Of a stretch of DNA of 64,000 nucleotides, positions 1 to 64,000 are shown piece after piece. Below the pieces are notes generated by a model. That model did no database searches. It saw only the letters and a program-made list of their open reading frames with translations, and was not told the DNA's origin. A program made the position numbers and the translations under genes. The DNA comes from an uncultured Lentisphaeraceae bacterium (GTDB lineage: Bacteria; Verrucomicrobiota; Kiritimatiellia; RFP12; DVOR01), in assembly GCA_949289005.1 (NCBI GenBank), contig CASEMQ010000070.1:1-64000 (forward strand). Reading direction: 5' to 3'. Positions within the stretch are counted from its first letter, which is position 1, and every line of letters starts with the position of its first letter.

Positions 1-1315
1 CGGCCTCGAGCGCGGCGGCGCGCTCGCCGTGGAGGCGCTCGGCCTCGGCGGCCTCGGCGGTGAGGCGCTCGCGGCGCAGGAGCCGCTCCTGGCGCTCCGC
101 GTCCGCCCGCGCCAAAATCTGTTGCCAGCGGGTCTGCCGGCGGTCGCAATCGGCCAACGCGTCGCGAGCCTCCTGCAAGTCGGCGCGGGCGGCGTCCAAG
201 TCGGCCTTGCGGGCGTCGAAGGCCTCCTGCGCCTCGTCCAGCAAGCCTTGCAACGTCTCGCGTTCGTCCTCGAAGTCCTCGGTGCCGGGGGTGGCCTCCT
301 GCTCGCGCCCGGCGGCTTCGAGGCGTTCGCGCGCCTCGGCGATTTCGCGTTCCAGCCCCTCGGCCCAGGCGCGATACTCGGCCATGCGTGCCTGGTTGGT
401 CTTGACGGTCTCCTGCGCGTGGGCATGGCGGGCGGCCGCGGCGGCAGTCTCCTCGGAGAGTTTCGCGATGGCCTCCTCGTTGGCCTGGATGCGGGCGTTG
501 GCTGAGGCGATGGCGCGCTCGCCGGCCTCGGCCTCGGCCTGGATGGAGAGGATGCGGTTGCCGGCCTCCGCCACGCGCAACCCCTCGGTGGCGATGGCCT
601 CCTCCAACGTCGCGGCCTGCCGTTTGGCCAAGGCCAGGTCAAGCCCGCGCAACCCGGCGCGAAGTTCCCGGGCGCGGGCGGCCTTCTCGGCCTGCCGCTG
701 TAACTGGTTGGCCTGGCGGCGCAACTCGCGCAGCAAATCGTTCAGCCGCGTGAGATTTTCCTCCGTCTGCGCGATTTTGCGGAGCGCCTCGCGCCGATCC
801 GCGCGGAACTTCGTGACCCCCGCGGCCTCCTCGAAAACGGCGCGGCGATCCTCCGGGCGCGACGAGAGAATCGCGTCGATCTGCCCCTGCGCCATCACCG
901 AATAGCTCGCCGTGCCCACGCCCGTGCCCATGAACAGCCGCTGGATGTCCTTCAGCCGACAAGGCGTCTTGTTCAGGAAATAGGCATTCGTGCCGTCGCG
1001 ATAGGCCCGCCGCGCGATAGACACCTCCGCGTGCTCCGTGCCCAACGTCGCCTCGCAATCGGCGAAGACCAACGTCGCCTCCGCCATGCCCAACGGCTTG
1101 CGCGTGTCCGTGCCGTTGAAAATCAAATCCTGCATCTTCGCGCACCGCAACGCGCTCGGCCGCTGCTCCCCCAACACCCACCGAATGGCATCCGAGACAT
1201 TGCTCTTCCCGCAACCGTTCGGCCCCACAATGGCAATCATCCCCGGCTCGAACACCAACCGTGTCCGCTCCGCGAAACTCTTGAACCCAAAAATCTCCAG
1301 TGCCTTGAGATACAT
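1..1315 (-). CDS. smc: Chromosome segregation ATPase SMC, N-terminal part (cut by window edge)
   Basis: The leftward reading frame starts at ATG 1315-1313 and stays open to base 1, so only about 438 N-terminal residues are visible. The N-terminus has the SMC pattern (MYLKALEIFGFKSFAERT) and a Walker A motif GPNGCGKSN at residues 31-39. It is followed by the head region with VMAQGQID and EEAAGVTKF, then a long Ala/Glu/Arg-rich stretch from about residue 170 that fits the first coiled-coil arm. SMC proteins are ATP-driven dimers that organise and segregate the chromosome with ScpA and ScpB. The hinge, second coil and Walker B lie outside the window. The start is chosen by homology; no Shine-Dalgarno sits at a usable distance, and a promoter -10 lies only 7 nt before the ATG, so the mRNA may be leaderless. 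Confidence 0.95.
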   Translation of the reverse strand, partial: MYLKALEIFGFKSFAERTRLVFEPGMIAIVGPNGCGKSNVSDAIRWVLGEQRPSALRCAKMQDLIFNGTDTRKPLGMAEATLVFADCEATLGTEHAEVSIARRAYRDGTNAYFLNKTPCRLKDIQRLFMGTGVGTASYSVMAQGQIDAILSSRPEDRRAVFEEAAGVTKFRADRREALRKIAQTEENLTRLNDLLRELRRQANQLQRQAEKAARARELRAGLRGLDLALAKRQAATLEEAIATEGLRVAEAGNRILSIQAEAEAGERAIASANARIQANEEAIAKLSEETAAAAARHAHAQETVKTNQARMAEYRAWAEGLEREIAEARERLEAAGREQEATPGTEDFEDERETLQGLLDEAQEAFDARKADLDAARADLQEARDALADCDRRQTRWQQILARADAERQERLLRRERLTAEAAEAERLHGERAAALEA

Positions 1316-1322
1316 CCCCTCT

Positions 1323-1331
1323 ATTCTAGCA
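1323..1331 (-). promoter_or_regulatory. Extended -10 promoter of smc
   Basis: On the minus strand TGC is followed directly by TAGAAT (1328-1323), an extended -10 element. The ATG of smc begins 7 nt downstream, so transcription should start at or next to the start codon. No clear -35 is seen. Confidence 0.6.
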
Positions 1332-1380
1332 AATCCCCCCCCGATCCGTGCCCGCACCCACGCCCGATTCGGTCCAGAGA

Positions 1381-1406
1381 TTGACAAAATGGGGGGGTGG
1401 TATAGT
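1381..1406 (+). promoter_or_regulatory. Promoter of the small PEP-CTERM gene
   Basis: TTGACA (1381-1386) and TGG-TATAGT (-10 at 1401-1406) precede the small secreted protein gene. The spacing of 14 bp is shorter than usual, but the TGG makes an extended -10, which tolerates a poor -35. It is divergent from the smc promoter. Confidence 0.6.
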
Positions 1407-1460
1407 GGTGCGCGTCAAAACTCTTTTCGGGGTGTTCCCGAAAGAAAGGAAATGCGAACA

Positions 1461-1962
1461 ATGCGTAAACAACTCCTCGCGATTCTCGCCATCGGCCTCT
1501 GCGCCGCCAACTTGAAGGCCATCTCCGTGCCTTGGGAAACCTGCCCGCAGGACGGTGACAACGAAGCCCATTACACGTGGTCGAACACTATCGGTTCCGG
1601 GAAACAGTCGATTTTTGAGGTCTCGTTCGACTATTCCGTCAATGCCGGAGCCACCCCATGGTGGATATAAGGCAGACATCTCCATCTTCATCAACGGCGT
1701 CGAGGTCTTCGCGTTGGGCGGAAGCGTCTCCGGTCAATCCGGGTACGATTGGACGGATCTTACCGTAGGCGAGGACTTGCGTGGCGATGAAGGTTCCGGT
1801 TTCACGCTGTCAGACGTCGCCGTCAAAGGCGCGTACTACACGGATACAAGCCTTGATGTTATCGAGATTGCCAACGAGGTTTACGTGTTGCCCGAGCCAA
1901 CCGCCTTGGCGCTTTTGGCGTTGGGTGTGGCCGGGGTGGCGCTTCGCCGCCGCGCGGCCTGA
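1461..1962 (+). pseudogene. Small secreted PEP-CTERM-like protein, frameshifted
   Basis: A short gene in two frames. The first part starts at ATG 1461 (AAGGA 10 nt upstream; ATG 1452 is in frame but too close to it). It encodes a signal peptide (MRKQLLAILAIGLCAANLKA) and about 50 more residues before a TAA at 1668-1670. The second part, one frame over, continues smoothly (GGYKADISIFINGVEVFALGG) to 1962 and ends in VLPEPTALALLALGVAGVAL plus RRRAA: a PEP motif, hydrophobic helix and basic tail, the hallmark of PEP-CTERM sorting signals. Dropping one base near 1660 joins the halves into one protein of about 166 residues. The cause may be a true mutation or an assembly error. PEP-CTERM proteins are exported and processed by an exosortase; none is in this window. 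Confidence 0.7.
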
Positions 1963-1985
1963 AAGCACCGCTGCACGTGTCCCTT

Positions 1986-2011
1986 GCCCCCGGCACCCCG
2001 GGGGCATTTTT
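1986..2011 (+). terminator. Rho-independent terminator after the PEP-CTERM gene
   Basis: GCCCCCGG and CCGGGGGC form an 8-bp stem with a CACC loop (1986-2005), followed by ATTTTT. It lies 24 nt after the stop codon of the PEP-CTERM gene and before the converging polA end. Confidence 0.8.
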
Positions 2012-2067
2012 GTGCAAGGTTACAGACAGGTCTTCGACAGCGCGCGGTGCGGCGGCTGCCATGCACG

Positions 2068-4776
2068 TCAGTGAGCGGCGAGCCAGTCGTCGCCGATGCC
2101 GATGGAGACGGAAAGCGGCACAGGGAGGGAGATTACGTGTTCCATGGCTTCGCGGATGAGGGGTTGGACGGTGGCAATCTCGTTTTCGGGGACATCGAAA
2201 AGGAGTTCGTCGTGGATTTGCAGGATCATCTGCGTGCGGAGGCCGCGTGCGCGGAGGGCGTCGTCGATGCGCACCATCGCGAACTTGATGATGTCTGCGG
2301 CGGTGCCTTGGATGGGCATGTTGATGGCCATGCGCTCGGCGGACTGGCGCGTGCTGGCGTTGCGCGAGGTGAGGTCGGGAAGGGGACGGCGGCGGCCGAA
2401 GAGCGTCTGCGCGTAGCCGCGCGCGCGAGCCTCGTCCACGGTGCGCCCCATGTAGGCGTGAACGGCGGGATATTGGGCGAAGTAGGCGTCGATGAGCGCC
2501 TGGGCCTCCTTGCGCGGGATGCGCAGGCGCGAGGCCAGCCCGAAGGAGGAGATGCCGTAGATGATGCCGAAGTTGACCATTTTGCAATGGTTGCGCTGGC
2601 GGGGCGTGACGGCTTCGAGGGGCACGCCGAAGACGACGGAGGCCGTTTGCGCGTGGATGTCCTCCCCGCGGCGGAAGGCATCGATCATGCGTGTGTCGCC
2701 GCTCATGGCGGCCATCAGGCGCAGCTCCACCTGGGAATAGTCGGCGGAGAGCAGTTTCCACCCCGGGCCGCGCGCGACGAAGGCGGCGCGAATGCGTTGG
2801 CCGCGTTCGGAGCGAACGGGGATGTTCTGCAGGTTGGGATCGGAGGATGAGAGGCGCCCGGTGTCGGTGAAGGTTTGGTTGAAGGTGGTGTGGATGCGCC
2901 CGTCCGCGGGGTCGACATGGTCGGGCAGGCGATCCACATAGGTGTTCTTGAGTTTGATGCAGGCGCGCCAGTCCAGAAAGAGGTCGACGACGGGGTGCCT
3001 GTCGCGCAGTTTGAGGAGCAGTTCCTCGTTGGTGGGGAATTGCCCGCGCGCGGTGCGGCGGACGGTTGGGTCGAGGTTGAGCCGCCCGAAGAGGAATTCG
3101 CCCATCTGCTTGGGCGAGGCCAGATTGACGCCCGCGCCCGTGTATTCTCGGATGGCCTGCTCCAGACGGACGAGTTCGCCCTCGATTTCCTGGCGGACGC
3201 GGCGGAGCGCGGTGCCGTCAATCCTCACGCCCGTGCGCTCCATGCGCAGGAGCACGCCCGCCAAGGGTTCCTCGCATTCCGTGAGCAAACGGGTCAGCCC
3301 CATTGCCTCGATGCGCGGCATGAGGGCTTGGTGGAGGCGTAGGGCCACGTCGGCATCCTCGGCGGCGTAGTCCAGGATGGCGGCGGGGGGCAGGTCGGCC
3401 ATGTTCGCCGAGGCACCCTCGCCCAGCAAGGCTGCGATGGCGATGGGCGTGTAGTTCAGGACGGATTCGGCCGCGGCGTCCAACGTGTGGCGGTCGGAGG
3501 GGGCGACGAGGTAATGCTCCAGCAGGGTGTCATGGAGCGGGCCTTTCATGTCGATGCCAAGCGCGGACAGGAAGGCGCGGTCGAACTTCAGGTTGTGCCC
3601 CACCTTGGCGACGGTCTCGGATTGGAAGAGGGGGAGGAAGGGCGCGAGCGCCTCGCGTTGCGCCTCGGCGCCTTCCGGCAAGGGCACGTACCATGCCTTG
3701 CCGCCCGCCACGGCAAAGGAGCAGCCGACCAGACGGTCGGTGCGCGGGTGCAGGCCGGTCGTCTCGGTGTCGAAGCCAACCAACGCTTCGCGGAGAAGCG
3801 CCTCGGCAAGCGCCGCGCGCGCCTCCGCGGTTTCCGCCAACCGATAATCGTGCGGCGTGTCGGCCAAGGTGGCGTGGCGCCGAGTGGCGGGTGTCTCCGG
3901 CGCGGCGTCCAGGGCGATGTTGAGGCGGATGGCGACTTGGCGCAACTCGAACTTTGCCAAGACGGGCGCCAAGGTATCGGCGTTGGGCGGCGCCAAGCGC
4001 AGGTCGTCGAGCGAGAGCGCGAGGGGCACGTCGCGCACGATGGTGACCAACCGTTTGCTGAGGCGCGCCTCGTCCAGATGGGCGCGGAGCGTTTCGCCCG
4101 CGCGGCCGGGGATGTCGTCTGCCGCGGCCAAGAGGGCATCGAGCGAGCCGTGGTCGCGCAGGAGTTTGGCGGCGGTTTTGGGGCCGATGCCCGGCACGCC
4201 GGGGATGTTGTCGCTCGCGTCGCCGGCGAGCGCGAGGTAATCGACCATTTGCGCGGGAGCGGCGAGTCCCCAGTGGGTGCAGATGGCCTCGGCCGTGAGG
4301 GGTGCCTCATCGCCGGGGTGGAGGATGGCGACGTTGGGGCCGGCGAGCTGGCCGAGGTCTTTGTCGGGCGTGGCGATGACCACCGCGAAGCCCTCGGCCA
4401 CGGCGCGTTCGGCAAGGGTGCCCATCACGTCGTCGGCCTCGAAGCCCTCGGCCGTCACGGTGCGGATACCCCAAGCGTCGGCCAATTCGCGCGATTGGTC
4501 GATGGCGGCGGCGATGTCCTCGGGCATTTTCTCGCGTTGGGCCTTGTAGGGGGCGTAGAGACGATGGCGGAAGGTCGGCGCATGGCTCTCCGCCGCCACG
4601 GCCAGGTGGGTCGGGCGGAAGATGCGGAGGAGTTGCTCCAACGTGTTGGCGAAGAGCGAGACAGACGAGGTGTTGATCCCGGAGGCCGTCCGTCTCGGTT
4701 TCTTCAGGAAGACGAAGTGGCCGCGATAGAGGATGGGCATGAGGTCCACCAGGAAGAGGGTGCCTTTCGGGGTCAT
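2068..4776 (-). CDS. polA: DNA polymerase I
   Basis: A 902-residue three-domain enzyme for replication primer removal and repair. The 5' nuclease domain (about 1-290) has FEADD near 112 and TPDKDLGQL near 136. The 3'-5' proofreading domain (about 315-490) is intact, with DTETTG at 336-341, GHNLKFD at 393-399 and DYAAEDAD at 469-476. The polymerase domain (about 500-902) has motif A DYSQVELR (679-686), the O-helix RNHCKMVNFGIIYG (728-741) and motif C HDE (855-857). All catalytic carboxylates appear present; many PolA homologues have lost the proofreading residues. AAAGGAA lies 6 nt before the ATG, which overlaps the stop of the upstream membrane protein gene as ATGA, so polA is likely translated as the last member of a leftward operon. 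Confidence 0.97.
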   Translation of the reverse strand: MTPKGTLFLVDLMPILYRGHFVFLKKPRRTASGINTSSVSLFANTLEQLLRIFRPTHLAVAAESHAPTFRHRLYAPYKAQREKMPEDIAAAIDQSRELADAWGIRTVTAEGFEADDVMGTLAERAVAEGFAVVIATPDKDLGQLAGPNVAILHPGDEAPLTAEAICTHWGLAAPAQMVDYLALAGDASDNIPGVPGIGPKTAAKLLRDHGSLDALLAAADDIPGRAGETLRAHLDEARLSKRLVTIVRDVPLALSLDDLRLAPPNADTLAPVLAKFELRQVAIRLNIALDAAPETPATRRHATLADTPHDYRLAETAEARAALAEALLREALVGFDTETTGLHPRTDRLVGCSFAVAGGKAWYVPLPEGAEAQREALAPFLPLFQSETVAKVGHNLKFDRAFLSALGIDMKGPLHDTLLEHYLVAPSDRHTLDAAAESVLNYTPIAIAALLGEGASANMADLPPAAILDYAAEDADVALRLHQALMPRIEAMGLTRLLTECEEPLAGVLLRMERTGVRIDGTALRRVRQEIEGELVRLEQAIREYTGAGVNLASPKQMGEFLFGRLNLDPTVRRTARGQFPTNEELLLKLRDRHPVVDLFLDWRACIKLKNTYVDRLPDHVDPADGRIHTTFNQTFTDTGRLSSSDPNLQNIPVRSERGQRIRAAFVARGPGWKLLSADYSQVELRLMAAMSGDTRMIDAFRRGEDIHAQTASVVFGVPLEAVTPRQRNHCKMVNFGIIYGISSFGLASRLRIPRKEAQALIDAYFAQYPAVHAYMGRTVDEARARGYAQTLFGRRRPLPDLTSRNASTRQSAERMAINMPIQGTAADIIKFAMVRIDDALRARGLRTQMILQIHDELLFDVPENEIATVQPLIREAMEHVISLPVPLSVSIGIGDDWLAAH

Positions 4777-5183
4777 GGGCGGTTCCTTTCGACTGCGGCT
4801 TCAGGGGCGGCGCGCCAACGGGTCGCCAGCTCGCCCAACGGCACCGTGAGCGGGTCGGGCGGAAGCGCGTTGCCCAGCCGCGCGCGCAGGGCACGGAGCA
4901 GGCGCGCCGGCTCGTTCTCGTCATAGACGCAATGCGTGGGGTAGAGCGTGAGATAGACGGTCATGGGCGTGACGGCGGGCGGCAGCCGGCGAGCCCAGCC
5001 GCGCCGGAGCGCGAAGGCGCGCTCGAAGGCCGCGAGGAACGGGTCGTCTTCCGGCGCCCAGGCGGGGTCGGGCGTGGCGGGGAAGGCGCGGCGGAAGCGC
5101 CGCCGCTGCGCGCCGCGATTCCACTGCCAGATGATCAGGGTCACGGCCACGAGCGCGAGCAGATAGAGCAGGGTGCGGGTCAT
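4773..5183 (-). CDS. Small membrane-anchored protein of unknown function
   Basis: 136 residues from ATG 5183, with GGAGA 8 nt upstream. The N-terminus is one clear membrane helix (MTRTLLYLLALVAVTLIIWQ) followed by an Arg-rich stop-transfer segment (NRGAQRRRFRRAF). The rest is soluble and contains two patches of long hydrophobic and Tyr-rich sequence (MTVYLTLYPTHCVYD). No known family is recognised. It sits between a zinc-ribbon protein and polA with 4-base overlaps on both sides, so the three are translationally coupled; a shared function is not implied by the sequence. An in-frame upstream ATG exists, but it would add an Arg/Pro-rich extension that overlaps the neighbour and is rejected. Confidence 0.75.
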   Translation of the reverse strand: MTRTLLYLLALVAVTLIIWQWNRGAQRRRFRRAFPATPDPAWAPEDDPFLAAFERAFALRRGWARRLPPAVTPMTVYLTLYPTHCVYDENEPARLLRALRARLGNALPPDPLTVPLGELATRWRAAPEAAVERNRP

Positions 5184-5782
5184 GGGGCAAATCTCCGAAA
5201 ACGCTTGACGCGGCCGCGCGGGCGGCGGGCGTGCGCCGGGCGGCGCAGAACGCGCACGGGCGTGCGCACGCCGTGTTCCAGCCACTCCGCCACACGTTGG
5301 CGCACCTCGGGGAGCGCCGCCTCCGTGAGGGGAGGCTCGACGATGGGCAACAGGTCTCCTGACGCGCGTTCTTCGTAAAGATGGACGGTGCGCCCCGTCT
5401 CGTCACGCGACATTTGCCGCTCGACGAGCCGCTTGCCGCGCTCCAGAAGCAGGGCGAGGACGTAGATGGCCGCACGGTCGCGCGGGTCGCCGCGCCCGAG
5501 TGCCGCCCGGAGCACGGCGTCGGCGTTGGGGTGGGGGGTGCGGGGGGAGGCGGCGTCTGCCTTGGGCGGGGCGTCCGGCACGGTGAAGGGCCAAGCCGCG
5601 GAGGCGCCGCGGCGTGCCTCAGGCGGGAGCGCGGCATGGCAGGCCGCGCAGAGATCGTGCCGCACGTAGCCCTCGCCCGCGGGGTCGGGCGTAAGCAGGG
5701 AGAAGCCGGAGTCGCCGGGCGCGAAGGGTGCGCCGCAGCGGGTACATCGTCCCGAACGGGGCTTCAGTCGCCAATCCGCCAT
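5180..5782 (-). CDS. Putative zinc-ribbon protein
   Basis: 200 residues starting MADWRLKPRSGRC. Two CxxC pairs (CTRCG near residue 14, CAACH near residue 45) are spaced like a zinc ribbon and lie in a region that also holds a conserved-looking HDLC segment. The middle is Pro/Ala-rich and the C-terminal half is charged and helical (LERGKRLVERQM), with an extremely basic tail. A metal-binding, nucleic-acid-contacting role would fit, but this is inference. The start lies 4 nt after the stop of the AsmA-like gene and the stop overlaps the next start (ATGA), so it belongs to the same leftward operon. The Shine-Dalgarno is weak, consistent with coupling. Confidence 0.7.
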   Translation of the reverse strand: MADWRLKPRSGRCTRCGAPFAPGDSGFSLLTPDPAGEGYVRHDLCAACHAALPPEARRGASAAWPFTVPDAPPKADAASPRTPHPNADAVLRAALGRGDPRDRAAIYVLALLLERGKRLVERQMSRDETGRTVHLYEERASGDLLPIVEPPLTEAALPEVRQRVAEWLEHGVRTPVRVLRRPAHARRPRGRVKRFRRFAP

Positions 5783-5786
5783 GTTC

Positions 5787-8700
5787 TCAACGCCCGAAGA
5801 GCCCGCGCAGGGCGTTTTCCAGGTTGTCTGCGGCCTCTTTTCCGGCCTTCTCGCCGGCCTTTCGGCCTTCCTCGCCGCCCTTTTTGCGGAGCGCCTTGCC
5901 GAGGCGTTCGGAGAGTTTTTCGGAGAGTTTTTCGGAGGCCTTGTCGATGGCGGCGTCCGCTGCGGCGGTGGAGAGGGCGCGGACGAGCGCGTCGGTCTCG
6001 ATGGCGGGCTTGTCGATGGTTCCGGTGACGGGGAGCGCCAAGGTGATGCCGTCGCCGACCTTGGGGGCGTTGACGGTGAGGGTGTAGTCGAGCGCGCGGG
6101 TGGAAAGGGTGGTGGCGCCCTCACAGGAGACGCGCACGGCACCGATCCGCATGTCGATGGGGGCGCAGGTCACGATGCCCTTTGTGACGCGTACGGTGAA
6201 GTCTTGGTCGGGCAAGGTCGCGGTGCGGTCTTTTTGCTTGAGCAGGGCGAGCACGGTGGCGAGCGTGCTGTTCGGGGAAAGGGAGACGCCGTGGGTGAGC
6301 AGGCGCAAGTGAGCCGTGAGATCTGCCATCGGGTCTTTGCCCAAGGTCATGGAGAGCGCCTCGCAGACGACGTCCACGGTGCCGGATGGGGTGGCGGAGC
6401 CCTTGAGCAGGGGGTTGACGGCGCCGAGCCCGGCGTCGAGCATGGCTTGGGTGAGGCCCACGCCGTCGAGCAACTTGGCGCCTTGCGGGATGGTCAGCAC
6501 ATAGGGCTCGGCGGCGACGGCGATGCGTGGCGCGAGGCGAACCTTGCCGCCGTTGAGGGCGACTTCCGCGTCGAGCGCCACCTGCGCGTCGGCCAAGGTG
6601 AGCGTGGCTTGGCCGTTGGGGATGTCGAGGCCGGGGAGCGTGACGCGGTCGAAGGCCAACGACGCCTCGGCGGTGCCCTCGTTCAGGATGCCAGGGAGCC
6701 CTGTCAGCACGGGCGCCTCGAAACGGAAGGGGCGGGCATGTCGGCCGGCGATGGCAAGGCCCATTTCGCGGTAGGGATCCATGAAGGGCAGCCCCCAGAT
6801 GGCCGCGAAGTCGGGCGTGAGGGTGCCCTCCAACGACACGCGACCCGATTCTGTCGCGAAGGCGCCGGTGGCGGTCACGGCCGCGTAGGGCAAGGTCAGC
6901 GTGAAGTCTCGCAGCGCATAGCCCGCCTCGGTGCCATCGGCCTCGACCTTGAGCGTGAGGGGCGCGATGGCGAGTTTGGGCTGTTTGGGCAGGGTCACGT
7001 CGAGTGCCTTGGAGACGAGCGCGAGCGTCACGCGCGGGATAGGGCTTTCGGAGGCGGCGGCCTTCACCGCGAAATCCAACGTACCCGCGACCTTCGGCAG
7101 GGCGGTATCCCTGTCGCCGGGCGTCAGCCATTTTTCCAACGCGTGCGCCGGGGTGAGCGTGCCGGTGAGCGCGGCGACGACGGCCTGCCCGAGCGGTTTG
7201 CTGAGCGCGTAGTCGGCCGTGCCTGCCACCGTGGCGACGGGCGTGGTGAGCGTGAGGTCGCGCACCTTCACGGCGGCGCCGTCGAATTGCGCCTTGAGCG
7301 CGCCTTCGAGCAGGGAAGGCTCCGCGATGGCGAGCGGCGCGGCGGCGTAGTCCACGTCGCGCAGGGCAAAGGTTACGTCGGCCTGCACGGCCTTGGGGGA
7401 GCCGCTTGCCTTGGTGTTGAGGTAGAAGGCGCCTTTCTTCAGGCCCGGCACGCCAAGGTAGGCGGTCAACGCGGACAGGTCGCTCGTCACGCCCACTTGG
7501 AGGGAGCCGACCTCCTGTGCTTGCGCATCCACCTGCCCGGCCTTTGCTGTGAGCGCGAGCAAGTCCTTGGACCGGGTTTGCACGCGTGCGGTCATTCCGA
7601 AGACATTCCGCGCGGACTTGGCCTCCAACGCGACCGTCAGCGGCCCCGGCAACGCCGCCTCGCCGACGAAGGGCCGCAACACCTCCAGCAACGGCGAGCT
7701 CTCGATCTTCGCGGCAAGCGCCCCGTTCTCCATCGTGCCTTGCCCCTGCACGGAGACGCCGGGCAACGCAAGCGTGAGCGTCTCGATGCGGGCGGCGAGC
7801 GGGTTGGCGGGGTCCACCTCGGCCGCCAGCGCGACCCTGGGGTCGAGGGCGAGCGGCTTGCCCTGCACGGCACAGGCGAGGTTTTGGGTGCCCAGGTTCG
7901 CGGAGACGGCCAACGCGCCGAGCGCCTTGCCATTGCCCGCCTCGGCGGAAAGGCTCAGTTTGCCGGACTTCACCTCCAATCCCTCGGTCTTGACGCCAAA
8001 GGGCGCGGCAAAGGCCAACGCGCCCGGCAGGTCAATCGTGGCATTGGCCTTCACGGCCGGCCAAGCCGCCCCCTTGTGCGCTTCCGCGGCGACCTGCACG
8101 GCGAGCCACGGCGCGTCGAGCGTCGCGGCGGCCGTGGTGAAGAAGTCGTTGATGGCCTTGGCCGCGGTCAGCTCCCGCGCCGAGGGCAACACGGCCTCCG
8201 CCCCGAGGGTCACGCCCTGCGCCGTGCCTTTGGCCGAGACGGCGATGGGCGCGTCAAACGACGCCATCTCCACGCTTGCGCGTTCGACGGTCGCCAACGG
8301 CGCGGGCAGCCCCGCCATCGCGAAGGAGGCGTTCGTGACGGCGAGCGAGACGGAGACCTCCCAGGCCGGCAGAAGGATGGGTGCCTTTTCCGCGGGCGAC
8401 GCGGTGGGTGCCGGTGCGGGCGCGGGTTCGCCTCCCGCCTCCGACTTGGCGGGTGCGGGCGAAGGCGGCGCATAGGTCACCTCGGGCGTGTCCACCTCCA
8501 CCGCCACCGTCATCTTCCCGACCGGCAACAAGTCCGACAGCGCGCCGAGGCGCACGCGTTTCACACGCGCGTCGATGCCTTGCCGCGGGTCGCGGTAGCG
8601 AATGCCCTCGAGCGCCTGTTCCCCGAACCACGCGAAGTCCCAATCCGCGATTTCCACGCTCGCCGGGGCGAGCGCGTCATTGACCTTGCCCAGGACAAGC

Positions 8701-8843
8701 CCGCGCACGGCCCCCGTGGAGAGCAACGCGGGCAACGCCAACACCAACGCGACCAGAACGCAGAGCACGCCGACAATCCAAGCGAGCGCCCGCAACCCGC
8801 GCCGCTTGGGGCGGGGCGCATTGACCGGTTTCGTGAAGTCCAT
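5787..8843 (-). CDS. AsmA-like outer-membrane biogenesis protein
   Basis: 1018 residues. After a short basic cytoplasmic start (PRPKRRGLR) there is one membrane helix at about 20-43 (LAWIVGVLCVLVALVLALPA). A very long periplasmic region follows, made of repeating beta-strand motifs typical of AsmA/DUF748-type proteins, such as VEIADWDFAWFGEQALEGIRY near the start and KITLALPVTGTI-like repeats near the end (LPVTGTIDKPAIETDAL). The C-terminal 60 residues are a charged helix with K/E repeats. AsmA-like proteins form hydrophobic-groove bridges thought to move phospholipids between membranes or to modulate outer-membrane assembly. The gene has its own extended -10 promoter and AAAGGAA about 11 nt before the ATG. 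It heads the operon that ends with polA. Confidence 0.8.
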   Translation of the reverse strand: MDFTKPVNAPRPKRRGLRALAWIVGVLCVLVALVLALPALLSTGAVRGLVLGKVNDALAPASVEIADWDFAWFGEQALEGIRYRDPRQGIDARVKRVRLGALSDLLPVGKMTVAVEVDTPEVTYAPPSPAPAKSEAGGEPAPAPAPTASPAEKAPILLPAWEVSVSLAVTNASFAMAGLPAPLATVERASVEMASFDAPIAVSAKGTAQGVTLGAEAVLPSARELTAAKAINDFFTTAAATLDAPWLAVQVAAEAHKGAAWPAVKANATIDLPGALAFAAPFGVKTEGLEVKSGKLSLSAEAGNGKALGALAVSANLGTQNLACAVQGKPLALDPRVALAAEVDPANPLAARIETLTLALPGVSVQGQGTMENGALAAKIESSPLLEVLRPFVGEAALPGPLTVALEAKSARNVFGMTARVQTRSKDLLALTAKAGQVDAQAQEVGSLQVGVTSDLSALTAYLGVPGLKKGAFYLNTKASGSPKAVQADVTFALRDVDYAAAPLAIAEPSLLEGALKAQFDGAAVKVRDLTLTTPVATVAGTADYALSKPLGQAVVAALTGTLTPAHALEKWLTPGDRDTALPKVAGTLDFAVKAAASESPIPRVTLALVSKALDVTLPKQPKLAIAPLTLKVEADGTEAGYALRDFTLTLPYAAVTATGAFATESGRVSLEGTLTPDFAAIWGLPFMDPYREMGLAIAGRHARPFRFEAPVLTGLPGILNEGTAEASLAFDRVTLPGLDIPNGQATLTLADAQVALDAEVALNGGKVRLAPRIAVAAEPYVLTIPQGAKLLDGVGLTQAMLDAGLGAVNPLLKGSATPSGTVDVVCEALSMTLGKDPMADLTAHLRLLTHGVSLSPNSTLATVLALLKQKDRTATLPDQDFTVRVTKGIVTCAPIDMRIGAVRVSCEGATTLSTRALDYTLTVNAPKVGDGITLALPVTGTIDKPAIETDALVRALSTAAADAAIDKASEKLSEKLSERLGKALRKKGGEEGRKAGEKAGKEAADNLENALRGLFGR

Positions 8844-8867
8844 AAAGCCAGATTCCTTTCGGGCACA

Positions 8868-8876
8868 AGTATAGCA
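8868..8876 (-). promoter_or_regulatory. Extended -10 promoter of the AsmA-like gene
   Basis: TGC followed by TATACT (8873-8868, minus strand), 24 nt before the ATG. The bases upstream (to about 9000) form a repeat shared with the rnr promoter near 42.8 kb. Confidence 0.65.
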
Positions 8877-8998
8877 AATGAGTGGGCAGAGAACAGCGAA
8901 CAGTGAACAGGACGCCCCTGCGGGGCGACGGTGGGGCCGAGCGCGTTTGGTTCGCCACCGGCGTGCAGAGAACAGCGGACTGCGGACAGGGCGTCGTC
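8868..8998 (-). repeat. Promoter-bearing repeat with heptamer array, copy 1
   Basis: Read on the minus strand, this region has the palindrome GTCGCCCCGCAGGGGCGTC, then tandem heptamers (CTGTTCA, CTGTTCG, CTGTTCT, CTGCCCA, CTCATTT), then GCTATACT, which is the -10 of the AsmA-like gene. The same order, with the same flanking GGCGAnCCnAACGC block, occurs at 42735-42879 in front of rnr. Both copies point toward the gene they precede. Confidence 0.7.
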
Positions 8999-9021
8999 CG
9001 CGCCTCCGAACGGTCGAAATG

Positions 9022-9030
9022 TGGTAGACT
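9022..9030 (+). promoter_or_regulatory. Extended -10 promoter of the malic enzyme gene
   Basis: AATGTGG-TAGACT, -10 hexamer at 9025-9030. The AATGTGGTA core is the same as in the promoters of purL and the exonuclease. The leader to the ATG is about 36 nt between hexamer and start. No -35 is seen. Confidence 0.6.
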
Positions 9031-9066
9031 GTGCGGCGATTTTCATCGAACGAAAGGAGTGGCGCG

Positions 9067-10356
9067 ATGGCCGTGACGATTACGAAGGAAGAGGTTTTTG
9101 CGTTTCATGATGGCGGCAAGGTGGGCGTGGCGCTCAACAAGCCGCTGAAGTCGCAGAAGGATTTGTGCCTGGCCTACACGCCCGGCGTGGCGCAGGCGGT
9201 GAAGGCGATTGCGGCGGACCCTGCGAAGGCTTTCGACCTCTCGGCCAAGCGCAATCTGGTCGCGGTCGTCTCAGACGGCACGGCAATCCTGGGGTTGGGG
9301 GATCTGGGCGCGGCGGCGTCGATCCCGGTGATGGAGGGCAAGGCCGCGCTCTTCAAGAGTTTTGCGGGCGTGGACGCCTGGCCGGTCCCGGTGGGCCGTT
9401 GCCGCCAGGGTGGGGCGGATGCCGGCAAGACCGACCCCAAGCGCGTCATCGAGGTGGTGCGCGCCATCGCCCCGATGTATGGCGGCATCAATCTGGAGGA
9501 CATCGCGGCGCCCGCCTGCTTCGAGATTGAGGACACCTTGGACGCGGAGCTGGACATCCCTGTCTTCCATGACGACCAGTGGGGAACGGCGGTTATCACG
9601 GTGGCCGGCCTCATCAACTACGCCCAAATCGCCGGGCGCGCGTTGGGCGACCTGCGCGTGGTGGTGAACGGCGCCGGCGCCGCGGGAATCCGCATCGCCG
9701 ACATGTGCAAGGCCGCCGGCGTGCGCGACCTGACGATGTGCGACTCCAAAGGCGTCATCCGCGCCGACCGCGCGGACCTCACCGAGCACAAACGCCGCCA
9801 TGCGGTGACCACGGACAAGCGAACCCTGCGCGAGGCGCTCGCCGGGGCGCACGTCTTCATCGGCGTCTCCGCCGCCGGCGTCCTCTCGGGCGCTGACGTG
9901 AAGACGATGGCGGACTTCCCCGCGATTTTCGCGATGGCGAACCCGGATCCCGAGATTGACCCCGCGGCGGTGGCCGAGGCGCTTGCCGGCAAACCTTACG
10001 TAATGGCGACGGGGCGCTCGGACTATCCCAACCAAATCAACAACGTGCTCGGCTTTCCCTTCCTCTTCCGCGGCGCGCTCGATGTGCGGGCGCGCACCAT
10101 CAACACGGCCATGAAGGTGGCGGCAAGCCGGGCGCTCGCGGCCTTGGCGCGCGAGCCGGTGCCGGCGGAGGTGCAGGCGCTCTATCCCGGCGAGAACCTT
10201 GCCTTTGGCCCCGGCTACATCATCCCCAAGGCCTTCGACCGCCGCCTCTACGCCGCGGTTTCCTACGCGGTGGCCGAGGCCGCCGTCAAGTCGGGCGCCG
10301 CCCCGGCGGAAACGGATTTGGCCGCGGTGAAGGCGCGCCTGGAGGCAGGGCTCTGA
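9067..10356 (+). CDS. Malic enzyme (malate to pyruvate, NAD(P)-dependent)
   Basis: 429 residues; ATG 9067 with AGGAG 7 nt upstream. Decarboxylates malate to pyruvate, producing NAD(P)H in the cytoplasm. Family landmarks in order: KSQKDLCLAYTPGVA near residue 20, VSDGTAILGLGDLGA near 70, YGGINLEDIAAPACFEIE near 140, the metal-site FHDDQWGTA near 168, the nucleotide-binding loop NGAGAAG near 200, and ANPDPEI near 298. The short single-domain form is present; the phosphotransacetylase-like domain of MaeB-type enzymes is missing. A small insertion (PVGRCRQGGADAGK) follows DAWPV, where compact bacterial enzymes have a shorter loop. Cofactor preference cannot be read safely from the sequence. It is not obviously co-transcribed for function with the chromate transporter genes that follow. 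Confidence 0.93.
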   Translation: MAVTITKEEVFAFHDGGKVGVALNKPLKSQKDLCLAYTPGVAQAVKAIAADPAKAFDLSAKRNLVAVVSDGTAILGLGDLGAAASIPVMEGKAALFKSFAGVDAWPVPVGRCRQGGADAGKTDPKRVIEVVRAIAPMYGGINLEDIAAPACFEIEDTLDAELDIPVFHDDQWGTAVITVAGLINYAQIAGRALGDLRVVVNGAGAAGIRIADMCKAAGVRDLTMCDSKGVIRADRADLTEHKRRHAVTTDKRTLREALAGAHVFIGVSAAGVLSGADVKTMADFPAIFAMANPDPEIDPAAVAEALAGKPYVMATGRSDYPNQINNVLGFPFLFRGALDVRARTINTAMKVAASRALAALAREPVPAEVQALYPGENLAFGPGYIIPKAFDRRLYAAVSYAVAEAAVKSGAAPAETDLAAVKARLEAGL

Positions 10357-10442
10357 GCGCGCCCGACAAGCGGCCCGCGCCCGCGGGCACGGGCGATGCG
10401 CCGGGGGATGCCGCGCGGGCGGCCTCCCTCGGCCGCCGCCTC

Positions 10443-10988
10443 TTGGCGCTGACGCTGACCTTCGGGAAGTTCGGCGGGGTGACCTTTGGCGGCGGCTATG
10501 CCATCATCGCGTTGCTGGAAGACGACCTGGTCCGCAGGAAGGGCTGGCTGACGCAGGAGGAGTTGCTCAACATCATCACCATCGGCGAGAGCACGCCCGG
10601 GCCGATCGCGGTGAACACGGCCACCTTCGTGGGCTATCGGCTGGCGGGTATCCTTGGCGGGGTGGTGGCGACGGTGGCGCTGGTCTTTCCTGCGTGGCTG
10701 GTGATTGTGATCGTCAGCGGTTTCTACCTGGAGTTCCGCGAGAACACGTGGGTGGCGGCGGCGCTGGCGGGCATCCGCGTGGCGGCCATCGTGCTCATCG
10801 TGCGCGCCTTCTTCCGCATGGGGCAGGGCGTGCCGCGCAACGTGGCCAACCTGGTGGCCGGCACGGTGGCCTTCGTGTCGGTGGCGCTCTTCAATCTCAA
10901 CGCGCTCTGGTTCGTCATCGGCGGGCTTCTCTTCGGCGTGGCGTGGTATGGCGTCCGGCCGCGTCTGACCGGGAGGGAGACGCCATGA
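10443..10988 (+). CDS. chrA: Chromate transporter family protein, N-half-type subunit
   Basis: About 181 residues from a TTG at 10443; codons remain open upstream to the end of the malic enzyme gene, so a non-ATG start nearer 10353 is possible and the exact N-terminus is uncertain. It shows the CHR-domain signature FGGGYAII near residue 15 and ESTPGPIAVNTATFVGY near residue 48, followed by about five hydrophobic helices. Short-chain CHR proteins are encoded as pairs that assemble into a six-plus-six-helix transporter, and the next gene is the partner. The family exports chromate, but in organisms without chromate exposure the true substrate is unknown. The stop overlaps the start of the partner as ATGA. 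Confidence 0.88.
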   Translation: MALTLTFGKFGGVTFGGGYAIIALLEDDLVRRKGWLTQEELLNIITIGESTPGPIAVNTATFVGYRLAGILGGVVATVALVFPAWLVIVIVSGFYLEFRENTWVAAALAGIRVAAIVLIVRAFFRMGQGVPRNVANLVAGTVAFVSVALFNLNALWFVIGGLLFGVAWYGVRPRLTGRETP

Positions 10989-11560
10989 TTTACTGGACGC
11001 TTTTCCTGACTTTCGCCAAGGTCGGCCTCTTCACCATCGGCGGCGGCTACGCGATGATCCCCCTCATCCAGCAGGAGCTCATCGACCGCCACGGGTGGAT
11101 TACGCCTGAGCAGTTCACGGACTTCGTGGGCATCGCCGAGAGCACGCCCGGACCCTTTGCCATCAACATCGCCACCTTCTCGGGCATCCACGTGGCGGAG
11201 GCCTCCGGGGGCAACCCCTTGCTTGGCAGCATTTGCTCGACGGGCGGGGTCGTGTTGCCCTCGGTGGTCATCATCCTGCTCATCGCCGGCATCTTCCATT
11301 ACGCCATGCGCCACTGGTCGGTGCGCGCCGCGTTGGAGGGGGCCAAGCCCGTGGTCGTCGGCCTCATCGGCGCGGCGGCCTGGACGCTGCTGGGGCACAC
11401 GCTCCGGCCGGCGGGCGGCGCGGGCTTTCAATGGCTCGCGGCCGGCCTTGCGGTCGCCCTCTTCGCGCTGACGCAGTGGGTGCGCCTAGGCGCGGTCTCG
11501 CTCATCCTGCTCGGCGGCGCACTGGGGCTGGCCCTGCGATGCTTCGGCGTCTCCTTGTAA
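10985..11560 (+). CDS. chrA: Chromate transporter family protein, partner subunit
   Basis: 191 residues; ATG 10985 overlaps the stop of the preceding CHR gene. Signature FTIGGGYAMIPLIQQELI lies at residues 16-33 and ESTPGPFAINIATFSG near 55. Four to six hydrophobic helices follow. Together the two genes form the split (short-chain) version of a ChrA transporter. The internal loop between the first and second helices contains the conserved HGWITPEQF segment. The last 22 bases overlap the start of comF, so the transporter pair and comF are probably one transcript. Substrate is not determined from sequence. Confidence 0.9.
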   Translation: MIYWTLFLTFAKVGLFTIGGGYAMIPLIQQELIDRHGWITPEQFTDFVGIAESTPGPFAINIATFSGIHVAEASGGNPLLGSICSTGGVVLPSVVIILLIAGIFHYAMRHWSVRAALEGAKPVVVGLIGAAAWTLLGHTLRPAGGAGFQWLAAGLAVALFALTQWVRLGAVSLILLGGALGLALRCFGVSL

Positions 11561-12291
11561 AGGTTCGCCGTCTTCTCGGCTGGGCGCTGGACTTTTGCTA
11601 TCCCTGCGACTGCGTCTTCTGCGAGCGCCCCGCGGGCGAGGGCGGCTACATCTGCGCCGACTGCCTGGGGCGCCTCCCGCTGACGCGCAATCCCTCCTGC
11701 CTCATCTGCGGCGCGGAAGCGCCCGTGCCCGGCGGCCCCGACTTCGTCTGCTCCGAATGCCTGGCCCACCGCCCGGCCTTCGCCCGCGCCTTCGTCGTCG
11801 CCCGCTACGAGGGCGCCGTCCGCCACCTCATCCACCGCTTCAAGTATCAGGGCGGCGTCTGGCTTCAGGAAGACCTTGTGCGCTTCCTCGAGGCCACCTA
11901 CCGCGTGCGCATCGCCCCGCTCGGCGTCGCCTTCGACGCCATCGTCCCCGTCCCCATGCAGCCCTCCAAACGCCGCCAACGCGGCTACAACCAGGCCGAC
12001 CTCCTGGCCGATGGCCTTGCGAAAGCCCTCGGCATCCCCTGCCAACGCCGGTTCCTTCGCCGCGTGCCCACGGGCGTCGTCTCCCAGACACGCCTGCGCC
12101 GCGAGGAACGCCTCCGCAACGCCTTCGCCGCCTATCGCGCCGCGCATCCGCGCCACCTCAAAGGCAAAAACCTCCTCTTGGTGGACGACGTGATGACCAC
12201 CGGCGCCACCTGCAATGCCTGCGCCCGCCTTCTCCGACGCGCCGGCGCCAAACGCGTCTACGTCCTCGCCCTCGCACGCCCTCTCCGCTGA
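11539..12291 (+). CDS. comF: ComF family phosphoribosyltransferase-like protein
   Basis: 250 residues from ATG 11539, inside the end of the chromate transporter gene. The N-terminal third carries four cysteine pairs in the ComF zinc-finger arrangement (CVFC, CADC, CLIC, CSEC). Then follow the ComF landmarks HLIHRFKYQG near 92, PVPMQPSKRRQRGYNQA near 137 and the type I PRPP-binding loop LLVDDVMTTGAT near residue 213. In naturally competent bacteria ComF helps handle incoming single-stranded DNA, but the family is universal and its enzymatic role is unproven. No other competence genes are nearby. The frame is well supported by the conserved motifs; the start could also be a few codons later. 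Confidence 0.9.
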   Translation: MLRRLLVKVRRLLGWALDFCYPCDCVFCERPAGEGGYICADCLGRLPLTRNPSCLICGAEAPVPGGPDFVCSECLAHRPAFARAFVVARYEGAVRHLIHRFKYQGGVWLQEDLVRFLEATYRVRIAPLGVAFDAIVPVPMQPSKRRQRGYNQADLLADGLAKALGIPCQRRFLRRVPTGVVSQTRLRREERLRNAFAAYRAAHPRHLKGKNLLLVDDVMTTGATCNACARLLRRAGAKRVYVLALARPLR

Positions 12292-12325
12292 TGCCTCCGC
12301 GGCAAGAGTGCCCCGCCGCCCCCTT

Positions 12326-12491
12326 CCCGGGATGCGCCGTGTCGCACCGCGGGATACGGCGTGTCTCGACCGGAGGTACGGCGCATCCCGGAAAATGACC
12401 CCGCTTCCTGATTGAAAAAAGGGTTTTGGGCCTCCATCGGCCCGCCCTGCTTTCAACAGACTTTCAACAGATTTCCGAAAGTTATCGACAA
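12326..12491 (-). repeat. 165-bp palindromic intergenic repeat, copy A
   Basis: Minus-strand copy of a repeat also found at 25469-25633 and 59640-59801. It begins TTGTCGATAACTTTCG, then two CTGTTGAAAG units, then a 48-base core (12420-12373) that differs from the other copies at only a few bases. It ends in a palindrome with arms GGGATGCGCCGT and ACGGCGCATCCC. No open frame is shared among copies. Confidence 0.85.
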
Positions 12492-12544
12492 GGGCGCAAT
12501 CCAACCCTGCGGATGTTTTTTCGCTTCCCTTTTTCTCCGTGCGG

Positions 12545-12553
12545 TGCTATACT
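12545..12553 (+). promoter_or_regulatory. Extended -10 promoter of the giant secreted protein gene
   Basis: TGC followed by TATACT (12548-12553), 51 nt before the ATG. No convincing -35. Confidence 0.6.
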
Positions 12554-12604
12554 CCCTTCGTTCGGTGGATTGGCCGCCGCTCCCGGGCAGGGAAGGAGTT
12601 TCGC

Positions 12605-15600
12605 ATGAGAAAGCAGGTGTTGGATTGGTTAGGTTGGCGATCGGCCTTGGCCGCCGCGGCGGGGCTGGGCCTCGCTTGGGACGCGCAGGCCGCCGCGCTG
12701 GAGGGCTCGCTGTTGGACGGACTCTCCTATTACTCGTCGTTCGACAACCCGGACAACGGCATCGCCGCCGAGCAGGGTGAGGGCAAGTGGAACACGACCG
12801 GTTCGCCAACTTTGGTCAAGGTAATCGGGGATTCGCTGGCGATGGATTTCGGTGCGAAGGTGGAGATGTACACCAGTTCGCAAGAGGTCTTGGCATCGGG
12901 TGTCACGGCTTTCACGATTGTTTTCCGCGCGAAGACGGGCACCACGGCCAATGGCATCCTCTTTGCCTTCGGGACAAAAACGGGGGGGGGCTTGTCCATT
13001 CGGCGGGACGCGGACGCGAACGCCGAGGATGAAACGGACGATGCCATCGGCAAATGGGTCATCGCCACGGGGATGAACAGCGAGCGAATCCTCTACACGC
13101 CCGTGGAGGGTGCGTACGATGCGTCCTACAACACGCTCGCGCTGACCTACGACGCCGCGAACACGGAGGCGCCCCTCGCGCTCTATCACGTGCTCGCCGA
13201 TGGCTCGGTGCGTGCCGCCGGCACGGGCACCGTGGAGGGGACGCTGATCGCGCCGCAGTTCCAGTGGAGCAGCCGGCATGGCAACTTTATGGACACGGAG
13301 GCGCGCGGCACGGGCGCGATTGACGCGCTGGGCGTCTGGACGCGCGTGCTGACCGCCGAGGAGCTGACGGCGGCGGCGGCGGCGATGGAGTTCGCGACCG
13401 TGTCGGTAACCTTCTCGGACGTGCCGGAGGGGTGGGGCACGGCGCCCACGACAGCACAGTTGATACTCGCCGACCGGCCGGTGAATCTGGAGACTCACCC
13501 TGCCGCGCGGCAGACCTTGGGCGAGCGCGCGGCCAACGTGGCCGTAATCGACAATAATTCCGGCGGCCCCTTTGACATTTATGGCATTTGGTCGGCCTCT
13601 TATGGCGACCGGAGCACGCTCGATCGCGATGTGTGGCTGAAGGTGACGGGCGGCACGCACAACGAAGTCATCGGTGGCGCCAATAACGATTGGCGGAATG
13701 ACGATGCCAACACGGTGAACGGCAATCTGCTCACCGAGGTTGTCGGCGCGACCGCGAACCAGGTTGTCGGCGGTATCGTCGGCTGTAGCCGCGGTTCGGG
13801 CAGCGGGGACGGCCTTCCTCTCACGGGCGACACGCTGGTGACCATCGGCGAGGGCGCACAGGTGGTGGGCAACATCGTCGGCGGCAACGGTATGTACCAC
13901 GCGCGCACTTTCACGCATACCGGCAACACCACCGTGCGCGTGCGCGCACTCCAGACGCGGCGCGGCGAGGGAAGCACGCGTCTCAATAATTATCTTTACG
14001 GCAATCATCTCATCGGCGGCTCCGTGAGCGCGGATGGTTCCAGCCGCAACAACACCCATTTCACGGTTACGCAGACGGGGAACAGCACGGTGGAAATCGT
14101 TCTGCCGGACGGAACCGAAGGCACCTTCGCCAAGGAAGTCATCGGCGGCTCCTATAACGCGGCCTCGGATTCGGACACGTACACCTTCGCGTTTGGCGGC
14201 AACGTCTCGGTGCTGATCGACGCGCCCGAGGCGGTCACCTTCGCCTATCCCATCTACGCGGGCACTCGCGGTCCGCAATCCTCCGTCGGCGGCAAGGTCA
14301 CGCTGACCTTGCGCGGCGGCACCTTCACCTCGGATATTCTGCCCTATGGCGACACCCCGACCATCACCGGCGGCACGGAACTCGTCCTGGCCGGCGGCGA
14401 ACGCCTCATCGACCTTACCCAAGCGACCGTCGGCGCCTTTGACGCGCTGACGCTTGAGGGTGGCTTGGTGGACATTGGCCTGCACCGTGACCTCCCGATC
14501 ACCCTTCGTTCTGGTAAAGTGCGCGTGGAGGTCACGGCCGCGGAGGCCGAGGCCGGCCGTGTCGCGGTGGGGCTTGCCGACGCGGTGCCCGAGGGGCTCA
14601 CCGTCGAAACCAAGAACATGGATTGCGCCCACACGCTGGCGGTGGAGGGCGGCACGCTCTATGTCGTCTTGGATGATGCGCGCAACAAGACGTGGGCGAC
14701 CCCTGCGGACGGAAGCGCGTGGGCGGATGGTCTCCCGGGCTTCCAGACCGGCGACAACGTCACCTTCGGCGCGAACGACGCGGAGGAGCCGGTCACCGTG
14801 ACCGAGGACGTCGCGGCCCAGAACGTCTCGGTTGTGGGAACCTATCGTCTGAACGCCACTGGCGGGTTCCTCGCCGCGCGCAAGGTTTCCGTGGCCGCCG
14901 ACGGCGAGCTGGCGTTCGGCACGAGCGCTATTGTCTGCGCGCGGTGGGTACAATTGGTGCCGCAGCAACGCGTCGCGCCGGCGGAGGGGATCGCCCATTC
15001 CGATGGCTGGGCGCTCGCCGAGTTCGGCCTCTTCCGGAACGGCGAGCAGGTGCCGTGGGGTGAGGATGTCTCCATCTTGGCCTCGCAAGCCGCCACGAAC
15101 AGCGAGCACTTGGACGATAACCTCTTGGATGGCGACCTGGGCACCAAATGGTTCTGGAGCACGGAAGAGGCGCAGACCACGACCACGGATTGCCAAATCA
15201 CCTTGGACGCCGGCGAGGGCAACGTCTTTGCCTTCGACGGTTACAACTTGGCGACGGCCGACCAGAATGGCCGCAACCCCATTCTCTGGACGCTCTTGAC
15301 CAGCAACGATGGCGTGAGCTTTACGCCTGTCGATGTTCGCACTTACACCCAGGAGCAAGGCGCCGCATGGGCGACGAACGCGTGGCTGGCCGATGGCCCC
15401 TTTACGCTCCAATATGCCACCTGCGCCGCGGTTGTTGAGGTCGTCGAGGCGTTGGAGGTTGCCGGCACGCTGAGCGGCGCGGGCACCGTCATCGGCGACG
15501 CGGTCTTCCAAGACGGCGCCACGCTCTGCGTCGGCACCGCCGGCGGGCCGACCGTCACGGGGAACGCCACCGGCACCGTCGCGCTGAACCTTGACGCGGT

Positions 15601-17584
15601 GGAGTTGGCGGACAACACGGCGCTCCGCGTCCTGACCAACGGCTCGGGCGAGGTTGCCTTCACGGGCATCCCCGAGGGGTACGCGGTCAATCGCCAGGGC
15701 GGCTCGTACTATCTGGTGCGCGACTTCACAACCCCCATTTCGGTCACGCTCGACGCGGACGCGGAGTGGGGCGCCGCCGGTTGGGCGGACGCCAATGGCG
15801 TGCCCGTCGCGCTCAATATCTGGCCCACTTTGCCCACCGCGTTGAGCCAAGCCGCCGTGACGGCCTCCGCGCCCGTGACGCTCACCACCAATCCTTACGT
15901 CACGCGCGTCGGTTCGCTGACCGTCGGCGCGTCGGAGCACACCCTCACGTTGGCCGGTTCCTCCGGCTTGACGGTGGAAGAGGCGCTGACCCTCGACGGC
16001 CCGCTCGCGACAAGCGTCGCCGTGCTGCCGTTGCCGTCGGCTGTCACGCTCAACGCGCCGCTGACTTACGCGGTGCCGCAAGGACAGACCGTGGAATTGC
16101 CCTCGCTCCTCTCCGGTACCGAGACTTTCGTCAAAACCGGTGCCGGCACGCTGGCCTTCCCGAACACGGCGACGGCGACGGCTCCCATCCATCTCCAAGA
16201 GGGCACCCTCGCCTTCTCGACGGGCTCAAGCCCCGCGCCTTACGCGACCATCCCCGACATCGTCGCCGAGGGCGGCACCACCGTCACGCTCCAAGAAGCC
16301 TTCATCCAACTGCAAGACGCGGAGGCGACCATCACCCTGCGCAACGATGCCACCTTCCGCATCTACAACGGCAACTCGTGGGCGAGCCGGCCCATCGCGC
16401 CGACCTTCCTCATCGAGAACGACGGCGCCCCGGAGAACGCCGCGCACATCCAAGGCTCCAGCAATGGGCAATACGCAGCCTTCACGGGCGCCCTCCAAGG
16501 CCACGGCTTGCTCATCCTGGATGGCGGCAACGCCAACCAATACAACATCGCCTGCCCCATCCGTGACGACGGGGAAGGCACGCTGAAGTTGCGTTTTGCC
16601 GATGACAACAGCCTCATCCACCTCACCTCGGAGGGCACGTATACCGGTGGCACGGAAATCGCCTCCGGGGTCTCCATCGGCACCTCCGGCGGCACCGTCT
16701 CCGCGAAGGCCGCGCCCGACGCGCTGGGCCGTGGCCCCGTTGCCATCGAGGCGGGCGGCACACTCACCATCGCCGACAATACCACACTCAATGTTTACGC
16801 CGCCTTCTCCAACGCCGGCACGCTGACGGGCGCCATCCGGCTCTGCGACGGCGCGAGCCTGACGGGCGGCGCGACGGCGGCCTTCGACACGGTTTCCGTG
16901 GCCGAGGGCGCGACGGTGACGGTCTCCGCCCCCGAGGGCACCGAGGCCGGCACCAAATTGGTCTCTTGGGTCACCGGCCCGGCGGACGCCACCGGCTTCG
17001 CGGTCGAGGGTTGGGAGGTGGAGGCGCGCACGGACGGCCTCTACGTGATCGGCCCCGCCGCCACCGCGCCGATCCTGCCCGAAGCCGCCGAGGGTGACGC
17101 CGGCGGCGCGACCTTCAATGACATCGCGCGTGCCCTCTTGGCGCAGGCGGCCGCCGCGGCCGGGCTCTCGGAGGTGACCGCCGTCTCCGGCGTGGCCAAC
17201 GGTCGGCCCATGACCACGGAGGAGCTCAATGTCGCGCTGCCCATCCTTCAGGGCGAGGGGCTTGTCACGGTGGAGGGCACGGCGTTGCGCGTGGCCTATG
17301 ACTTCACGGTGACGACCTTGGCGGTGGAAGGTGGGAACGTCTCCGTGACGGCGACCCTCTCCGCCCCCAACGGCGGCACGGTGGCCTTCGGGCCCATGGC
17401 GATCAAGGCCGAACTCATCCCTGTCTCGCTCTCGGGCGAGACCTCCGACGAGGGCGAGCCCCTTGCCGAGCAGACGCTCACCCCGGCCACGGCGGAGGCT
17501 CCTGTCACGGCGCTCTCCTTCACCGTTCCCGCGGACACGGGCACACGTCTCTTCAAGGTGCGCGTCGCGCCCGTCATGAAGTGA
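12605..17584 (+). CDS. Giant secreted LamG/discoidin/beta-repeat protein
   Basis: 1659 residues from ATG 12605 (AAGGAG upstream). The N-terminus is a signal peptide ending near AQAAA (residue 30). Residues about 35-260 resemble a concanavalin A/LamG fold (LSYYSSFDN, GAIDALGVWTRVLTAEEL), the type found in carbohydrate-binding surface proteins. A Gly/Thr/Asn-rich region follows with repeats such as EVIGGANND and EVIGGSYNA. A discoidin (F5/8 C)-like domain lies at about 780-935 (WALAEFGLF, DGDLGTKWFW). The last 700 residues contain passenger-type beta-strand repeats (TFVKTGAGTLAFPNTATAT, GTYTGGTEIASGV). The C-terminus (GTRLFKVRVAPVMK) is neither a PEP-CTERM signal nor a beta-barrel. It is likely a cell-surface or released adhesin or glycan-binding protein; the function is inferred. 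Confidence 0.8.
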   Translation: MRKQVLDWLGWRSALAAAAGLGLAWDAQAAALEGSLLDGLSYYSSFDNPDNGIAAEQGEGKWNTTGSPTLVKVIGDSLAMDFGAKVEMYTSSQEVLASGVTAFTIVFRAKTGTTANGILFAFGTKTGGGLSIRRDADANAEDETDDAIGKWVIATGMNSERILYTPVEGAYDASYNTLALTYDAANTEAPLALYHVLADGSVRAAGTGTVEGTLIAPQFQWSSRHGNFMDTEARGTGAIDALGVWTRVLTAEELTAAAAAMEFATVSVTFSDVPEGWGTAPTTAQLILADRPVNLETHPAARQTLGERAANVAVIDNNSGGPFDIYGIWSASYGDRSTLDRDVWLKVTGGTHNEVIGGANNDWRNDDANTVNGNLLTEVVGATANQVVGGIVGCSRGSGSGDGLPLTGDTLVTIGEGAQVVGNIVGGNGMYHARTFTHTGNTTVRVRALQTRRGEGSTRLNNYLYGNHLIGGSVSADGSSRNNTHFTVTQTGNSTVEIVLPDGTEGTFAKEVIGGSYNAASDSDTYTFAFGGNVSVLIDAPEAVTFAYPIYAGTRGPQSSVGGKVTLTLRGGTFTSDILPYGDTPTITGGTELVLAGGERLIDLTQATVGAFDALTLEGGLVDIGLHRDLPITLRSGKVRVEVTAAEAEAGRVAVGLADAVPEGLTVETKNMDCAHTLAVEGGTLYVVLDDARNKTWATPADGSAWADGLPGFQTGDNVTFGANDAEEPVTVTEDVAAQNVSVVGTYRLNATGGFLAARKVSVAADGELAFGTSAIVCARWVQLVPQQRVAPAEGIAHSDGWALAEFGLFRNGEQVPWGEDVSILASQAATNSEHLDDNLLDGDLGTKWFWSTEEAQTTTTDCQITLDAGEGNVFAFDGYNLATADQNGRNPILWTLLTSNDGVSFTPVDVRTYTQEQGAAWATNAWLADGPFTLQYATCAAVVEVVEALEVAGTLSGAGTVIGDAVFQDGATLCVGTAGGPTVTGNATGTVALNLDAVELADNTALRVLTNGSGEVAFTGIPEGYAVNRQGGSYYLVRDFTTPISVTLDADAEWGAAGWADANGVPVALNIWPTLPTALSQAAVTASAPVTLTTNPYVTRVGSLTVGASEHTLTLAGSSGLTVEEALTLDGPLATSVAVLPLPSAVTLNAPLTYAVPQGQTVELPSLLSGTETFVKTGAGTLAFPNTATATAPIHLQEGTLAFSTGSSPAPYATIPDIVAEGGTTVTLQEAFIQLQDAEATITLRNDATFRIYNGNSWASRPIAPTFLIENDGAPENAAHIQGSSNGQYAAFTGALQGHGLLILDGGNANQYNIACPIRDDGEGTLKLRFADDNSLIHLTSEGTYTGGTEIASGVSIGTSGGTVSAKAAPDALGRGPVAIEAGGTLTIADNTTLNVYAAFSNAGTLTGAIRLCDGASLTGGATAAFDTVSVAEGATVTVSAPEGTEAGTKLVSWVTGPADATGFAVEGWEVEARTDGLYVIGPAATAPILPEAAEGDAGGATFNDIARALLAQAAAAAGLSEVTAVSGVANGRPMTTEELNVALPILQGEGLVTVEGTALRVAYDFTVTTLAVEGGNVSVTATLSAPNGGTVAFGPMAIKAELIPVSLSGETSDEGEPLAEQTLTPATAEAPVTALSFTVPADTGTRLFKVRVAPVMK

Positions 17585-17602
17585 GCCCTCGCGCAGGCAC
17601 AC

Positions 17603-17645
17603 GAAACGGCCGTCCCGAACCGACGTTCGGGGCGGCCGTTTCATA
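17603..17645 (+). terminator. Terminator hairpin after the giant secreted protein gene
   Basis: Arms GAAACGGCCGTCCCGAAC and GTTCGGGGCGGCCGTTTC pair over 17-18 bp around a CGAC loop (17603-17642). The trailing T tract is short, so it may also act as an mRNA end stabiliser. Confidence 0.65.
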
Positions 17646-17704
17646 AGTGGACAGCGGACGGTAACGGTTGCCGTGCGGCCGCGAGTGCCCGTTCGGCCGG
17701 AATG

Positions 17705-17713
17705 TGGTAAACT
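17705..17713 (+). promoter_or_regulatory. Extended -10 promoter of purL
   Basis: AATGTGG-TAAACT, hexamer at 17708-17713, 36 nt before the purL ATG. It has the same AATGTGGTA core as the malic enzyme and exonuclease promoters. Confidence 0.6.
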
Positions 17714-17749
17714 AAGGGCGTTTTGTATCCCGTTGAAGAGGTTTGGAAG

Positions 17750-20700
17750 ATGGCAACAGAGATTTTGGTCGGTCAAGAGGCGCTTTCGGCATTTCGCGTG
17801 GAGGCCTTGAAGAAGCGGTTGGCGGAGGTGGGCTTGGCCGATTGCGCGGTGCGGACGCGGTGGGTCTTCCCGATGGCGGTGGAGGGGGCGCTGTCGGCGG
17901 AGGCGCTGGCGAAGGCGAGGACGTTGCTGGATGCGGGCGATGCGCCGTTGCCGCGGGAGGGGTTTTTCGTGGCGCCGCGGCTGGGGACGATTTCGCCGTG
18001 GAGTTCGAAGGCGACGGATATCTTCCGGACGTGCCACGTGGCGGGCGTGGCGCGGGTGGAGCGCGCGATGCATGTGGCGTTGGGGTGGGGCGGGAAGACG
18101 CTGGGCATCGCCGATTTGGACGGCGCGGCACGGAACGTGCTGCACGACCGCATGATCGAGGGGCTGTTCACGGCGGAGGCGCTGGGGGGGCTTTTTGCGG
18201 AGGCGAAGCCGGCGCGCGGCAAGGTCTTTGACGTGTTGGGCGAGGGGCGCGCGGCGCTGGAACGGGCGAACCGTGAGATTGGTCTGGCGTTGAGCGACCC
18301 GGAAATCGATTATCTCCTCAACGCCTACACGGCGGCCAAGCGCAACCCGACGGACACGGAGCTGACGATGTTCGGCCAGGTGAACAGCGAGCATTGCCGC
18401 CACAAAATCTTCAACGCGAAGTGGATCATCGATGGCCGGGAGCGCGACCTCTCGCTCTTCGGCATGATCCGCAACACGCACACTTTGCACCCGGAAGGGA
18501 CGCAGGTGGCGTACAAGGACAATTCGGGCGTCATTGACGGTTTCAAGACGTTGGCCTTCCAAGCGGACCCGCGCGACAACGCGTATCGTTTCGCGGAGGA
18601 TCAGGTGGAGATGTTGATGAAGGTGGAGACGCACAACCACCCCACCGCCATCTCGCCCTTCCCGGGGGCGGCCACGGGCGTGGGCGGCGAAATCCGCGAC
18701 GAGAGCGCCACGGGCATCGGCAGCCGCACCAAGGCCGGCATTTGCGGCTTCTGCGTGAGCAACCTGGAAATCCCCGGCTTTCGTCAGCCGTGGGAGCGAG
18801 ACTTCGGCGAGAAGCCTGAGCGCCTGGCGCCCGCGCTGTCGATCATGTTGGAGGGCCCCATCGGCGGGGCGACCTTCGGGAACGAGTTCGGGCGGCCGCA
18901 GCTGTGCGGCTTCTTCCGCACGCTTGAGGAGGAGGCGGGCGGCAAGTATTGGGGCTACCACAAGCCGATTATGCTCGCGGGCGGCATGGGCAACATCCGA
19001 CACGATCAGGTGTTGAAGCGCGAGGTGCCGCCGCATGTGTTGGTGGCGCAGATCGGCGGGCCGGCCATGCGCATCGGCCTGGGCGGCGGCGCGGCCAGCT
19101 CGATGGCATCGGGCGCAAACGAGGCGAAGCTGGATTTCGATTCCGTTCAGCGCGGCAACGCGGAGATGCAGCGGCGTTGCCAGGGTGTCATCGATGCCTG
19201 CGTGGCCCTCGGCGCCTCCAACCCCATCCTCTCCATCCACGATATCGGCGCGGGCGGCCTCTCGAACGGCTGCCCGGAGTTGGTGGAGGCGACGGGCGCG
19301 AACTTTGAGTTGCGCACGGTGCACAACGAAGAGCCTTCGATGAGCCCGATGGAAATCTGGTGCTGCGAGGCGCAGGAGCGTTATGTGCTGGCCATCCGCG
19401 CGGAAGACCGCGTGCTCTTCGAGAGTTTCTGCGCGCGCGAGCGTTGCCCCGTGGCTTTCATCGGCGAGACGCGCGACGACGGCCGCATGGTGCTGCACGA
19501 CGCCCACTTTGGCGACAACCCCATCGACATGGACATCGCCACGCTCTTGGGCAAACCGCCGCGTATGGTGCGCGACGTCCGCCACGTGGCGTTGCCGCAA
19601 CGGCCGCTTGATTTGGCCGGCGTGACGCCCGCCGAGGCGCTCGGGCGCGTCCTGCGCTTCCCGGCCGTGGCCAACAAGACCTTTTTGGTGACCATCACCG
19701 ACCGCACCGTCACGGGCATGGTTCACCGCGACCAGATGGTGGGTAAGTATCAGTTGCCCATCGCCGACCACGCCGTCACCGTCACGGGCTACACCTGCCA
19801 CACCGGCGAGGCGATGGCCACCGGCGAGCGCACCCCCATCGCCATCGTGGACGCGCCGGCCTCCGCGCGTATGGCCGTGGGCGAAGCCATTCTCCAAATG
19901 GCCTCCGCCCCCATCGGGCCCATCGGCACAATCAAACTCTCCGCCAACTGGATGGCCGCCTGCGGCGAGGAGGGCGAGGACGCCCGCCTCTTTGACGCCG
20001 TGGAAGCCGTGGGCATGGACCTCTGCCCCGCGCTGGGCATCTGCATTCCTGTGGGCAAGGATTCGCTCTCCATGCGCACGGTCTGGACAGACAGCAGGGG
20101 GCAGGAACACCGCCAGGTGGGCCCTCTCTCGCTTATCGTCTCGGCCTTCGCCACCGTCACCGACGCGCGCCTCGACGTGACGCCCGACCTCAAGCCCGGC
20201 GTTTCGCGCCTTATGCTTATCGACCTTGGCCGGGGCAAGGATCGCCTGGGTGCCTCGGCATTGGCACAAGTCTACAACCAAATCGGCGACACCGTGCCCG
20301 ACGTGGCCGACGCCGCCGCGCTCCGAGCCTGCTTCGAGGCCATGCAGGAACTCGTGGCCAAGCGACTCATCCTGGCCTATCATGACCGTTCGGATGGCGG
20401 CGTGGCCGTCACCCTTGCCGAGATGGCGATGGCCGGCGGTATTGGCGTGGCCGTGAACCTGCGCGGTCGCGACGCGCTTGCCGCCCTCTTCAACGAGGAA
20501 CTCGGCGCGGTGCTTCAGGTGGCCGAGGCGAACGCCGCCGAGGTCGAGGCCGTCCTGGCCAAGCATGGCGTGCACGGCGAATGGATCGGCCTGACGCAAC
20601 CCGACCCCGTGCTTCAGGTGACGGTGAACGACGAACCCGCGCTCGACGAGACGCTCGCCTCCATCCGCTCGGCGTGGTCGGAGACGACCTATCAGATGCA

Positions 20701-21598
20701 GGCGTTGCGTGACAATCCCGCCTGTGCCAAGCAGGAGTTCCGGGTGGCCGGGCTGACGGACGACCCGGGACTGAACTTCCGCGTCACCTATCCGCTGAAC
20801 GCACCCACGCCCGCGCGCACGGTCTCGCCCAAGATCGCCATTCTGCGCGAAGAGGGCGTCAACGGCCACATCGAGATGGCCGCCGCCTTCACGCTCGCCG
20901 GCTTCGAGGCTATCGACGTCCACATGACCGACCTCTTGGCCGGGCGCGTGGACTTGGCGGGCTTCAAGGGGTTGGTGGCCTGCGGCGGCTTTTCGTACGG
21001 CGACGTGCTCGGCGCGGGGTCTGGCTGGGCGCGCGGCATCCTCTTCAATCCCGCGCTCAAGGCGATGTTCCAACGTTACTTCGAGCGGCCCGACACCTTC
21101 ACCCTCGGTGTCTGCAATGGTTGCCAAATGGTCGCCCAGCTCAAGTCTATCATTCCGGGTGCCGCGCACTGGCCGCGCTTCGTGCGCAACGCCTCCGAGC
21201 AGTTCGAGGGGCGTTACTGCACGCTCGAGGTGATGGAGTCGCCCAGCGTGTTGCTTCGCGGCATGGCCGGCAGCCGCCTGCCGATTGCCGTGGCGCATGG
21301 CGAGGGGCGCGTGGCCTTCGCGAACCCCGCCGACGCGGCCGCCGCGCGCGCCGCGCTCCGCTTCGTCGATGGCCGCGGCCAACCCACCGAGGTCTATCCG
21401 TGGAACCCTAACGGCTCCGCCGGCGGACTCTGCGGCTTTACTTCGGACGATGGCCGTGCCACAATCCTCATGCCGCACCCCGAGCGTTCCTTCCGCGCCA
21501 TCCAGCTCTCCTACGACGACGGCACCTTCGCCGGCGGCGAGGAGGGGCCGTGGATGCGCCTCTTCCGCAACGCCTACGCCTTCGCCACGCAAGCATGA
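17750..21598 (+). CDS. purL: Phosphoribosylformylglycinamidine synthase (FGAM synthetase), long form
   Basis: 1282 residues. Catalyses the fourth step of purine synthesis, FGAR plus glutamine plus ATP to FGAM. This is the long single-chain form that fuses the synthetase with its glutaminase, as in Proteobacteria and eukaryotes, rather than separate PurL, PurQ and PurS. Landmarks: [12 protein letters not shown] near 207, [20 protein letters not shown] near 290, a second AIRS-like half with [11 protein letters not shown] near 766, and a C-terminal class I glutaminase with nucleophile Cys1122 in GVCNGCQM and the PHPERSFR motif near the end. ATG 17750 is preferred (GAAGAGG 9 nt upstream); a TTG at 17723 in the same frame lacks a ribosome site. 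The stop overlaps the next start (ATGA). Confidence 0.97.
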
Positions 21599-22500
21599 AA
21601 CGGTTCCTCGCCTTTTTCCTGAGCCTCTGCGCGGGGGTCGCCGCCCGGGCGGACCTCGTTGCCGACCACGCCGCGCGGATGCGGGTACTTTACGGCGACA
21701 AGCCGACGCCCGCACTCTTCCGCGAGTATGTCGCGCCGCTGACCTCGTTGGGCGAGACGCCCGTCGATTGGCTCCCCGTCCTGCGGCCGATCGCGCTGGA
21801 CATCACGGCCGGCGCGAAGACGCCGCTGGAGGCGGCCATGCGCCTCAACCGCCACCTCTGGAAGCGCGTGGGCGTGATTTACTCCACCAAGCGCGACAAG
21901 GCCAACCAAGACCCGCTCCACTCCATGCGCATCGGCCAGGCCTCGTGCTCCGGGCTTTCCATCCTGCTCGCGGATGCCTGCCGCAGCGTGGGCATCCCTG
22001 CGCGGTTGGTGGGGTGTCAGTGGCGTGCCAAACCCGGCAACCACACGTGGATCGAGGTCTGGAGCGAGGGTGCGTGGCACCCGCTCGGCGCCTTCGAGGT
22101 CTGCCCGCCCGACAAACTTTGGTTCCTGGCCGACGCCGCCGGCGCCACGGACGACGACCCGCGCTATGCCATCTACGCCACGCGCGCCACCCCCAACGCC
22201 GAGGGCACCGTCTTCTACGGCTGGGGCGTGCCCGCCGACCGCGTGACCGCGCGTTATGCCCGCAAGGCGCCCGAACCCGCCGGCGTGCGCGTCCACATCG
22301 CCGCCGAGCGCGCCGGTGCGCGCGTGGCCGTGCCCTTCACCTGCGCGGGCAAACGCTTCGTCACGCCCGGTCCCCTTCAAGACTTGAACGACTACGCCAC
22401 GCTCACCTTCCCCTCCAACCAAACCTTCACGATTGAGATGGAGGGGCGCACCTTCACGCACCGCGCCGAGCCGGGTGCCATCTACGTGGAACGTTTATGA
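21595..22500 (+). CDS. Secreted transglutaminase-like protein
   Basis: 301 residues with a signal peptide ([19 protein letters not shown]). A papain-like/transglutaminase core is visible: the putative nucleophile Cys in [20 protein letters not shown] near residue 123 and the catalytic His in NHTWIEVW near 158. The following strand reads WHPLGAFEV; the classical Asp position is taken by Gly, a pattern (LGA.E) that I recall in related periplasmic transglutaminase-like proteins, so activity is uncertain. The remaining C-terminal 90 residues look like a beta domain. It may act as a peptidase, a crosslinker or a non-catalytic binding protein in the periplasm. It overlaps purL and the following membrane protein gene by 4 bases each, so the three are coupled, though no functional link is evident. 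Confidence 0.78.
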
Positions 22501-23864
22501 CCGCGACCGTACCGGACAAGTTTGTCTTCTCCGCGTGGAACGCCACGCGCTTTTTTGTGCCATTGTTCCTGCAGGCGGCCAGCCAGTCGCTCACCTATCC
22601 GCTGGTGGGCATCGTGGTGGCGCACGGGCCCGGCGGCCCGGCGGAGTTCTCGGCCTTCTCGCAAGGGTTCATGATCATGTTCCTGCTCGGCACCATCGGT
22701 TTTGGGCTGGTGACCACGGGCATGGTTTACGCCAAGGATCGTTTGGGCTATCTGCGCTTCCGCAAGGTGAACGGCATCATCATGCTCATCGAGGCGCTCA
22801 TGCAGGTGGTGCTGGTGTTGCCGGTGCTCGCGCCGTTCGTCTTCGGGCGGCTCTTGGGGCTGGAGGGCGCGCAGCTGGAAATTGCCCGCTGGTCAATGCT
22901 CTGCGGCCTGCCTGCGCAGATGGGCTTCATGCTGCGCAACGTGCCTCAAGTGCTGCTCTACAATGACCACGCCACGGGTGTCGCCAACATGGCCACCATC
23001 CTGCGCATTATCCTCACGGCCATCCTGGCGCCCATCTTCTATTTCTTTGGCCTGGTGGGCTGGCAGTGGGGTTGCGTCTGCCTCACCCTGCCGGTCTTCC
23101 TGGAGGCGTTTGTCATGTGGTGGGTGGCGCGCCCTTATGTCCGCCGCCTGCCGCTTATCGACCGCGCCGGCGAACGGGCCTCCGTCTTCGAGATTTTCCT
23201 CTTCAACATCCCGCTCTCCCTGGGCGGCACGTTGCTCTCCCTCTCGGTTTTCATGCTCAACGCCATCATCAATCGTGCCGAGAACGGCCCGGCCATGCTT
23301 GCCATCCACCTGGTGGCCATCGGCCTCATCAACCCCGTCTCCTTCGGTGCGCTCCGTAACCAAGCCGTCGCCATCGGCTTCCCGCAGCGCGACCTCGCCG
23401 ATCAGCGTACCTTCGTCTTCGCCTTGGCCACGGGTTTCGTGTTGGCGGCGTTGCTCTTGCCGCTCACCATCCCGGCGGTGGGCGATTGGTATTTCTGCAC
23501 CATCCAGAACCTTTCCCCCGAGCAAGGCGACCTCGCGCGGCAAGTCATCTGGTGGGCCCTGCCGTTCCTGGTCTTCCAGGCCGTCCGCGGACACGCCGAG
23601 GGCCTTGCGGCCTACCGTCACCGCCCCAACGCGGTCCTCGCCGGGCAGGCGGTCTTCTTTGGCGTGTTGGTGGTCGTCCTCCTCGCGCTCTTCCACTTTG
23701 GCGTCTCCGGCCACGTGATGGGCATCATCGCCCTGCTGTGCGCCTCCGTCGCCACCTTCCTCACCATCCGCTTGGGCTTGGCCTTGGCCTGGATCGAGGC
23801 CGACCCCGCCTTCCCCAAGGGCGGCGACGTCAGCCGACAGCCGCCCACCTGGAATCGCCACTGA
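22497..23864 (+). CDS. MATE/MOP-like multidrug or lipid flippase-type membrane protein
   Basis: 455 residues with about twelve hydrophobic helices in two six-helix halves (first half about 20-215, second about 235-440), the layout of the MOP flippase superfamily (MATE, Wzx-like). Recognisable pieces include LFLQAASQSLTYPLVG near the start, a central loop with Arg/Asp, and NPVSFGALRNQAVAIG in the second half. The position of a conserved Asp/Glu that would define Na+/H+ coupling is not clear. The substrate cannot be assigned. The start overlaps the stop of the transglutaminase-like gene (ATGA). About 100 nt separate it from the pfk gene, which has its own promoter, so this gene probably ends the purL transcript. 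Confidence 0.72.
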   Translation: MTATVPDKFVFSAWNATRFFVPLFLQAASQSLTYPLVGIVVAHGPGGPAEFSAFSQGFMIMFLLGTIGFGLVTTGMVYAKDRLGYLRFRKVNGIIMLIEALMQVVLVLPVLAPFVFGRLLGLEGAQLEIARWSMLCGLPAQMGFMLRNVPQVLLYNDHATGVANMATILRIILTAILAPIFYFFGLVGWQWGCVCLTLPVFLEAFVMWWVARPYVRRLPLIDRAGERASVFEIFLFNIPLSLGGTLLSLSVFMLNAIINRAENGPAMLAIHLVAIGLINPVSFGALRNQAVAIGFPQRDLADQRTFVFALATGFVLAALLLPLTIPAVGDWYFCTIQNLSPEQGDLARQVIWWALPFLVFQAVRGHAEGLAAYRHRPNAVLAGQAVFFGVLVVVLLALFHFGVSGHVMGIIALLCASVATFLTIRLGLALAWIEADPAFPKGGDVSRQPPTWNRH

Positions 23865-23881
23865 CGCCGCGCCGCGCGGAT

Positions 23882-23910
23882 TTGACTGTACGACCGAGAA
23901 ACCGTATAAT
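23882..23910 (+). promoter_or_regulatory. Sigma-70-type promoter of the phosphofructokinase gene
   Basis: TTGACT (23882-23887), 17-bp spacer, TATAAT (23905-23910). This is the closest match to the full consensus in the window, fitting a strongly expressed glycolytic gene. Leader of about 45 nt. Confidence 0.8.
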
Positions 23911-23961
23911 AGAGCCCCAACTTGCCCCTCATAGGGCTGGCACACGAGAGGAACACCTTCT

Positions 23962-25332
23962 ATGGCTTCGCTGTTTGAGCGTATCTTCGACGACCCTTCC
24001 AAGTTCACCTTCATCACTGAAAACCTCGGTGAATGCAAGGTCGATTCCCCCGTCCGCAACACCACGTTCGTCGATGACGACGATTTGTATTCCCTGTTGA
24101 GCGTCCGCGCGGGCTATGTGCACGAGTTCGTGAAGAAATATGGCGCCGTCCCGAAGCTGGAGAGTGCGGGCCCCCATCGCAAGATTTTCCACGACCCCTC
24201 CTGCACGCGCGCCGCAATCGTCACCGCGGGCGGCCTTTGCCCCGGCCTCAACAACGTCATTAAGGGGCTTGTCGAGGTGCTCACCTTCGGCTACGGCATC
24301 AAGACCATCTACGGCTTCCGCTACGGCTACGCCGGCCTGGTTCCCGAGTTCGGTTACGAGCCCATGTTGCTCACCCCCGACAAGGTGGACACCATCCATG
24401 AGTGGGGCGGCACCCTCCTCGGCTCCTCCCGTGGCCAGCAGGACACCTCGCGCATGGTCGACACCCTCGAGCGCATGGGCATCAACGTCTTCTTCGCCAT
24501 CGGCGGCGATGGCTCGCTCCGTTGCGCCCGCGACGTCTCCAACGAATGCCGCCGCCGCGGCCTCAAAATCTCCGTCGTCGGCATCCCGAAGACGATTGAC
24601 AATGACCTTCACTTCGTCGGCCGCACCTTCGGCTTCGAGACCGCCGTCGCAGCGGCCGTCCCCGCCATCCGCTCCGCCCACTCCGAGGCGCTCGGCGCGC
24701 ACTACGGCATCGGCTTGGTCAAGCTGATGGGCCGTGACTCCGGCTTCATCGCCGCCTACGCCACGCTGGCCAACCCCGTGGTCAACTTCTGCCTCATCCC
24801 CGAGCAACCCTTCACCGTCGATGGCGAACACGGCCTGCTCGCCGCGTTGGAGCGCCGCTTCGCCTCCGGCAAGAGCCACGCCGTCATCGTCGTTGCCGAA
24901 GGCGCCGGCCAAGAACTCATGGACGGCGAAGTCAAGAAAGACGCCTCCGGCAACATCCTCAAAAAAGACATCGGCGAGTTCCTCAAAAATCGCATCCTCG
25001 ACCACTTCAAGGCTCGCAAGGAGGACGTCACGGTCAAGTACATCGACCCCTCCTACACCATCCGCTCCTGCCCGGCCGACGCCTCCGACGCCGTGCTTTG
25101 CTACCGCCTCGCCCGTATGGCCGCACACGCTGCGATGGCCGGTCGCACCAATTGTGTCGTTGGCCGCCTGAACGACGATTACTCCCTTGTGCCGATCCCG
25201 TTGGCCACCATCGAGCGCCGCAAGGTCGAGCTCACCTCCAACCTTTGGGCATCCGTGCTCGACGCCACCGGCCAAGAGTTCTATCTCAACCCCGAGACCT
25301 CCAAGACCCCCGGGGCCCTCTACGCGCCCTGA
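23962..25332 (+). CDS. 6-phosphofructokinase, probably ATP-dependent, long clade
   Basis: 456 residues; ATG 23962 follows GAGAGGAA. Phosphorylates fructose 6-phosphate to the 1,6-bisphosphate in glycolysis. The nucleotide motif TAGGLCPGLNNV lies near residue 90, GGDGS near 181-185, PKTIDND near 209-215 and GRDSGFIA near 257. Two diagnostic positions read Gly184 (as in ATP enzymes) and Lys210 (as in PPi enzymes). This Gly/Lys mix is typical of the long ATP-dependent clade that includes plant and trypanosome PFKs, so ATP use is likely though not certain. The 90-residue N-terminal extension before the first glycine loop also fits this clade. It is a single-gene transcript: its own promoter upstream and a strong terminator downstream. 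Confidence 0.92.
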   Translation: MASLFERIFDDPSKFTFITENLGECKVDSPVRNTTFVDDDDLYSLLSVRAGYVHEFVKKYGAVPKLESAGPHRKIFHDPSCTRAAIVTAGGLCPGLNNVIKGLVEVLTFGYGIKTIYGFRYGYAGLVPEFGYEPMLLTPDKVDTIHEWGGTLLGSSRGQQDTSRMVDTLERMGINVFFAIGGDGSLRCARDVSNECRRRGLKISVVGIPKTIDNDLHFVGRTFGFETAVAAAVPAIRSAHSEALGAHYGIGLVKLMGRDSGFIAAYATLANPVVNFCLIPEQPFTVDGEHGLLAALERRFASGKSHAVIVVAEGAGQELMDGEVKKDASGNILKKDIGEFLKNRILDHFKARKEDVTVKYIDPSYTIRSCPADASDAVLCYRLARMAAHAAMAGRTNCVVGRLNDDYSLVPIPLATIERRKVELTSNLWASVLDATGQEFYLNPETSKTPGALYAP

Positions 25333-25337
25333 CGCGC

Positions 25338-25393
25338 CGAAGACAAAAAAGCCCCCGCCCGCGACCGCGGACGGGGGCCTTTTTTGTCTTCGC
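25338..25393. terminator. Bidirectional rho-independent terminator after pfk
   Basis: A near-perfect inverted repeat: CGAAGACAAAAAAG then GCCCCCGCCCGCG with loop and GCGGACGGGGGC, then CTTTTTTGTCTTCG. GC-rich stem flanked by A6 and T6, so it can stop transcription on both strands. Confidence 0.9.
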
Positions 25394-25468
25394 GTCACAC
25401 CTCGCGCGTACCCCTCGCCCAAGCCCATCCGCCCGCCCAATCACGCCATGCGCGCCTACCGGTCGAAC

Positions 25469-25633
25469 TTGTCGATAACTTTCGCGAAATGGTTGATAAC
25501 CTATTGAAAGCGAGAGGGGCGGGGGGCGGTCAAAAAACCTTTTTTCAATCAGGGAGCGGGGTCATTTTCCGGGATACGCCGTACCTCGGGTTGAGACGCG
25601 CCGTCTCTCACCCCAAGGCACGCCGCATCCCGG
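25469..25633 (+). repeat. 165-bp palindromic intergenic repeat, copy B
   Basis: Plus-strand copy. It starts TTGTCGATAACTTTCGCGAA, then GGTTGATAACC and ATTGAAAG units, then the conserved core at 25540-25587. The terminal palindrome is partly eroded on the outer arms, but an inner perfect stem GAGACG/CGTCTC is present. It lies 179 bases before the pyrF start. Confidence 0.85.
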
Positions 25634-25741
25634 AGAGGGGCGGTCGGGGACTTTTCGACAAGCGGGCGGCTCCCATCGCACACACAAAAGACAATTTCCG
25701 GCTTAAATACATCGTGTCGTTGTTGGGTAAGGGCGCGGCGG

Positions 25742-25770
25742 TTGCGCTTCAGGGGGCGATTTGGGATAAT
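25742..25770 (+). promoter_or_regulatory. Promoter of pyrF
   Basis: TTGCGC (25742-25747), 17-bp spacer, GATAAT (25765-25770), 41 nt before the ATG. Confidence 0.6.
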
Positions 25771-25811
25771 AAGCATGTTTTCGTTTGTTTTTCATCCGGA
25801 GGAAAGACGCA

Positions 25812-26531
25812 ATGGCAGACTTGATCGTGGCGTTGGACGTGCCGACGCGGCAACAGGTGACCGAAACCTTGGCGCGTCTCGGCGACGCTGTGGACTTTTA
25901 CAAAATCGGCCTGGAACTCTACTCGGCCGAGGGACCCGACGTGGTGCGACTGGTGAAAGACGCCGGCAAACGCGTCTTCCTTGACCTGAAACTTCACGAC
26001 ATCCCGCGAACCGTCGAGCGCGCCGTGAAGGCGATTGGCGGCTTGGGCGTGGATTTGGCCACCATCCACGCGAGCGGCGGGCGGGCGATGATCCGCGCCG
26101 CGGCAGACGCGGCGGCCACTTTCGGCGCAGCCGCGCCCAAAATCCTCGCCGTAACCTGCCTGACCTCGCTGGATCAGACGGATTTGGACGACTTGGGCAT
26201 TGGGCGCGACATGGCCGCGCAGGTGGAGGCGCTGGGGGTGTTGGCGGTGACGAACGGTGCGGATGGCATCGTCTGCTCGCCCCGTGAGGTGGCGGCGATG
26301 AACCGCGCACTCGTGCCGGCGGCGCTTGGACGGCGCATCGTTTTCGTTACGCCCGGCGTGCGTCCCGCGGGCGCGGCGGTGGGCGACCAAAAGCGCGTGG
26401 CCACGCCCGCGGGGGCGGTCCGCGACGGCGCGACCCACCTGGTGGTGGGGCGCCCCATTCTGGAAGCCCCGGATCCAGCGGCCGCGGCGCGTGCCATTCG
26501 CGCCGAAATGGATGCCGTCTGCGCGCAATGA
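25812..26531 (+). CDS. pyrF: Orotidine 5'-phosphate decarboxylase
   Basis: 239 residues; ATG 25812 with GGAGG 9 nt upstream. Converts OMP to UMP, the last step of de novo pyrimidine synthesis. The N-terminal strand reads LIVALDVP. The catalytic tetrad motif DLKLHDIPRTV is at about residues 58-68 and the phosphate-binding end is present as FVTPGVRP near 178 and HLVVGRPI near 212. Length and motif order fit the short bacterial PyrF group. It starts a run of rightward genes reaching waaA, with ATGA overlap to the next gene. Confidence 0.96.
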   Translation: MADLIVALDVPTRQQVTETLARLGDAVDFYKIGLELYSAEGPDVVRLVKDAGKRVFLDLKLHDIPRTVERAVKAIGGLGVDLATIHASGGRAMIRAAADAAATFGAAAPKILAVTCLTSLDQTDLDDLGIGRDMAAQVEALGVLAVTNGADGIVCSPREVAAMNRALVPAALGRRIVFVTPGVRPAGAAVGDQKRVATPAGAVRDGATHLVVGRPILEAPDPAAAARAIRAEMDAVCAQ

Positions 26532-26974
26532 GCAAAAAAGGCGGGGATTATGTCTCGCGCGGGGCGGCCATCCCCCCCACGCGCGCGGCGATGCCGGCGC
26601 CGGGGGCACCGTTTCCCCGGCGGGCGCGGTCGAACTTTGCCCCGGCCGACCTGCCCCGCGATTGGGGCATGGCGGGCGCGGTGGGCGCCTACGAGGTGCC
26701 GCCGTTGGCCGAGTCCGCGCAGGCCGCCTTCGATGGGCTGGCCAAGCATTTGCGCGCGGATCCGCTCGCGGCGATCGAGGCGGCGCTGAATGTGACGCTC
26801 ATGCCCGCCGAACGCCGCCGCGTGACGGCGGAGTCCTTCGCGAACGGCGTGCTGACGCTGGGGTTGGCGCGGCGGGCGGATGCCTTCGTCGCGGGGCGTG
26901 TCTGGGTGCCGCGCCTGCAGGCCGAGCTGGCGCCCACCCTCGGGCGTATCGTCATTCGCCTGACCTATCGTTGA
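26528..26974 (+). CDS. Small DUF721/DciA-like protein (tentative)
   Basis: 148 residues; ATG 26528 overlaps the pyrF stop. The first 60 residues are Pro/Ala/Arg-rich and likely disordered. The C-terminal 85 residues show a helix followed by a pattern FANGVLTLGLARRADAFVAG and then LQAELAPTLGRIVIRLTY. This resembles the DUF721 fold, whose members include DciA, a loader or companion of the replicative helicase DnaB. The match is by eye only and weak. Being wedged between pyrF and waaA does not help assign it. It may equally be a lineage-specific protein. Confidence 0.6.
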   Translation: MSKKGGDYVSRGAAIPPTRAAMPAPGAPFPRRARSNFAPADLPRDWGMAGAVGAYEVPPLAESAQAAFDGLAKHLRADPLAAIEAALNVTLMPAERRRVTAESFANGVLTLGLARRADAFVAGRVWVPRLQAELAPTLGRIVIRLTYR

Positions 26975-26986
26975 GTTTCCCTTGCC

Positions 26987-28291
26987 ATGAAATGGACACT
27001 CTATAACATTCTCTTTGCCATCGCCTACGCGGCGATGATGCCCAAGTTCCTGGTGCGCATGGCGCGGCGTGGCGGCTATGCCAATCGTTTCGCGGATCGC
27101 TTCGGGCGTTACCCGGCCGACATCCTGGCGCGTCTGCGCGATGGCACGTCGCGCGTTTGGGTGCACGCCGTTTCGGTGGGCGAGGTGGCCGTGGCGGGGC
27201 AACTGATGGCCGAACTTCGCCGCCAACGCCCCGGCGTAGCCTTCGTGCTCTCCGTCACCAGCAGCACGGGCTGGACGCAGGCGCAACGGCAGACTGGGCC
27301 CGGCGACGTGCTGATTTACGCGCCGCTCGACTATCCCGGGTGCGTGCGCCGCGCCGTGCGCGCCATCGCCCCCGCCGCCTACGTGATCACCGAGACGGAG
27401 TTGTGGCCCAACGTCATTCGTTGTGTCACCGCCGCCGGCGCGCCGGCTTTCTTGGTGAACGCGCGCATTTCCGACCGCAGCGCACCGGGCTATCGCCGCC
27501 TGCGCGGCTGGTTCGGCCCCGTGCTCAACCTGCTTGGCCACGTTTACGCGCAGTCCGACCTTGATGCCGCGCGCCTCACGGATGCCGGGTGCGAGGCCGC
27601 GCGCATCACCGTCACCGGCACCATGAAGTTCGACGTCGCCCACCGCGCCCCGGACAAGGAGGCCGCCTTGCGCGCCTACCTCACGGCCGCCGGCGTCGCG
27701 CCCGACGCGCCCATCCTGCTCGGCGGCTCAACCTGGCCGGGCGAGGATGCCTTCCTGCTTGACGTTTACCGCCAGGCGTTGGCCGTCGCCCCGCGTCTGC
27801 GCCTTGTCATCGTGCCGCGCCACTTCGAGAAGGCCGACGCGGTCGAGGCCGCCATCCGCGCGGCGGGCTTTCCCTGTCTGCGCAAGTCGCGCGCGCCAAC
27901 CCCCGCGCCGCAACCGGGGGACGCCGTGATTTTGGCCGACACCACGGGCGAACTCATGGGCTTTTATGGCCTCGCCACCGTCACCTTCGTGGGCAAGAGC
28001 CTCTTCGAGAAAGGCGGCCAAAACATGATCGAGCCCTGCCTCTGCGGGTGCGCCACGGTCGTCGGCCCCCACACCGAGAACTTCCGCCCCGTGATGAGCG
28101 ACCTGCTCGCCCAAGACGCCGTGCGCCAAGGCCGTGACCCCGCCGAAGCCGGGGCCATCCTTCTGCGCCTTCTCGCCCACCCGGACGAGGCCGCCGCGTT
28201 GGGCGCCCGCGCCGCCCGCGCCGTCGAACGCCGCCGCGGCGCCACCCCGTGCATCGCCCGCGAAATCCTCGCCCGTCTCGACAACGCGTGA
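26987..28291 (+). CDS. waaA: 3-deoxy-D-manno-octulosonic acid (Kdo) transferase
   Basis: 434 residues. Adds Kdo from CMP-Kdo to lipid A precursors at the inner face of the cytoplasmic membrane, committing the cell to LPS. An N-terminal anchor (LYNILFAIAYAAMMPKFL) precedes a GT-B glycosyltransferase fold. The catalytic base motif WVHAVSVGEV is at about 57-66. Other landmarks are ETELWPN near 137, VNARISDRS near 156 and the C-terminal nucleotide-sugar half with GGQNMIEPCLCG near 345. This gene is good evidence for an LPS-type outer membrane. It lies 12 nt after the small DUF721-like gene and is probably co-transcribed with pyrF. Confidence 0.94.
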   Translation: MKWTLYNILFAIAYAAMMPKFLVRMARRGGYANRFADRFGRYPADILARLRDGTSRVWVHAVSVGEVAVAGQLMAELRRQRPGVAFVLSVTSSTGWTQAQRQTGPGDVLIYAPLDYPGCVRRAVRAIAPAAYVITETELWPNVIRCVTAAGAPAFLVNARISDRSAPGYRRLRGWFGPVLNLLGHVYAQSDLDAARLTDAGCEAARITVTGTMKFDVAHRAPDKEAALRAYLTAAGVAPDAPILLGGSTWPGEDAFLLDVYRQALAVAPRLRLVIVPRHFEKADAVEAAIRAAGFPCLRKSRAPTPAPQPGDAVILADTTGELMGFYGLATVTFVGKSLFEKGGQNMIEPCLCGCATVVGPHTENFRPVMSDLLAQDAVRQGRDPAEAGAILLRLLAHPDEAAALGARAARAVERRRGATPCIAREILARLDNA

Positions 28292-28363
28292 CGCGTGGGC
28301 GGCAGACGGCACGTAACCGACACGCTCCTGGGACGCGATCGCAAACGCCCGGAGGGGCGAATG

Positions 28364-28372
28364 TGGTAATAT
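28364..28372 (+). promoter_or_regulatory. Extended -10 promoter of the exonuclease gene (leaderless)
   Basis: AATGTGG-TAATAT, hexamer at 28367-28372; the ATG follows after 9 nt. This leaves no room for a Shine-Dalgarno, so a leaderless mRNA is predicted. Confidence 0.6.
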
Positions 28373-28381
28373 AAGCGGCGT

Positions 28382-29203
28382 ATGAGCACGGATTTGCCAC
28401 TTGCGCTTCGGCGCCCTTTGATTGTGTTTGACATCGAGTCCACGGGGCTTTCGCCGCGGATGGATCGGATTATCGAGTTGGCGGCGCTTCGCTTGAACCC
28501 GGATGGGTCGCGGGATGACCGGGTGTGGTTGCTCAACCCGACGGTGCCGATTCCCGTGGAGTCGATTGCGGTGCATGGCATCACGGACGCGGAGGTGGTG
28601 GGGTGCCCGACCTTCGCGGAGAAGGCGCTGGAGATTTACACCTTCTTTGACGGGTGCGATCTGGGGGGCTTCTCGGTGGGCTATTTCGACGCGCAGATCC
28701 TGAACGAGGAGTTCCTGCGGTGCGGCATTCGCGACTTTCACCCGGAGGCGCGGGCAATCGTGGACGCGCAGAAGATTTTCCATAAGCGCGAGCCGCGCGA
28801 CCTGACGGCGGCGCTGCGCTTTTACTGCGGCAGGGAGCTGGGCGAGGCGGCGCATGGGGCACTGGCGGACGCGCAGGCCACGTTGGAGGTGCTGGCGGGC
28901 GAACTGGCGCGTTACCCGGATTTGCCGCGCGACGTGAACGCGCTTGACCGGATGTTCAACCCCTCGGATCCCTTCAACGTGGACAAGTTGGGGCGTTGGC
29001 GCTGGGTGAAGGGCGAGGTGGTGGTGAACTTTGGCAAGAAACGCGGCGCGAAGTTGCGCGACTTGGCTGCGGATCGCCATGACGGCCAGTCGTTCCTGAA
29101 ATGGATGGTCAAAGGGGATTTCCCGGAGGACACGCGGCAAATCGCGGCGAACGCGTTGCGGGGCATCTTCCCCGAGCACGGTCCTGCCGACCCCGTGATG
29201 TGA
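28382..29203 (+). CDS. DnaQ-type 3'-5' exonuclease
   Basis: 273 residues. The DEDDh exonuclease fold spans residues 1-180: ExoI DIESTG at 17-22, ExoII around GYFDAQILNEEF near 101, and ExoIII HGALADAQAT near 158. It resembles the proofreading epsilon subunit, but a C-terminal domain (about 205-273, VVVNFGKKRGAKL then QSFLKWMVKGDFPED) is added. The same tail occurs on stand-alone exonucleases of other phyla and resembles the DUF3820-type FGKHKG module. A role in DNA repair or RNA turnover is more likely than being the replicase proofreader. No Shine-Dalgarno is present; the ATG is nearly at the predicted transcription start. Confidence 0.88.
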   Translation: MSTDLPLALRRPLIVFDIESTGLSPRMDRIIELAALRLNPDGSRDDRVWLLNPTVPIPVESIAVHGITDAEVVGCPTFAEKALEIYTFFDGCDLGGFSVGYFDAQILNEEFLRCGIRDFHPEARAIVDAQKIFHKREPRDLTAALRFYCGRELGEAAHGALADAQATLEVLAGELARYPDLPRDVNALDRMFNPSDPFNVDKLGRWRWVKGEVVVNFGKKRGAKLRDLAADRHDGQSFLKWMVKGDFPEDTRQIAANALRGIFPEHGPADPVM

Positions 29204-29218
29204 TGGAAGGAGGACGAG

Positions 29219-30049
29219 ATGCGCACGGTTACGGACTTTATGCAGGGCTTTCGCGAGACGGGCAACTATCGCACACCGCCGGAACGGCTCGGGCGGCCAC
29301 GCAAAAACGGGCTCCTGACCTCGCTGACCTACAACGTGCGGGCGCTCGGCGGCTCGATGGCGCGCGGCGGGTGGTTGGCGCTGAAACCCGGCCGCTTCAA
29401 CGACGAACGTTGGCAGGAGTGCGGTTTCCATCTCTTCTGGGAGACGGAGCGGATGGGCACGGAGGTGATCCTCGAGGGCTTCGCGCAACTGCGTGGCAAA
29501 GGCCCCGTGGTCGTCGTCTCCAACCACATGAGCCTCTATGAGACCTTCGCCTTCCCGCCGTTGCTCTTGGCCTTTTGCGACGACGTGGCCATCGTGCTCA
29601 AGGAGTCGCTCCTGCGCGTGCCCTTCCTGGGGCGCACCTTCGCCACGCGCAAAAACATCCCCGTGGGGCGGGCGGATCCGCGCGCGGATCTCAAGGCCGT
29701 GTTGGACAAGGGCGAGCATTTCATCCGGGACGACCGCGCGAGCGTTCTGCTCTATCCGCAGGGCACGCGCCAGCCTTACTTCGACTGCCACCACTTCAAC
29801 ACCCTCGGCCTCAAACTCGCGCAGAACGCCGGCGTGCCCATCGTGCCGGTGGCGGGGCAGACCGCCTTTCTGGGCGTGGGCAAGGTGACCAAGGACTTCG
29901 GCCCCGTGGACACGTCCATCCCTGTGCGCTTCGCCTGCGGGCCCGTGCTCGAGGTGAATCGTGCCAACGCCAAGGCCGTCCAAACGCAGTGCATCGACTT
30001 CATCGCCTCCAAGTTGGAGGAGTGGGGCAAGGTGGAGGTGCGGCGGTGA
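29219..30049 (+). CDS. PlsC-like acyltransferase with altered motifs
   Basis: 276 residues; strong AAGGAGG site 6 nt before ATG 29219. Similar to lysophospholipid acyltransferases, which move a fatty acyl chain to lysophosphatidic acid or another acceptor at the membrane. The fold landmarks are visible: VVVVSNHMSLYETF near 97, RKNIPVGR near 144 and LLYPQGTRQP near 177. Two key motifs are changed: the HX4D catalytic dyad reads His103-X4-Glu108, and the EGTR phosphate-binding motif reads QGTR (Gln181). There is no long N-terminal membrane helix. It may be a specialised or divergent acyltransferase, for example for lipid A or an unknown acceptor. It is followed by a secreted esterase in GTGA overlap. 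Confidence 0.82.
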   Translation: MRTVTDFMQGFRETGNYRTPPERLGRPRKNGLLTSLTYNVRALGGSMARGGWLALKPGRFNDERWQECGFHLFWETERMGTEVILEGFAQLRGKGPVVVVSNHMSLYETFAFPPLLLAFCDDVAIVLKESLLRVPFLGRTFATRKNIPVGRADPRADLKAVLDKGEHFIRDDRASVLLYPQGTRQPYFDCHHFNTLGLKLAQNAGVPIVPVAGQTAFLGVGKVTKDFGPVDTSIPVRFACGPVLEVNRANAKAVQTQCIDFIASKLEEWGKVEVRR

Positions 30050-30888
30050 GGCGCGTGCTGATTGCCCTGGCGGTGGCCGTGCTGGGCACGCTCCCCGCCG
30101 CCGCCCAATTCACGATGGCCGAGATGTATGCCGCCGGCGTCATCACCAACAGCCTCGGCGAAACCATGCCCGTGCGCCTCTGGCGGCACTACGAGAAGAA
30201 AGATCTTCCCGTGCCCGTGGTCATCCTCCTCCACGGCAGCGGCGAATGTGGCCGCGACAACGCCAAACAACTGAGCAACTTCGGCGCGATGCACAACGTC
30301 CTCCTCATCGACGAGGAGCTTCCGCCCGCGCTCTGGGCCATCCCCCAATGCACGGCGGCCAGCCCCTGGGTGCGCACCATCGCCTTCAAGCCAGACTACC
30401 GCCAGCCGCGCTACCCTGCGTCCGCCCTGCGCACCGTCAAGGAATGGGTGGACGGCCTTGTCAAGGACGGCATCGCCGACCCCAAGCGCATCTACATCAC
30501 CGGCCTCTCCCTCGGCGGCTTCGGCACGTGGGACGCCATCCAGCGCTGGCCCAACACCTTCGCCGCGGCTGTCCCCGTCTGCGGCGGCGGCTCCATCCAG
30601 GAGGAGGCCATCAAGAACGCCGCCACCACCGCGCTCTGGATCTTCCACGGCTCCGCCGATGGCAACGTCCCCGTCGACTGCTCGCGCCGCATGGTCAGCG
30701 CTCTCATGCGTGCCGGCGCCAAGCCCAAATACACTGAGTTCCAAGGTGCCGGCCACCCCATCTGGTCGCGCGTCTACGCCGATTCCGCCATGTGGCACTG
30801 GATGTTCCGCCAACGCCTCGGCAAGCCCGAGCGCGAGAGCGAGCCCTCCTTCCTCGGCAATCTCCTCAAATACGTCACCCCGGACTGA
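30046..30888 (+). CDS. Secreted alpha/beta hydrolase (esterase/phospholipase type)
   Basis: 280 residues from GTG 30046, overlapping the acyltransferase stop. The N-terminus is a signal peptide (VLIALAVAVLGTLPAAAQF). The hydrolase fold follows: oxyanion loop ILLHGSGECGRDN near 63, nucleophile elbow GLSLGGFGTWD near 150, acid HGSADGNVP near 205 and His in GAGHPIW near 239. The family includes the esterase/PHB depolymerase-like hydrolases, often used on polymer or acetylated-sugar substrates. With the acyltransferase upstream, a periplasmic lipid or ester substrate is possible but unproven. The coding sequence ends just before an octamer array and a terminator hairpin. Confidence 0.85.
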   Translation: MRRVLIALAVAVLGTLPAAAQFTMAEMYAAGVITNSLGETMPVRLWRHYEKKDLPVPVVILLHGSGECGRDNAKQLSNFGAMHNVLLIDEELPPALWAIPQCTAASPWVRTIAFKPDYRQPRYPASALRTVKEWVDGLVKDGIADPKRIYITGLSLGGFGTWDAIQRWPNTFAAAVPVCGGGSIQEEAIKNAATTALWIFHGSADGNVPVDCSRRMVSALMRAGAKPKYTEFQGAGHPIWSRVYADSAMWHWMFRQRLGKPERESEPSFLGNLLKYVTPD

Positions 30889-30891
30889 TAA

Positions 30892-30925
30892 GGAAGTTTG
30901 GAGGCTTGGAGGTTTGGAGGCTTGG
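30892..30925 (+). repeat. Octamer array, copy i
   Basis: 34 bp of tandem 8-mers (GGAAGTTT GGAGGCTT GGAGGTTT GGAGGCTT then GG). The same 34-bp layout recurs at 36027-36060 and, inverted, at 36226-36259. Confidence 0.8.
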
Positions 30926-30931
30926 CCTCTT

Positions 30932-30971
30932 GAAACAAAGCGAGCCCCCGACCGCGCGGTCGGGGGCTCGC
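30932..30971 (-). terminator. Perfect palindrome terminating the leftward membrane protein gene
   Basis: GCGAGCCCCCGACCGC and its exact complement form a 16-bp stem with almost no loop (30940-30971). Read leftward it is followed by a T-rich CTTTGTTTC, so it suits the minus-strand gene ending at 30987. Confidence 0.7.
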
Positions 30972-30986
30972 GTGCTTTCGGGGCGG

Positions 30987-31484
30987 TCACGCAAAGACTG
31001 CCAAGAGAAAAAGAACGCAAAGGATTGACAGTCGGATAAGCTCGACGCAAAGCAGGCGTACCGCCAGCATGGGGCGACACGTGTCCATGACGGCAGCGAC
31101 AACGGAGAGCGAGACGTAACATGGCGTGAAAAGAATCAACTGAGCCAAGCCCCAAACGAAAGAATGGGCGTCGATTCCCCAGCCCTCAATCCTCGCGACG
31201 AATATCAACAGTAGGAGTATCGCGAAGACGAGCAGGATCCACCGCATGGTGTGCCAGAAGGCAAGAGTCAGACGCAAAAAGAGCCCGACGAACATCGAAA
31301 CGATGGTGAAGATAATTGCCTCGCCCGGGGTTCCGCTAAATCCCGTCCCAACTGCCAAGATGAACCAGACGGTGAAGAGCGACCCCGAGACGAACATCTT
31401 GCGCCGCGTGACGTAACCTTCAAGACATTGCCAGAGGTTGGGGGGCTTTGGTGATTGGGGCGGTGCCGGAGGCGTGTCGTCCAT
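30987..31484 (-). CDS. Four-helix membrane protein of unknown function
   Basis: 165 residues; ATG 31484 with AGAGG about 6 nt upstream. A Pro-rich cytoplasmic start (MDDTPPAPPQSPKPPN) precedes four hydrophobic helices at about 33-50, 55-75, 80-100 and 110-160. No family is recognised. The base composition is clearly lower in G+C than the neighbouring genes, with AT-rich third positions, which hints at recent acquisition or low expression. It is a single leftward gene between the rightward esterase and a short repeat (31535-31600), with its own terminator, and shows no clear link to the fusion protein to its right. Confidence 0.68.
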   Translation of the reverse strand: MDDTPPAPPQSPKPPNLWQCLEGYVTRRKMFVSGSLFTVWFILAVGTGFSGTPGEAIIFTIVSMFVGLFLRLTLAFWHTMRWILLVFAILLLLIFVARIEGWGIDAHSFVWGLAQLILFTPCYVSLSVVAAVMDTCRPMLAVRLLCVELIRLSILCVLFLLAVFA

Positions 31485-31534
31485 GGTTTACCTCTTTTGG
31501 GGCGACGATCGAGGTTTCGGTCGGAAATCTACCT

Positions 31535-31588
31535 GTCGCCCCGAACGGGGCGTCCTGTTCACTGTTCACGGTTCACTGTCCGCTTGGC
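31535..31588 (+). repeat. Hairpin plus heptamer array, copy 3
   Basis: GTCGCCCCGAACGGGGCGTC (31535-31554) is followed by the heptamers CTGTTCA CTGTTCA CGGTTCA CTGTCCG. This is the hairpin-plus-heptamer part of the element at 8868-8998 and 42735-42879, but it lacks the TATACT promoter end. It overlaps the last codons and stop of the HAD-radical SAM gene. Confidence 0.65.
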
Positions 31589-33482
31589 GTGCCGCGGCGC
31601 GGGCAAGGCAGACGGGGCCGCCGCGAAGGCGGGCGAAGAGCGGGCTGGCGCGGTAGGCGGCCGGCAGGTCGCAGCCGAAGTCGCGGACGTTGCCGCCGTC
31701 GGCCTCGAAGAAGCCGCAGGGTTGGAGGCGACCGTCATGCGCAAGGAAGCAGAAGCCGGCGCCGGCCATGCAGCCGTTGAGGTGGCTTTTGGGCGGGGTG
31801 GGGCGGGTGGCGGCCAAGGCCAAGACGTGCGGCTCGCAGGTGACGTGGACGGGGAGGAGCCCCTCGGCGTCAAGGTCGAGGATTTCGTTGAGGGCGCGGT
31901 CACGATCGGCGGGGGTGAGGCATTGGGCGGCGATGGCGGCGCCGCGGCCCACGGGCACCAGGAAGAAATAGTCCACGCGCGTGGCGCCTTGGGCGCGGGC
32001 GAAGTCGCGCATGGCGCGGAGGGTGCCGAGCCCGGCGCGGGTGACGGTGTGGTTGAGCTGGAAGGGAAGTCCAACGGCGCGGGCGGCGGCCATCGCGTTG
32101 AGGGCGATTTGGAAGGCGCCGGGCACGCCACGGAAGGCGTCGTGCGTGGCGGCGTCGGGGCCGTCCACGCTGATGGAGAGCGCGCGGATGCCGGCCTCCT
32201 TGAGGGCGCGGAGGCGTTCGGCGGTGGCGAAGCGGCCGCAAGGCGCCAGCACGCAGGGGAAGCCGAGGCCGGCGGCGTGGCGCACGAGCCCCTCAAGACC
32301 GTCGCGGCACATCGGTTCGCCGCCCGTGAGGATGAGGAGGGGCTTGCCGCCACCATGCCCATGACCGGCTTGGCCGGCGGGGTAGGCGGCGGCGAGGGTG
32401 TCGAGGACGCGGCGGCACTCGGCGTCAGTGAGTTCGCCGGCATAGGCCTCGTCGCGGGCGGCGCCGCGGCAATGCTTGCAGGCCATGGGGCAACGGCGCG
32501 TAAGCTCCCAGGCCAAGACGCGGATGGGCAGCGCGGGCGCGGGCTGCGCGTTTCCCACAAAGACACCATTGGCGCGGGGGAGGCTGTGCGCTCCACCGGT
32601 CGCTGCGCTCCCTACCGCGCACACCTCCCCCGCGTCGGTTTTTTGTTCGACAGACGTGGCGGGCGCGGCAGACGTGGCGGGCACGGAAGGCGAAGCGGGC
32701 GCGGGGGACGGACGCGGTAGGGATGGCTCCGCCCGACCGGTGGAGCGTCCGGGCTCCCGCGCCGGGTTGGTGTCTTCGTGGTCCGAAGCGCGGCCTGCGC
32801 GGCCTTGCGGCAGGAGCGTCTCGACGGTTTGGAGGGCGGCGGCGAGGTCTTCGTAACCGGGCAGAAGGGCATCGGCGCCGGCGGCACGGAGTTCCTCGGG
32901 GGAGCGCCAGCCGGCGACGTGGACGGCGAGGGCGGGGAGACCGGCGGCGTGGGCGGCCCGGATATCTTGCGGGGTGTCGCCGACGAGCAGGCGAGGCTCG
33001 GCGCCGAGGGCGCGGGCGCGTTCGCAGGCGGTGCGGGCGATGGCGTCGCGGTCCGGTTCGCCGTCGGCATAGGCGCCGAAGTCGAAGAGGTCGGCCAGGC
33101 CGGCATGGATGAGTTTGGCCCAGGCGGTGGCACGGATGTTGCCGGTGACGACGCCGAGGCGGAAGCCGCGCGCGCGGAGGGCAACGAGAAAGGCGCGGAG
33201 GCCAGGGTAGACGGTGGGCGGGTTCTCGGCAAGGCGGGGCTCGAGGCGCTTGGCAAGTTCGATGAAGAACCTTTCCTCGCGGGCGGGGGAGGTGGGTACG
33301 CCGCAGGCGGCGGCCAAGGCGCGGATGACGGCGGTGTCGGTGGCGCCGACGAAGGAGACGTTTTCCACGTCGGCCCGCGCGCCGCCGTAGGCGATGGCGA
33401 AAGCCTCGGCGAAGGCGGGGCGGCCAAGGCCGCGGGCGTGGAGCAGGGTGCCGTCGATGTCGAAGAGGATGGCGTTTTTCAT
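31566..33482 (-). CDS. HAD phosphatase-radical SAM fusion protein
   Basis: 638 residues, two enzymes in one chain. Residues 1-220 are a HAD-superfamily phosphatase of the phosphoglycolate phosphatase type: motif I DIDGT (8-12), motif II VVTGN near 112, motif IV GDTPQDI near 168. A 95-residue Ser/Pro/Ala-rich linker (about 222-317) follows. Residues about 318-638 are a radical SAM enzyme: the 4Fe-4S motif CX3CX2C at Cys331, Cys335, Cys338 (CPMACKHC), the AdoMet-contact GGEP at 387-390, FFLVPVGRG near 506, and a Cys-rich SPASM-like end (Cys571, 578, 589, 604, 625) for an auxiliary cluster. It looks like the AhbD/NirJ-PqqE group that modifies peptides or hemes. The substrate is unknown. The frame is continuous and the linker carries an inverted repeat. 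The gene starts 9 nt after the binding protein-permease fusion gene. Confidence 0.88.
   Translation of the reverse strand: MKNAILFDIDGTLLHARGLGRPAFAEAFAIAYGGARADVENVSFVGATDTAVIRALAAACGVPTSPAREERFFIELAKRLEPRLAENPPTVYPGLRAFLVALRARGFRLGVVTGNIRATAWAKLIHAGLADLFDFGAYADGEPDRDAIARTACERARALGAEPRLLVGDTPQDIRAAHAAGLPALAVHVAGWRSPEELRAAGADALLPGYEDLAAALQTVETLLPQGRAGRASDHEDTNPAREPGRSTGRAEPSLPRPSPAPASPSVPATSAAPATSVEQKTDAGEVCAVGSAATGGAHSLPRANGVFVGNAQPAPALPIRVLAWELTRRCPMACKHCRGAARDEAYAGELTDAECRRVLDTLAAAYPAGQAGHGHGGGKPLLILTGGEPMCRDGLEGLVRHAAGLGFPCVLAPCGRFATAERLRALKEAGIRALSISVDGPDAATHDAFRGVPGAFQIALNAMAAARAVGLPFQLNHTVTRAGLGTLRAMRDFARAQGATRVDYFFLVPVGRGAAIAAQCLTPADRDRALNEILDLDAEGLLPVHVTCEPHVLALAATRPTPPKSHLNGCMAGAGFCFLAHDGRLQPCGFFEADGGNVRDFGCDLPAAYRASPLFARLRGGPVCLARAAARQADSEP
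32588..32747. repeat. Inverted repeats inside the HAD-radical SAM linker
   Basis: CGCTCCACCGGTCG...CCCTACCGCG at 32588-32619 is repeated in reverse complement at 32713-32747, flanking about 93 bases. Together they look like an inserted palindromic element that became coding linker. Confidence 0.6.
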
Positions 33483-33491
33483 AGGCGTGCG

Positions 33492-36197
33492 TCAGTTTTC
33501 CTCGGCGCGGCGGAACTCGACGCGGCGGAGGATGCGGAATTGGAGATAGGTGAAGGCGATGAGGCCTACGCCGAGGAACCAGGCCATCGTGGTGGCGGTG
33601 CCCATGCGCAGGTTGTTGTAGGCCTCTTTCCAGATGGCGAGGGAGAGGACGTTGGTGGCGTCGCCGGGGCCGCCGAAGGTGAGCAGGAAGATGCCGCCGA
33701 TGCTCTGGAAGGCGGCGATGAAGGCTCCCACGAAGTTGATGACCATCAGGGGAAGGAGCTGCGGCAGGAGGACGTGGCGGACGCGTCCCCAGAAGCCCGC
33801 GCCGTCGATGGCGGCGGCCTCGTAGTAATCCTGCGGGAGCGCTTGGAGCGCGGCGATGTAGATGAGCGAGGCCATGCCTGCGCCCGCCCAGACGCCGGGC
33901 AGGATGCAGCAGACCATCGCCCAGGCGGGATCCTGCAGCCACGTCTGCGCGGGGAGGCCGAAGAACGCGAGGAGGCGGTTGAGGATGCCGTTTTCGGTGG
34001 GGTCGTACATCAATTGCCAGAGCAGGGTGATGACGAGGGTGGAGGTGAGGTGCGGGAGGAAATAGAGCGTGCGGAAGAAGACTTTGCCGCGCGGGATTTC
34101 CGTGAGCATGACTGCCAGGACAACGGGGGTGAGAAAACCAAGCGCAAGCGTGAGGGCCACATACTTGAGCGTGCGCAGGACGCCGGCCCAGAAGTTGGGG
34201 TCGCCCGCCACGAGGATGAAGTTGTCAAGCCCCACCCATGGGCTTTCGCCGACGATGTGATAGTCGCGGAAGGCCATGAGCACGCCACGTGCAAGCGGGT
34301 AGTAACTCCAGAGCGCGATGGAGAGCACGGCCGGCGCGAGCATGAGCCATGCCACGCGCGGCACGCGCCCACCCTCCGCCGCCGCGAGCGCGGCAGGGGC
34401 GTCCCGGCGCGCCCGCCATGCCCGCCACGTCAGGAAGAGGAGGAAGAGAAGCACCACGGCGGCGAGGATTGCGCGGGCGGCCGGTCGGGCGCGGTCGAGT
34501 TCCGCCTCGGGCACGCGGAACATGAGGCCGCGGTTGGCGTCGTCGTTGATGGCCTTCAGCGCGGCGGCCACGTCAAGGTCGCGCCCGGCCTCGGAGAGCA
34601 GCAGGCCGAGCAGGCGGCGCTGGAGCAAATCGCTCACGCCCTGCCAGAAGCCGACGAAGGGTTCGGTGCGGGCGACGATGCGCCCGGCGTCGAGGTCGGC
34701 ATAGAGGCGGCGGATGGCAGGGGGAATCTCGTCGAGATAGGCGCCCAACCCCAGGCGGCGCAGGTCGTCGGGGTGGCACCAACGGGCGTTGCCCTCGAGG
34801 ACCTGCTGGCGGATGTGGGCGTCATTCAGGGTGGGGGAGGCCAACCGCTCGAGACAGGCGAAGACAAGGTCCTGCTCGGCCGGCGGTCGGCGGGCGACGC
34901 CCTCGCTGATGCCCCAGAGGTGCCGGTGCGCCTGGAAGACGCGCGGCAACCCCTCGCGCGCGGCCGGGAAGGGCATGATGCCGATGAGTTCGGGCGGGAG
35001 GCCGCCCTCGCCGGTGATGCGCTCGATGGCCTCGGTGCCGGCAAACATCGCGGCCACCTCGCCGCGGATGAAGGCATCGGGGCTGTTGTTGAGCGGCAAC
35101 TTCAGCGTGACGCCCTCGATGACCTCCTCCGGCGCGAAGCGGACCTCGCGGCCACCCACACGCACGCGTCCGGCGGCGCGGTCGGCGGGGGTGAGGTCGA
35201 TGGGCGCGCCGGTCTTCGGGTCGCGCACCCACGGCGCCCAGGCCAACCGCTGGAGGAAGCGGGCAGCGGCGAGCGCCTCGGGCGCGTCGAAGGCCGCGCG
35301 CCAGGTGGGGGCGACATCCGAGAGGTCCTCGCCGTCGGGCGTCTCGCACCGCGTGGCCTCCATCGGGAAGACGAAGGGCGTGCCGCGCAACCGCGAGAGG
35401 CGCGTTTGCGCGATGGGGCTGCCGCCGGCCGCCTGTACCCACGGGAGCCAATTCCACGGCGCCTCGCAGACGCCGAAGGCCCGTTGCCCGCGCAAGGCGC
35501 CCAACACGGCACGGCGCGGCTGCGTGAGCGCCTGGCACCATCGCCAAAAGGCTTCCCATGTTTCGGGCGGACGCTCCGGGTCGAGCCCCGCCTGGCGCAC
35601 GAGATCCTTGCGATAGACGATGCCATAGTAGGCGACGGAGGCGGCTGGGAGCGCGTAGACGTGCCCGTCCGCGCCGGTGGCCACGCGCCGCCAGAGGTCG
35701 GGTACGCGCGCCCAGCCCGCCCAGTCGCGTCCGCCCGGGCCGAGCCACTTGTCGAGCGGCATGAGGAAGCCGTTGCGGATGTCGCTCTGCGCGATGTGGA
35801 ACCACACCTGATAGATGTCCGGCGCGTTGCCGCCGGCCATCGCCAGGAGCAGCGGCGAACGCCCGCCCGCCCCCGGCAACCACAGCCCGCCCCACTTGAC
35901 GGGCCGTAACTCCGGCCGTTCCGCCCCAAACGCCACGATCTGCCGCGTGACCGCACTCTCCGGCCGATCCGGATCATACCCGCCCATGAAGGAGACGGTC
36001 ACCGGCGAAGCCGGCGCCGTCTCCTTGGAAGTTTGGAGGTTTGGAGGCTTGGAGGCTTGGCCCGCCCCTTCGGGGCGACCGGCGGACGCCTGCCCCATCG
36101 CGACGGCCGCAGCCAACAACGCGATGCCTATGACAAAGCGGCGGAGGTACGCCCCCCGCCACCAAGCATTCGGCCTCCTCGATTGTCTTGCCTTCAT
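33492..36197 (-). CDS. Solute-binding protein-ABC permease fusion (sugar-type)
   Basis: 901 residues from ATG 36197. A signal-anchor helix (about 20-36, FVIGIALLAAAVAMG) leads into a periplasmic solute-binding fold of the sugar/Malto group (about 65-560; MAGGNAPDIYQVWF near 119, LPAASVAYYGIVYRKDLV near 183, MFAGTEAIERITG near 384). A second helix (575-592) links to a MalF-type permease: helices from 613 onward, and the EAA loop YYEAAAIDGAGFWGRVRHVLLPQ at about 791-813, the contact site for an ATPase. Such transporters normally use a separate binding protein and two permeases. Here the receptor is covalently joined to permease one; no second permease or ATPase is in the window. Residues 47-58 are encoded by an octamer array inserted after the signal. 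Confidence 0.9.
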   Translation of the reverse strand: MKARQSRRPNAWWRGAYLRRFVIGIALLAAAVAMGQASAGRPEGAGQASKPPNLQTSKETAPASPVTVSFMGGYDPDRPESAVTRQIVAFGAERPELRPVKWGGLWLPGAGGRSPLLLAMAGGNAPDIYQVWFHIAQSDIRNGFLMPLDKWLGPGGRDWAGWARVPDLWRRVATGADGHVYALPAASVAYYGIVYRKDLVRQAGLDPERPPETWEAFWRWCQALTQPRRAVLGALRGQRAFGVCEAPWNWLPWVQAAGGSPIAQTRLSRLRGTPFVFPMEATRCETPDGEDLSDVAPTWRAAFDAPEALAAARFLQRLAWAPWVRDPKTGAPIDLTPADRAAGRVRVGGREVRFAPEEVIEGVTLKLPLNNSPDAFIRGEVAAMFAGTEAIERITGEGGLPPELIGIMPFPAAREGLPRVFQAHRHLWGISEGVARRPPAEQDLVFACLERLASPTLNDAHIRQQVLEGNARWCHPDDLRRLGLGAYLDEIPPAIRRLYADLDAGRIVARTEPFVGFWQGVSDLLQRRLLGLLLSEAGRDLDVAAALKAINDDANRGLMFRVPEAELDRARPAARAILAAVVLLFLLFLTWRAWRARRDAPAALAAAEGGRVPRVAWLMLAPAVLSIALWSYYPLARGVLMAFRDYHIVGESPWVGLDNFILVAGDPNFWAGVLRTLKYVALTLALGFLTPVVLAVMLTEIPRGKVFFRTLYFLPHLTSTLVITLLWQLMYDPTENGILNRLLAFFGLPAQTWLQDPAWAMVCCILPGVWAGAGMASLIYIAALQALPQDYYEAAAIDGAGFWGRVRHVLLPQLLPLMVINFVGAFIAAFQSIGGIFLLTFGGPGDATNVLSLAIWKEAYNNLRMGTATTMAWFLGVGLIAFTYLQFRILRRVEFRRAEEN
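36027..36060 (+). repeat. Octamer array, copy ii, inside a coding sequence
   Basis: 34 bp of four octamers plus GG, read on the plus strand. It lies in the 5' end of the binding protein-permease fusion gene and encodes QASKPPNLQTSK on the minus strand. A GCCCCTTCGGGGCGACC hairpin follows directly. Confidence 0.8.
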
Positions 36198-36225
36198 TGT
36201 ATCCGTCGCCCCGCATGGGGCGCCA

Positions 36226-36259
36226 CCAAGCCTCCAAGCCTCCAAACTTCCAAACTTCC
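36226..36259 (-). repeat. Octamer array, copy iii, intergenic, inverted
   Basis: 34 bp in the opposite orientation to copy ii, between the small gsp-linked gene and the fusion gene. A GTCGCCCCGCATGGGGCGCC hairpin (36205-36224) sits next to it. Confidence 0.8.
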
Positions 36260-36261
36260 CG

Positions 36262-36726
36262 TCAGAAGCCGCGTTTGGAGAGTTCGGCCTGGAGTTGGGT
36301 CTGGAAGGCGCGGGAGTCCTCGGCGGATGGTTGGTAGCCGGGGAGTTCGGGCTCGAAGCCAAAGCGACCCATCTGGTCGAAGAACCAACGCGCCTTCTCG
36401 CCGTCGGAGAAGACGACGGAACCGGAGACGAGCGCGCCGGGGATGGCCTGGATGGTGTCCACCGTCACGCTGACGCTCCCGGGCGCGGCGGGCTTGGCCT
36501 CCTCGCCGGGCTTCGGGGGCAGCTTCGCCTTGGTCACGTCGTCGGCGTCGACCTGCGCCTCCTTGTCCTTCACCTGCGCGCCGATGTCCATCACGAGCAT
36601 GCGGACGTCGAAGAAGGTGGGGTGCAGACCGAACTCGGCGCGGATTTTGTTCTGCACGTCGCCGAGCGAGGCGCCGTCGGCGAGCCAGGCGCGGACCTGT
36701 TCAATCTGTTCGGGGGTGAGATTCAT
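36262..36726 (-). CDS. Small conserved PVC-type protein linked to the secretin gene
   Basis: 154 residues; ATG 36726 overlaps the gspD stop. It starts MNLTPEQIEQVRAWLADGAS, then a helical segment FGLHPTFFDVRMLVMDIGAQ, followed by a Lys/Pro linker and a beta domain (VTVDTIQAIPGALVSGSVVF). I recall short proteins of the same start and layout in Verrucomicrobiota-like genomes, but no function is known. Translational coupling to gspD suggests a role near the secretion channel, for example as an assembly or piloting factor, but this is inference. It lacks a signal peptide, so it is predicted cytoplasmic. Confidence 0.75.
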   Translation of the reverse strand: MNLTPEQIEQVRAWLADGASLGDVQNKIRAEFGLHPTFFDVRMLVMDIGAQVKDKEAQVDADDVTKAKLPPKPGEEAKPAAPGSVSVTVDTIQAIPGALVSGSVVFSDGEKARWFFDQMGRFGFEPELPGYQPSAEDSRAFQTQLQAELSKRGF

Positions 36727-39575
36727 CGTGCGGTCTCCTGTAGGGCCTCTTCCGCCGCGATGGGGCGGAGCAGGCCGCTGGGTTGCTGAAGGGGTTGCGC
36801 CGGCGCAGGCGGCTGTGCGGGGGGCGGTTGTTGGGGCTGCGCTTGCGCCGGCGCGGCCTCGGGCTGCGCGGCGGACTGTTGCGGCTCGGCCGGTTGTGCC
36901 TGTTCGGCGGCCGTGTCGGCGGCGATTTCCTTGAGGAGCGCGGCACGCATGGCCTTCTCGTTGGCGATTTCCTGCTCGCGGTCCTGGATTTCCGCGGGCG
37001 AGAGGTCCGCACGCTCGTCCTCCAACTCCTCGCTCTTGATGCGGATGGAGTCATCGAGGAGGTCGAGCATCTTGCGGTCGTGCTCGCGGCGCGCTTTTAC
37101 GCGGGCACGGCTGGCCTCGAATTGCTCATCCTCGTAGGCGCGCTTGAGGTTCTCGCGGCGGAGCATCTCCTTTTCGTCCATGACGTCGGCGATGTCGGAG
37201 TTGGACCAACCCTTGTTCCAGACGCCGGCGGCGTCAAGGTAATCCTTGCGGCGCTTGGCCTCCTTCTGCGCTTCCTCGGAGGAGTTGAAGACATAGGGGG
37301 TGAGGAAGACAAGAAGCTCGTCGCGTGTGTCTGAGTAATCTGTGTAACCGAAGAGGTACTTGCCGATGTAGGGGATGTTCTTGAGGATGGGGATGCCGCC
37401 CTCGGATTGGGTCTTGGTCTGCGTGACGAGGCCGCCGATGACGACGGTCTGGCCGTTGTTCACGGAGACGGAGCCGGAAATCTTGCGCGTCACGGGTGAT
37501 GGCCAACGCGAAGATTCGCCGTTGATGCCCGAGCCGGGGACTTCCTGCGGGGTACCGAGGTTCTGGAAGGTCTCCTCGAAGTCGAGCACCACGGTGCCGT
37601 CGGGGTTGATACGGGGGGTGACGGTGATGGTGAGGCCGATTTCCTCCTGTGAGATGTCGGGCTGGTAGCCGGAGGAGTAGTTGCCGGAGTAGCCCATGTA
37701 TTTCATGCCGTTGTAAAGGTAGGCCAATTCGGTGTTTTCGAGGGTGGCCTCCTTGTTGTCCTGCGTCATGAGCACGGGTGAGGTCAAAATCTTCGTGCGG
37801 CTGTCGCTTTCGGTGGCGCGGATGAGGAAGTCGAGGTTCAACTTCTCAATGGTGCCGTAGTATTGCGAACCGCCGGAAATCGCGCCGATATTCGCGACCA
37901 TGTTGGTTGAGATGTCAAAGAGGTTGGAGGGCGCGACACCATCGCCGTCTGGCACGCCGCCGCCGCCGAAGGAGTCGCGGTAGCGGGATCCGGAACCGAC
38001 GCGCTTGACCCATTGGATGCCGGTGGAGATCTCGTCGTCGAGGCCGACGTTGAGGACGACGGTCTCAATCAACACCTGGGCGACGGGGACGTCCATGGCG
38101 GCGATGATTTCCTTGATGGCGGCCATGTCTGAGGGGGAGGCCATGACCATGACGGCGTTGATGCGGGAGTCGGCGAGGATTTTGATGTTTTCCTTTTTGA
38201 GCTCGCCCATGCGGGATTTGGTGGCCTGTGGGAGGGCTTGCTGGACTTGGCGTGCCTGTCGGGTGAGGTTTCGGTTGCCGCCTTGGTATCGGGTGTTGGC
38301 GGTGTTGTTATTGTTGTTGTCGCGGGAGGAGGTGTCGATGAGCTCGTTGAGGAGGTCGGCGACGCCCTTGTCGGAGTCCTCGGAGTCGGCCTGTGCGTAT
38401 TTGAGGCGGATGACCTCGACGGCGATTTCGGGGGCGGTCTCGATGTCGAGGACCTTGATGATGCGCTCGAAGAAGGCCATATTGGAGGGGCGGGTGACGA
38501 TGATGAGCTGGTTGGAGCGCTCGTCGGCCATGATTTGGACTTTGCCGCGGATCATGCCGCGGTCGGCGTCGGAAACGAGGGCGTCGCCGGCGGATGGCTC
38601 GGGTTCGGGGACGTTGTTGGCGCGGGTGACACCGGGGAGGTTTCGGGTGATGGAGACGCCGCGGGTCATGCCGCCGGAGGTGGAGTTCCCGGGGCGGGGC
38701 GCGGCGGTGGAGCGGCGGTTGGCGGCGGCCTGCTCCTCCTCGCGACTGGCCTGGACGAACTCCTCGAGGGCCTTTTTGATGTCCTCGGCCTTGGCGAACT
38801 TGATGGGGTAGACCTGGACCTCCTCGAGGACGGGCATGGGCTTGTCGATGAACTCGAGGATCTCGATCATGCGGTTGACATTCTCTTGGGTGTCGGTGAT
38901 GAGGAGGGAGTTGGTGCGCTCGAGGTATTGGATGTTGCCGTCGGGGCGCTTGAAGCCCTCGATGGCCTTTTGGGCTTCCTCGGCGCCGATGTGCTTGGGG
39001 GTGAGGATTTGGCGGACGAGCTGGCCTTGCTCGGGGTGGCGGCCGCCTTTGGGGAGTTCGAGGAATGTCTTGATGCCTTGCTGACCGATGGTCTTGAAGG
39101 GGACGACGAGGACGAAGCGCTCGCCGACTGGGATGAGGCCGATGCCGTTGAGCTGGAGCTGTTGCTCGATGGCCTGGAGGTACTCGGCGTCGGTCCAGTT
39201 GTCCTCGTCGGTGGAGCGGAGGGACATGGTGACCTTGGGGACGTCGGGGGAGGTGAGGAGGGTGCGGTGGGTGACCTGGGAGTAGATTTGGAGGAAGAGT
39301 TCGGCGGGGGCGTTGTCGAACTTCAGCTTGGGGCGGCCGCCTTTGCCGCGCTCGGCCTGGGCGAGCTGTTGGGCCACCTCGGTGGAGCTGGTGGCGGATT
39401 GGGCGGCGGCCTGCGCGGCGGCTTGGCGCTGTTGGGTAGCGGTGGGGCGTGTGGCGGCGGTGGTGCGGCGGGTGGTGCCGCCGCCGGTGATGGAGGGTGG
39501 GCGAACCTGTGCGGCGACGGGGAGCGCCGTCAGGGCGAGGCCCAGGAGAAGCAACGTGGTGGAGAGGGTGCGCAT
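36723..39575 (-). CDS. gspD: Type II secretion/type IV pilus secretin, GspD family
   Basis: 950 residues. A signal peptide (MRTLSTTLLLLGLALTALPVAA) and Thr/Ala/Gln-rich linker lead to N-domains (about 75-520): an N0-like domain with KLKFDNAPAELFLQIYSQVT, then N1-like repeats (VRQILTPKHIGAEEAQKAIEGF, VQVYPIKFAKAEDIKKALEEF, VEVIRLKYAQADSEDSDKG). The secretin domain (about 530-770) contains VALIETVVLNVGLDDEI-like and VIGGLVTQTKTQ near residue 715 with ILKNIPYIGKYLFGYTDYSDTRDELLVFLTPYVF. This forms the outer-membrane ring. A long C-terminal extension (about 770-950), first charged and helical, then Gln/Pro/Ala-rich, is absent from typical 650-750-residue GspD proteins. It lies 18 nt downstream of gspM in a gspK-L-M-D operon. 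Confidence 0.93.
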   Translation of the reverse strand: MRTLSTTLLLLGLALTALPVAAQVRPPSITGGGTTRRTTAATRPTATQQRQAAAQAAAQSATSSTEVAQQLAQAERGKGGRPKLKFDNAPAELFLQIYSQVTHRTLLTSPDVPKVTMSLRSTDEDNWTDAEYLQAIEQQLQLNGIGLIPVGERFVLVVPFKTIGQQGIKTFLELPKGGRHPEQGQLVRQILTPKHIGAEEAQKAIEGFKRPDGNIQYLERTNSLLITDTQENVNRMIEILEFIDKPMPVLEEVQVYPIKFAKAEDIKKALEEFVQASREEEQAAANRRSTAAPRPGNSTSGGMTRGVSITRNLPGVTRANNVPEPEPSAGDALVSDADRGMIRGKVQIMADERSNQLIIVTRPSNMAFFERIIKVLDIETAPEIAVEVIRLKYAQADSEDSDKGVADLLNELIDTSSRDNNNNNTANTRYQGGNRNLTRQARQVQQALPQATKSRMGELKKENIKILADSRINAVMVMASPSDMAAIKEIIAAMDVPVAQVLIETVVLNVGLDDEISTGIQWVKRVGSGSRYRDSFGGGGVPDGDGVAPSNLFDISTNMVANIGAISGGSQYYGTIEKLNLDFLIRATESDSRTKILTSPVLMTQDNKEATLENTELAYLYNGMKYMGYSGNYSSGYQPDISQEEIGLTITVTPRINPDGTVVLDFEETFQNLGTPQEVPGSGINGESSRWPSPVTRKISGSVSVNNGQTVVIGGLVTQTKTQSEGGIPILKNIPYIGKYLFGYTDYSDTRDELLVFLTPYVFNSSEEAQKEAKRRKDYLDAAGVWNKGWSNSDIADVMDEKEMLRRENLKRAYEDEQFEASRARVKARREHDRKMLDLLDDSIRIKSEELEDERADLSPAEIQDREQEIANEKAMRAALLKEIAADTAAEQAQPAEPQQSAAQPEAAPAQAQPQQPPPAQPPAPAQPLQQPSGLLRPIAAEEALQETAR

Positions 39576-39593
39576 GGGTGAATCAATCCTTCC

Positions 39594-40136
39594 TCATTCG
39601 ACGGGCTGGCGCATGTAGGCGCAGTTGAGGGTGAAGGTGCCTTGAAGCAAGCCGGGGTTCTTGGTGTCGGGGCGGATGGTGATGGCGCGGACGTCCATCA
39701 TCGCGTCCTTGCGGTTCTCCAAATCGTAAAGGAACCAGACGAGGGAATCGAGGCGGCCTTCCCAGTCGCGACATTCCAGCGTGAGCTCGGTGACCTCGCC
39801 GAAGGTCTCCTCGCCGCCGATGGAGCGTTGGGCGATGGTGACGTTGTTGGCGCGGGCGGTGTTGTCCATGATGGGCAACCAGTGCGTGTCCACGGAGCGG
39901 CCCTCGGGAAAGATGGGCATTTTGTCGCGGAGCGCCTCGTATTGCTTTTGGATTTCGGGGCGGAGGGCGATGATGGCGCGTTCGCGGCCGAGCTGGGTCT
40001 TCTGCGCCTCCCACCGCGCGCGCTCGGTCTCCCAGGATGCCTTGGCCTTGGGATACCAGAGCCCAAGGATACCGATGGCCACCACCACGGCGAAGAGGAT
40101 GAGCAGTTTTTGGTCTTTCTGCGAAAGGGCGGTCAT
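39594..40136 (-). CDS. gspM: Type II secretion protein GspM/PilO-like
   Basis: 180 residues from ATG 40136, overlapping the gspL stop (ATGA). One N-terminal membrane helix (about 11-29, LILFAVVVAIGILGLWYP) is followed by a charged coiled-coil stretch (ASWETERARWEAQKTQLGRE) and a ferredoxin-like periplasmic domain with long strands (FGEVTELTLECRDWEGRLDSL). The layout fits GspM or PilO, the small assembly platform subunit that pairs with GspL. The match is based on topology and neighbours more than on sequence motifs. Confidence 0.82.
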   Translation of the reverse strand: MTALSQKDQKLLILFAVVVAIGILGLWYPKAKASWETERARWEAQKTQLGRERAIIALRPEIQKQYEALRDKMPIFPEGRSVDTHWLPIMDNTARANNVTIAQRSIGGEETFGEVTELTLECRDWEGRLDSLVWFLYDLENRKDAMMDVRAITIRPDTKNPGLLQGTFTLNCAYMRQPVE

Positions 40137-41350
40137 TGTTCCTCCTCCGGGGCGACCGGGAAGAGAATCTCGATGTCGAAGCGCTGGCGCCGGGTCTTGG
40201 GGTCGAGCGTCAGGCGGTTGATGTTCACGGCGGCGATGCGCGGCTCGCCGTCGGGGCCCTTGTCGCCCTGGAGGGCGTTTTTGAGGCCGTAGACGTCGGA
40301 GGTGTCGTCGGCCAGGCCGGTGATGCGCACGGCGCTGTCGCGGTTGTAGGTGAAGGTGAGGAGGATGACGTTTGAGGCCTTTTCCTGGCAGATGAGGCGG
40401 AGCATCTCCAGGGCGGAGCGGCTGTGGTCCTCGTAGCGGCGGATGAGGTCTACGCGGTCGCGCAACGCCAGCACTTCCATGTAGGCGGCGTGGCCGGCGT
40501 TGAGCTCGTCGCCTACGTCCCGCGCCAATTTGCCGTAGACCTTGGGCATGAGGAAGAGAAAAAGCGCGCAGAGCAGCCACGCCGCGCCGAAGACGCTGCC
40601 GCCCGCGACGAGAAGGCGCTTTTGGCGCGTGGCCCTGGCCTCGTCGCGCCAGGCTTGCGGGGTGAGGTCGAAGGTCGCGCCCGCTTCCGCGCGCAGGTGC
40701 AGGCCGCGTTGGAGCAGGGCCTCCGCGTCGCCGATGGGGGCGAATTCCGGATCCGCGCCGAGCGCCTCGCGCAGGGGCTCGGCGGCGGCAGGCTCGGCGG
40801 CGCAACAGAAGCCCATGCCCATCTCGCCCACCTCGGCGGACATCCCCAGCCGCGCCAGGAGCAGGGTGGCCTGGCGCGTGAGCGCCGCGTCGTCCAACTC
40901 CGGCGGGAAGGCGTGGAGGGCGACGGGCACGCCGTCGGCGAGCACGGCCAGCAGTTGCTCGGTCGGCGCGCGCAACAATACGGGGCGCACGCCCACGGCC
41001 AGGCCGGGGTGGCGCTCGGTCAGCCCGCGCACCCAGGCCAACGCCGTGAGATCCAGCCGCACGGTGCCCAAGAGCCCGGCCGCGGCCAAACGGTCGTGCC
41101 CGAACGCGTCGAGCGTCTCGTTCGCCGCGGCGGCCACCAGGATATCGATGCCTTCCGGGCGGCGGCGAAGCACCTCGTGCGCGAAGGTGTAGGTGCCTTC
41201 CTCAAAGGGCGAGAGCGTCTCGGCCTGGAGACGCACGGCGTCGTCAAGCGTCTCGGCGGCCTCGGGCGGGAGCGACAGGCGCGCGCACACCGTCTCGAAG
41301 GTGGGCACGGCGGGCAACTCGGCGGGGAGGCTTGTCTTCTTCTTTGCCAT
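40133..41350 (-). CDS. gspL: Type II secretion protein GspL/PilM-N-like
   Basis: 405 residues; ATG 41350 with AGGAGG about 10 nt upstream. A cytoplasmic N-domain (1-245) of actin-like type as in GspL or PilM, a single membrane helix at about 247-268 (LLVAGGSVFGAAWLLCALFLFLM) and a periplasmic domain with the PilN-like pattern (VILLTFTYNRDSAVRITGLADDTSDVYGLKNAL). GspL anchors the assembly ATPase GspE to the inner-membrane platform. GspE, F and G are not in this window, so they must be elsewhere. The gene is preceded by gspK at 3 nt. Confidence 0.85.
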   Translation of the reverse strand: MAKKKTSLPAELPAVPTFETVCARLSLPPEAAETLDDAVRLQAETLSPFEEGTYTFAHEVLRRRPEGIDILVAAAANETLDAFGHDRLAAAGLLGTVRLDLTALAWVRGLTERHPGLAVGVRPVLLRAPTEQLLAVLADGVPVALHAFPPELDDAALTRQATLLLARLGMSAEVGEMGMGFCCAAEPAAAEPLREALGADPEFAPIGDAEALLQRGLHLRAEAGATFDLTPQAWRDEARATRQKRLLVAGGSVFGAAWLLCALFLFLMPKVYGKLARDVGDELNAGHAAYMEVLALRDRVDLIRRYEDHSRSALEMLRLICQEKASNVILLTFTYNRDSAVRITGLADDTSDVYGLKNALQGDKGPDGEPRIAAVNINRLTLDPKTRRQRFDIEILFPVAPEEEQ

Positions 41351-41353
41351 GCC

Positions 41354-42616
41354 TCAGGTTTCCTCCTGCCAACGCAATATGACCAGATCGGTTCCGCTCG
41401 ACCCCGTGGAGGCTGTCGAGGCGGAGGAAGAGGAACGCGTCGAGCCGCCGGACGAGCCGCGTTGCACCACGGCGGTGGCACGCCGGCGCACCCGCCCCAC
41501 GCGCCCCTCCAGCTCGACCTTGTAGATGGTGCAATCGACGGTGAGGAAGATGTTGGCATCTTCCTGCTCGATACCGGGGACGCGCGCCAGGAAGTCCGAG
41601 AGGTCGGTGAAATGGTAATCCTTAATGGCGGCGGCGCCGAGGCTGGAGGTGGAGCCGCGGTTTTGCTGGCGCACGCGGTGCGAGGCGGTGGCGCTGTCGG
41701 CGTTCAGCCCCTCACGCTCCTCCAGGATGGTGTCCACGATCAAGCCGTCGGCGTCCTCCAGGCAGGGCACGGTGAGGAGCACCTCGCGGGGCGCGGCGTT
41801 CACGTTCACCTTGCCGGTGCCGTAGGTGGTGAAGAGGCGCTCGATGCCCTGCACGGTGATTTGGCGTTCCTCCGGGTCATCGGGGTTCCAGACGCCGCCC
41901 TTCAGGAGCACGCCGCCATTGCGGTCGAAGCCGCGGACGTAGGCCAGCTCGCCCACCGTGTCCAGCGGGCCGTTCTTGCAGGTGTAGGGCGGGTCGAGCG
42001 TCTCGTAGTAGTCGCTCTCCGCGCCCTCGGACGAGGTGGCGATGCTGTCCTCGTCCACCCAGTCGTAGAAGGAGTCGACCAGCTCGCTCTGCTCCTCCTC
42101 CGGCACGCCCGCGAGGGTGAGGATGCGTTCCCACACCAGATCCGCGTTGTCACCCATGCCCGAGTGCGTCAGCTTGTTGATGTTCCAGCGCGCGGGCTCC
42201 GGCTCGATGGCCACGAAGATTTCCGCATCCGGCACCGCGTTGGTCGAGGCCGAGACGTCCGCCACATCGAACTGCAGGTGCCCTGCCTCATCGTAGAAGA
42301 GGCGCTGGTAGACCTCCACGCGCTGCCCGCGTTTGAGGCGGATGGCCGGTGCGATCCAGCGGTCCTTCTCCACTTCTTCCTCCGTCTCCTCGCCGGAGAC
42401 CTTCTCCTGGCGCTCCATCAGCAGTTCCGCCAAGGTGAGCCCCGATTCCATCAAGGCCGTGGCCTGGTGGCGGTTGCGCACGTAGGTGGCCGATTTGCCC
42501 TCCATGTAGGCATCCAGGGAAAACGAGCACACCAGGAGGCTGAGCACAGCCACCGTCCAAATCACCGCGATCAGGGCAAAGCCCTCGCGGCCATGTGCCT
42601 TCCCGTTTCGCTTCAT
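41354..42616 (-). CDS. gspK: Type II secretion minor pseudopilin GspK
   Basis: 420 residues from ATG 42616. The N-terminus is a prepilin-like segment (KAHGREGFALIAVIWTVAVL): basic leader, Gly-Phe cleavage site and a hydrophobic helix, so a prepilin peptidase should process it. The periplasmic part shows the GspK layout: NINKLTHSGM near 160 and the DSFYDWVDEDS segment near 192, then two helix-hairpin-helix-like SAM-like repeats (GKVNVNAAPREVLLTVP near 283; LSDFLARVPGIEQEDANIF near 355). GspK caps the pseudopilus tip. The C-terminal Ser/Thr-rich tail is unusually long. It heads the operon gspK-L-M-D. Confidence 0.88.
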   Translation of the reverse strand: MKRNGKAHGREGFALIAVIWTVAVLSLLVCSFSLDAYMEGKSATYVRNRHQATALMESGLTLAELLMERQEKVSGEETEEEVEKDRWIAPAIRLKRGQRVEVYQRLFYDEAGHLQFDVADVSASTNAVPDAEIFVAIEPEPARWNINKLTHSGMGDNADLVWERILTLAGVPEEEQSELVDSFYDWVDEDSIATSSEGAESDYYETLDPPYTCKNGPLDTVGELAYVRGFDRNGGVLLKGGVWNPDDPEERQITVQGIERLFTTYGTGKVNVNAAPREVLLTVPCLEDADGLIVDTILEEREGLNADSATASHRVRQQNRGSTSSLGAAAIKDYHFTDLSDFLARVPGIEQEDANIFLTVDCTIYKVELEGRVGRVRRRATAVVQRGSSGGSTRSSSSASTASTGSSGTDLVILRWQEET

Positions 42617-42628
42617 CGTCTTCGGGAA

Positions 42629-42637
42629 AGAATAGCA
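42629..42637 (-). promoter_or_regulatory. Extended -10 promoter of the gsp operon
   Basis: TGC followed by TATTCT (42634-42629), 12 nt before the gspK ATG. A very short leader with no Shine-Dalgarno is predicted. Confidence 0.55.
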
Positions 42638-42734
42638 AAAACGCCCGCCCTGCAAAAGCGGATTTTTTTGCCCTGTGCCGTTGAGCGCGCACAATGCGCG
42701 TGAGACAACCATGCCCGAGGCAACATTTTCCCGG

Positions 42735-42879
42735 ACGGCGACGATTGGGTCTCCGTTCGCGGTTCTCTGTGTGCGCATTTGCCACATGCGGCGAGCCGAA
42801 CGCACGCAGCCCCACCCGACGCCCCGCAGGGGCGTGCCGTTCGCTGTTTTCTGTTCTCTGTCCACTCATTTGCTATACT
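42735..42879 (+). repeat. Promoter-bearing repeat with heptamer array, copy 2
   Basis: Homologous to 8868-8998 but in front of rnr. Order: degenerate heptamers, GGCGAGCCGAACGC block, hairpin GACGCCCCGCAGGGGCGTG, heptamers CTGTTTT CTGTTCT CTGTCCA CTCATTT, then GCTATACT, the -10 of rnr. Confidence 0.7.
42871..42879 (+). promoter_or_regulatory. Extended -10 promoter of rnr (leaderless)
   Basis: TGC followed by TATACT (42874-42879). The rnr ATG at 42887 is 7 nt further on, so the mRNA likely begins at the start codon. Confidence 0.65.
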
Positions 42880-42886
42880 ATGCGCC

Positions 42887-45202
42887 ATGGATATTGAAGA
42901 GCAAGCGATACGTTATTTGTTTCAGAGTGAGCCGGAGAAGACCTTTGGCGCGGCGGAGATTGTCAAGACGTTGGGGTTGCGCGGGAAGGCCGCGAAGCGT
43001 TTGCCGGCGTTGTTGCGCGCGATGGCGCGGAGCGGCGAGCTGGTGGAGAAGCGGCGCGGGCACTACCGGGCGGGTGCCGGGGCGGGGGTGCTGAGCGGCA
43101 CGTTGCGGATGACGCGCAGCGGCGCGGGGATCGTCACGGACGAGGCGACGGGGCGGCAAGTGTTTGTGGAGAGCCGGGACGTGGGGCGAGCCATCCAAGG
43201 CGACCGCGTGACGGTGGCCTTTCGCGCGGGGGATCGCACGGATCCGGTGGGTATTATCCGCAGTATTGACGCGGAGGCGGTTCGCGACGTGGTGGGCACG
43301 GTGCGCAGGGTGGGTGGGGCGCTCTTTGTCTCGCCGTTGAACCCGATTTATCGGAGCGACTTCGTGCTGAAAGGGGAGACGCACGGGGCGAAGCCGGGCG
43401 ACCGCGTGGTGGTGCGGGCACGCCGCGCCGGGCAGGGGCGCGAGGAACATTTGGAGGCGGAGGTCTTGGAGGTCATCGGGCCGGAGGACAAGCCGTCGTT
43501 GGACACGCTGGCCATCATGCGGCAGTATGAGCTGCCGGAGGCTTTCCCGCAGGCGGTGTTGGCGGAAGCCGAGCAGGTGGCGCGGCTGTTGCACGAACCC
43601 GGCGAGCGGCTGGACTTGCGCGACCGCTTCATTTTGACGATCGACCCGGTCACGGCGCGCGACTTCGACGACGCGATCAGCCTGGAGCACGATGCGGAGG
43701 GGCGGCGTGTGCTTGGCGTGCATATCGCGGACGTAAGCCATTTCGTCCGCCCGGGTAGCGCGTTGGACAAGGAGGCGTTCCGGCGCGGCACAAGTGTTTA
43801 CCTCATCGACAAGGTGATCCCGATGCTCCCGGAGCAACTCTCGAATGGCGTCTGCTCGCTGATGCCGGGGGAGGATCGCCTGACCTTCTCGGTCTTTCTC
43901 ACCTATGACGCGCAGGGGCGGGTGGTGTCCACGCGTTTCGCCAAGAGCATCATCCGCTCAAAGCAACGATTGGCCTACGAAGAAGCGCTCGCCTTGATCG
44001 AGGGGCGCCCCACCGAAATTGCCTGCGGCCCGTTGGACGCGTGCACGGCACCCATGTTGCGCGAGACGCTGGGGCTGACGCGCCAACTGAAGAAGATCCG
44101 CGAGCGCAACGCGGCGTTGGAGATGGCCTCGCAGGAGGTCGAGATTGAGCTGGACAAGGATGGGCGCATGGTGGGCATCCACGCCGCGCCGAACGATGAA
44201 GCGCACCAGCTCATCGAGTGCTGCATGGTGGCCGCGAACGAGGCCGTGGCGCGCGAGCTGCTGACGCATCAGGTGGCGACGATCAGCCGTCTGCACGAGG
44301 CGCCGGACGACGAGAAAATCGCGAAGTTGGAGTTGGAGTTGCGCAAGTTGGGCATTCGCCCGCGCAACCTGCGCGAGCCGAAGGAGTTGGCCGCGTTGTT
44401 GCGCGACACCGCGGACCACCCGATGAAGTACCACATCCATATGCTCGTCCTGCGGTCGCTCAAACGTGCCCTTTATTCCGCCAAGCAACATGGGCACTTT
44501 GGGCTCGCGCTGACCTACTATTCGCACTTCACCTCGCCAATCCGCCGTTATCCCGATTTGGTGTCGCACCGCCAGTTGGCCGACTATCTGGCCACGGGCG
44601 GTGCCGGCGGGCGGCTTGACCAAGGGTGGCTCGACCGCGCGGCCGCGCACGCCACCGAACGCGAGCAAATCGCCGACGAGGCCGAGCGCGCCCTCACGGA
44701 AATCAAGAAGTATCGCTTCCTGCAACAGCAATTGGATGACCGCAAGCCGCAGGTTTACGATGCGGTGGTGACGGCCGTGAAGCCCTTTGGGTTCTTCGTG
44801 GACGTCATCGACCTGCAAGTGACGGGGTTGGTCCACATCGCGGGCATCTCGAAGCAATACGTCGTCTTCAACCAAGCCTCCGAGACGCTTATCGCGGGCA
44901 AACTTTCTATCAAGGCCGGGATGAGCCTGAAGGTCTACGTGGCGCGCGTGGACTTCCCCCTGCGGCGGCTGGACTTTGCCTATGTGCAGGGCAGCGCCGT
45001 GGACACCTGGAACGGTGGCCGCCATGCGGAGGAGACGCGCCGTGCCGCGCTCGCCAAGCAACACGGCGGCCGCCGCGCCAAAGCCGATGCGGCGCTTGGC
45101 CGCCGGGGCAAGCCGCCGCGTCCGCCCAAAGCGTCGCGCCCGGACAAGCCGGCGTTCGGCAAGCCCGCGAAGAAACCGCGCAAACCGCGAGGGCAGGCAT
45201 GA
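42887..45202 (+). CDS. rnr: Ribonuclease R
   Basis: 771 residues. Processive 3'-5' exoribonuclease that degrades structured RNA and helps in rRNA quality control. An N-terminal winged-helix/cold-shock region (1-150), then the RNB catalytic domain (about 235-575) with the metal-binding motif TIDPVTARDFDDAISLE near 249 and HFTSPIRRYPDLVSHRQL near 545, then an S1 domain (about 620-700, VVTAVKPFGFFVDVIDLQVTGLVHI). It ends in a Lys/Arg/Pro-rich tail (GKPAKKPRKPRGQA). The start is set by homology; upstream codons in the same frame fall in the repeat. No ribosome site is visible before the ATG. The stop overlaps the PHP phosphatase start. Confidence 0.95.
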   Translation: MDIEEQAIRYLFQSEPEKTFGAAEIVKTLGLRGKAAKRLPALLRAMARSGELVEKRRGHYRAGAGAGVLSGTLRMTRSGAGIVTDEATGRQVFVESRDVGRAIQGDRVTVAFRAGDRTDPVGIIRSIDAEAVRDVVGTVRRVGGALFVSPLNPIYRSDFVLKGETHGAKPGDRVVVRARRAGQGREEHLEAEVLEVIGPEDKPSLDTLAIMRQYELPEAFPQAVLAEAEQVARLLHEPGERLDLRDRFILTIDPVTARDFDDAISLEHDAEGRRVLGVHIADVSHFVRPGSALDKEAFRRGTSVYLIDKVIPMLPEQLSNGVCSLMPGEDRLTFSVFLTYDAQGRVVSTRFAKSIIRSKQRLAYEEALALIEGRPTEIACGPLDACTAPMLRETLGLTRQLKKIRERNAALEMASQEVEIELDKDGRMVGIHAAPNDEAHQLIECCMVAANEAVARELLTHQVATISRLHEAPDDEKIAKLELELRKLGIRPRNLREPKELAALLRDTADHPMKYHIHMLVLRSLKRALYSAKQHGHFGLALTYYSHFTSPIRRYPDLVSHRQLADYLATGGAGGRLDQGWLDRAAAHATEREQIADEAERALTEIKKYRFLQQQLDDRKPQVYDAVVTAVKPFGFFVDVIDLQVTGLVHIAGISKQYVVFNQASETLIAGKLSIKAGMSLKVYVARVDFPLRRLDFAYVQGSAVDTWNGGRHAEETRRAALAKQHGGRRAKADAALGRRGKPPRPPKASRPDKPAFGKPAKKPRKPRGQA

Positions 45203-46005
45203 GGTGCGCTTCGTATCATAACCACTCCGTCTTCAGCGATGGCGCGGACACGCCCGCCGAATTGGTGCGTCAGGCCATCGCGCGGGGGGTGGACATCCTG
45301 GGCGTTTCCGACCACTATTATCGCGAAGGCCCCGGGGCGATGTCCGCACCCGACTGGGCGTTGCGCCCCGACCGCGAGGCGGACTATTTCGAGACGCTTC
45401 GCGCCTTGGCCGCGGAGTCGCCCATCGAGGTGCGCGTGGGACTGGAGTTCGATTGGCTGGAGGGTTCGGCCGCCTGGTTGGCCGGACCGGCGCGCGACCC
45501 GAGATTGGATTACGCCATCGGCTCGGTTCATTTCATTGGCCGGCAGACCATCGACACCGACCGGGACTTTTGGTTGGCACGTTCGCAGGACGAGGTAAAC
45601 GCGTTGTACCGCCGCTATTGGTGCGCCGTGCGCGACATGGCCGAAAGCGGGCTCTTTGACATCGCCGGCCATCTGGACCTGGTCAAGAAGTTCGCCGTGT
45701 ATCCCACGTGCGACCTGACGCCGGAAATCCGCGACGCGCTGGATGCCGTGAAAGCCTCCGGCATGGTGGTGGAACTCAACACGGCGGGGTGGGTGAAAGA
45801 TTGCCGCGAGTGCTATCCCGGCGAGGCCATCCTGCGCGCCTGCTTCCGCCGCGAAATCCCTGTCACCGTCTCTGCCGACGCGCACCGTGCCGATCGCCTG
45901 TGCGCGGACTTCGGGCGCGCCTATGATTTGCTTGCGCGTGTCGGCTATCGTTCGCTTGTCCGTTTCCGCGGGCGCGAGCGTTTCGTCGATCCGTTGGAAC
46001 CCTAA
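45199..46005 (+). CDS. PHP-domain phosphatase, histidinol-phosphatase type
   Basis: 268 residues; ATG overlaps the rnr stop. PHP-domain metal ligands are visible: HNHSVFSDG at 7-15, SDHYY near 36, EFDW near 82, H near 115 in GSVHFIG, H154 in AGHLDLVKKF, and SADAHRADRLC near 226. Histidinol-phosphatases of the HisK type have this layout and convert histidinol phosphate to histidinol in histidine synthesis. A general PHP phosphoesterase is the alternative, since no other his genes are near. The gene is read with rnr and lies 11 nt before rseP. Confidence 0.87.
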   Translation: MRCASYHNHSVFSDGADTPAELVRQAIARGVDILGVSDHYYREGPGAMSAPDWALRPDREADYFETLRALAAESPIEVRVGLEFDWLEGSAAWLAGPARDPRLDYAIGSVHFIGRQTIDTDRDFWLARSQDEVNALYRRYWCAVRDMAESGLFDIAGHLDLVKKFAVYPTCDLTPEIRDALDAVKASGMVVELNTAGWVKDCRECYPGEAILRACFRREIPVTVSADAHRADRLCADFGRAYDLLARVGYRSLVRFRGRERFVDPLEP

Positions 46006-46016
46006 GTGAGCGTTTT

Positions 46017-47420
46017 ATGTCTGCCTATTTGCTTTGGCCGTTGTCGTTTTTGCTTGCGCTTGTCCTTTTCAGTCTAGCCGTTTTCATCCATGAGCTGGGG
46101 CATTTTCTCGCGGCGCGTTGGTTGGGGTTGCGGGCGGATGTCTTCTCCATCGGCTTCGGCCCGGCCCTGTGGAAGCGCACCGTGCGCGGGACGGAAATCC
46201 GCATTTCGGCCATCCCCTTCGGTGGCTATGTCTCCCTGCCGCAGTTGGACCCCGAGGGCATGAAGGGCATCCAGGGCGAGCATGGCGAGGAGACGCTTCC
46301 GCCTGCCGCCCCTTGGAAACGTGTCATCGTTGCCTTCGCCGGCCCCTTCGGCAACTTGGTGTTGGCGTTTGTCTGCGCGGTCGCGATTGCCTGCTTTGCG
46401 CCGGAGGATGCCACGGGCGCCTCCACCACGGTGGGCTACGTGGAGACGGACTCGGCTGCCGACAGGGCCGGGCTCTGCGTGGGCGACCGCATCCTTGCCG
46501 TCAATGGCAACGCCGTACGGTCGTGGAGCGACTTCCTGGTGGAGAGTTATCTGGGCGGGGACACAAACGCCACGGTCACGCTCGCCATCGATCGCGCGGG
46601 CGAGCCGATGGAACTCGCCGCCACGCTCGATACGCGCCTCTCGCCCGACGAGTCCATTTACGTCATCGGTGGGGTGCACCCCGGCCCGTTGTCGCTGGGC
46701 GTGGGCTCCGTCGTCCCCGACTCGCCCGCGGACAAGGCGGGGTTGCGCCGCGGCGACGTCATCCTCACCATCGATGGCAAACCCTTCGAGCGCATCGAGC
46801 AACTTACCGACCGCGCGGATCCCCGGGCTTCCGTGACGCTTGCCGTGCGCACGCTTGCCGAGCCGACCGCCGACCCGCGCGAACTCACCCTCGTGCCTGA
46901 GGTGTTGCCCGCGCTCCCCGGCGAGGAGGATCCGCCGCCGCGCCTGGGCATCGTGGTGGGCATGTTCGGGCAGGGGCGCTTCCAGTGGATGGCCGAGCGT
47001 GGCGTCTGGGCGCAACTCCGCGCCGACGCGATGGGTGTCTTCCGCGTGTTGGAGGCGCTCTGCGCGCCCAAGGCGGAAGGCGAGGCCGGGCGCGCGGCCT
47101 CCGGCCTCGGCGGCCCCATCATGATTTTCGGCCTCTTTGTGCAGGTGGTGCAGACGGGGCTGTGGGCGAGCTTGGGCTTCCTGCGACTGATTTGCGTGAA
47201 CCTTGCGCTGCTCAACCTGCTGCCGTTGCCGGTGCTCGATGGCGGGCACATCCTTTTCGCCCTCTACGCGACGATCTTTCGTCGCGAGGCCCCGGCCAAG
47301 GTCATCAACATCCTCACCAACGTCTTCGTTTGGGTGCTCATCGGCCTCTTCGTGATCCTGATTTACCGCGACTCCATGCGGATGATCGTCCCCTTCTTCA
47401 AGAGCCTGATCGCGGGGTAA
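46017..47420 (+). CDS. rseP: Site-2 intramembrane metalloprotease RseP
   Basis: 467 residues. An intramembrane zinc protease that cleaves anti-sigma factors and leftover signal peptides in the envelope stress response. The first helix holds the zinc motif HELGH at 25-29, and the last part holds LDGGH (about 407-411), which supplies the third ligand. Two PDZ domains lie between (about 135-220, DRAGLCVGDRILAVNG; about 225-300, DKAGLRRGDVILTIDG), as in the E. coli protein. Membrane helices at about 5-30, 100-125, 370-400 and 430-455. It is followed 7 nt later by ispG, a neighbour pair (with dxr or ispG) common in many bacteria, which supports the call. Confidence 0.95.
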   Translation: MSAYLLWPLSFLLALVLFSLAVFIHELGHFLAARWLGLRADVFSIGFGPALWKRTVRGTEIRISAIPFGGYVSLPQLDPEGMKGIQGEHGEETLPPAAPWKRVIVAFAGPFGNLVLAFVCAVAIACFAPEDATGASTTVGYVETDSAADRAGLCVGDRILAVNGNAVRSWSDFLVESYLGGDTNATVTLAIDRAGEPMELAATLDTRLSPDESIYVIGGVHPGPLSLGVGSVVPDSPADKAGLRRGDVILTIDGKPFERIEQLTDRADPRASVTLAVRTLAEPTADPRELTLVPEVLPALPGEEDPPPRLGIVVGMFGQGRFQWMAERGVWAQLRADAMGVFRVLEALCAPKAEGEAGRAASGLGGPIMIFGLFVQVVQTGLWASLGFLRLICVNLALLNLLPLPVLDGGHILFALYATIFRREAPAKVINILTNVFVWVLIGLFVILIYRDSMRMIVPFFKSLIAG

Positions 47421-47427
47421 GGTTACG

Positions 47428-48504
47428 ATGACCACGCGCACGCAGACCCGTCAAATCCATGTCGGCCCGGTCGCTGTCGGCGGCGGCGCGCCCGTCTCCG
47501 TCCAAACCATGGCCAACGTGCCCACCGCCGACGTCGCGGCCGTCCTCCGCCAAATCGACCGCGCGGCGGAGTTGGGGTGCGACATCTTCCGCGTGGCGGT
47601 TCCCGACGCCCAAGCCGCCGAGGCGCTCCGCACGCTCTGCGCGAAGAGCAAACTGCCGCTCGTTGCGGACATCCATTTCGATTATCGCCTGGCCTTGGCC
47701 GCCATCTCGGCCGGTATCGCCGCGCTCCGGATCAACCCCGGCAACATCGGTGGCCCCGAACGCGTACGCGCCGTGGTCGAGGCCGCGCGCCCGCGCCGCA
47801 TCCCCATCCGCATCGGCGTGAACGGCGGCTCACTCGAAAAGCCCCTGCTCGCGAAATATGGCTCGGCCACGCCGGAGGCGCTGGTGGAAAGCGCGCTCGG
47901 GCACGTCCGCCTTCTCGAGGCGCTGGACTATCGCGAAATCAAGATTTCCGTCAAAGCCTCCGACATCCTCCGCACCCTCGCGGCCTATCGTCTCCTCGCC
48001 GCGCGCGTGGATTATCCCCTGCACCTGGGGCTGACCGAGGCGGGAACGGCCCTCCGTGGCACGGTCACCTCGTGCGTCGCGCTTTCGCGGCTTCTGGAAG
48101 ATGGCCTCGGCGACACGCTCCGTGTCTCCCTTACGGCGCCCATCGAGCAAGAGGTGCGCGTGGGTGTGGAATTGCTGCGCGCGTGCGGCCTGCGTGCTCC
48201 CGGCGCGTGGGTGACCAGCTGCCCAACGTGCGGCCGCACGCAGGTGGATGTCCAGGTCGCCGCCGAACGCGTCTCCGACGCGCTCGAGACCTTCTATCGC
48301 GCGCATCCTGCCGCCAAACGCCTCCATGTCGCGGTGATGGGCTGCGTGGTCAACGGCCCGGGCGAGGCGCGCGAGGCTGACCTGGCCCTCTGCGGCGGGC
48401 GCAACGTCTTCGCGCTCTATCGCCGCGGGGAGCCCTTGGGCACCTTGCCGGCCGAGGAGGCCGTCGCGGCCCTCCTCCGCTTGGTCGCGGAGGAGGCTTT
48501 GTGA
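47428..48504 (+). CDS. ispG: 4-hydroxy-3-methylbut-2-en-1-yl diphosphate synthase
   Basis: 358 residues. The iron-sulfur enzyme that makes HMBPP in the non-mevalonate (MEP) isoprenoid pathway. The TIM-barrel part starts with VSVQTMANVPTADV and contains DIHFDYRLAL near 84 and LRINPGNIGG near 99. The C-terminal part has the 4Fe-4S cysteines in SCPTCGRTQVD (near 265-275) and GCVVNGPGEA near 307, a conserved Glu following. This is the short bacterial form. Its presence indicates isoprenoid synthesis by the MEP route. The end overlaps a GTG start of the next gene (GTGA). Confidence 0.96.
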   Translation: MTTRTQTRQIHVGPVAVGGGAPVSVQTMANVPTADVAAVLRQIDRAAELGCDIFRVAVPDAQAAEALRTLCAKSKLPLVADIHFDYRLALAAISAGIAALRINPGNIGGPERVRAVVEAARPRRIPIRIGVNGGSLEKPLLAKYGSATPEALVESALGHVRLLEALDYREIKISVKASDILRTLAAYRLLAARVDYPLHLGLTEAGTALRGTVTSCVALSRLLEDGLGDTLRVSLTAPIEQEVRVGVELLRACGLRAPGAWVTSCPTCGRTQVDVQVAAERVSDALETFYRAHPAAKRLHVAVMGCVVNGPGEAREADLALCGGRNVFALYRRGEPLGTLPAEEAVAALLRLVAEEAL

Positions 48505-49217
48505 GCCCCATGCCCCGCGTTTTGGTCATCGCGCCCACCTACAACGAGCGCGAAAACATCGCGACCTTCGCCGCCGCCGTCTTGGAATCCCTGCCCGCGG
48601 CCGACCTCCTCGTCGTCGACGACGCCTCGCCCGACGGCACGGGCGACCTGGCCGAGGCGTTGGCGCGGCGCTCGCCGCGGGTGTGCCTCCTGCGCCGCCG
48701 CGCGAAGGCCGGCTTGGGGCGCGCCTACCTCGCCGGCTTCCGCCATGCCCTCGCCCGCGATTACACCCATATCGTGCAGATGGATGCCGACTTTTCGCAC
48801 GACCCCAAGGAATTGCCACGACTGATCGCCGCCACGGCCGAGGCCGACCTGGTGCTTGGCTCGCGCTACAGCGCCGGCGGCATCCGTGTCCTCAACTGGC
48901 CGCTTCGCCGCCTCATGCTCAGCTATGGCGCCAGCCTCTATGTGCGCCTCTTGACGCGCCTTCCCGTCATGGATCCCACCGGCGGCTACAAATGCTTCCG
49001 CCGCGAGGTGTTGCAGGCCATCCTCCGCGGCCCCATCGCCGCCGAGGGCTACGCCTTCCAAATCGAGACCACCTACCACGCGTGGCGGCGCGGCTTCCGC
49101 ATCAAGGAAATCCCCATCGTTTTCGCCGACCGTGCGGCCGGCGTCTCCAAGATGTCCCTGGCCATCGCCCGCGAGGCCGTTCTTCTCGTCCTGCGCCTGG
49201 CCCTCCGCCATCGTTGA
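48501..49217 (+). CDS. Dpm1-like polyprenyl-phosphate glycosyltransferase (GT2)
   Basis: 238 residues from GTG 48501 (ATG 48510 is the alternative start). A GT-A fold of family 2: VIAPTYNERENI near 8, VVDDASPDGTGDLA near 39, MDADFSHDPKEL near 93, GSRYSAGG near 117 and FQIETTYHAWRRGF near 185. The polyprenol-phosphate mannose or glucose synthases share this pattern, using GDP-mannose to charge a lipid carrier. Sugar donor and lipid acceptor cannot be read. No C-terminal membrane helix is present, so it is the short form. It ends the rnr-to-ispG run; the following gene has its own promoter. Confidence 0.88.
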   Translation: MSPMPRVLVIAPTYNERENIATFAAAVLESLPAADLLVVDDASPDGTGDLAEALARRSPRVCLLRRRAKAGLGRAYLAGFRHALARDYTHIVQMDADFSHDPKELPRLIAATAEADLVLGSRYSAGGIRVLNWPLRRLMLSYGASLYVRLLTRLPVMDPTGGYKCFRREVLQAILRGPIAAEGYAFQIETTYHAWRRGFRIKEIPIVFADRAAGVSKMSLAIAREAVLLVLRLALRHR

Positions 49218-49341
49218 CCGCCCCGCACGGGGTGAAGCGACCGATGGCGCGCACGGTCTTCCAAGCCGAATGGTGTCTTGGTTGTCCGCAACGGCGTTTC
49301 CACGGACAGCATGGGAGTGTGCTCGGCGTCCCCGCTCGATG

Positions 49342-49350
49342 TGGTAAAAT
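49342..49350 (+). promoter_or_regulatory. Extended -10 promoter of the HD-domain gene (leaderless)
   Basis: ATGTGG-TAAAAT, hexamer at 49345-49350; the ATG follows after 7 nt. Part of the shared ATGTGGTA group. Confidence 0.65.
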
Positions 49351-49357
49351 GGGGCGC

Positions 49358-50143
49358 ATGAAAACGGATGCGATCGAGGCGGTGTTTGAGCGGTATTGCG
49401 CGGGTTTCCCGCGCGAGGACATGGTTGTGCTGAAGATTGAGCACACGCGGCGCGTGGCGGCGAACGCGCGGCAGATCATGGAGGGGGAAGGGTTCCCCGA
49501 GCGTTTGCGGGGGCCGGGGATGGCGGCGGCGTGGTGGCATGACGTGGGGCGCTTCCCGCAGTTCACGAAGTATCACACGTTCAGCGACCGGGTGAGCGTG
49601 AATCACGCGTTGATGAGTTGCGCGGAGGTGTTGCGGTTGGGGTGGCTGGATGGGTGCGAGCCGTGGGAGCGGAACGCGGTGTTGCGCGCCATCGAGTGCC
49701 ACAATCTGCGGGATTTGCCCTCGGGGCTTTCGGCGGATGAGTCGCCTTTGGCGCAGGTGGTGCGCGACGCGGACAAGCTGGACATTCTGACGGTGTTGGA
49801 TCGGGCCATCGCGACCGATTACCTGCCGTCGCATCCGGAGGTTTACTGGGGGCTGCCTTTCCGCGCGCCGCCTTCGGCGAAGGTGGTGGCGGCGATTGAG
49901 CGGGGGGAGAGCGTGGATTATGCGGACATCACGAGTTTCGCGGACTTTGTCTTCATTCAGCTGGCGTGGTGCAACGGGGGCTTTGCCTTTGGGGAGAGCC
50001 GGCGTCTGGCGTTGGCGCGGGGGGAGGTGCGGATCCGCCGGGAGTATCTAAAGACGCTCGTGGCGGGGGAGGATGCGGTGATCGACCGGTGTTGCGACAT
50101 CGCGGAGGCGGCGTTGCGGGAAGGGGGGCGGCATGGCGCGTAA
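49358..50143 (+). CDS. HD-domain phosphohydrolase of unknown substrate
   Basis: 261 residues. The HD motif set is complete: H in KIEHTRRVAANA near 29, WWHDVGRFPQF near 68-78 (the HD doublet), H near 95 in NHALMSC, and DADKLDI near 147 (the last Asp). A conserved tail with EYLKTLVAGEDAVIDRCCDIAE ends the protein. Such single-domain HD proteins hydrolyse nucleotides or phosphate esters, but the substrate is not predictable. No Shine-Dalgarno is seen before ATG 49358; the promoter is almost touching the start codon. The end overlaps the membrane nuclease gene by 11 bases. Confidence 0.82.
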   Translation: MKTDAIEAVFERYCAGFPREDMVVLKIEHTRRVAANARQIMEGEGFPERLRGPGMAAAWWHDVGRFPQFTKYHTFSDRVSVNHALMSCAEVLRLGWLDGCEPWERNAVLRAIECHNLRDLPSGLSADESPLAQVVRDADKLDILTVLDRAIATDYLPSHPEVYWGLPFRAPPSAKVVAAIERGESVDYADITSFADFVFIQLAWCNGGFAFGESRRLALARGEVRIRREYLKTLVAGEDAVIDRCCDIAEAALREGGRHGA

Positions 50144-51122
50144 GACGCGGGGCGCGCCCAAGCGGCGTTGGTTGACGCCCGGTCGGGTTTTCGGCGGGGT
50201 CGCGGTGGCGGCGACGCTGGCTTTCGGCAATTGGTTCGCGCATTTGCCGACGGCGGAGCGCGCGGCGTTCGGGCCGTTCGAGCAGACCTTGGAGGCGTTG
50301 GGGGCGATCACGGCGGACGTGACGGACGCGCTTGGGCTGACGGGGCACGACGTGGCGGTACCGTATGGGAAGACGCCCGCGCCCGGGCCGGCTCCTTTTG
50401 GGTTGCCGCGCGTGGCGGATGCCTCGGTGACGCCCGATGATGTGCGGGTGCTGAAGCGGCAGGGCTATTGGGTGGGTTTTTCGCCATCGATGCACCGGCC
50501 GGTCTGGGCGGCCTATGCGGTGCCCGAGCGCAAGTTGCTGGAGTTCCCGCCGCCGCGGCCGGGCTTTGCCAAGGATGCGCAGGTGAAGGGGTCGCCCGCG
50601 CCGGAGGATTACACAGGGAGCGGTTTTGACCGCGGCCACATGGCGCCGAACTATGCCATCGCCACGCGCTACGGGAAGGCCGCGCAGACGGAGACGTTCC
50701 TGATGACGAACATCGTGCCGCAGGCGCCGGAACTCAACCGGGGGCCGTGGCGCATTTTGGAGCAAATCGTGGCGGACGATCTGCCGGGGGCGGGCGGGGG
50801 AACGGTCTGGGCGGTGGTCTGCGTGGCCCCGGGCGCCCCGGGCGCGCGTCTGCGGCGCGGGGGCGTGCAGGTGCCCAAGGGCTTCGGGATGGTGCTGGCT
50901 GCCGTGCGGGGGGGCAAACTGCGCGCCATCGCCGTCTATATGCCGCAGGAGACGGGCGAGACGAAGCGCCCGCGCTATTGTTTTTGCTCGGTGCGGGAGT
51001 TGGAGCGGCTGACGGGGCTTGACTTTTTCCCCGATTTGCCGCGGGAGCGTCAGGACGCGTTGGAGTTGCCGGAGGCCAACCGCTTTTGGCCGACCCACGC
51101 GTTGCCGGGGCTGGGACAATGA
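50133..51122 (+). CDS. Membrane-anchored DNA/RNA non-specific endonuclease
   Basis: 329 residues. Starts with a basic stretch (MARKTRGAPKRRWLTPG) then one hydrophobic helix (about 18-38), which anchors it so that the nuclease faces the periplasm or stays in the inner membrane. The beta-beta-alpha metal endonuclease (NucA/Serratia type) domain runs from about 85: DRGHM at 166-170 holds the catalytic His169, followed by TNIVPQAPELNRGPWRILE near 189, with the metal-binding Asn. Such enzymes cut DNA and RNA without sequence preference, in nutrient use, defence or DNA uptake. The gene is in an operon with ruvC and an amidase lipoprotein (ATGA overlaps). Confidence 0.88.
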   Translation: MARKTRGAPKRRWLTPGRVFGGVAVAATLAFGNWFAHLPTAERAAFGPFEQTLEALGAITADVTDALGLTGHDVAVPYGKTPAPGPAPFGLPRVADASVTPDDVRVLKRQGYWVGFSPSMHRPVWAAYAVPERKLLEFPPPRPGFAKDAQVKGSPAPEDYTGSGFDRGHMAPNYAIATRYGKAAQTETFLMTNIVPQAPELNRGPWRILEQIVADDLPGAGGGTVWAVVCVAPGAPGARLRRGGVQVPKGFGMVLAAVRGGKLRAIAVYMPQETGETKRPRYCFCSVRELERLTGLDFFPDLPRERQDALELPEANRFWPTHALPGLGQ

Positions 51123-51631
51123 ACCGCGTGCCGCATATCGCGATCGGGTTTGACACCTCGTTGCGCTCGACGGGCATTGGCGTGGTCGTCGCGGAGGGAT
51201 CCGCGCGGCGGGCGCTTTATTACGCGCCGGTGCGCGTGCCGCCCAGCCGCCCCATGTCGGCCGCGTTGGTGGCGTTGGACGCGGAGGTCAATCGCGTGCT
51301 GGATGCCTATTCGCCGACGGAGGCCGCGCTGGAGGGGGTGTTTTACGCCAAGAACGCCCGCACGGCCATGATTTTGTGCCATGCGCGGGGGGTGGTGGTG
51401 GCGGCGTGCGCCAAGCGTGGCATCCCCGTCTGCGAGTATTCGCCGATGGAGGTGAAGCGGGCGGTGACCGGTGTGGGCTCCGCCGAGAAGGCGCAGGTGC
51501 AGGCGATGGTGGCGCGTATCCTGGCGCTGCCCCCGCCCATCCAGAACGACGCCGCCGATGCGCTGGCCATCGCTTTGGCGCACCTGAACAGAGCCTCGGG
51601 TGTCTTGCCCTTCCAACCCAAAACCTTGTGA
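51119..51631 (+). CDS. ruvC: Holliday-junction resolvase RuvC
   Basis: 170 residues; ATG 51119 overlaps the endonuclease stop. Cuts four-way junctions in homologous recombination with RuvA and RuvB (not in window). The RNase H-like fold has acidic residues in order: GFDTSL near 9 (first Asp), ALEGVFYAKNARTA near 67 (Glu), and NDAADALAIALAH near 143 (paired Asp). FDTSL replaces the usual GIDPGL, still with Asp. The length is close to the 173 of E. coli RuvC. An upstream ATG in the same frame is inside the endonuclease and not used. Confidence 0.93.
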   Translation: MNRVPHIAIGFDTSLRSTGIGVVVAEGSARRALYYAPVRVPPSRPMSAALVALDAEVNRVLDAYSPTEAALEGVFYAKNARTAMILCHARGVVVAACAKRGIPVCEYSPMEVKRAVTGVGSAEKAQVQAMVARILALPPPIQNDAADALAIALAHLNRASGVLPFQPKTL

Positions 51632-51636
51632 GTGCC

Positions 51637-52572
51637 ATGAAACGTTTCTGTTTTCCTTGTCTGGTTTGCGCGCTGGCGATGCTCGCCGGGTGTGCGCCCC
51701 GGCCTTATGAACGGACCGCCGCCGCGCTTGGCCTGCCGGAGGCCGGCTGTCGGGTGGAAGGCCGCCTTGTCACCATCGCCGGCGACGGCCACACGCTTGC
51801 CTTCGAGATCGGAAAGCGGCCGGCCGTCGTGGATGGCGTGCGCTATCATCTCAACCGCCCCGCCGGCGCCGAGGGGATTGCCCCCGCCGACGCGGCGCTT
51901 CTGCGGCACGCGCTCGCCGCGCCGGGCACGGACGCCGTCTCTTCCGTGCCGCGCCCCCGCCTGGTTTTGCTTGATGCGGGGCATGGCGGCGCCGACCGCG
52001 GTTGCTCGGTGGGCGACGCCTGGGAAAGCCAGATCACCCTTGCCATCGCCCGGGAGACGCGCCGCCTGTTGGAGGCGGCCGGCGTCCGCGTGCTGATGAC
52101 GCGCGAGGCCGCCAAGGATGAACGCACGCTTGACGACCGCGTCGCCTTGGCCGCCGGCGCGCCGATCGATGCCTTCGTGAGCATCCACGTCAATTCCGCG
52201 GCCAACCCCGCGGCCAAGGGCGTGGAGGTTTTCACGTTGCCCTTGCCCGGGTGCGACGGCACGGCGGCGGATGCCAAGGCGTGGCCGGCGCCGTTGGCGG
52301 GGCAGGCGCATCTGCCGCAGGCCACGCGTCTGGCATTGGCCGTCCAACGTGCCCTGCTCACGCACCCGACGGGGCCGGCCCCGGTCGATCGCGGCGTGCG
52401 GCACGCGCATTTCAAGGTGCTTCGCGACACGCCGGCGCCGGCCATCCTCATCGAGACCGGATTTCTCACCAATGCCGAGGACGCCGCGCGCCTCACCTCG
52501 CCCGAAGGGCGCGCCGTTCTCGCCGCCGCCATCGCCAAGGGTCTCCTTGCCGCCTTTGACGCCGCGCCGTGA
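51637..52572 (+). CDS. N-acetylmuramoyl-L-alanine amidase lipoprotein
   Basis: 311 residues from ATG 51637. A lipoprotein signal (CALAMLAGCAP; lipidated Cys near 19) leads to a short linker domain with QIAGDGHTLAFE-like strands, then an Amidase_3 catalytic domain (about 105-300). Zinc-binding motifs are DAGHGG near 110, the DAWESQITLAIARET segment carrying a Glu near 128, SIHVNSA near 182 and ETGFLTN near 275. Such enzymes cut the amide bond between MurNAc and the stem peptide, for cell separation or remodelling. It starts 5 nt after ruvC and is followed by about 100 bases before the permease genes, with no terminator seen. Confidence 0.9.
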   Translation: MKRFCFPCLVCALAMLAGCAPRPYERTAAALGLPEAGCRVEGRLVTIAGDGHTLAFEIGKRPAVVDGVRYHLNRPAGAEGIAPADAALLRHALAAPGTDAVSSVPRPRLVLLDAGHGGADRGCSVGDAWESQITLAIARETRRLLEAAGVRVLMTREAAKDERTLDDRVALAAGAPIDAFVSIHVNSAANPAAKGVEVFTLPLPGCDGTAADAKAWPAPLAGQAHLPQATRLALAVQRALLTHPTGPAPVDRGVRHAHFKVLRDTPAPAILIETGFLTNAEDAARLTSPEGRAVLAAAIAKGLLAAFDAAP

Positions 52573-52657
52573 CCCATGCCCGGGCCTTCGCCGCAGGGCC
52601 GCGGTGCGCCCGGGGCGCGGCGGGGCGCATTTCCCGGCGCACGGGGTGGGGTGTTTA

Positions 52658-52666
52658 TGGTAAGAT
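52658..52666 (+). promoter_or_regulatory. Extended -10 promoter of the Dpp-type permease operon (leaderless)
   Basis: TGG followed by TAAGAT (52661-52666). The ATG at 52676 is 9 nt downstream, leaving no room for a ribosome site. Confidence 0.6.
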
Positions 52667-52675
52667 TTACGGGTT

Positions 52676-53845
52676 ATGTGGCGATATGTGCTTAGACGGT
52701 TGCTCGAGATGGTGCCCACGACGTTCGGGGTGCTGATGTTGTCGTTTGTCTTGTTCTACGTGGTGGGCGGCTCGCCGGCGCAGACGGTGCTTGGGCAGCA
52801 TGCCACGCAGCGGGCGATCGCGGCCTTCGACGCGGCGAACGGTTATGACTTGCCGCTCTTCTTTGGCAATTGGTACACGGTGGACGCGGTGCGGCGGGCG
52901 CCGGGGGGCGGGACGGAGCTGGCGTTCGCGCTCGGCCCCGGGCGTTATGACTTGGCGGGGGCCACGCGCATCACGTTGCGGGAGGCGAAGACGGGCACGT
53001 TGCGGCAGGTGACGGGGCAGACGGAGGTGGAGGCGCCGGAGGGGTGGAACGTCGTGGCGGCGGAGAATGTGCGGGAGGTGCGCAGGCACACGCGGCATTT
53101 CTTCGACTCGCAGTTCGTGCGGTATCTGAACGGGCTCATCCATCTGGATTTGGGGATGTCGCTGGAGACGAAGCAGCCGGTGACGACGGTGTTGGCGCAG
53201 GGGCTTTTGCCAACGTTGTCGCTGTCGGTGCCGATTTTGTTCTTCGGGGCGACGATCGGGGTGGTGTTGGGGTTGTTGTGCGCGGCTTCGCAGGGGGGCT
53301 TGTTGGACAAGGCGGTGTTGGCGTTCTCGACGTTGTTGATGAGCGTGAACTACGTGGTGTGGATTTTGCTGGGGCAGTTTCTGTTGGGTTTCAAGTGGCC
53401 GGTCTTCCCGATTTGGGGCTACGAGAGCGCGTATTATCTGGTGTTGCCGGTGATTATCGGCGTGGTGAGTTCGTTGGGCATGGATGTGCGGTATTACCGG
53501 ACGGCCATCCTGGACGAGGTCTATCGGCCGTATGTGCGGACGGCGGTCTCGAAGGGGCTTGGGCGGGGTAGGGTGCTCTTTGTGCACGTGTTGCGCAATT
53601 CGCTGATCCCGATCGTGACGTATATCTCGCTGTCGATTCCCTATCTCTTCACGGGGAGCCTCTTGCTGGAGAGTTTCTTTGGCATTCCGGGGCTGGGCAG
53701 CGTGAGCATCAACGCCATCAACTCGGCGGACATGTCGGTGGTGCGGGCGGTGGTCATCTTCGGCGCGTTGATCTATCAGGTGGTCAACCTGCTGACGGAC
53801 ATCGCCTATGGTTGGTTGGATCCGCGCGTGAGGTTTGCGCAATGA
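52676..53845 (+). CDS. dppB: Oligopeptide-type ABC permease, DppB family, with periplasmic insertion
   Basis: 389 residues; the usual DppB length is about 310-340. The first helix (MWRYVLRRLLEMVPTTFGVLML) is canonical. Between helix 1 and the SQFVRYLNGLIHLDLG segment (about 148) lies about 80 extra residues (roughly 62-142) rich in Gly/Thr/Arg (GGTELAFALGPGRYDLAGA), which should form an extra periplasmic domain. The rest has six or so helices and the EAA-type loop around DEVYRPYVRTAVSKGLGRGRVLFVHVLRNSL, which contacts the ATPase. The partner permease follows directly; neither binding protein nor ATPase genes are nearby. Confidence 0.9.
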   Translation: MWRYVLRRLLEMVPTTFGVLMLSFVLFYVVGGSPAQTVLGQHATQRAIAAFDAANGYDLPLFFGNWYTVDAVRRAPGGGTELAFALGPGRYDLAGATRITLREAKTGTLRQVTGQTEVEAPEGWNVVAAENVREVRRHTRHFFDSQFVRYLNGLIHLDLGMSLETKQPVTTVLAQGLLPTLSLSVPILFFGATIGVVLGLLCAASQGGLLDKAVLAFSTLLMSVNYVVWILLGQFLLGFKWPVFPIWGYESAYYLVLPVIIGVVSSLGMDVRYYRTAILDEVYRPYVRTAVSKGLGRGRVLFVHVLRNSLIPIVTYISLSIPYLFTGSLLLESFFGIPGLGSVSINAINSADMSVVRAVVIFGALIYQVVNLLTDIAYGWLDPRVRFAQ

Positions 53846-54843
53846 GCGAGGCACGGACACAGGCGGCCGAGACTGCCGCACGGCGGGGACCTTCGGCCTG
53901 GGCGCGGCTTTGGGGGGATTGGGGCACGCGGCTGTGCATCGTGGCCATCGCGCTCTACACGCTGACGGCGCTTTACGGCGAGGCTGTCTATCGTTACTAC
54001 AAGGGAAGCCTGTGGGAGGACGCGCCCGCGTGCCTGACGTGGGCGCCCGAGCGCGTGGCGCCCTACAACGAGCTGCACATGGAGGCGCGCTATTTGCCGC
54101 CGCTGAGCGTGGTCACCTGGCCGGCGCACACGTTGGCCGACGGCACGCCCGTGCCCGAGCGCAGGCACCGCTACTGGCTGGGCTCTGACAATCTGGGGCG
54201 CGACGTGTTGCAGCGGCTCATCCAGGGCGCGCGCATCGCCTTCCATGTGGGCGTGATGACATCGCTCATCGCGATTCCGCTGGGGGTGCTCCTGGGGTGC
54301 CTGGGCGGTTATTTCGGGGGCAAGGTGGATAGTTTCGTGGTGTGGCTGTGCGCGACGGTCTCGGCCATGCCGGGGTTGCTCTTCATCCTGGCCATCGCGC
54401 TCATCGCCGGCAAGGGGCTCTTCGGCATCTACTTGGGCATTGGGCTGACCACGTGGGTGAGCGTCTGCCGCAACATCCGCGCGGAGGTCATCAAGCATCG
54501 CGACCGGGCCTACGTGCAGGCCGCGCACGTCTTGGGCTATTCGCATGGGCGCATCCTTTTCCGCCACATCCTGCCCAACGTGATGCACATCGTGTTGATC
54601 TCCTTCTCGATCCGCTTCCCCGCCAGCGTGGCCACGGAGGTCTTCATCTCCTTCCTGGGCATCGGCGTGCAGGGAGAGCCGTCGTGGGGCATCATGATCA
54701 ACAACGCCCGCGCCAGGCTCTGGCAGGGCATCTGGTGGGAACTCACCTTTGTCTCGCTCGCCATCTTTCTCTTGGTGCTGATTTTCAACCGCTTGGCCGA
54801 CGCCTTGCGGGACGTCTTTGACCCCGCTTTGCGCAACCGTTAG
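53842..54843 (+). CDS. dppC: Oligopeptide-type ABC permease, DppC family
   Basis: 333 residues; ATG 53842 overlaps the preceding stop. A first helix (about 30-50), a periplasmic loop of about 60 residues (roughly 60-125, GSLWEDAPACLTWAPERVAPY...), then the conserved YWLGSDNLGRDVLQRLIQGAR near 118 and five helices. The EAA loop (near 225, REYVQAA-like: HRDRAYVQAAHVLGYSHGRILFRHILPN) is present. The DppB and DppC proteins both carry longer than usual first periplasmic loops, which may form a docking site for a non-standard binding protein. Substrate unknown: peptides, nickel or sugars are all possible. Confidence 0.9.
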   Translation: MSEARTQAAETAARRGPSAWARLWGDWGTRLCIVAIALYTLTALYGEAVYRYYKGSLWEDAPACLTWAPERVAPYNELHMEARYLPPLSVVTWPAHTLADGTPVPERRHRYWLGSDNLGRDVLQRLIQGARIAFHVGVMTSLIAIPLGVLLGCLGGYFGGKVDSFVVWLCATVSAMPGLLFILAIALIAGKGLFGIYLGIGLTTWVSVCRNIRAEVIKHRDRAYVQAAHVLGYSHGRILFRHILPNVMHIVLISFSIRFPASVATEVFISFLGIGVQGEPSWGIMINNARARLWQGIWWELTFVSLAIFLLVLIFNRLADALRDVFDPALRNR

Positions 54844-54872
54844 CGAAAGGACAAGCGGCGCCCGGGCGTTTT

Positions 54873-54881
54873 TGCTATGCT
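54873..54881 (+). promoter_or_regulatory. Extended -10 promoter of the aminotransferase gene
   Basis: TGC followed by TATGCT (54876-54881), about 29 nt before the GTG start. Confidence 0.55.
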
Positions 54882-54910
54882 AGTGGCGCTTTGGAAGGGA
54901 CGCGACCCGC

Positions 54911-55897
54911 GTGAAAACGATTTTGCCGGAAGATTTCGTCGAGGCCCTGCGCGCCAGCCGTGGCGCGGGGAAGGTGCCGTATTATCTCTTTTACTCCAGC
55001 CTGTTGGGCGGGTGCGTTCGCGACCCCGCGCTCATGGTGTTGCCTTTTGACGACCATCTTGCCCATCGCGGCGATGGCGTCTTCGAGACCATGAAATGCG
55101 TGGGGGGCGCCGTCTACAACCTTGACGCGCACCTGCAACGCTTGCAACGGAGCGCCTATCAGATCGGGCTGACCTTCAGGCATGGGCCGGAGGCGCTCCG
55201 CGCCAAGGTGCTCGAGGTGCTTGCCGAGGCCGGGCAGGCGGATTGCTCCGTGCGCGTCGTGCTCAGCCGCGGCCCCGGCGGCATGGGCGTCTCCCCGCGC
55301 GAATGTCCCGCCACGGCGCTCTATGTGCTGGTTTACGGCGCGGGGCGTCCCTTCATGGAGGCGCATCCCGCGGGTGCCACGTTGCGTCTGAGCGCCGTCC
55401 CGGCCAAGCATCCGGACTTCGCCACGGCCAAAACCTGCAACTACATCCCGAACGTCCTCATGCGCATGGAGGCCGAGGCGTGGGGCGTGGACTTTGTGGT
55501 GGGCGCCGATGGCCAGGGGCACATCACCGAGGGCGCCACCGAGAACGTCGGCATCGTCTCCAAGGGCGGCACGCTGGCCTTCCCTCCGCTCGACAGCGTC
55601 CTCGCCGGCACCACCATGTTGCGCGTGGCCGAGTTGGCGCGTCCCTTGGAGGCCGCGGGCATGATCAAGGGCGTGCTCTTTCGCCCCATCCGCGTGGAAG
55701 AATTGGCCCAAGCCCGCGAAATCCTGGTGGTGGGCACCACCCTCAACGTGGCCTCCGCGGTGGAGTGGGAGGGGCGGCCTGTCGGCGACGGCACGCCCGG
55801 CCCCGTCGGCCGCGCGCTCGATGCCGCCCTCGCGGAGGACTGCCGCGTCAACCCCGCCTTGCGCACCCCCTATCTCTCTCAGAAGGATTCGCCATGA
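54911..55897 (+). CDS. Class IV aminotransferase
   Basis: 328 residues from GTG 54911, with GGAAGGGA about 11 nt upstream. Fold-type IV PLP enzymes: branched-chain aminotransferase, D-alanine aminotransferase or aminodeoxychorismate lyase. Landmarks: HRGDGVFETMKC near 51, the PLP-binding Lys in TAKTCNYIPNVLM near 178, EGATENVGIV near 211 and SVLAGTTMLRVAEL near 233. The arginine and tyrosine positions that decide substrate class are not clear by eye, so a more precise name is not given. It is joined by ATGA overlap to the PTS IIA-like gene. Confidence 0.87.
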   Translation: MKTILPEDFVEALRASRGAGKVPYYLFYSSLLGGCVRDPALMVLPFDDHLAHRGDGVFETMKCVGGAVYNLDAHLQRLQRSAYQIGLTFRHGPEALRAKVLEVLAEAGQADCSVRVVLSRGPGGMGVSPRECPATALYVLVYGAGRPFMEAHPAGATLRLSAVPAKHPDFATAKTCNYIPNVLMRMEAEAWGVDFVVGADGQGHITEGATENVGIVSKGGTLAFPPLDSVLAGTTMLRVAELARPLEAAGMIKGVLFRPIRVEELAQAREILVVGTTLNVASAVEWEGRPVGDGTPGPVGRALDAALAEDCRVNPALRTPYLSQKDSP

Positions 55898-56349
55898 GCA
55901 CATACGATACGATGTTGGACCAAGCCGTCGTCATCAATTCCTTGCGGAGCGAGGACATCTTCGGCGTCATCGCCGAGCTGATCGACGCGCTTGTCGAGGC
56001 GGGCGCGTTGGATGCCGCGAAGCGCGACGAGGCCAAACAGGCCGTCGTTCGCCGTGAGATGTCCGCCTCCACCGTCATGCCCGGGGAGATCGCCCTGCCG
56101 CACGGCCGCACCGATGTGGTGGATCGCTTGGTCTGCGCGGTGGGCATCCACAAGGATGGCTTCGCCGCCGAGGCGCCCGACGACCAGCCCACCCGGGTCG
56201 TCATCCTCATGCTGGTGCCACCCGCGGCCGGCTCCGAATACATCGCCTTCCTTGGCAACGTCAGCCGCACCCTCATGGACGCGGAGCGCCGCGCGGCGCT
56301 TGTCGCGGCCACGGATCGCGAGAGCGTCCTCGCCATCCTTCGCGGCTAA
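55894..56349 (+). CDS. PTS IIA-like nitrogen/fructose-type regulatory protein
   Basis: 151 residues from ATG 55894. The EIIA type 2 fold is seen: start YDTMLDQAVVINSLRSEDIF, then MPGEIALPHGRTDVVDRLV with the phosphorylated His near 70 in LPHGRTD, and a hydrophobic strand VVILMLVPPAAGSEYI. Length and layout match PtsN (EIIA-Ntr). PtsN is phosphorylated by EI-Ntr and NPr and regulates potassium uptake or other processes. No other PTS gene is near. It sits between an aminotransferase and ileS. Confidence 0.87.
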   Translation: MSTYDTMLDQAVVINSLRSEDIFGVIAELIDALVEAGALDAAKRDEAKQAVVRREMSASTVMPGEIALPHGRTDVVDRLVCAVGIHKDGFAAEAPDDQPTRVVILMLVPPAAGSEYIAFLGNVSRTLMDAERRAALVAATDRESVLAILRG

Positions 56350-56373
56350 TCGCCAATCGCTCGAAAGGTTCCC

Positions 56374-59300
56374 ATGTTCAAGCCCGTCTCCAACCATCCC
56401 GACTTCGCCAAGAACGAAGAGGCCGTCCTCGCCCAATGGGCCGAGGAAAACACCTTCGCCAAGAGCCTGGGGCAGCGCCGCGGCGCGCCCGTCTTCCGCT
56501 TCTACGACGGCCCCCCCTTCGCCACCGGCCTCCCGCACTACGGTCACCTCCTCGCCGGCACCATCAAGGACATCGTGCCCCGTTACCAGACCATGCGCGG
56601 CAAGTACGTGGAGCGGCGCTTCGGGTGGGATTGCCACGGCCTGCCCATCGAGGCCCTCGCGCAGGACGCGCTCGGCGTGAGCGGCGCGCACGAAATCCGC
56701 CGCCACGGCGTGGAAGCCTTCAACGAGCAATGCCGCTCGATGGTGCTCCGCTACGTCGCCCAATGGCGCGAGACCGTCACGCGCATGGGGCGCTGGGTGG
56801 ACTTCGACAACGACTACAAGACCATGCAGCCCGCCTTCATGGAGAGCGTCTGGTGGGCCTTCAAGCAACTCTGGGACCAAGGGCGCATCTACAAGAGCCA
56901 CCGCATCATGCCCTATTCGTGGAAACTCTCCACGCCCCTCTCCAACTTCGAGGCCGGCAGCAACTACAAAGACGTGCAAGACCCCGCCGTTACCGTCCGC
57001 TGCCGCGTCACCCAAGGCGCCCGCCCGGCCTGGGGCGATCGTCCCGCCTACCTGCTCATCTGGACGACCACGCCCTGGACGCTCCTGACCAACCTCGCCA
57101 TCTGCGCCGGCCCCGACATCGACTACGTGGCCGCCCTCGATGACGATGGCTCCGTCTACATCCTTGCCGAGGCACGCCTCAAGGCCGTCTTCGGCAAGAC
57201 GCAGCCCACCATCCTCGAGCGCTTCAAGGGGGCCGACTTCAAGGGCATGCGCTACGAGCCCATCTTCCCCCAATACAAGGACAAGCCCAACGCCTTCGTC
57301 GTCCTCACCGATGGTTACGTCTCCACCGAGGACGGCACCGGCCTGGTCCACAACGCCCCTGCCTACGGCGAGGACGACTTCCGCGTCTGCACCGCCGCCG
57401 GCATCACCCTCGAAGACCCGATGGACGAGGCCTGCGCCTTCACCGCCCCCGCTCCCGAGGCTTGGCGCGGCCGCTTCTGCAAAGACTGCGACAAGGACAT
57501 CATCCGCGCCCTCAAGGAAAACGGCAAACTCGTCCACCAAGGCACCATCGTCCACAGCTACCCCTTCTGCGACCGCACCGACACGCCCCTCATCTACCGC
57601 GCCATCGATGCCTGGTACGTCCGCGTCGAGGACCTGCACGACCGCCTCGTCGCCAACAACGCCACCGTCCACTGGACCCCCGAGGCCGTCGGCGCCAACC
57701 GCTTCGGCAACTGGCTCCGCGAGGCCAAGGACTGGAACATCTCCCGCAACCGCTTCTGGGGCTCCTGCCTCCCCGTCTGGGTCAACGAGGCCGACCCGCA
57801 GGACATGATCTGCGTCGGTTCCGTCGCCGAGCTCGAGACCCTCTCCGGCCAAAAGGTCACCGACCTCCACAAACACTTCATCGACAAAATCCTCATCCGC
57901 CGCGACGGCAAGACCTACCGCCGCACCCCCGAGGTGCTCGACTGCTGGTTCGAGTCCGGCTCCATGCCCTACGCCCAGCAGCACTACCCCTTCTCCGGGA
58001 AACCCCTCGACGACTTCTTCCCCGCCGACTTCATCGCCGAGGGCCTTGACCAGACCCGCGGCTGGTTCTACACCCTCCTCGTCCTCGGCACACTCCTCTT
58101 CGGCAAGGCCCCTTACCGCAACGTCATCGTCAACGGACTCGTCCTTGCCGAGGATGGCAAGAAGATGTCCAAGCGCCTCAAGAACTATCCCGACCCCTCC
58201 GCGGTCATCGAGAAGTTCGGCTCCGACGCCCTCCGCCTCTACCTCATCAACTCCCCCGTCGTCCGCGCCGAGAACCTCCGCTTCTCCGAAAACGGCGTCC
58301 GGCAAGTCCTCCGCGACCTCCTCATCCCCTGGTGGAACGCCTACGCCTTCTTCGTCACCTACGCCAACGCCGACGGCTTCGATGAGCCCGACGTCGCCAC
58401 CCCCGCCTCCCCCAACGTCCTCGACCGCTGGATTGTTTCCTCCATGGAGACCCTCGTCGCCGACGTCACCGCCGCCCTCGACGCCTACGACCTCCAGCGC
58501 GCCGTCCGCCCCTTCGTCGACTTCATCGACGACCTCACCAACTGGTACATCCGCCGCTCCCGCCGCCGTTTCTGGAAGAGCGAGGACGACGCCGACAAAC
58601 GCCACGCCTACCGCACCCTCCGCTACGTCCTCATTCAGCTCGCCAAGGTCGCCGCGCCCTTCTGCCCCTTCATCTCCGAGCAGTTCTACCGCAACCTCAA
58701 AGGCGCCGCCGACCCCGAGTCCGTCCATCTCTGCGATTTCCCGACCCCCAACGCCGCCGCCCGCGACCTCCCCCTCGAACGCGACATGGCCCTCGTCCAG
58801 CGCGTCGTCGGTCTCGGCCGCCAGCTTCGCGTTGACGAAGATCTCAAGGTTCGCCAGCCCCTCGCCGCGCTCCGCATCGCCTCCGCCGATGCCGCCGTCC
58901 GCGAGGCCCTCCCCCGCTACGCCGACCTCATCAAGGAAGAGCTCAACGTCAAAACCATCCTCGTCTCCCCCGACGAGACCGACCTCGCCATCCTCTCCCT
59001 CAAGGCCGACTTCAAGCGCCTCGGCCCCCGCTTCGGCGCCAACATGAAAGCCGTCGCCGCCGCCATCGCCGCGCTCCCCGCCGAGCAGGCCGCCGCGCTC
59101 GCCCGCGGCGAGGCCGTCACCCTCACCCTCCAAGGCGCCCCCACCCAAATCGCCCCCGACGACGTCGTCATCCGCCGCCAACCCCGCGAAGGCCTCGTCG
59201 TCGCCGCCGAGGACAACGTCGTCGTCGCCCTCGAAACCGACCTCTCCCCCGCCCTCATCGCCGAGGGCCTCGCCCGCGAATGTGTCTCCCGCGTCCAAGC

Positions 59301-59505
59301 CCTTCGCAAAGAGGCCGACCTCGAGGTCACCCAACGCATCGACCTCCTCATCAGCGCCGACGACGAACTCGCCGCCGCCCTCACCGAATGGCAAGACTTC
59401 ATCCTCGAGGAAACCCAGGGCGACGCCCTCATTCTCGGCGAACCCTTCGGCGACCCCATCGACCTCAACGGCCACGAGGCCACCATCGCCATCGACCCCA
59501 AGTAA
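56374..59505 (+). CDS. ileS: Isoleucyl-tRNA synthetase
   Basis: 1043 residues; GAAAGG before ATG 56374. Charges tRNA-Ile with isoleucine. Class I signature motifs: PPFATGLPHYGHLLAG near 49-64 (the HIGH motif as HYGH), GWDCHGLPIE near 86 and KKMSKRLKNYPDP near 596 (KMSKS motif as KMSKR). The editing domain region (about 190-390) contains TTTPWTLLTNLAIC near 232. The C-terminal anticodon domain holds RWIVSSMETL near 688. A clear C-terminal tail without the zinc knuckle is typical of the long eukaryote-like type of bacterial IleRS. It is followed by a terminator. Confidence 0.97.
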   Translation: MFKPVSNHPDFAKNEEAVLAQWAEENTFAKSLGQRRGAPVFRFYDGPPFATGLPHYGHLLAGTIKDIVPRYQTMRGKYVERRFGWDCHGLPIEALAQDALGVSGAHEIRRHGVEAFNEQCRSMVLRYVAQWRETVTRMGRWVDFDNDYKTMQPAFMESVWWAFKQLWDQGRIYKSHRIMPYSWKLSTPLSNFEAGSNYKDVQDPAVTVRCRVTQGARPAWGDRPAYLLIWTTTPWTLLTNLAICAGPDIDYVAALDDDGSVYILAEARLKAVFGKTQPTILERFKGADFKGMRYEPIFPQYKDKPNAFVVLTDGYVSTEDGTGLVHNAPAYGEDDFRVCTAAGITLEDPMDEACAFTAPAPEAWRGRFCKDCDKDIIRALKENGKLVHQGTIVHSYPFCDRTDTPLIYRAIDAWYVRVEDLHDRLVANNATVHWTPEAVGANRFGNWLREAKDWNISRNRFWGSCLPVWVNEADPQDMICVGSVAELETLSGQKVTDLHKHFIDKILIRRDGKTYRRTPEVLDCWFESGSMPYAQQHYPFSGKPLDDFFPADFIAEGLDQTRGWFYTLLVLGTLLFGKAPYRNVIVNGLVLAEDGKKMSKRLKNYPDPSAVIEKFGSDALRLYLINSPVVRAENLRFSENGVRQVLRDLLIPWWNAYAFFVTYANADGFDEPDVATPASPNVLDRWIVSSMETLVADVTAALDAYDLQRAVRPFVDFIDDLTNWYIRRSRRRFWKSEDDADKRHAYRTLRYVLIQLAKVAAPFCPFISEQFYRNLKGAADPESVHLCDFPTPNAAARDLPLERDMALVQRVVGLGRQLRVDEDLKVRQPLAALRIASADAAVREALPRYADLIKEELNVKTILVSPDETDLAILSLKADFKRLGPRFGANMKAVAAAIAALPAEQAAALARGEAVTLTLQGAPTQIAPDDVVIRRQPREGLVVAAEDNVVVALETDLSPALIAEGLARECVSRVQALRKEADLEVTQRIDLLISADDELAAALTEWQDFILEETQGDALILGEPFGDPIDLNGHEATIAIDPK

Positions 59506-59523
59506 CCCCCGCCATTCCCCAAA

Positions 59524-59570
59524 CGAAAACGCCCCTCGTGCGCACACCGCGCCCGGGGGCGTTTTTTTAC
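59524..59570 (+). terminator. Rho-independent terminator after ileS
   Basis: AACGCCCCTCG, a loop of about 17 bases, CCCGGGGGCGTT and then seven T. The stem is 8 bp with one extension, and the T tract is strong. Confidence 0.85.
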
Positions 59571-59639
59571 CGCCGCGCTTGGCACGTCAAGGGGCGGGAA
59601 ATCGCCGGAAGCCTTTGTGCGTGACTCCCCTGAAAGGCC

Positions 59640-59801
59640 TGTCGATAACTTTCGCGAATTTGTTGAAAACCTGTTGAATGAGGGCGAGGCCGAAGGCGGC
59701 CAAAAACCGGATTTTCAATCAGGGAGTGGGGTCGTTTTCCGGGATGCGCCGTACCTCGGATCGAGACACGCCGCATCTCGCCCCGAGGTGCGGCGCATCC
59801 C
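59640..59801 (+). repeat. 165-bp palindromic intergenic repeat, copy C
   Basis: Plus-strand copy: TGTCGATAACTTTCGCGAA, two TGTTGAA units, the conserved core at 59711-59757 and a terminal palindrome with arms GGGATGCGCCG and CGGCGCATCCC, plus inner CCTCGG/CCGAGG. The best-preserved palindrome of the three copies. Confidence 0.85.
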
Positions 59802-59981
59802 AAAGCGGGGCCTCCCGGGAGACAGGGGCGCGCAAAGCACGCAAAAAGATGCGCTTCGGGGCACGCGGCCGACAAATCCGCGCAACCCGCGGGTTCGGGG
59901 GAAAGTTCCCCGGACAGTGCCGATTGTGGAGGGTGTCGATTGTATATTCGATAGGTTTGTGCATGTTATGCCAAATATGGG

Positions 59982-60009
59982 TTGCATCTCTTTTGTGATT
60001 GAGTATAAT
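59982..60009 (+). promoter_or_regulatory. Promoter of the giant LamG gene
   Basis: TTGCAT (59982-59987), 16-bp spacer, TATAAT (60004-60009), 74 nt before the ATG. Confidence 0.75.
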
Positions 60010-60083
60010 GTGCGCCGTCGTTTCGAGGAAGTCCGCCCAAAACGTTGGGTTTGGCGGGAAACAGCGAGAAAGAAGGAAACATC

Positions 60084-63000
60084 ATGAACCTCCAGCACAA
60101 GTGGGGTCACGCCGGGACGGCTTTGGCGCTCATGGCGGCGGTTTGCGTCGATGGTTTGGTCGGCGCGGCCCAGAATACCCCCTATACCTTCACCCCCCCC
60201 CTAATGGCCTTGTAAGCGATCGGGCTTTGCCCGTCCCCCGGGAGGCGGTCAACGGGAACTTCACCGCCGGCACCACCGGCCAGACCGCCGACGCCATCGA
60301 GCGCGTCGCGCTTGCCGACCGCGAATTCACTTTCACCCTCAACAGCCCCGTGATGGGCCACACCGATGCCACGGGTCGTGTCATCGGCCGTCTACCCACG
60401 GATGTCTCCCTCACGCAGGTCGTCCTCTACGATATCGCGGAGATGGGCGAGGCATCCCTCAGCCGGGCCAACCTCCCCACGCTCGCCGTCTACAGCGGCA
60501 AATCCCTTCTTGGCACCGCCAATTACGACACCGAGGCCACCGCGGCCGCCAAAGCGGTCACGGTCAACTTGGCCGACGGCTCCATCGTCTCCCTTCGCCC
60601 CGTCGTCTACGCCTTCACCGCGCCCGTCAAGGTGAACGCCGCAGCGTCTTACACGCTGCGCCTCAACGCCGCGGGCGTCACCCCGGTGCTCCCGCTCTTC
60701 GCCAACGCGGCCTCCGATGCCGGCTTTGGCATCGTCAATTACACAACGTGGGCCCCTTACGTCACCTTCGCCTGCCAAGGTATGGTGAACGTGGAGACCA
60801 TCCCTGTCTCGGCGAACACCAAACTCTCCGACCTTGACTACACGGACGACGCCACCACCGCCCTTGTCTTCACCCTTGCCGAGGGCGTGACCCTCACCTT
60901 GGACGAGCGCGTCCAGTACGCCACGCTCATCTTCGAGACCGCCGCCCCCGCCGCGAACGCCCCCACCGTTGCCTTCGCCGAAGGCATCTCCTTCGCGACG
61001 CCCTTCGTTTTCCGCAACGTCGAGAACACCGACAATGGCGCCATCCGCGTCACCGGCCCGTGGGACGACAGCGCCACCATCGACGACTCTGACACCTGGA
61101 ACCCCGCCGCCCTCACCGTCGATTGCGACCTTGTCTTGGCCTCGCCTCTTCCTTCCCGCGACGGCAACTGGTTCCGGAAAAACACGGTTCGCGTTCTCCC
61201 TGGCCGCACCCTGCGCCTGACCCACGAGGCCGCCACCGCCGAGCGCCTCCCCGACGTCCTTCTCACCGCCCCCACCGCCAACCTCGCCTTCGCCGACACG
61301 GAGAAGGCCGCGGCCGCGCCCGCGACCGAGAAGCCCTCCATCCCCGAGAAGTATCTTCCCCTCTTCACCGGCACCTCCGGCACCATCACGTTCGAGCGCC
61401 CCGTCAAGCTGAACAAGCCCACCGCCAGCCAAGTCCCCGGCGAGGGCAGCTTCATCCGTATCGGCGCACAAGGTGACGAGAACTACCAGATTGCCTTGGT
61501 GATGGAGGATACCTTCACCACCGGGCTCTGGCGCACGCACCTGGGTGGCGTCAGCGGCCTTGCCACGCTTGAGCTGCGCAATGGCACGGGCTCCGGCGTC
61601 TATGGCCTCTGCTTCGAGGGCAACGCGGTCTTCTCCCAGTGGGCCGGCGACTTTGACATGGCGGTCAGCGCGCAATGGGCCACCGAGTTCGTCGGTTCCT
61701 CCGCCACGCTCCAATTGGGCGACGGCGACACGGTGAACGGTGCCGCCACCACCACGATGCACGGCATCACGGAGGGCGATGGCGCCGCCGACATCACCGT
61801 CAATTCCGACGCCACCCTCCTGCTTGACAAGATTGTCAGCCCCTTTGACAAAACGCAGGACGACTACGCCCTCTATCCCGCCGGCAAGCGTTCGCTGAAG
61901 ATCGCCGGCGGCACCGTTCGTGCCAATGAGGGGGACATCACGATGGCCTTCGTGAATCCCGAGCCGCAGGCCGCCCCCATGGCCGCGGCCGAGATTCCCG
62001 GTATCGAGGTCGTCAATGCCGCGCAGTTGCAGGCCGCCACGGATGCCTCGCTGACGATTGACACGCTCAAGGGCAACGGCACCGTCTCCTTTGACGGCAA
62101 TGTAACCATCGGTTCCGCGTTGGTCCAGGAAGGCACCACGCTGACCTTTGACAATCATCCCCTCTCCGAAGGGGCGGCCACTTTGGAGGCCGTCTCCGGC
62201 ACCGGCACCGTTATCTTCGGCAAGTTGGGTGCCGCCGGCACCACCGGCGTCCAGAAGGTCGCCGATGCCTTGGAGGCCGGCAACTTCACCGGCACTCTCT
62301 CCTTCCTTGTCGGCACCGGATCCTCCTCCGAGGAGCAGGATTATCTGGAGGTCGACTTCGCGGCCACCGACGTCCCGCGGCTTCCCTACACCCTCGCCGT
62401 CCAGCCCGGGCAGACCCTCGTCATGCGCCTCGACCAGTACGCCGATTCCAAGATCCTCTGGCCCGAGGACTGCTCCGCGGTCAAACTCATCCTTGTCGAG
62501 GCCGGCCCCTTTGGCGGCGAGGCAACCATCCCTGCCTGGCCCGAGGATGTCGCCTTTGAGTTCCATCGCTACGACACCGCCGACGGCATCCCCGGCGCCG
62601 CCGACACCCACAAAGATCTCGACGAGTTCTATCCCGGCGCCCTCTTTGACCCCTATGAGGTCTTCCCCAACGTCAACCAGGGCACCGTCGACCTCACATG
62701 GGAGGAGCCCGTCCTCTCCGGTAAGGTCGCCTGGCTTGACATGGAGTTCAACGGCAATTCCAAGAACACCGGCTGGTTCAGCCTCGGCGACGAGGACCAG
62801 AACGGTATGCTCAGAGGTGCCGCAGGAAGCTTGGGTGCCGGAAGCGAAGGCGAGTTGATTCCGGATTCGGCAGAAGCGTATGATACGACGCATAACCCTC
62901 AATCCAAGGGCATCAACATCGACTATAAGCCGTATATCGCACCGGCCTCCTTCAGCCTTCCGGAGGAGCAGTGGAGTTTGGTCACGCGTATCATGATGCC

Positions 63001-64000
63001 GGAATACAGCAATATGTCCGTCTTGACCATCGGCGCGAACTATGACGACACCACGGGTGACAGTGGCGCGACGTACGAAACGGACGGCTATTCCGTCTTG
63101 GCCTTGGCTGTCGGTGCGCTGAAGGGAGATCGTCGGAACAACGACACGGAGGGCGACGAGCTTATCCTGTGGTATATCCCGAAGAACTCGACCGAGGAGA
63201 TGGTCAAGTTGGCGACCGCCACTGTCCCCTGCATCACGGAATCGCAACACTTGGTCTCGATTCTCTTCGACCGTGGGCTCGTCGAGGTGTGGCTGAACGG
63301 CAATCGCCTGATTCGCACGCAGTTGCCCGCCGGCGCGAAAATCGGCCCCGGCCTTCAGGTTGGGTCGCTCATGGGCGGCGCGAATCTCGACGGTGACTTG
63401 AAGGATACGATTCTTGGCATTGAAACCAAAGGGACTAATCCTTCCGATCCCGGCACGGTGGACTTCATCCGCGTGTACAACGGCTTGCTCTCGGAATCCG
63501 CGCTGAACGCGTTGGTCTGCGATTATCCTTACATCCACAAGGAGGCGGGTAACAGTGACGTCATTCGTGACATCCGCTATGTCCGCGAATTGAATGGCGG
63601 CGAGATCCTCTGGGTGGACGATTCGAAGCCTTGGCGTCGCGAATATAAAGGCGATTCTGGGTGGTGGTATAGGAGCCGCGAGGGAGTTGTAACAGAAGAG
63701 GATGATTATGTCGAGCCTGCCGAGGGCGCCATTATCGTGCTCAACTGTACGCGCGACACGACAATCTATGTGAACACCAAGAAGGGCGGCGTTTTCCCCT
63801 CCGCTGACCGTACATACGCCCAATTGATCGTCGAAGGCGGTGCCCGCGTGACGATTCGCCCCTATGATGATGAGTCCACGGAAACGTTGGACTGGGAGAC
63901 GGCTACTGACGAGGACGGCAACTATCTGTATGGGCGTCTCTACTTCTCCGGTGGTGCCGGCGAGGCCGTGGCATTGCATGCCCGTGATGAGGCCACGGAC
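60084..64000 (+). CDS. Giant secreted LamG protein, frame broken by a C9 tract (cut by window edge)
   Basis: Starts at ATG 60084 (AAGGAA upstream) with a signal peptide (ALALMAAVCVDGLVGAAQ). After about 38 codons the frame meets nine C (60193-60201) and stops at 60213-60215. One more C restores a continuous frame from 60202 to the window end, so the intact protein is over 1300 residues. The body contains long beta-rich, Thr/Ala-rich repeats. Near 62.9-63.5 kb lies a LamG-like domain (SLPEEQWSLVTRIMMPEY, LVSILFDRGLVEVWLNGNRL, DFIRVYNGLLSESALNALV). G+C is lower in the last kilobase. It is a surface or secreted protein of the same kind as the one at 12.6 kb, with its own strong promoter. The end lies outside. 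Confidence 0.8.
60193..60201 (+). repeat. Poly-C tract in the 5' end of the LamG gene
   Basis: Nine C in a row, 37 codons after the start. Ten C (or seven) puts the downstream 1265 or more codons in frame, nine C gives a stop five codons later. It is a candidate slipped-strand switch or a sequencing error. Confidence 0.7.

Follow-up and report, generated by a model that had tools for sequence, protein, structure and literature searches.

At positions 31566-33482 of the window (the 64,000-nucleotide stretch of DNA analysed here, part of contig CASEMQ010000070.1 from an uncultured Lentisphaeraceae bacterium), a single open frame joins a HAD phosphatase to a radical SAM enzyme. The first-pass annotation had recognized this frame without giving its strand. 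We find that the frame of 638 amino acids runs uninterrupted on the minus strand only, as the plus strand meets a stop there. The gene and its parts are as follows.

31566-33482, minus strand: HAD-AhbD fusion gene, 638 codons, ATG to TGA; the same fusion occurs in L001-L004, L013, and L014
32817-33482, minus strand: HAD phosphatase domain, residues 1-222 (Pfam PF00702/PF13419; nearest solved structure 2hcf)
32532-32816, minus strand: linker, residues 223-317, predicted to be disordered (pLDDT about 23-32 at residues 227-313); 5-10 residues in sister species
32553-32792, no strand assigned: dispersed palindromic repeat of about 240 bp (CGCTTCGGACCACGAAGACACC...GGTGTCTTTGTGG) with two inverted arms, lying within the linker; boundaries approximate
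31569-32531, minus strand: AhbD-type radical SAM domain, residues 318-638 (TIGR04545 as best NCBIfam match; tree)
31599-31844, minus strand: SPASM remnant with the AuxI-equivalent cysteines C549, C571, C589, and C625 (alignment and cysteine table; Methanosarcina barkeri assignment from PMC10452713)

The order read from the letters alone (HAD, then linker, then radical SAM) agrees with Pfam, which places HAD domains at residues 3-187 (PF00702, 9.7e-19; PF13419, 3e-17) and a Radical_SAM domain at residues 326-478 (PF04055, 1.9e-17); this order, in one frame, is common to seven species. The three motifs named in the first-pass annotation could all be located in the radical SAM half, with CX3CX2C corresponding to C331, C335, and C338, GGEP to residues 387-390, and FFLVPVGRG to residues 506-514. 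An AlphaFold2 model based on a shallow alignment of 11 rows (mean pLDDT 74.9, pTM 0.51) contains two folded domains and a disordered segment at residues 227-313, in line with the proposed linker of 95 residues (about 95, residues 223-317). Foldseek matched the radical SAM part of the model to SkfB, PqqE, BlsE, and SuiB.

Homologues were collected from genome contigs and from 40 related genomes, mostly titled as uncultured Kiritimatiellota; the members of the genus are all metagenome-assembled genomes (MAGs) of uncultured bacteria. A search for the same domain order, which had been suggested as a check, was successful: six other species, each represented by a further MAG, carry HAD and radical SAM domains fused in one frame (L001, L002, L003, L004, L013, and L014), with linkers of about 5-10 residues. 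In eight other species of the genus (L005, L006, L016, L017, L018, L019, L021, and L022), the two domains are encoded by adjacent genes, which mostly overlap as TGATG or ATGA. All of these members come from draft metagenome assemblies, a circumstance that invites the explanation that the fusion is an artefact of assembly or sequencing. We consider this extremely improbable, given that the open frame is common to seven species assembled separately and that both halves are under purifying selection. Between the window protein and L001, dN/dS (NG86) is 0.25 for the HAD half and 0.17 for the radical SAM half; thus, both halves are kept. We also rejected the reading that two genes were misread as one, because the frame is fused in sister species and L003 and L004 have no internal start.

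On the tree, the label "fused" requires two changes, for which the simplest history is a fusion followed by a split, but placing all fused proteins in one clade is not rejected (p-AU 0.32). Nested among the fused ones are six congeneric species with separate genes. This nesting, together with GTG or TTG codons that lie in frame close to the start of the radical SAM half in the window gene, L001, L002, L013, and L014, would fit a scheme in which the halves are made separately by internal initiation and the fusion itself means little. L003 and L004, however, contain no ATG, GTG, or TTG from the end of the HAD domain to the CX3CX2C motif, so no common start codon is available there for a separate radical SAM protein, and inspection by eye found no clear ribosome-binding site before the candidate codons in the other members. 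Internal initiation is therefore most unlikely in our estimation. Several members of the genus have an alpha/beta hydrolase gene upstream of the HAD gene. In the window, a 956-aa ORF on the minus strand (33492-36362), composed of a solute-binding protein (SBP_bac_1) and an ABC permease (BPD_transp_1), ends 9 bp ahead of the HAD-AhbD start.

The 95-residue linker is peculiar to the window's species because a dispersed repeat has inserted there. At the protein level, residues 225-320 have many matches in the window's genome (G000) and none in its relatives, save one low match; at the DNA level, the linker has 45 matches in G000. Among 21 copies that we examined, 13 consist of a single arm, and eight are full elements that measure about 220-240 bp and have inverted arms. 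The presence of dispersed copies with inverted arms places the linker insert with MITE- or REP-type elements. None of the elements has a codon-position signature. The family is found on contigs C9, C14, C20, C22, C26, C38, C41, C45, C47, C64, C67, and C70 of G000, frequently in the form of one arm about 95 bp long, and several copies begin, by eye, right after stop codons. A REP mobilized by a RAYT was rejected, as no Y1 transposase (PF01797) was found in G000. A structured RNA was likewise set aside; nothing in the window matched Rfam at gathering level, and the only match in the linker is at chance level (E 0.58). The repeat is nearly specific to the window's species, with only a few matches elsewhere in the genus, in G006 and G008. 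It is absent from the sister genome G007, in which the junction is empty. Thus, the insertion came after the fusion and stayed in frame.

Coding genes are also the insertion sites of Rickettsia palindromic elements. The linker repeat resembles these elements, and bacterial MITEs, in being a short dispersed palindrome that lies in frame within an ORF. It differs from them in sequence and also in that only one of the 21 copies examined, that in the window, has stop-free coding sequence on the same strand to either side. The window copy alone also has an imperfect 14-bp flanking repeat, CGCGCAG(G/C)CCGCGC, which was noted by eye and may represent a target-site duplication but could also arise by chance in GC-rich DNA. 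At this junction, a mobile-like element has lengthened a protein linker and left the gene unbroken.

AhbD, a heme b synthase, ends the siroheme-dependent pathway of heme synthesis, in which it converts two propionates of iron-coproporphyrin III into vinyls by oxidative decarboxylation. The radical SAM half of the window protein is most likely this enzyme. Of the NCBIfam models, TIGR04545 (heme b synthase) matches it best, at 230.9 bits covering positions 2-296 of 339. Although this score falls short of the curated cut-off of 500 bits, the cut-off is reached in none of the 289 genomes of the phylum (best score, 459), including those in which the gene adjoins AhbC. In midpoint-rooted trees, the radical SAM half groups with AhbDs that are beside AhbC or fused to AhbA-AhbB. 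Outside the genus, its homologues in the phylum adjoin AhbC or, in L111 and L116, are fused to AhbA-AhbB. The window protein shares the CX3CX2C and GGEP motifs and the layout of the SPASM region with AhbDs of M. barkeri and Desulfovibrio vulgaris (TIGR04545). It is unlike them in lying behind a HAD phosphatase, in the deletion of its AuxII ligands, and in reaching 231 bits against the cut-off of 500. With a score under the curated threshold and no AuxII motif, it is not classed here as canonical; by descent and context, we call it an AhbD variant and not a peptide modifier.

The gene content of the window's genome resembles that of AhbD systems in the presence of AhbA-AhbB, AhbC, and HemB and the absence of ferrochelatase. 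AhbC scores 616.7 bits against a cut-off of 650. A fused AhbA-AhbB (siroheme decarboxylase) is encoded by a 332-aa ORF located 10 kb beyond the right end of the window (G000:C70:73961-74956, the same as L139:3962-4957). HemB is also present in all nine genus genomes of at least 90% completeness and in 15 of 17 overall, and ferrochelatase was found in none of the 17. Among the 40 relatives, matches to the AhbA/B family (PF17805) and AhbD-like matches stronger than 1e-34 are distributed over the same lineages, namely the genus and G018, G022, G023, and G025. Mismatches within the genus involve genomes that are 77-88% complete: G001 and G004 have AhbD without PF17805, and G008 and G012 have PF17805 without AhbD.

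A peptide-modifying (RiPP) maturase was rejected as the main reading, given the top rank of AhbD among the NCBIfam matches, the presence of the ahb genes, and upstream neighbours that differ from species to species. The observation in the first-pass annotation that a partner substrate gene is not apparent is correct, since no peptide gene lies nearby; an AhbD would act on a porphyrin, iron-coproporphyrin III, which explains this lack. The porphyrin also carries no phosphate. The accompanying suggestion, that the HAD part removes a phosphate around the radical modification of a peptide or a cofactor, thus survives weakly: "cofactor" fits in a broad sense, but "peptide" does not.

We next consider the C-terminal end, which had been described as Cys-rich and SPASM-like. 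The AuxI-type cysteines are kept, but the SPASM region is shortened and the AuxII ligands are deleted. In M. barkeri AhbD, AuxI is coordinated by C223, C256, C274, and C324 and AuxII by C312, C315, C321, and C342 (PMC10452713). The window protein has four AuxI cysteines with matching spacing (C549-X21-C571-X17-C589, then C625), which align with C223/C256/C274/C324; the X17 interval is exact. All four AuxII positions are gaps in the alignment of the window protein. With four of eight cysteines remaining, the region falls short of a full SPASM domain (seven to eight cysteines) and corresponds to the Twitch type (three or four cysteines, one cluster) by virtue of its four AuxI-type cysteines, with the cluster itself predicted.

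The AuxII cysteines are also missing in all fused members and in L016-L022, whereas all eight cysteines are kept in L005/L023 and L006/L025 of the same genus. Outside the genus, the complete single-contig genome G113 encodes an AhbD without AuxII that adjoins AhbC (L134:3282-4238). AuxII is also missing in G018, G294, and G297, where the alignment of the remaining C-terminal cysteine is ambiguous. Trees constructed with and without the trait columns indicate at least three separate losses of AuxII in the phylum. The AhbDs at L026, L129, and L130, like that of G113, come from elsewhere in the phylum (other genera and families) and also lack the AuxII cysteines.

In a published comparison, the AuxII motif CX2CX5C...C was present in 39 of 39 AhbDs and AuxI was variable (PMC10452713). 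Given this conservation, the loss of AuxII could mark a changed reaction. The radical SAM half might have left heme synthesis for a different substrate, such as another porphyrin, or for a mono-decarboxylated product; consistent with this, ahbD is not beside ahbC or any other ahb gene in the genus, and cytochrome bd, for which we searched as a heme consumer, is absent. We nevertheless regard a departure from heme synthesis as distinctly unlikely. No better AhbD candidate, and no other AhbD, was found in the window's genome, which has kept AhbA-AhbB, AhbC, and HemB, and the AuxII-less AhbD of G113 adjoins AhbC. Also, the M. barkeri enzyme does not need AuxII in vitro: a variant termed RS/AuxI (C312A, C315A, C321A) had wild-type-like heme synthase activity, whereas a C324A variant stalled at the monovinyl stage (PMC10452713). 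As the RS/AuxI variant makes heme like the wild type, natural loss of AuxII is compatible with activity. We infer that the window protein makes heme and that it would contain the radical SAM cluster and AuxI only.

The window protein is a new AhbD variant and, in its sequence, a natural counterpart of the laboratory AuxII-less AhbD that still makes heme. Like the RS/AuxI variant, it is predicted from sequence to have the radical SAM cluster and AuxI without AuxII; unlike that variant, it arose naturally, the whole stretch is deleted, and the loss is seen in at least three lineages. A second parallel is provided by AhbDs of non-methanogenic archaea, which are also naturally reduced to one auxiliary site (PMC10452713). 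Those enzymes keep AuxII and have AuxI replaced by Glu/Ser/Ser, so that the window protein is their mirror image. A partial literature search returned no paper on an AhbD that naturally lacks AuxII. Together with their AuxII-bearing relatives in the same genus, the natural AuxI-only AhbDs constitute matched pairs for testing the role of AuxII. Separately, a set of AhbD-like paralogues (L123-L128, L132, L133, and L135-L138) has Glu/Ser/Ser at the AuxI positions, the arrangement reported for the non-methanogenic archaeal AhbDs; these proteins may belong to TIGR04053.

The HAD half had been described as a complete phosphoglycolate phosphatase-like domain. Its completeness is supported by the Pfam HAD matches and by four intact motifs (I, DIDGT, residues 8-12; II, VVTGN, 111-115; III, Lys in WAKLIHAG, 121-128; IV, GDTPQD, 168-173). 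The specific name, in contrast, was rejected, as the domain scores 63.9 bits with TIGR01449 (phosphoglycolate phosphatase) against a cut-off of 180. The nearest solved structure found with Foldseek is 2hcf, from Chlorobium tepidum (TM-score by target, 0.84). The HAD half is like this and other HAD subfamily IA phosphatases in its four motifs and fold, and unlike them in being fused to a radical SAM enzyme.

Relatives of the HAD half above 1e-25 are found in 100 of 193 genomes of the class, and many of the HAD-bearing genomes are without an AhbD match at a cut of 1e-55 (for example, G069, G072, G083, G089, and G097). In other families, the neighbours of the HAD gene encode an APH kinase, Iso_dh, a sugar transferase, a lipid A acyltransferase, and a GlgC-like protein, with no common theme. 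Conversely, AhbD is present without this HAD in G018, G025, G247, and G294. Because the HAD is class-wide and also occurs in genomes without an AhbD match, it does not serve the AhbD reaction as a dedicated step. A less direct tie is conceivable, in which the HAD half would dephosphorylate 5-deoxyribose 1-phosphate derived from 5'-deoxyadenosine, a by-product that AhbD forms twice per heme and that inhibits radical SAM enzymes. A HAD subfamily IA phosphatase of Synechococcus elongatus dephosphorylates 5-deoxyribose 1-phosphate (PMC8102628), the catalytic motifs of the HAD half are all intact, and HAD and ahbD are adjacent or fused all through the genus. Set against the class-wide distribution of the HAD relatives, their unrelated gene neighbours, and the AhbDs that occur without this HAD, such a clearing role appears unlikely.

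Building on the fusion, the AhbD grouping, the pathway context, the AuxII loss, and the repeat insertion, each of which is apparent in the sequences themselves, we consider it quite probable that the window gene encodes a two-domain protein composed of a HAD phosphatase and an AhbD that lost AuxII and kept AuxI, joined in one gene whose linker was later stretched by a repeat and whose halves work independently. In the genus, the ancestral arrangement would have been a pair of genes, HAD followed by ahbD, that adjoined each other or shared a TGATG/ATGA overlap, and in high-GC lineages the two would have been joined into one frame. Before or around the joining, AhbD would have lost the C-terminal stretch with the four AuxII ligands; as all four AuxI ligands were kept, the enzyme should work on the radical SAM cluster and AuxI alone. 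Later, in the window's species, the dispersed palindromic repeat would have inserted in frame at the junction, extending the linker to 95 residues. The HAD and AhbD domains probably act independently on a flexible tether, and the fusion may serve mainly for their co-expression. A bolder scenario, in which AuxII was lost at least three times in Kiritimatiellota with heme made by AuxI alone, and in which the tethered HAD of one lineage clears the phosphorylated product of 5'-deoxyadenosine to give a self-cleaning heme synthase, strikes us as very unlikely.

A partial literature search found no paper on a HAD-AhbD fusion, making HAD a fusion partner of AhbD without a description in the literature found. 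Fusions of ahbAB and of ahbAB-ahbD are known in archaea, the latter in five archaeal genomes (PMC11237513). The window protein is like the ahbAB-ahbD fusions of Methanomicrobia in that AhbD is fused to another enzyme. In Methanomicrobia, the partner is siroheme decarboxylase, which belongs to the same pathway, whereas the HAD phosphatase of the window protein is not known to catalyse any step of heme synthesis. In bacteria, AhbD-AhbA-AhbB fusions (705-762 aa) were also observed at L111:1426-3540 and L116:1282-3522, with a similar case at L112; the L111 and L116 fusions each comprise a radical SAM domain, two PF17805 domains, and two NirDL-like HTH stretches.
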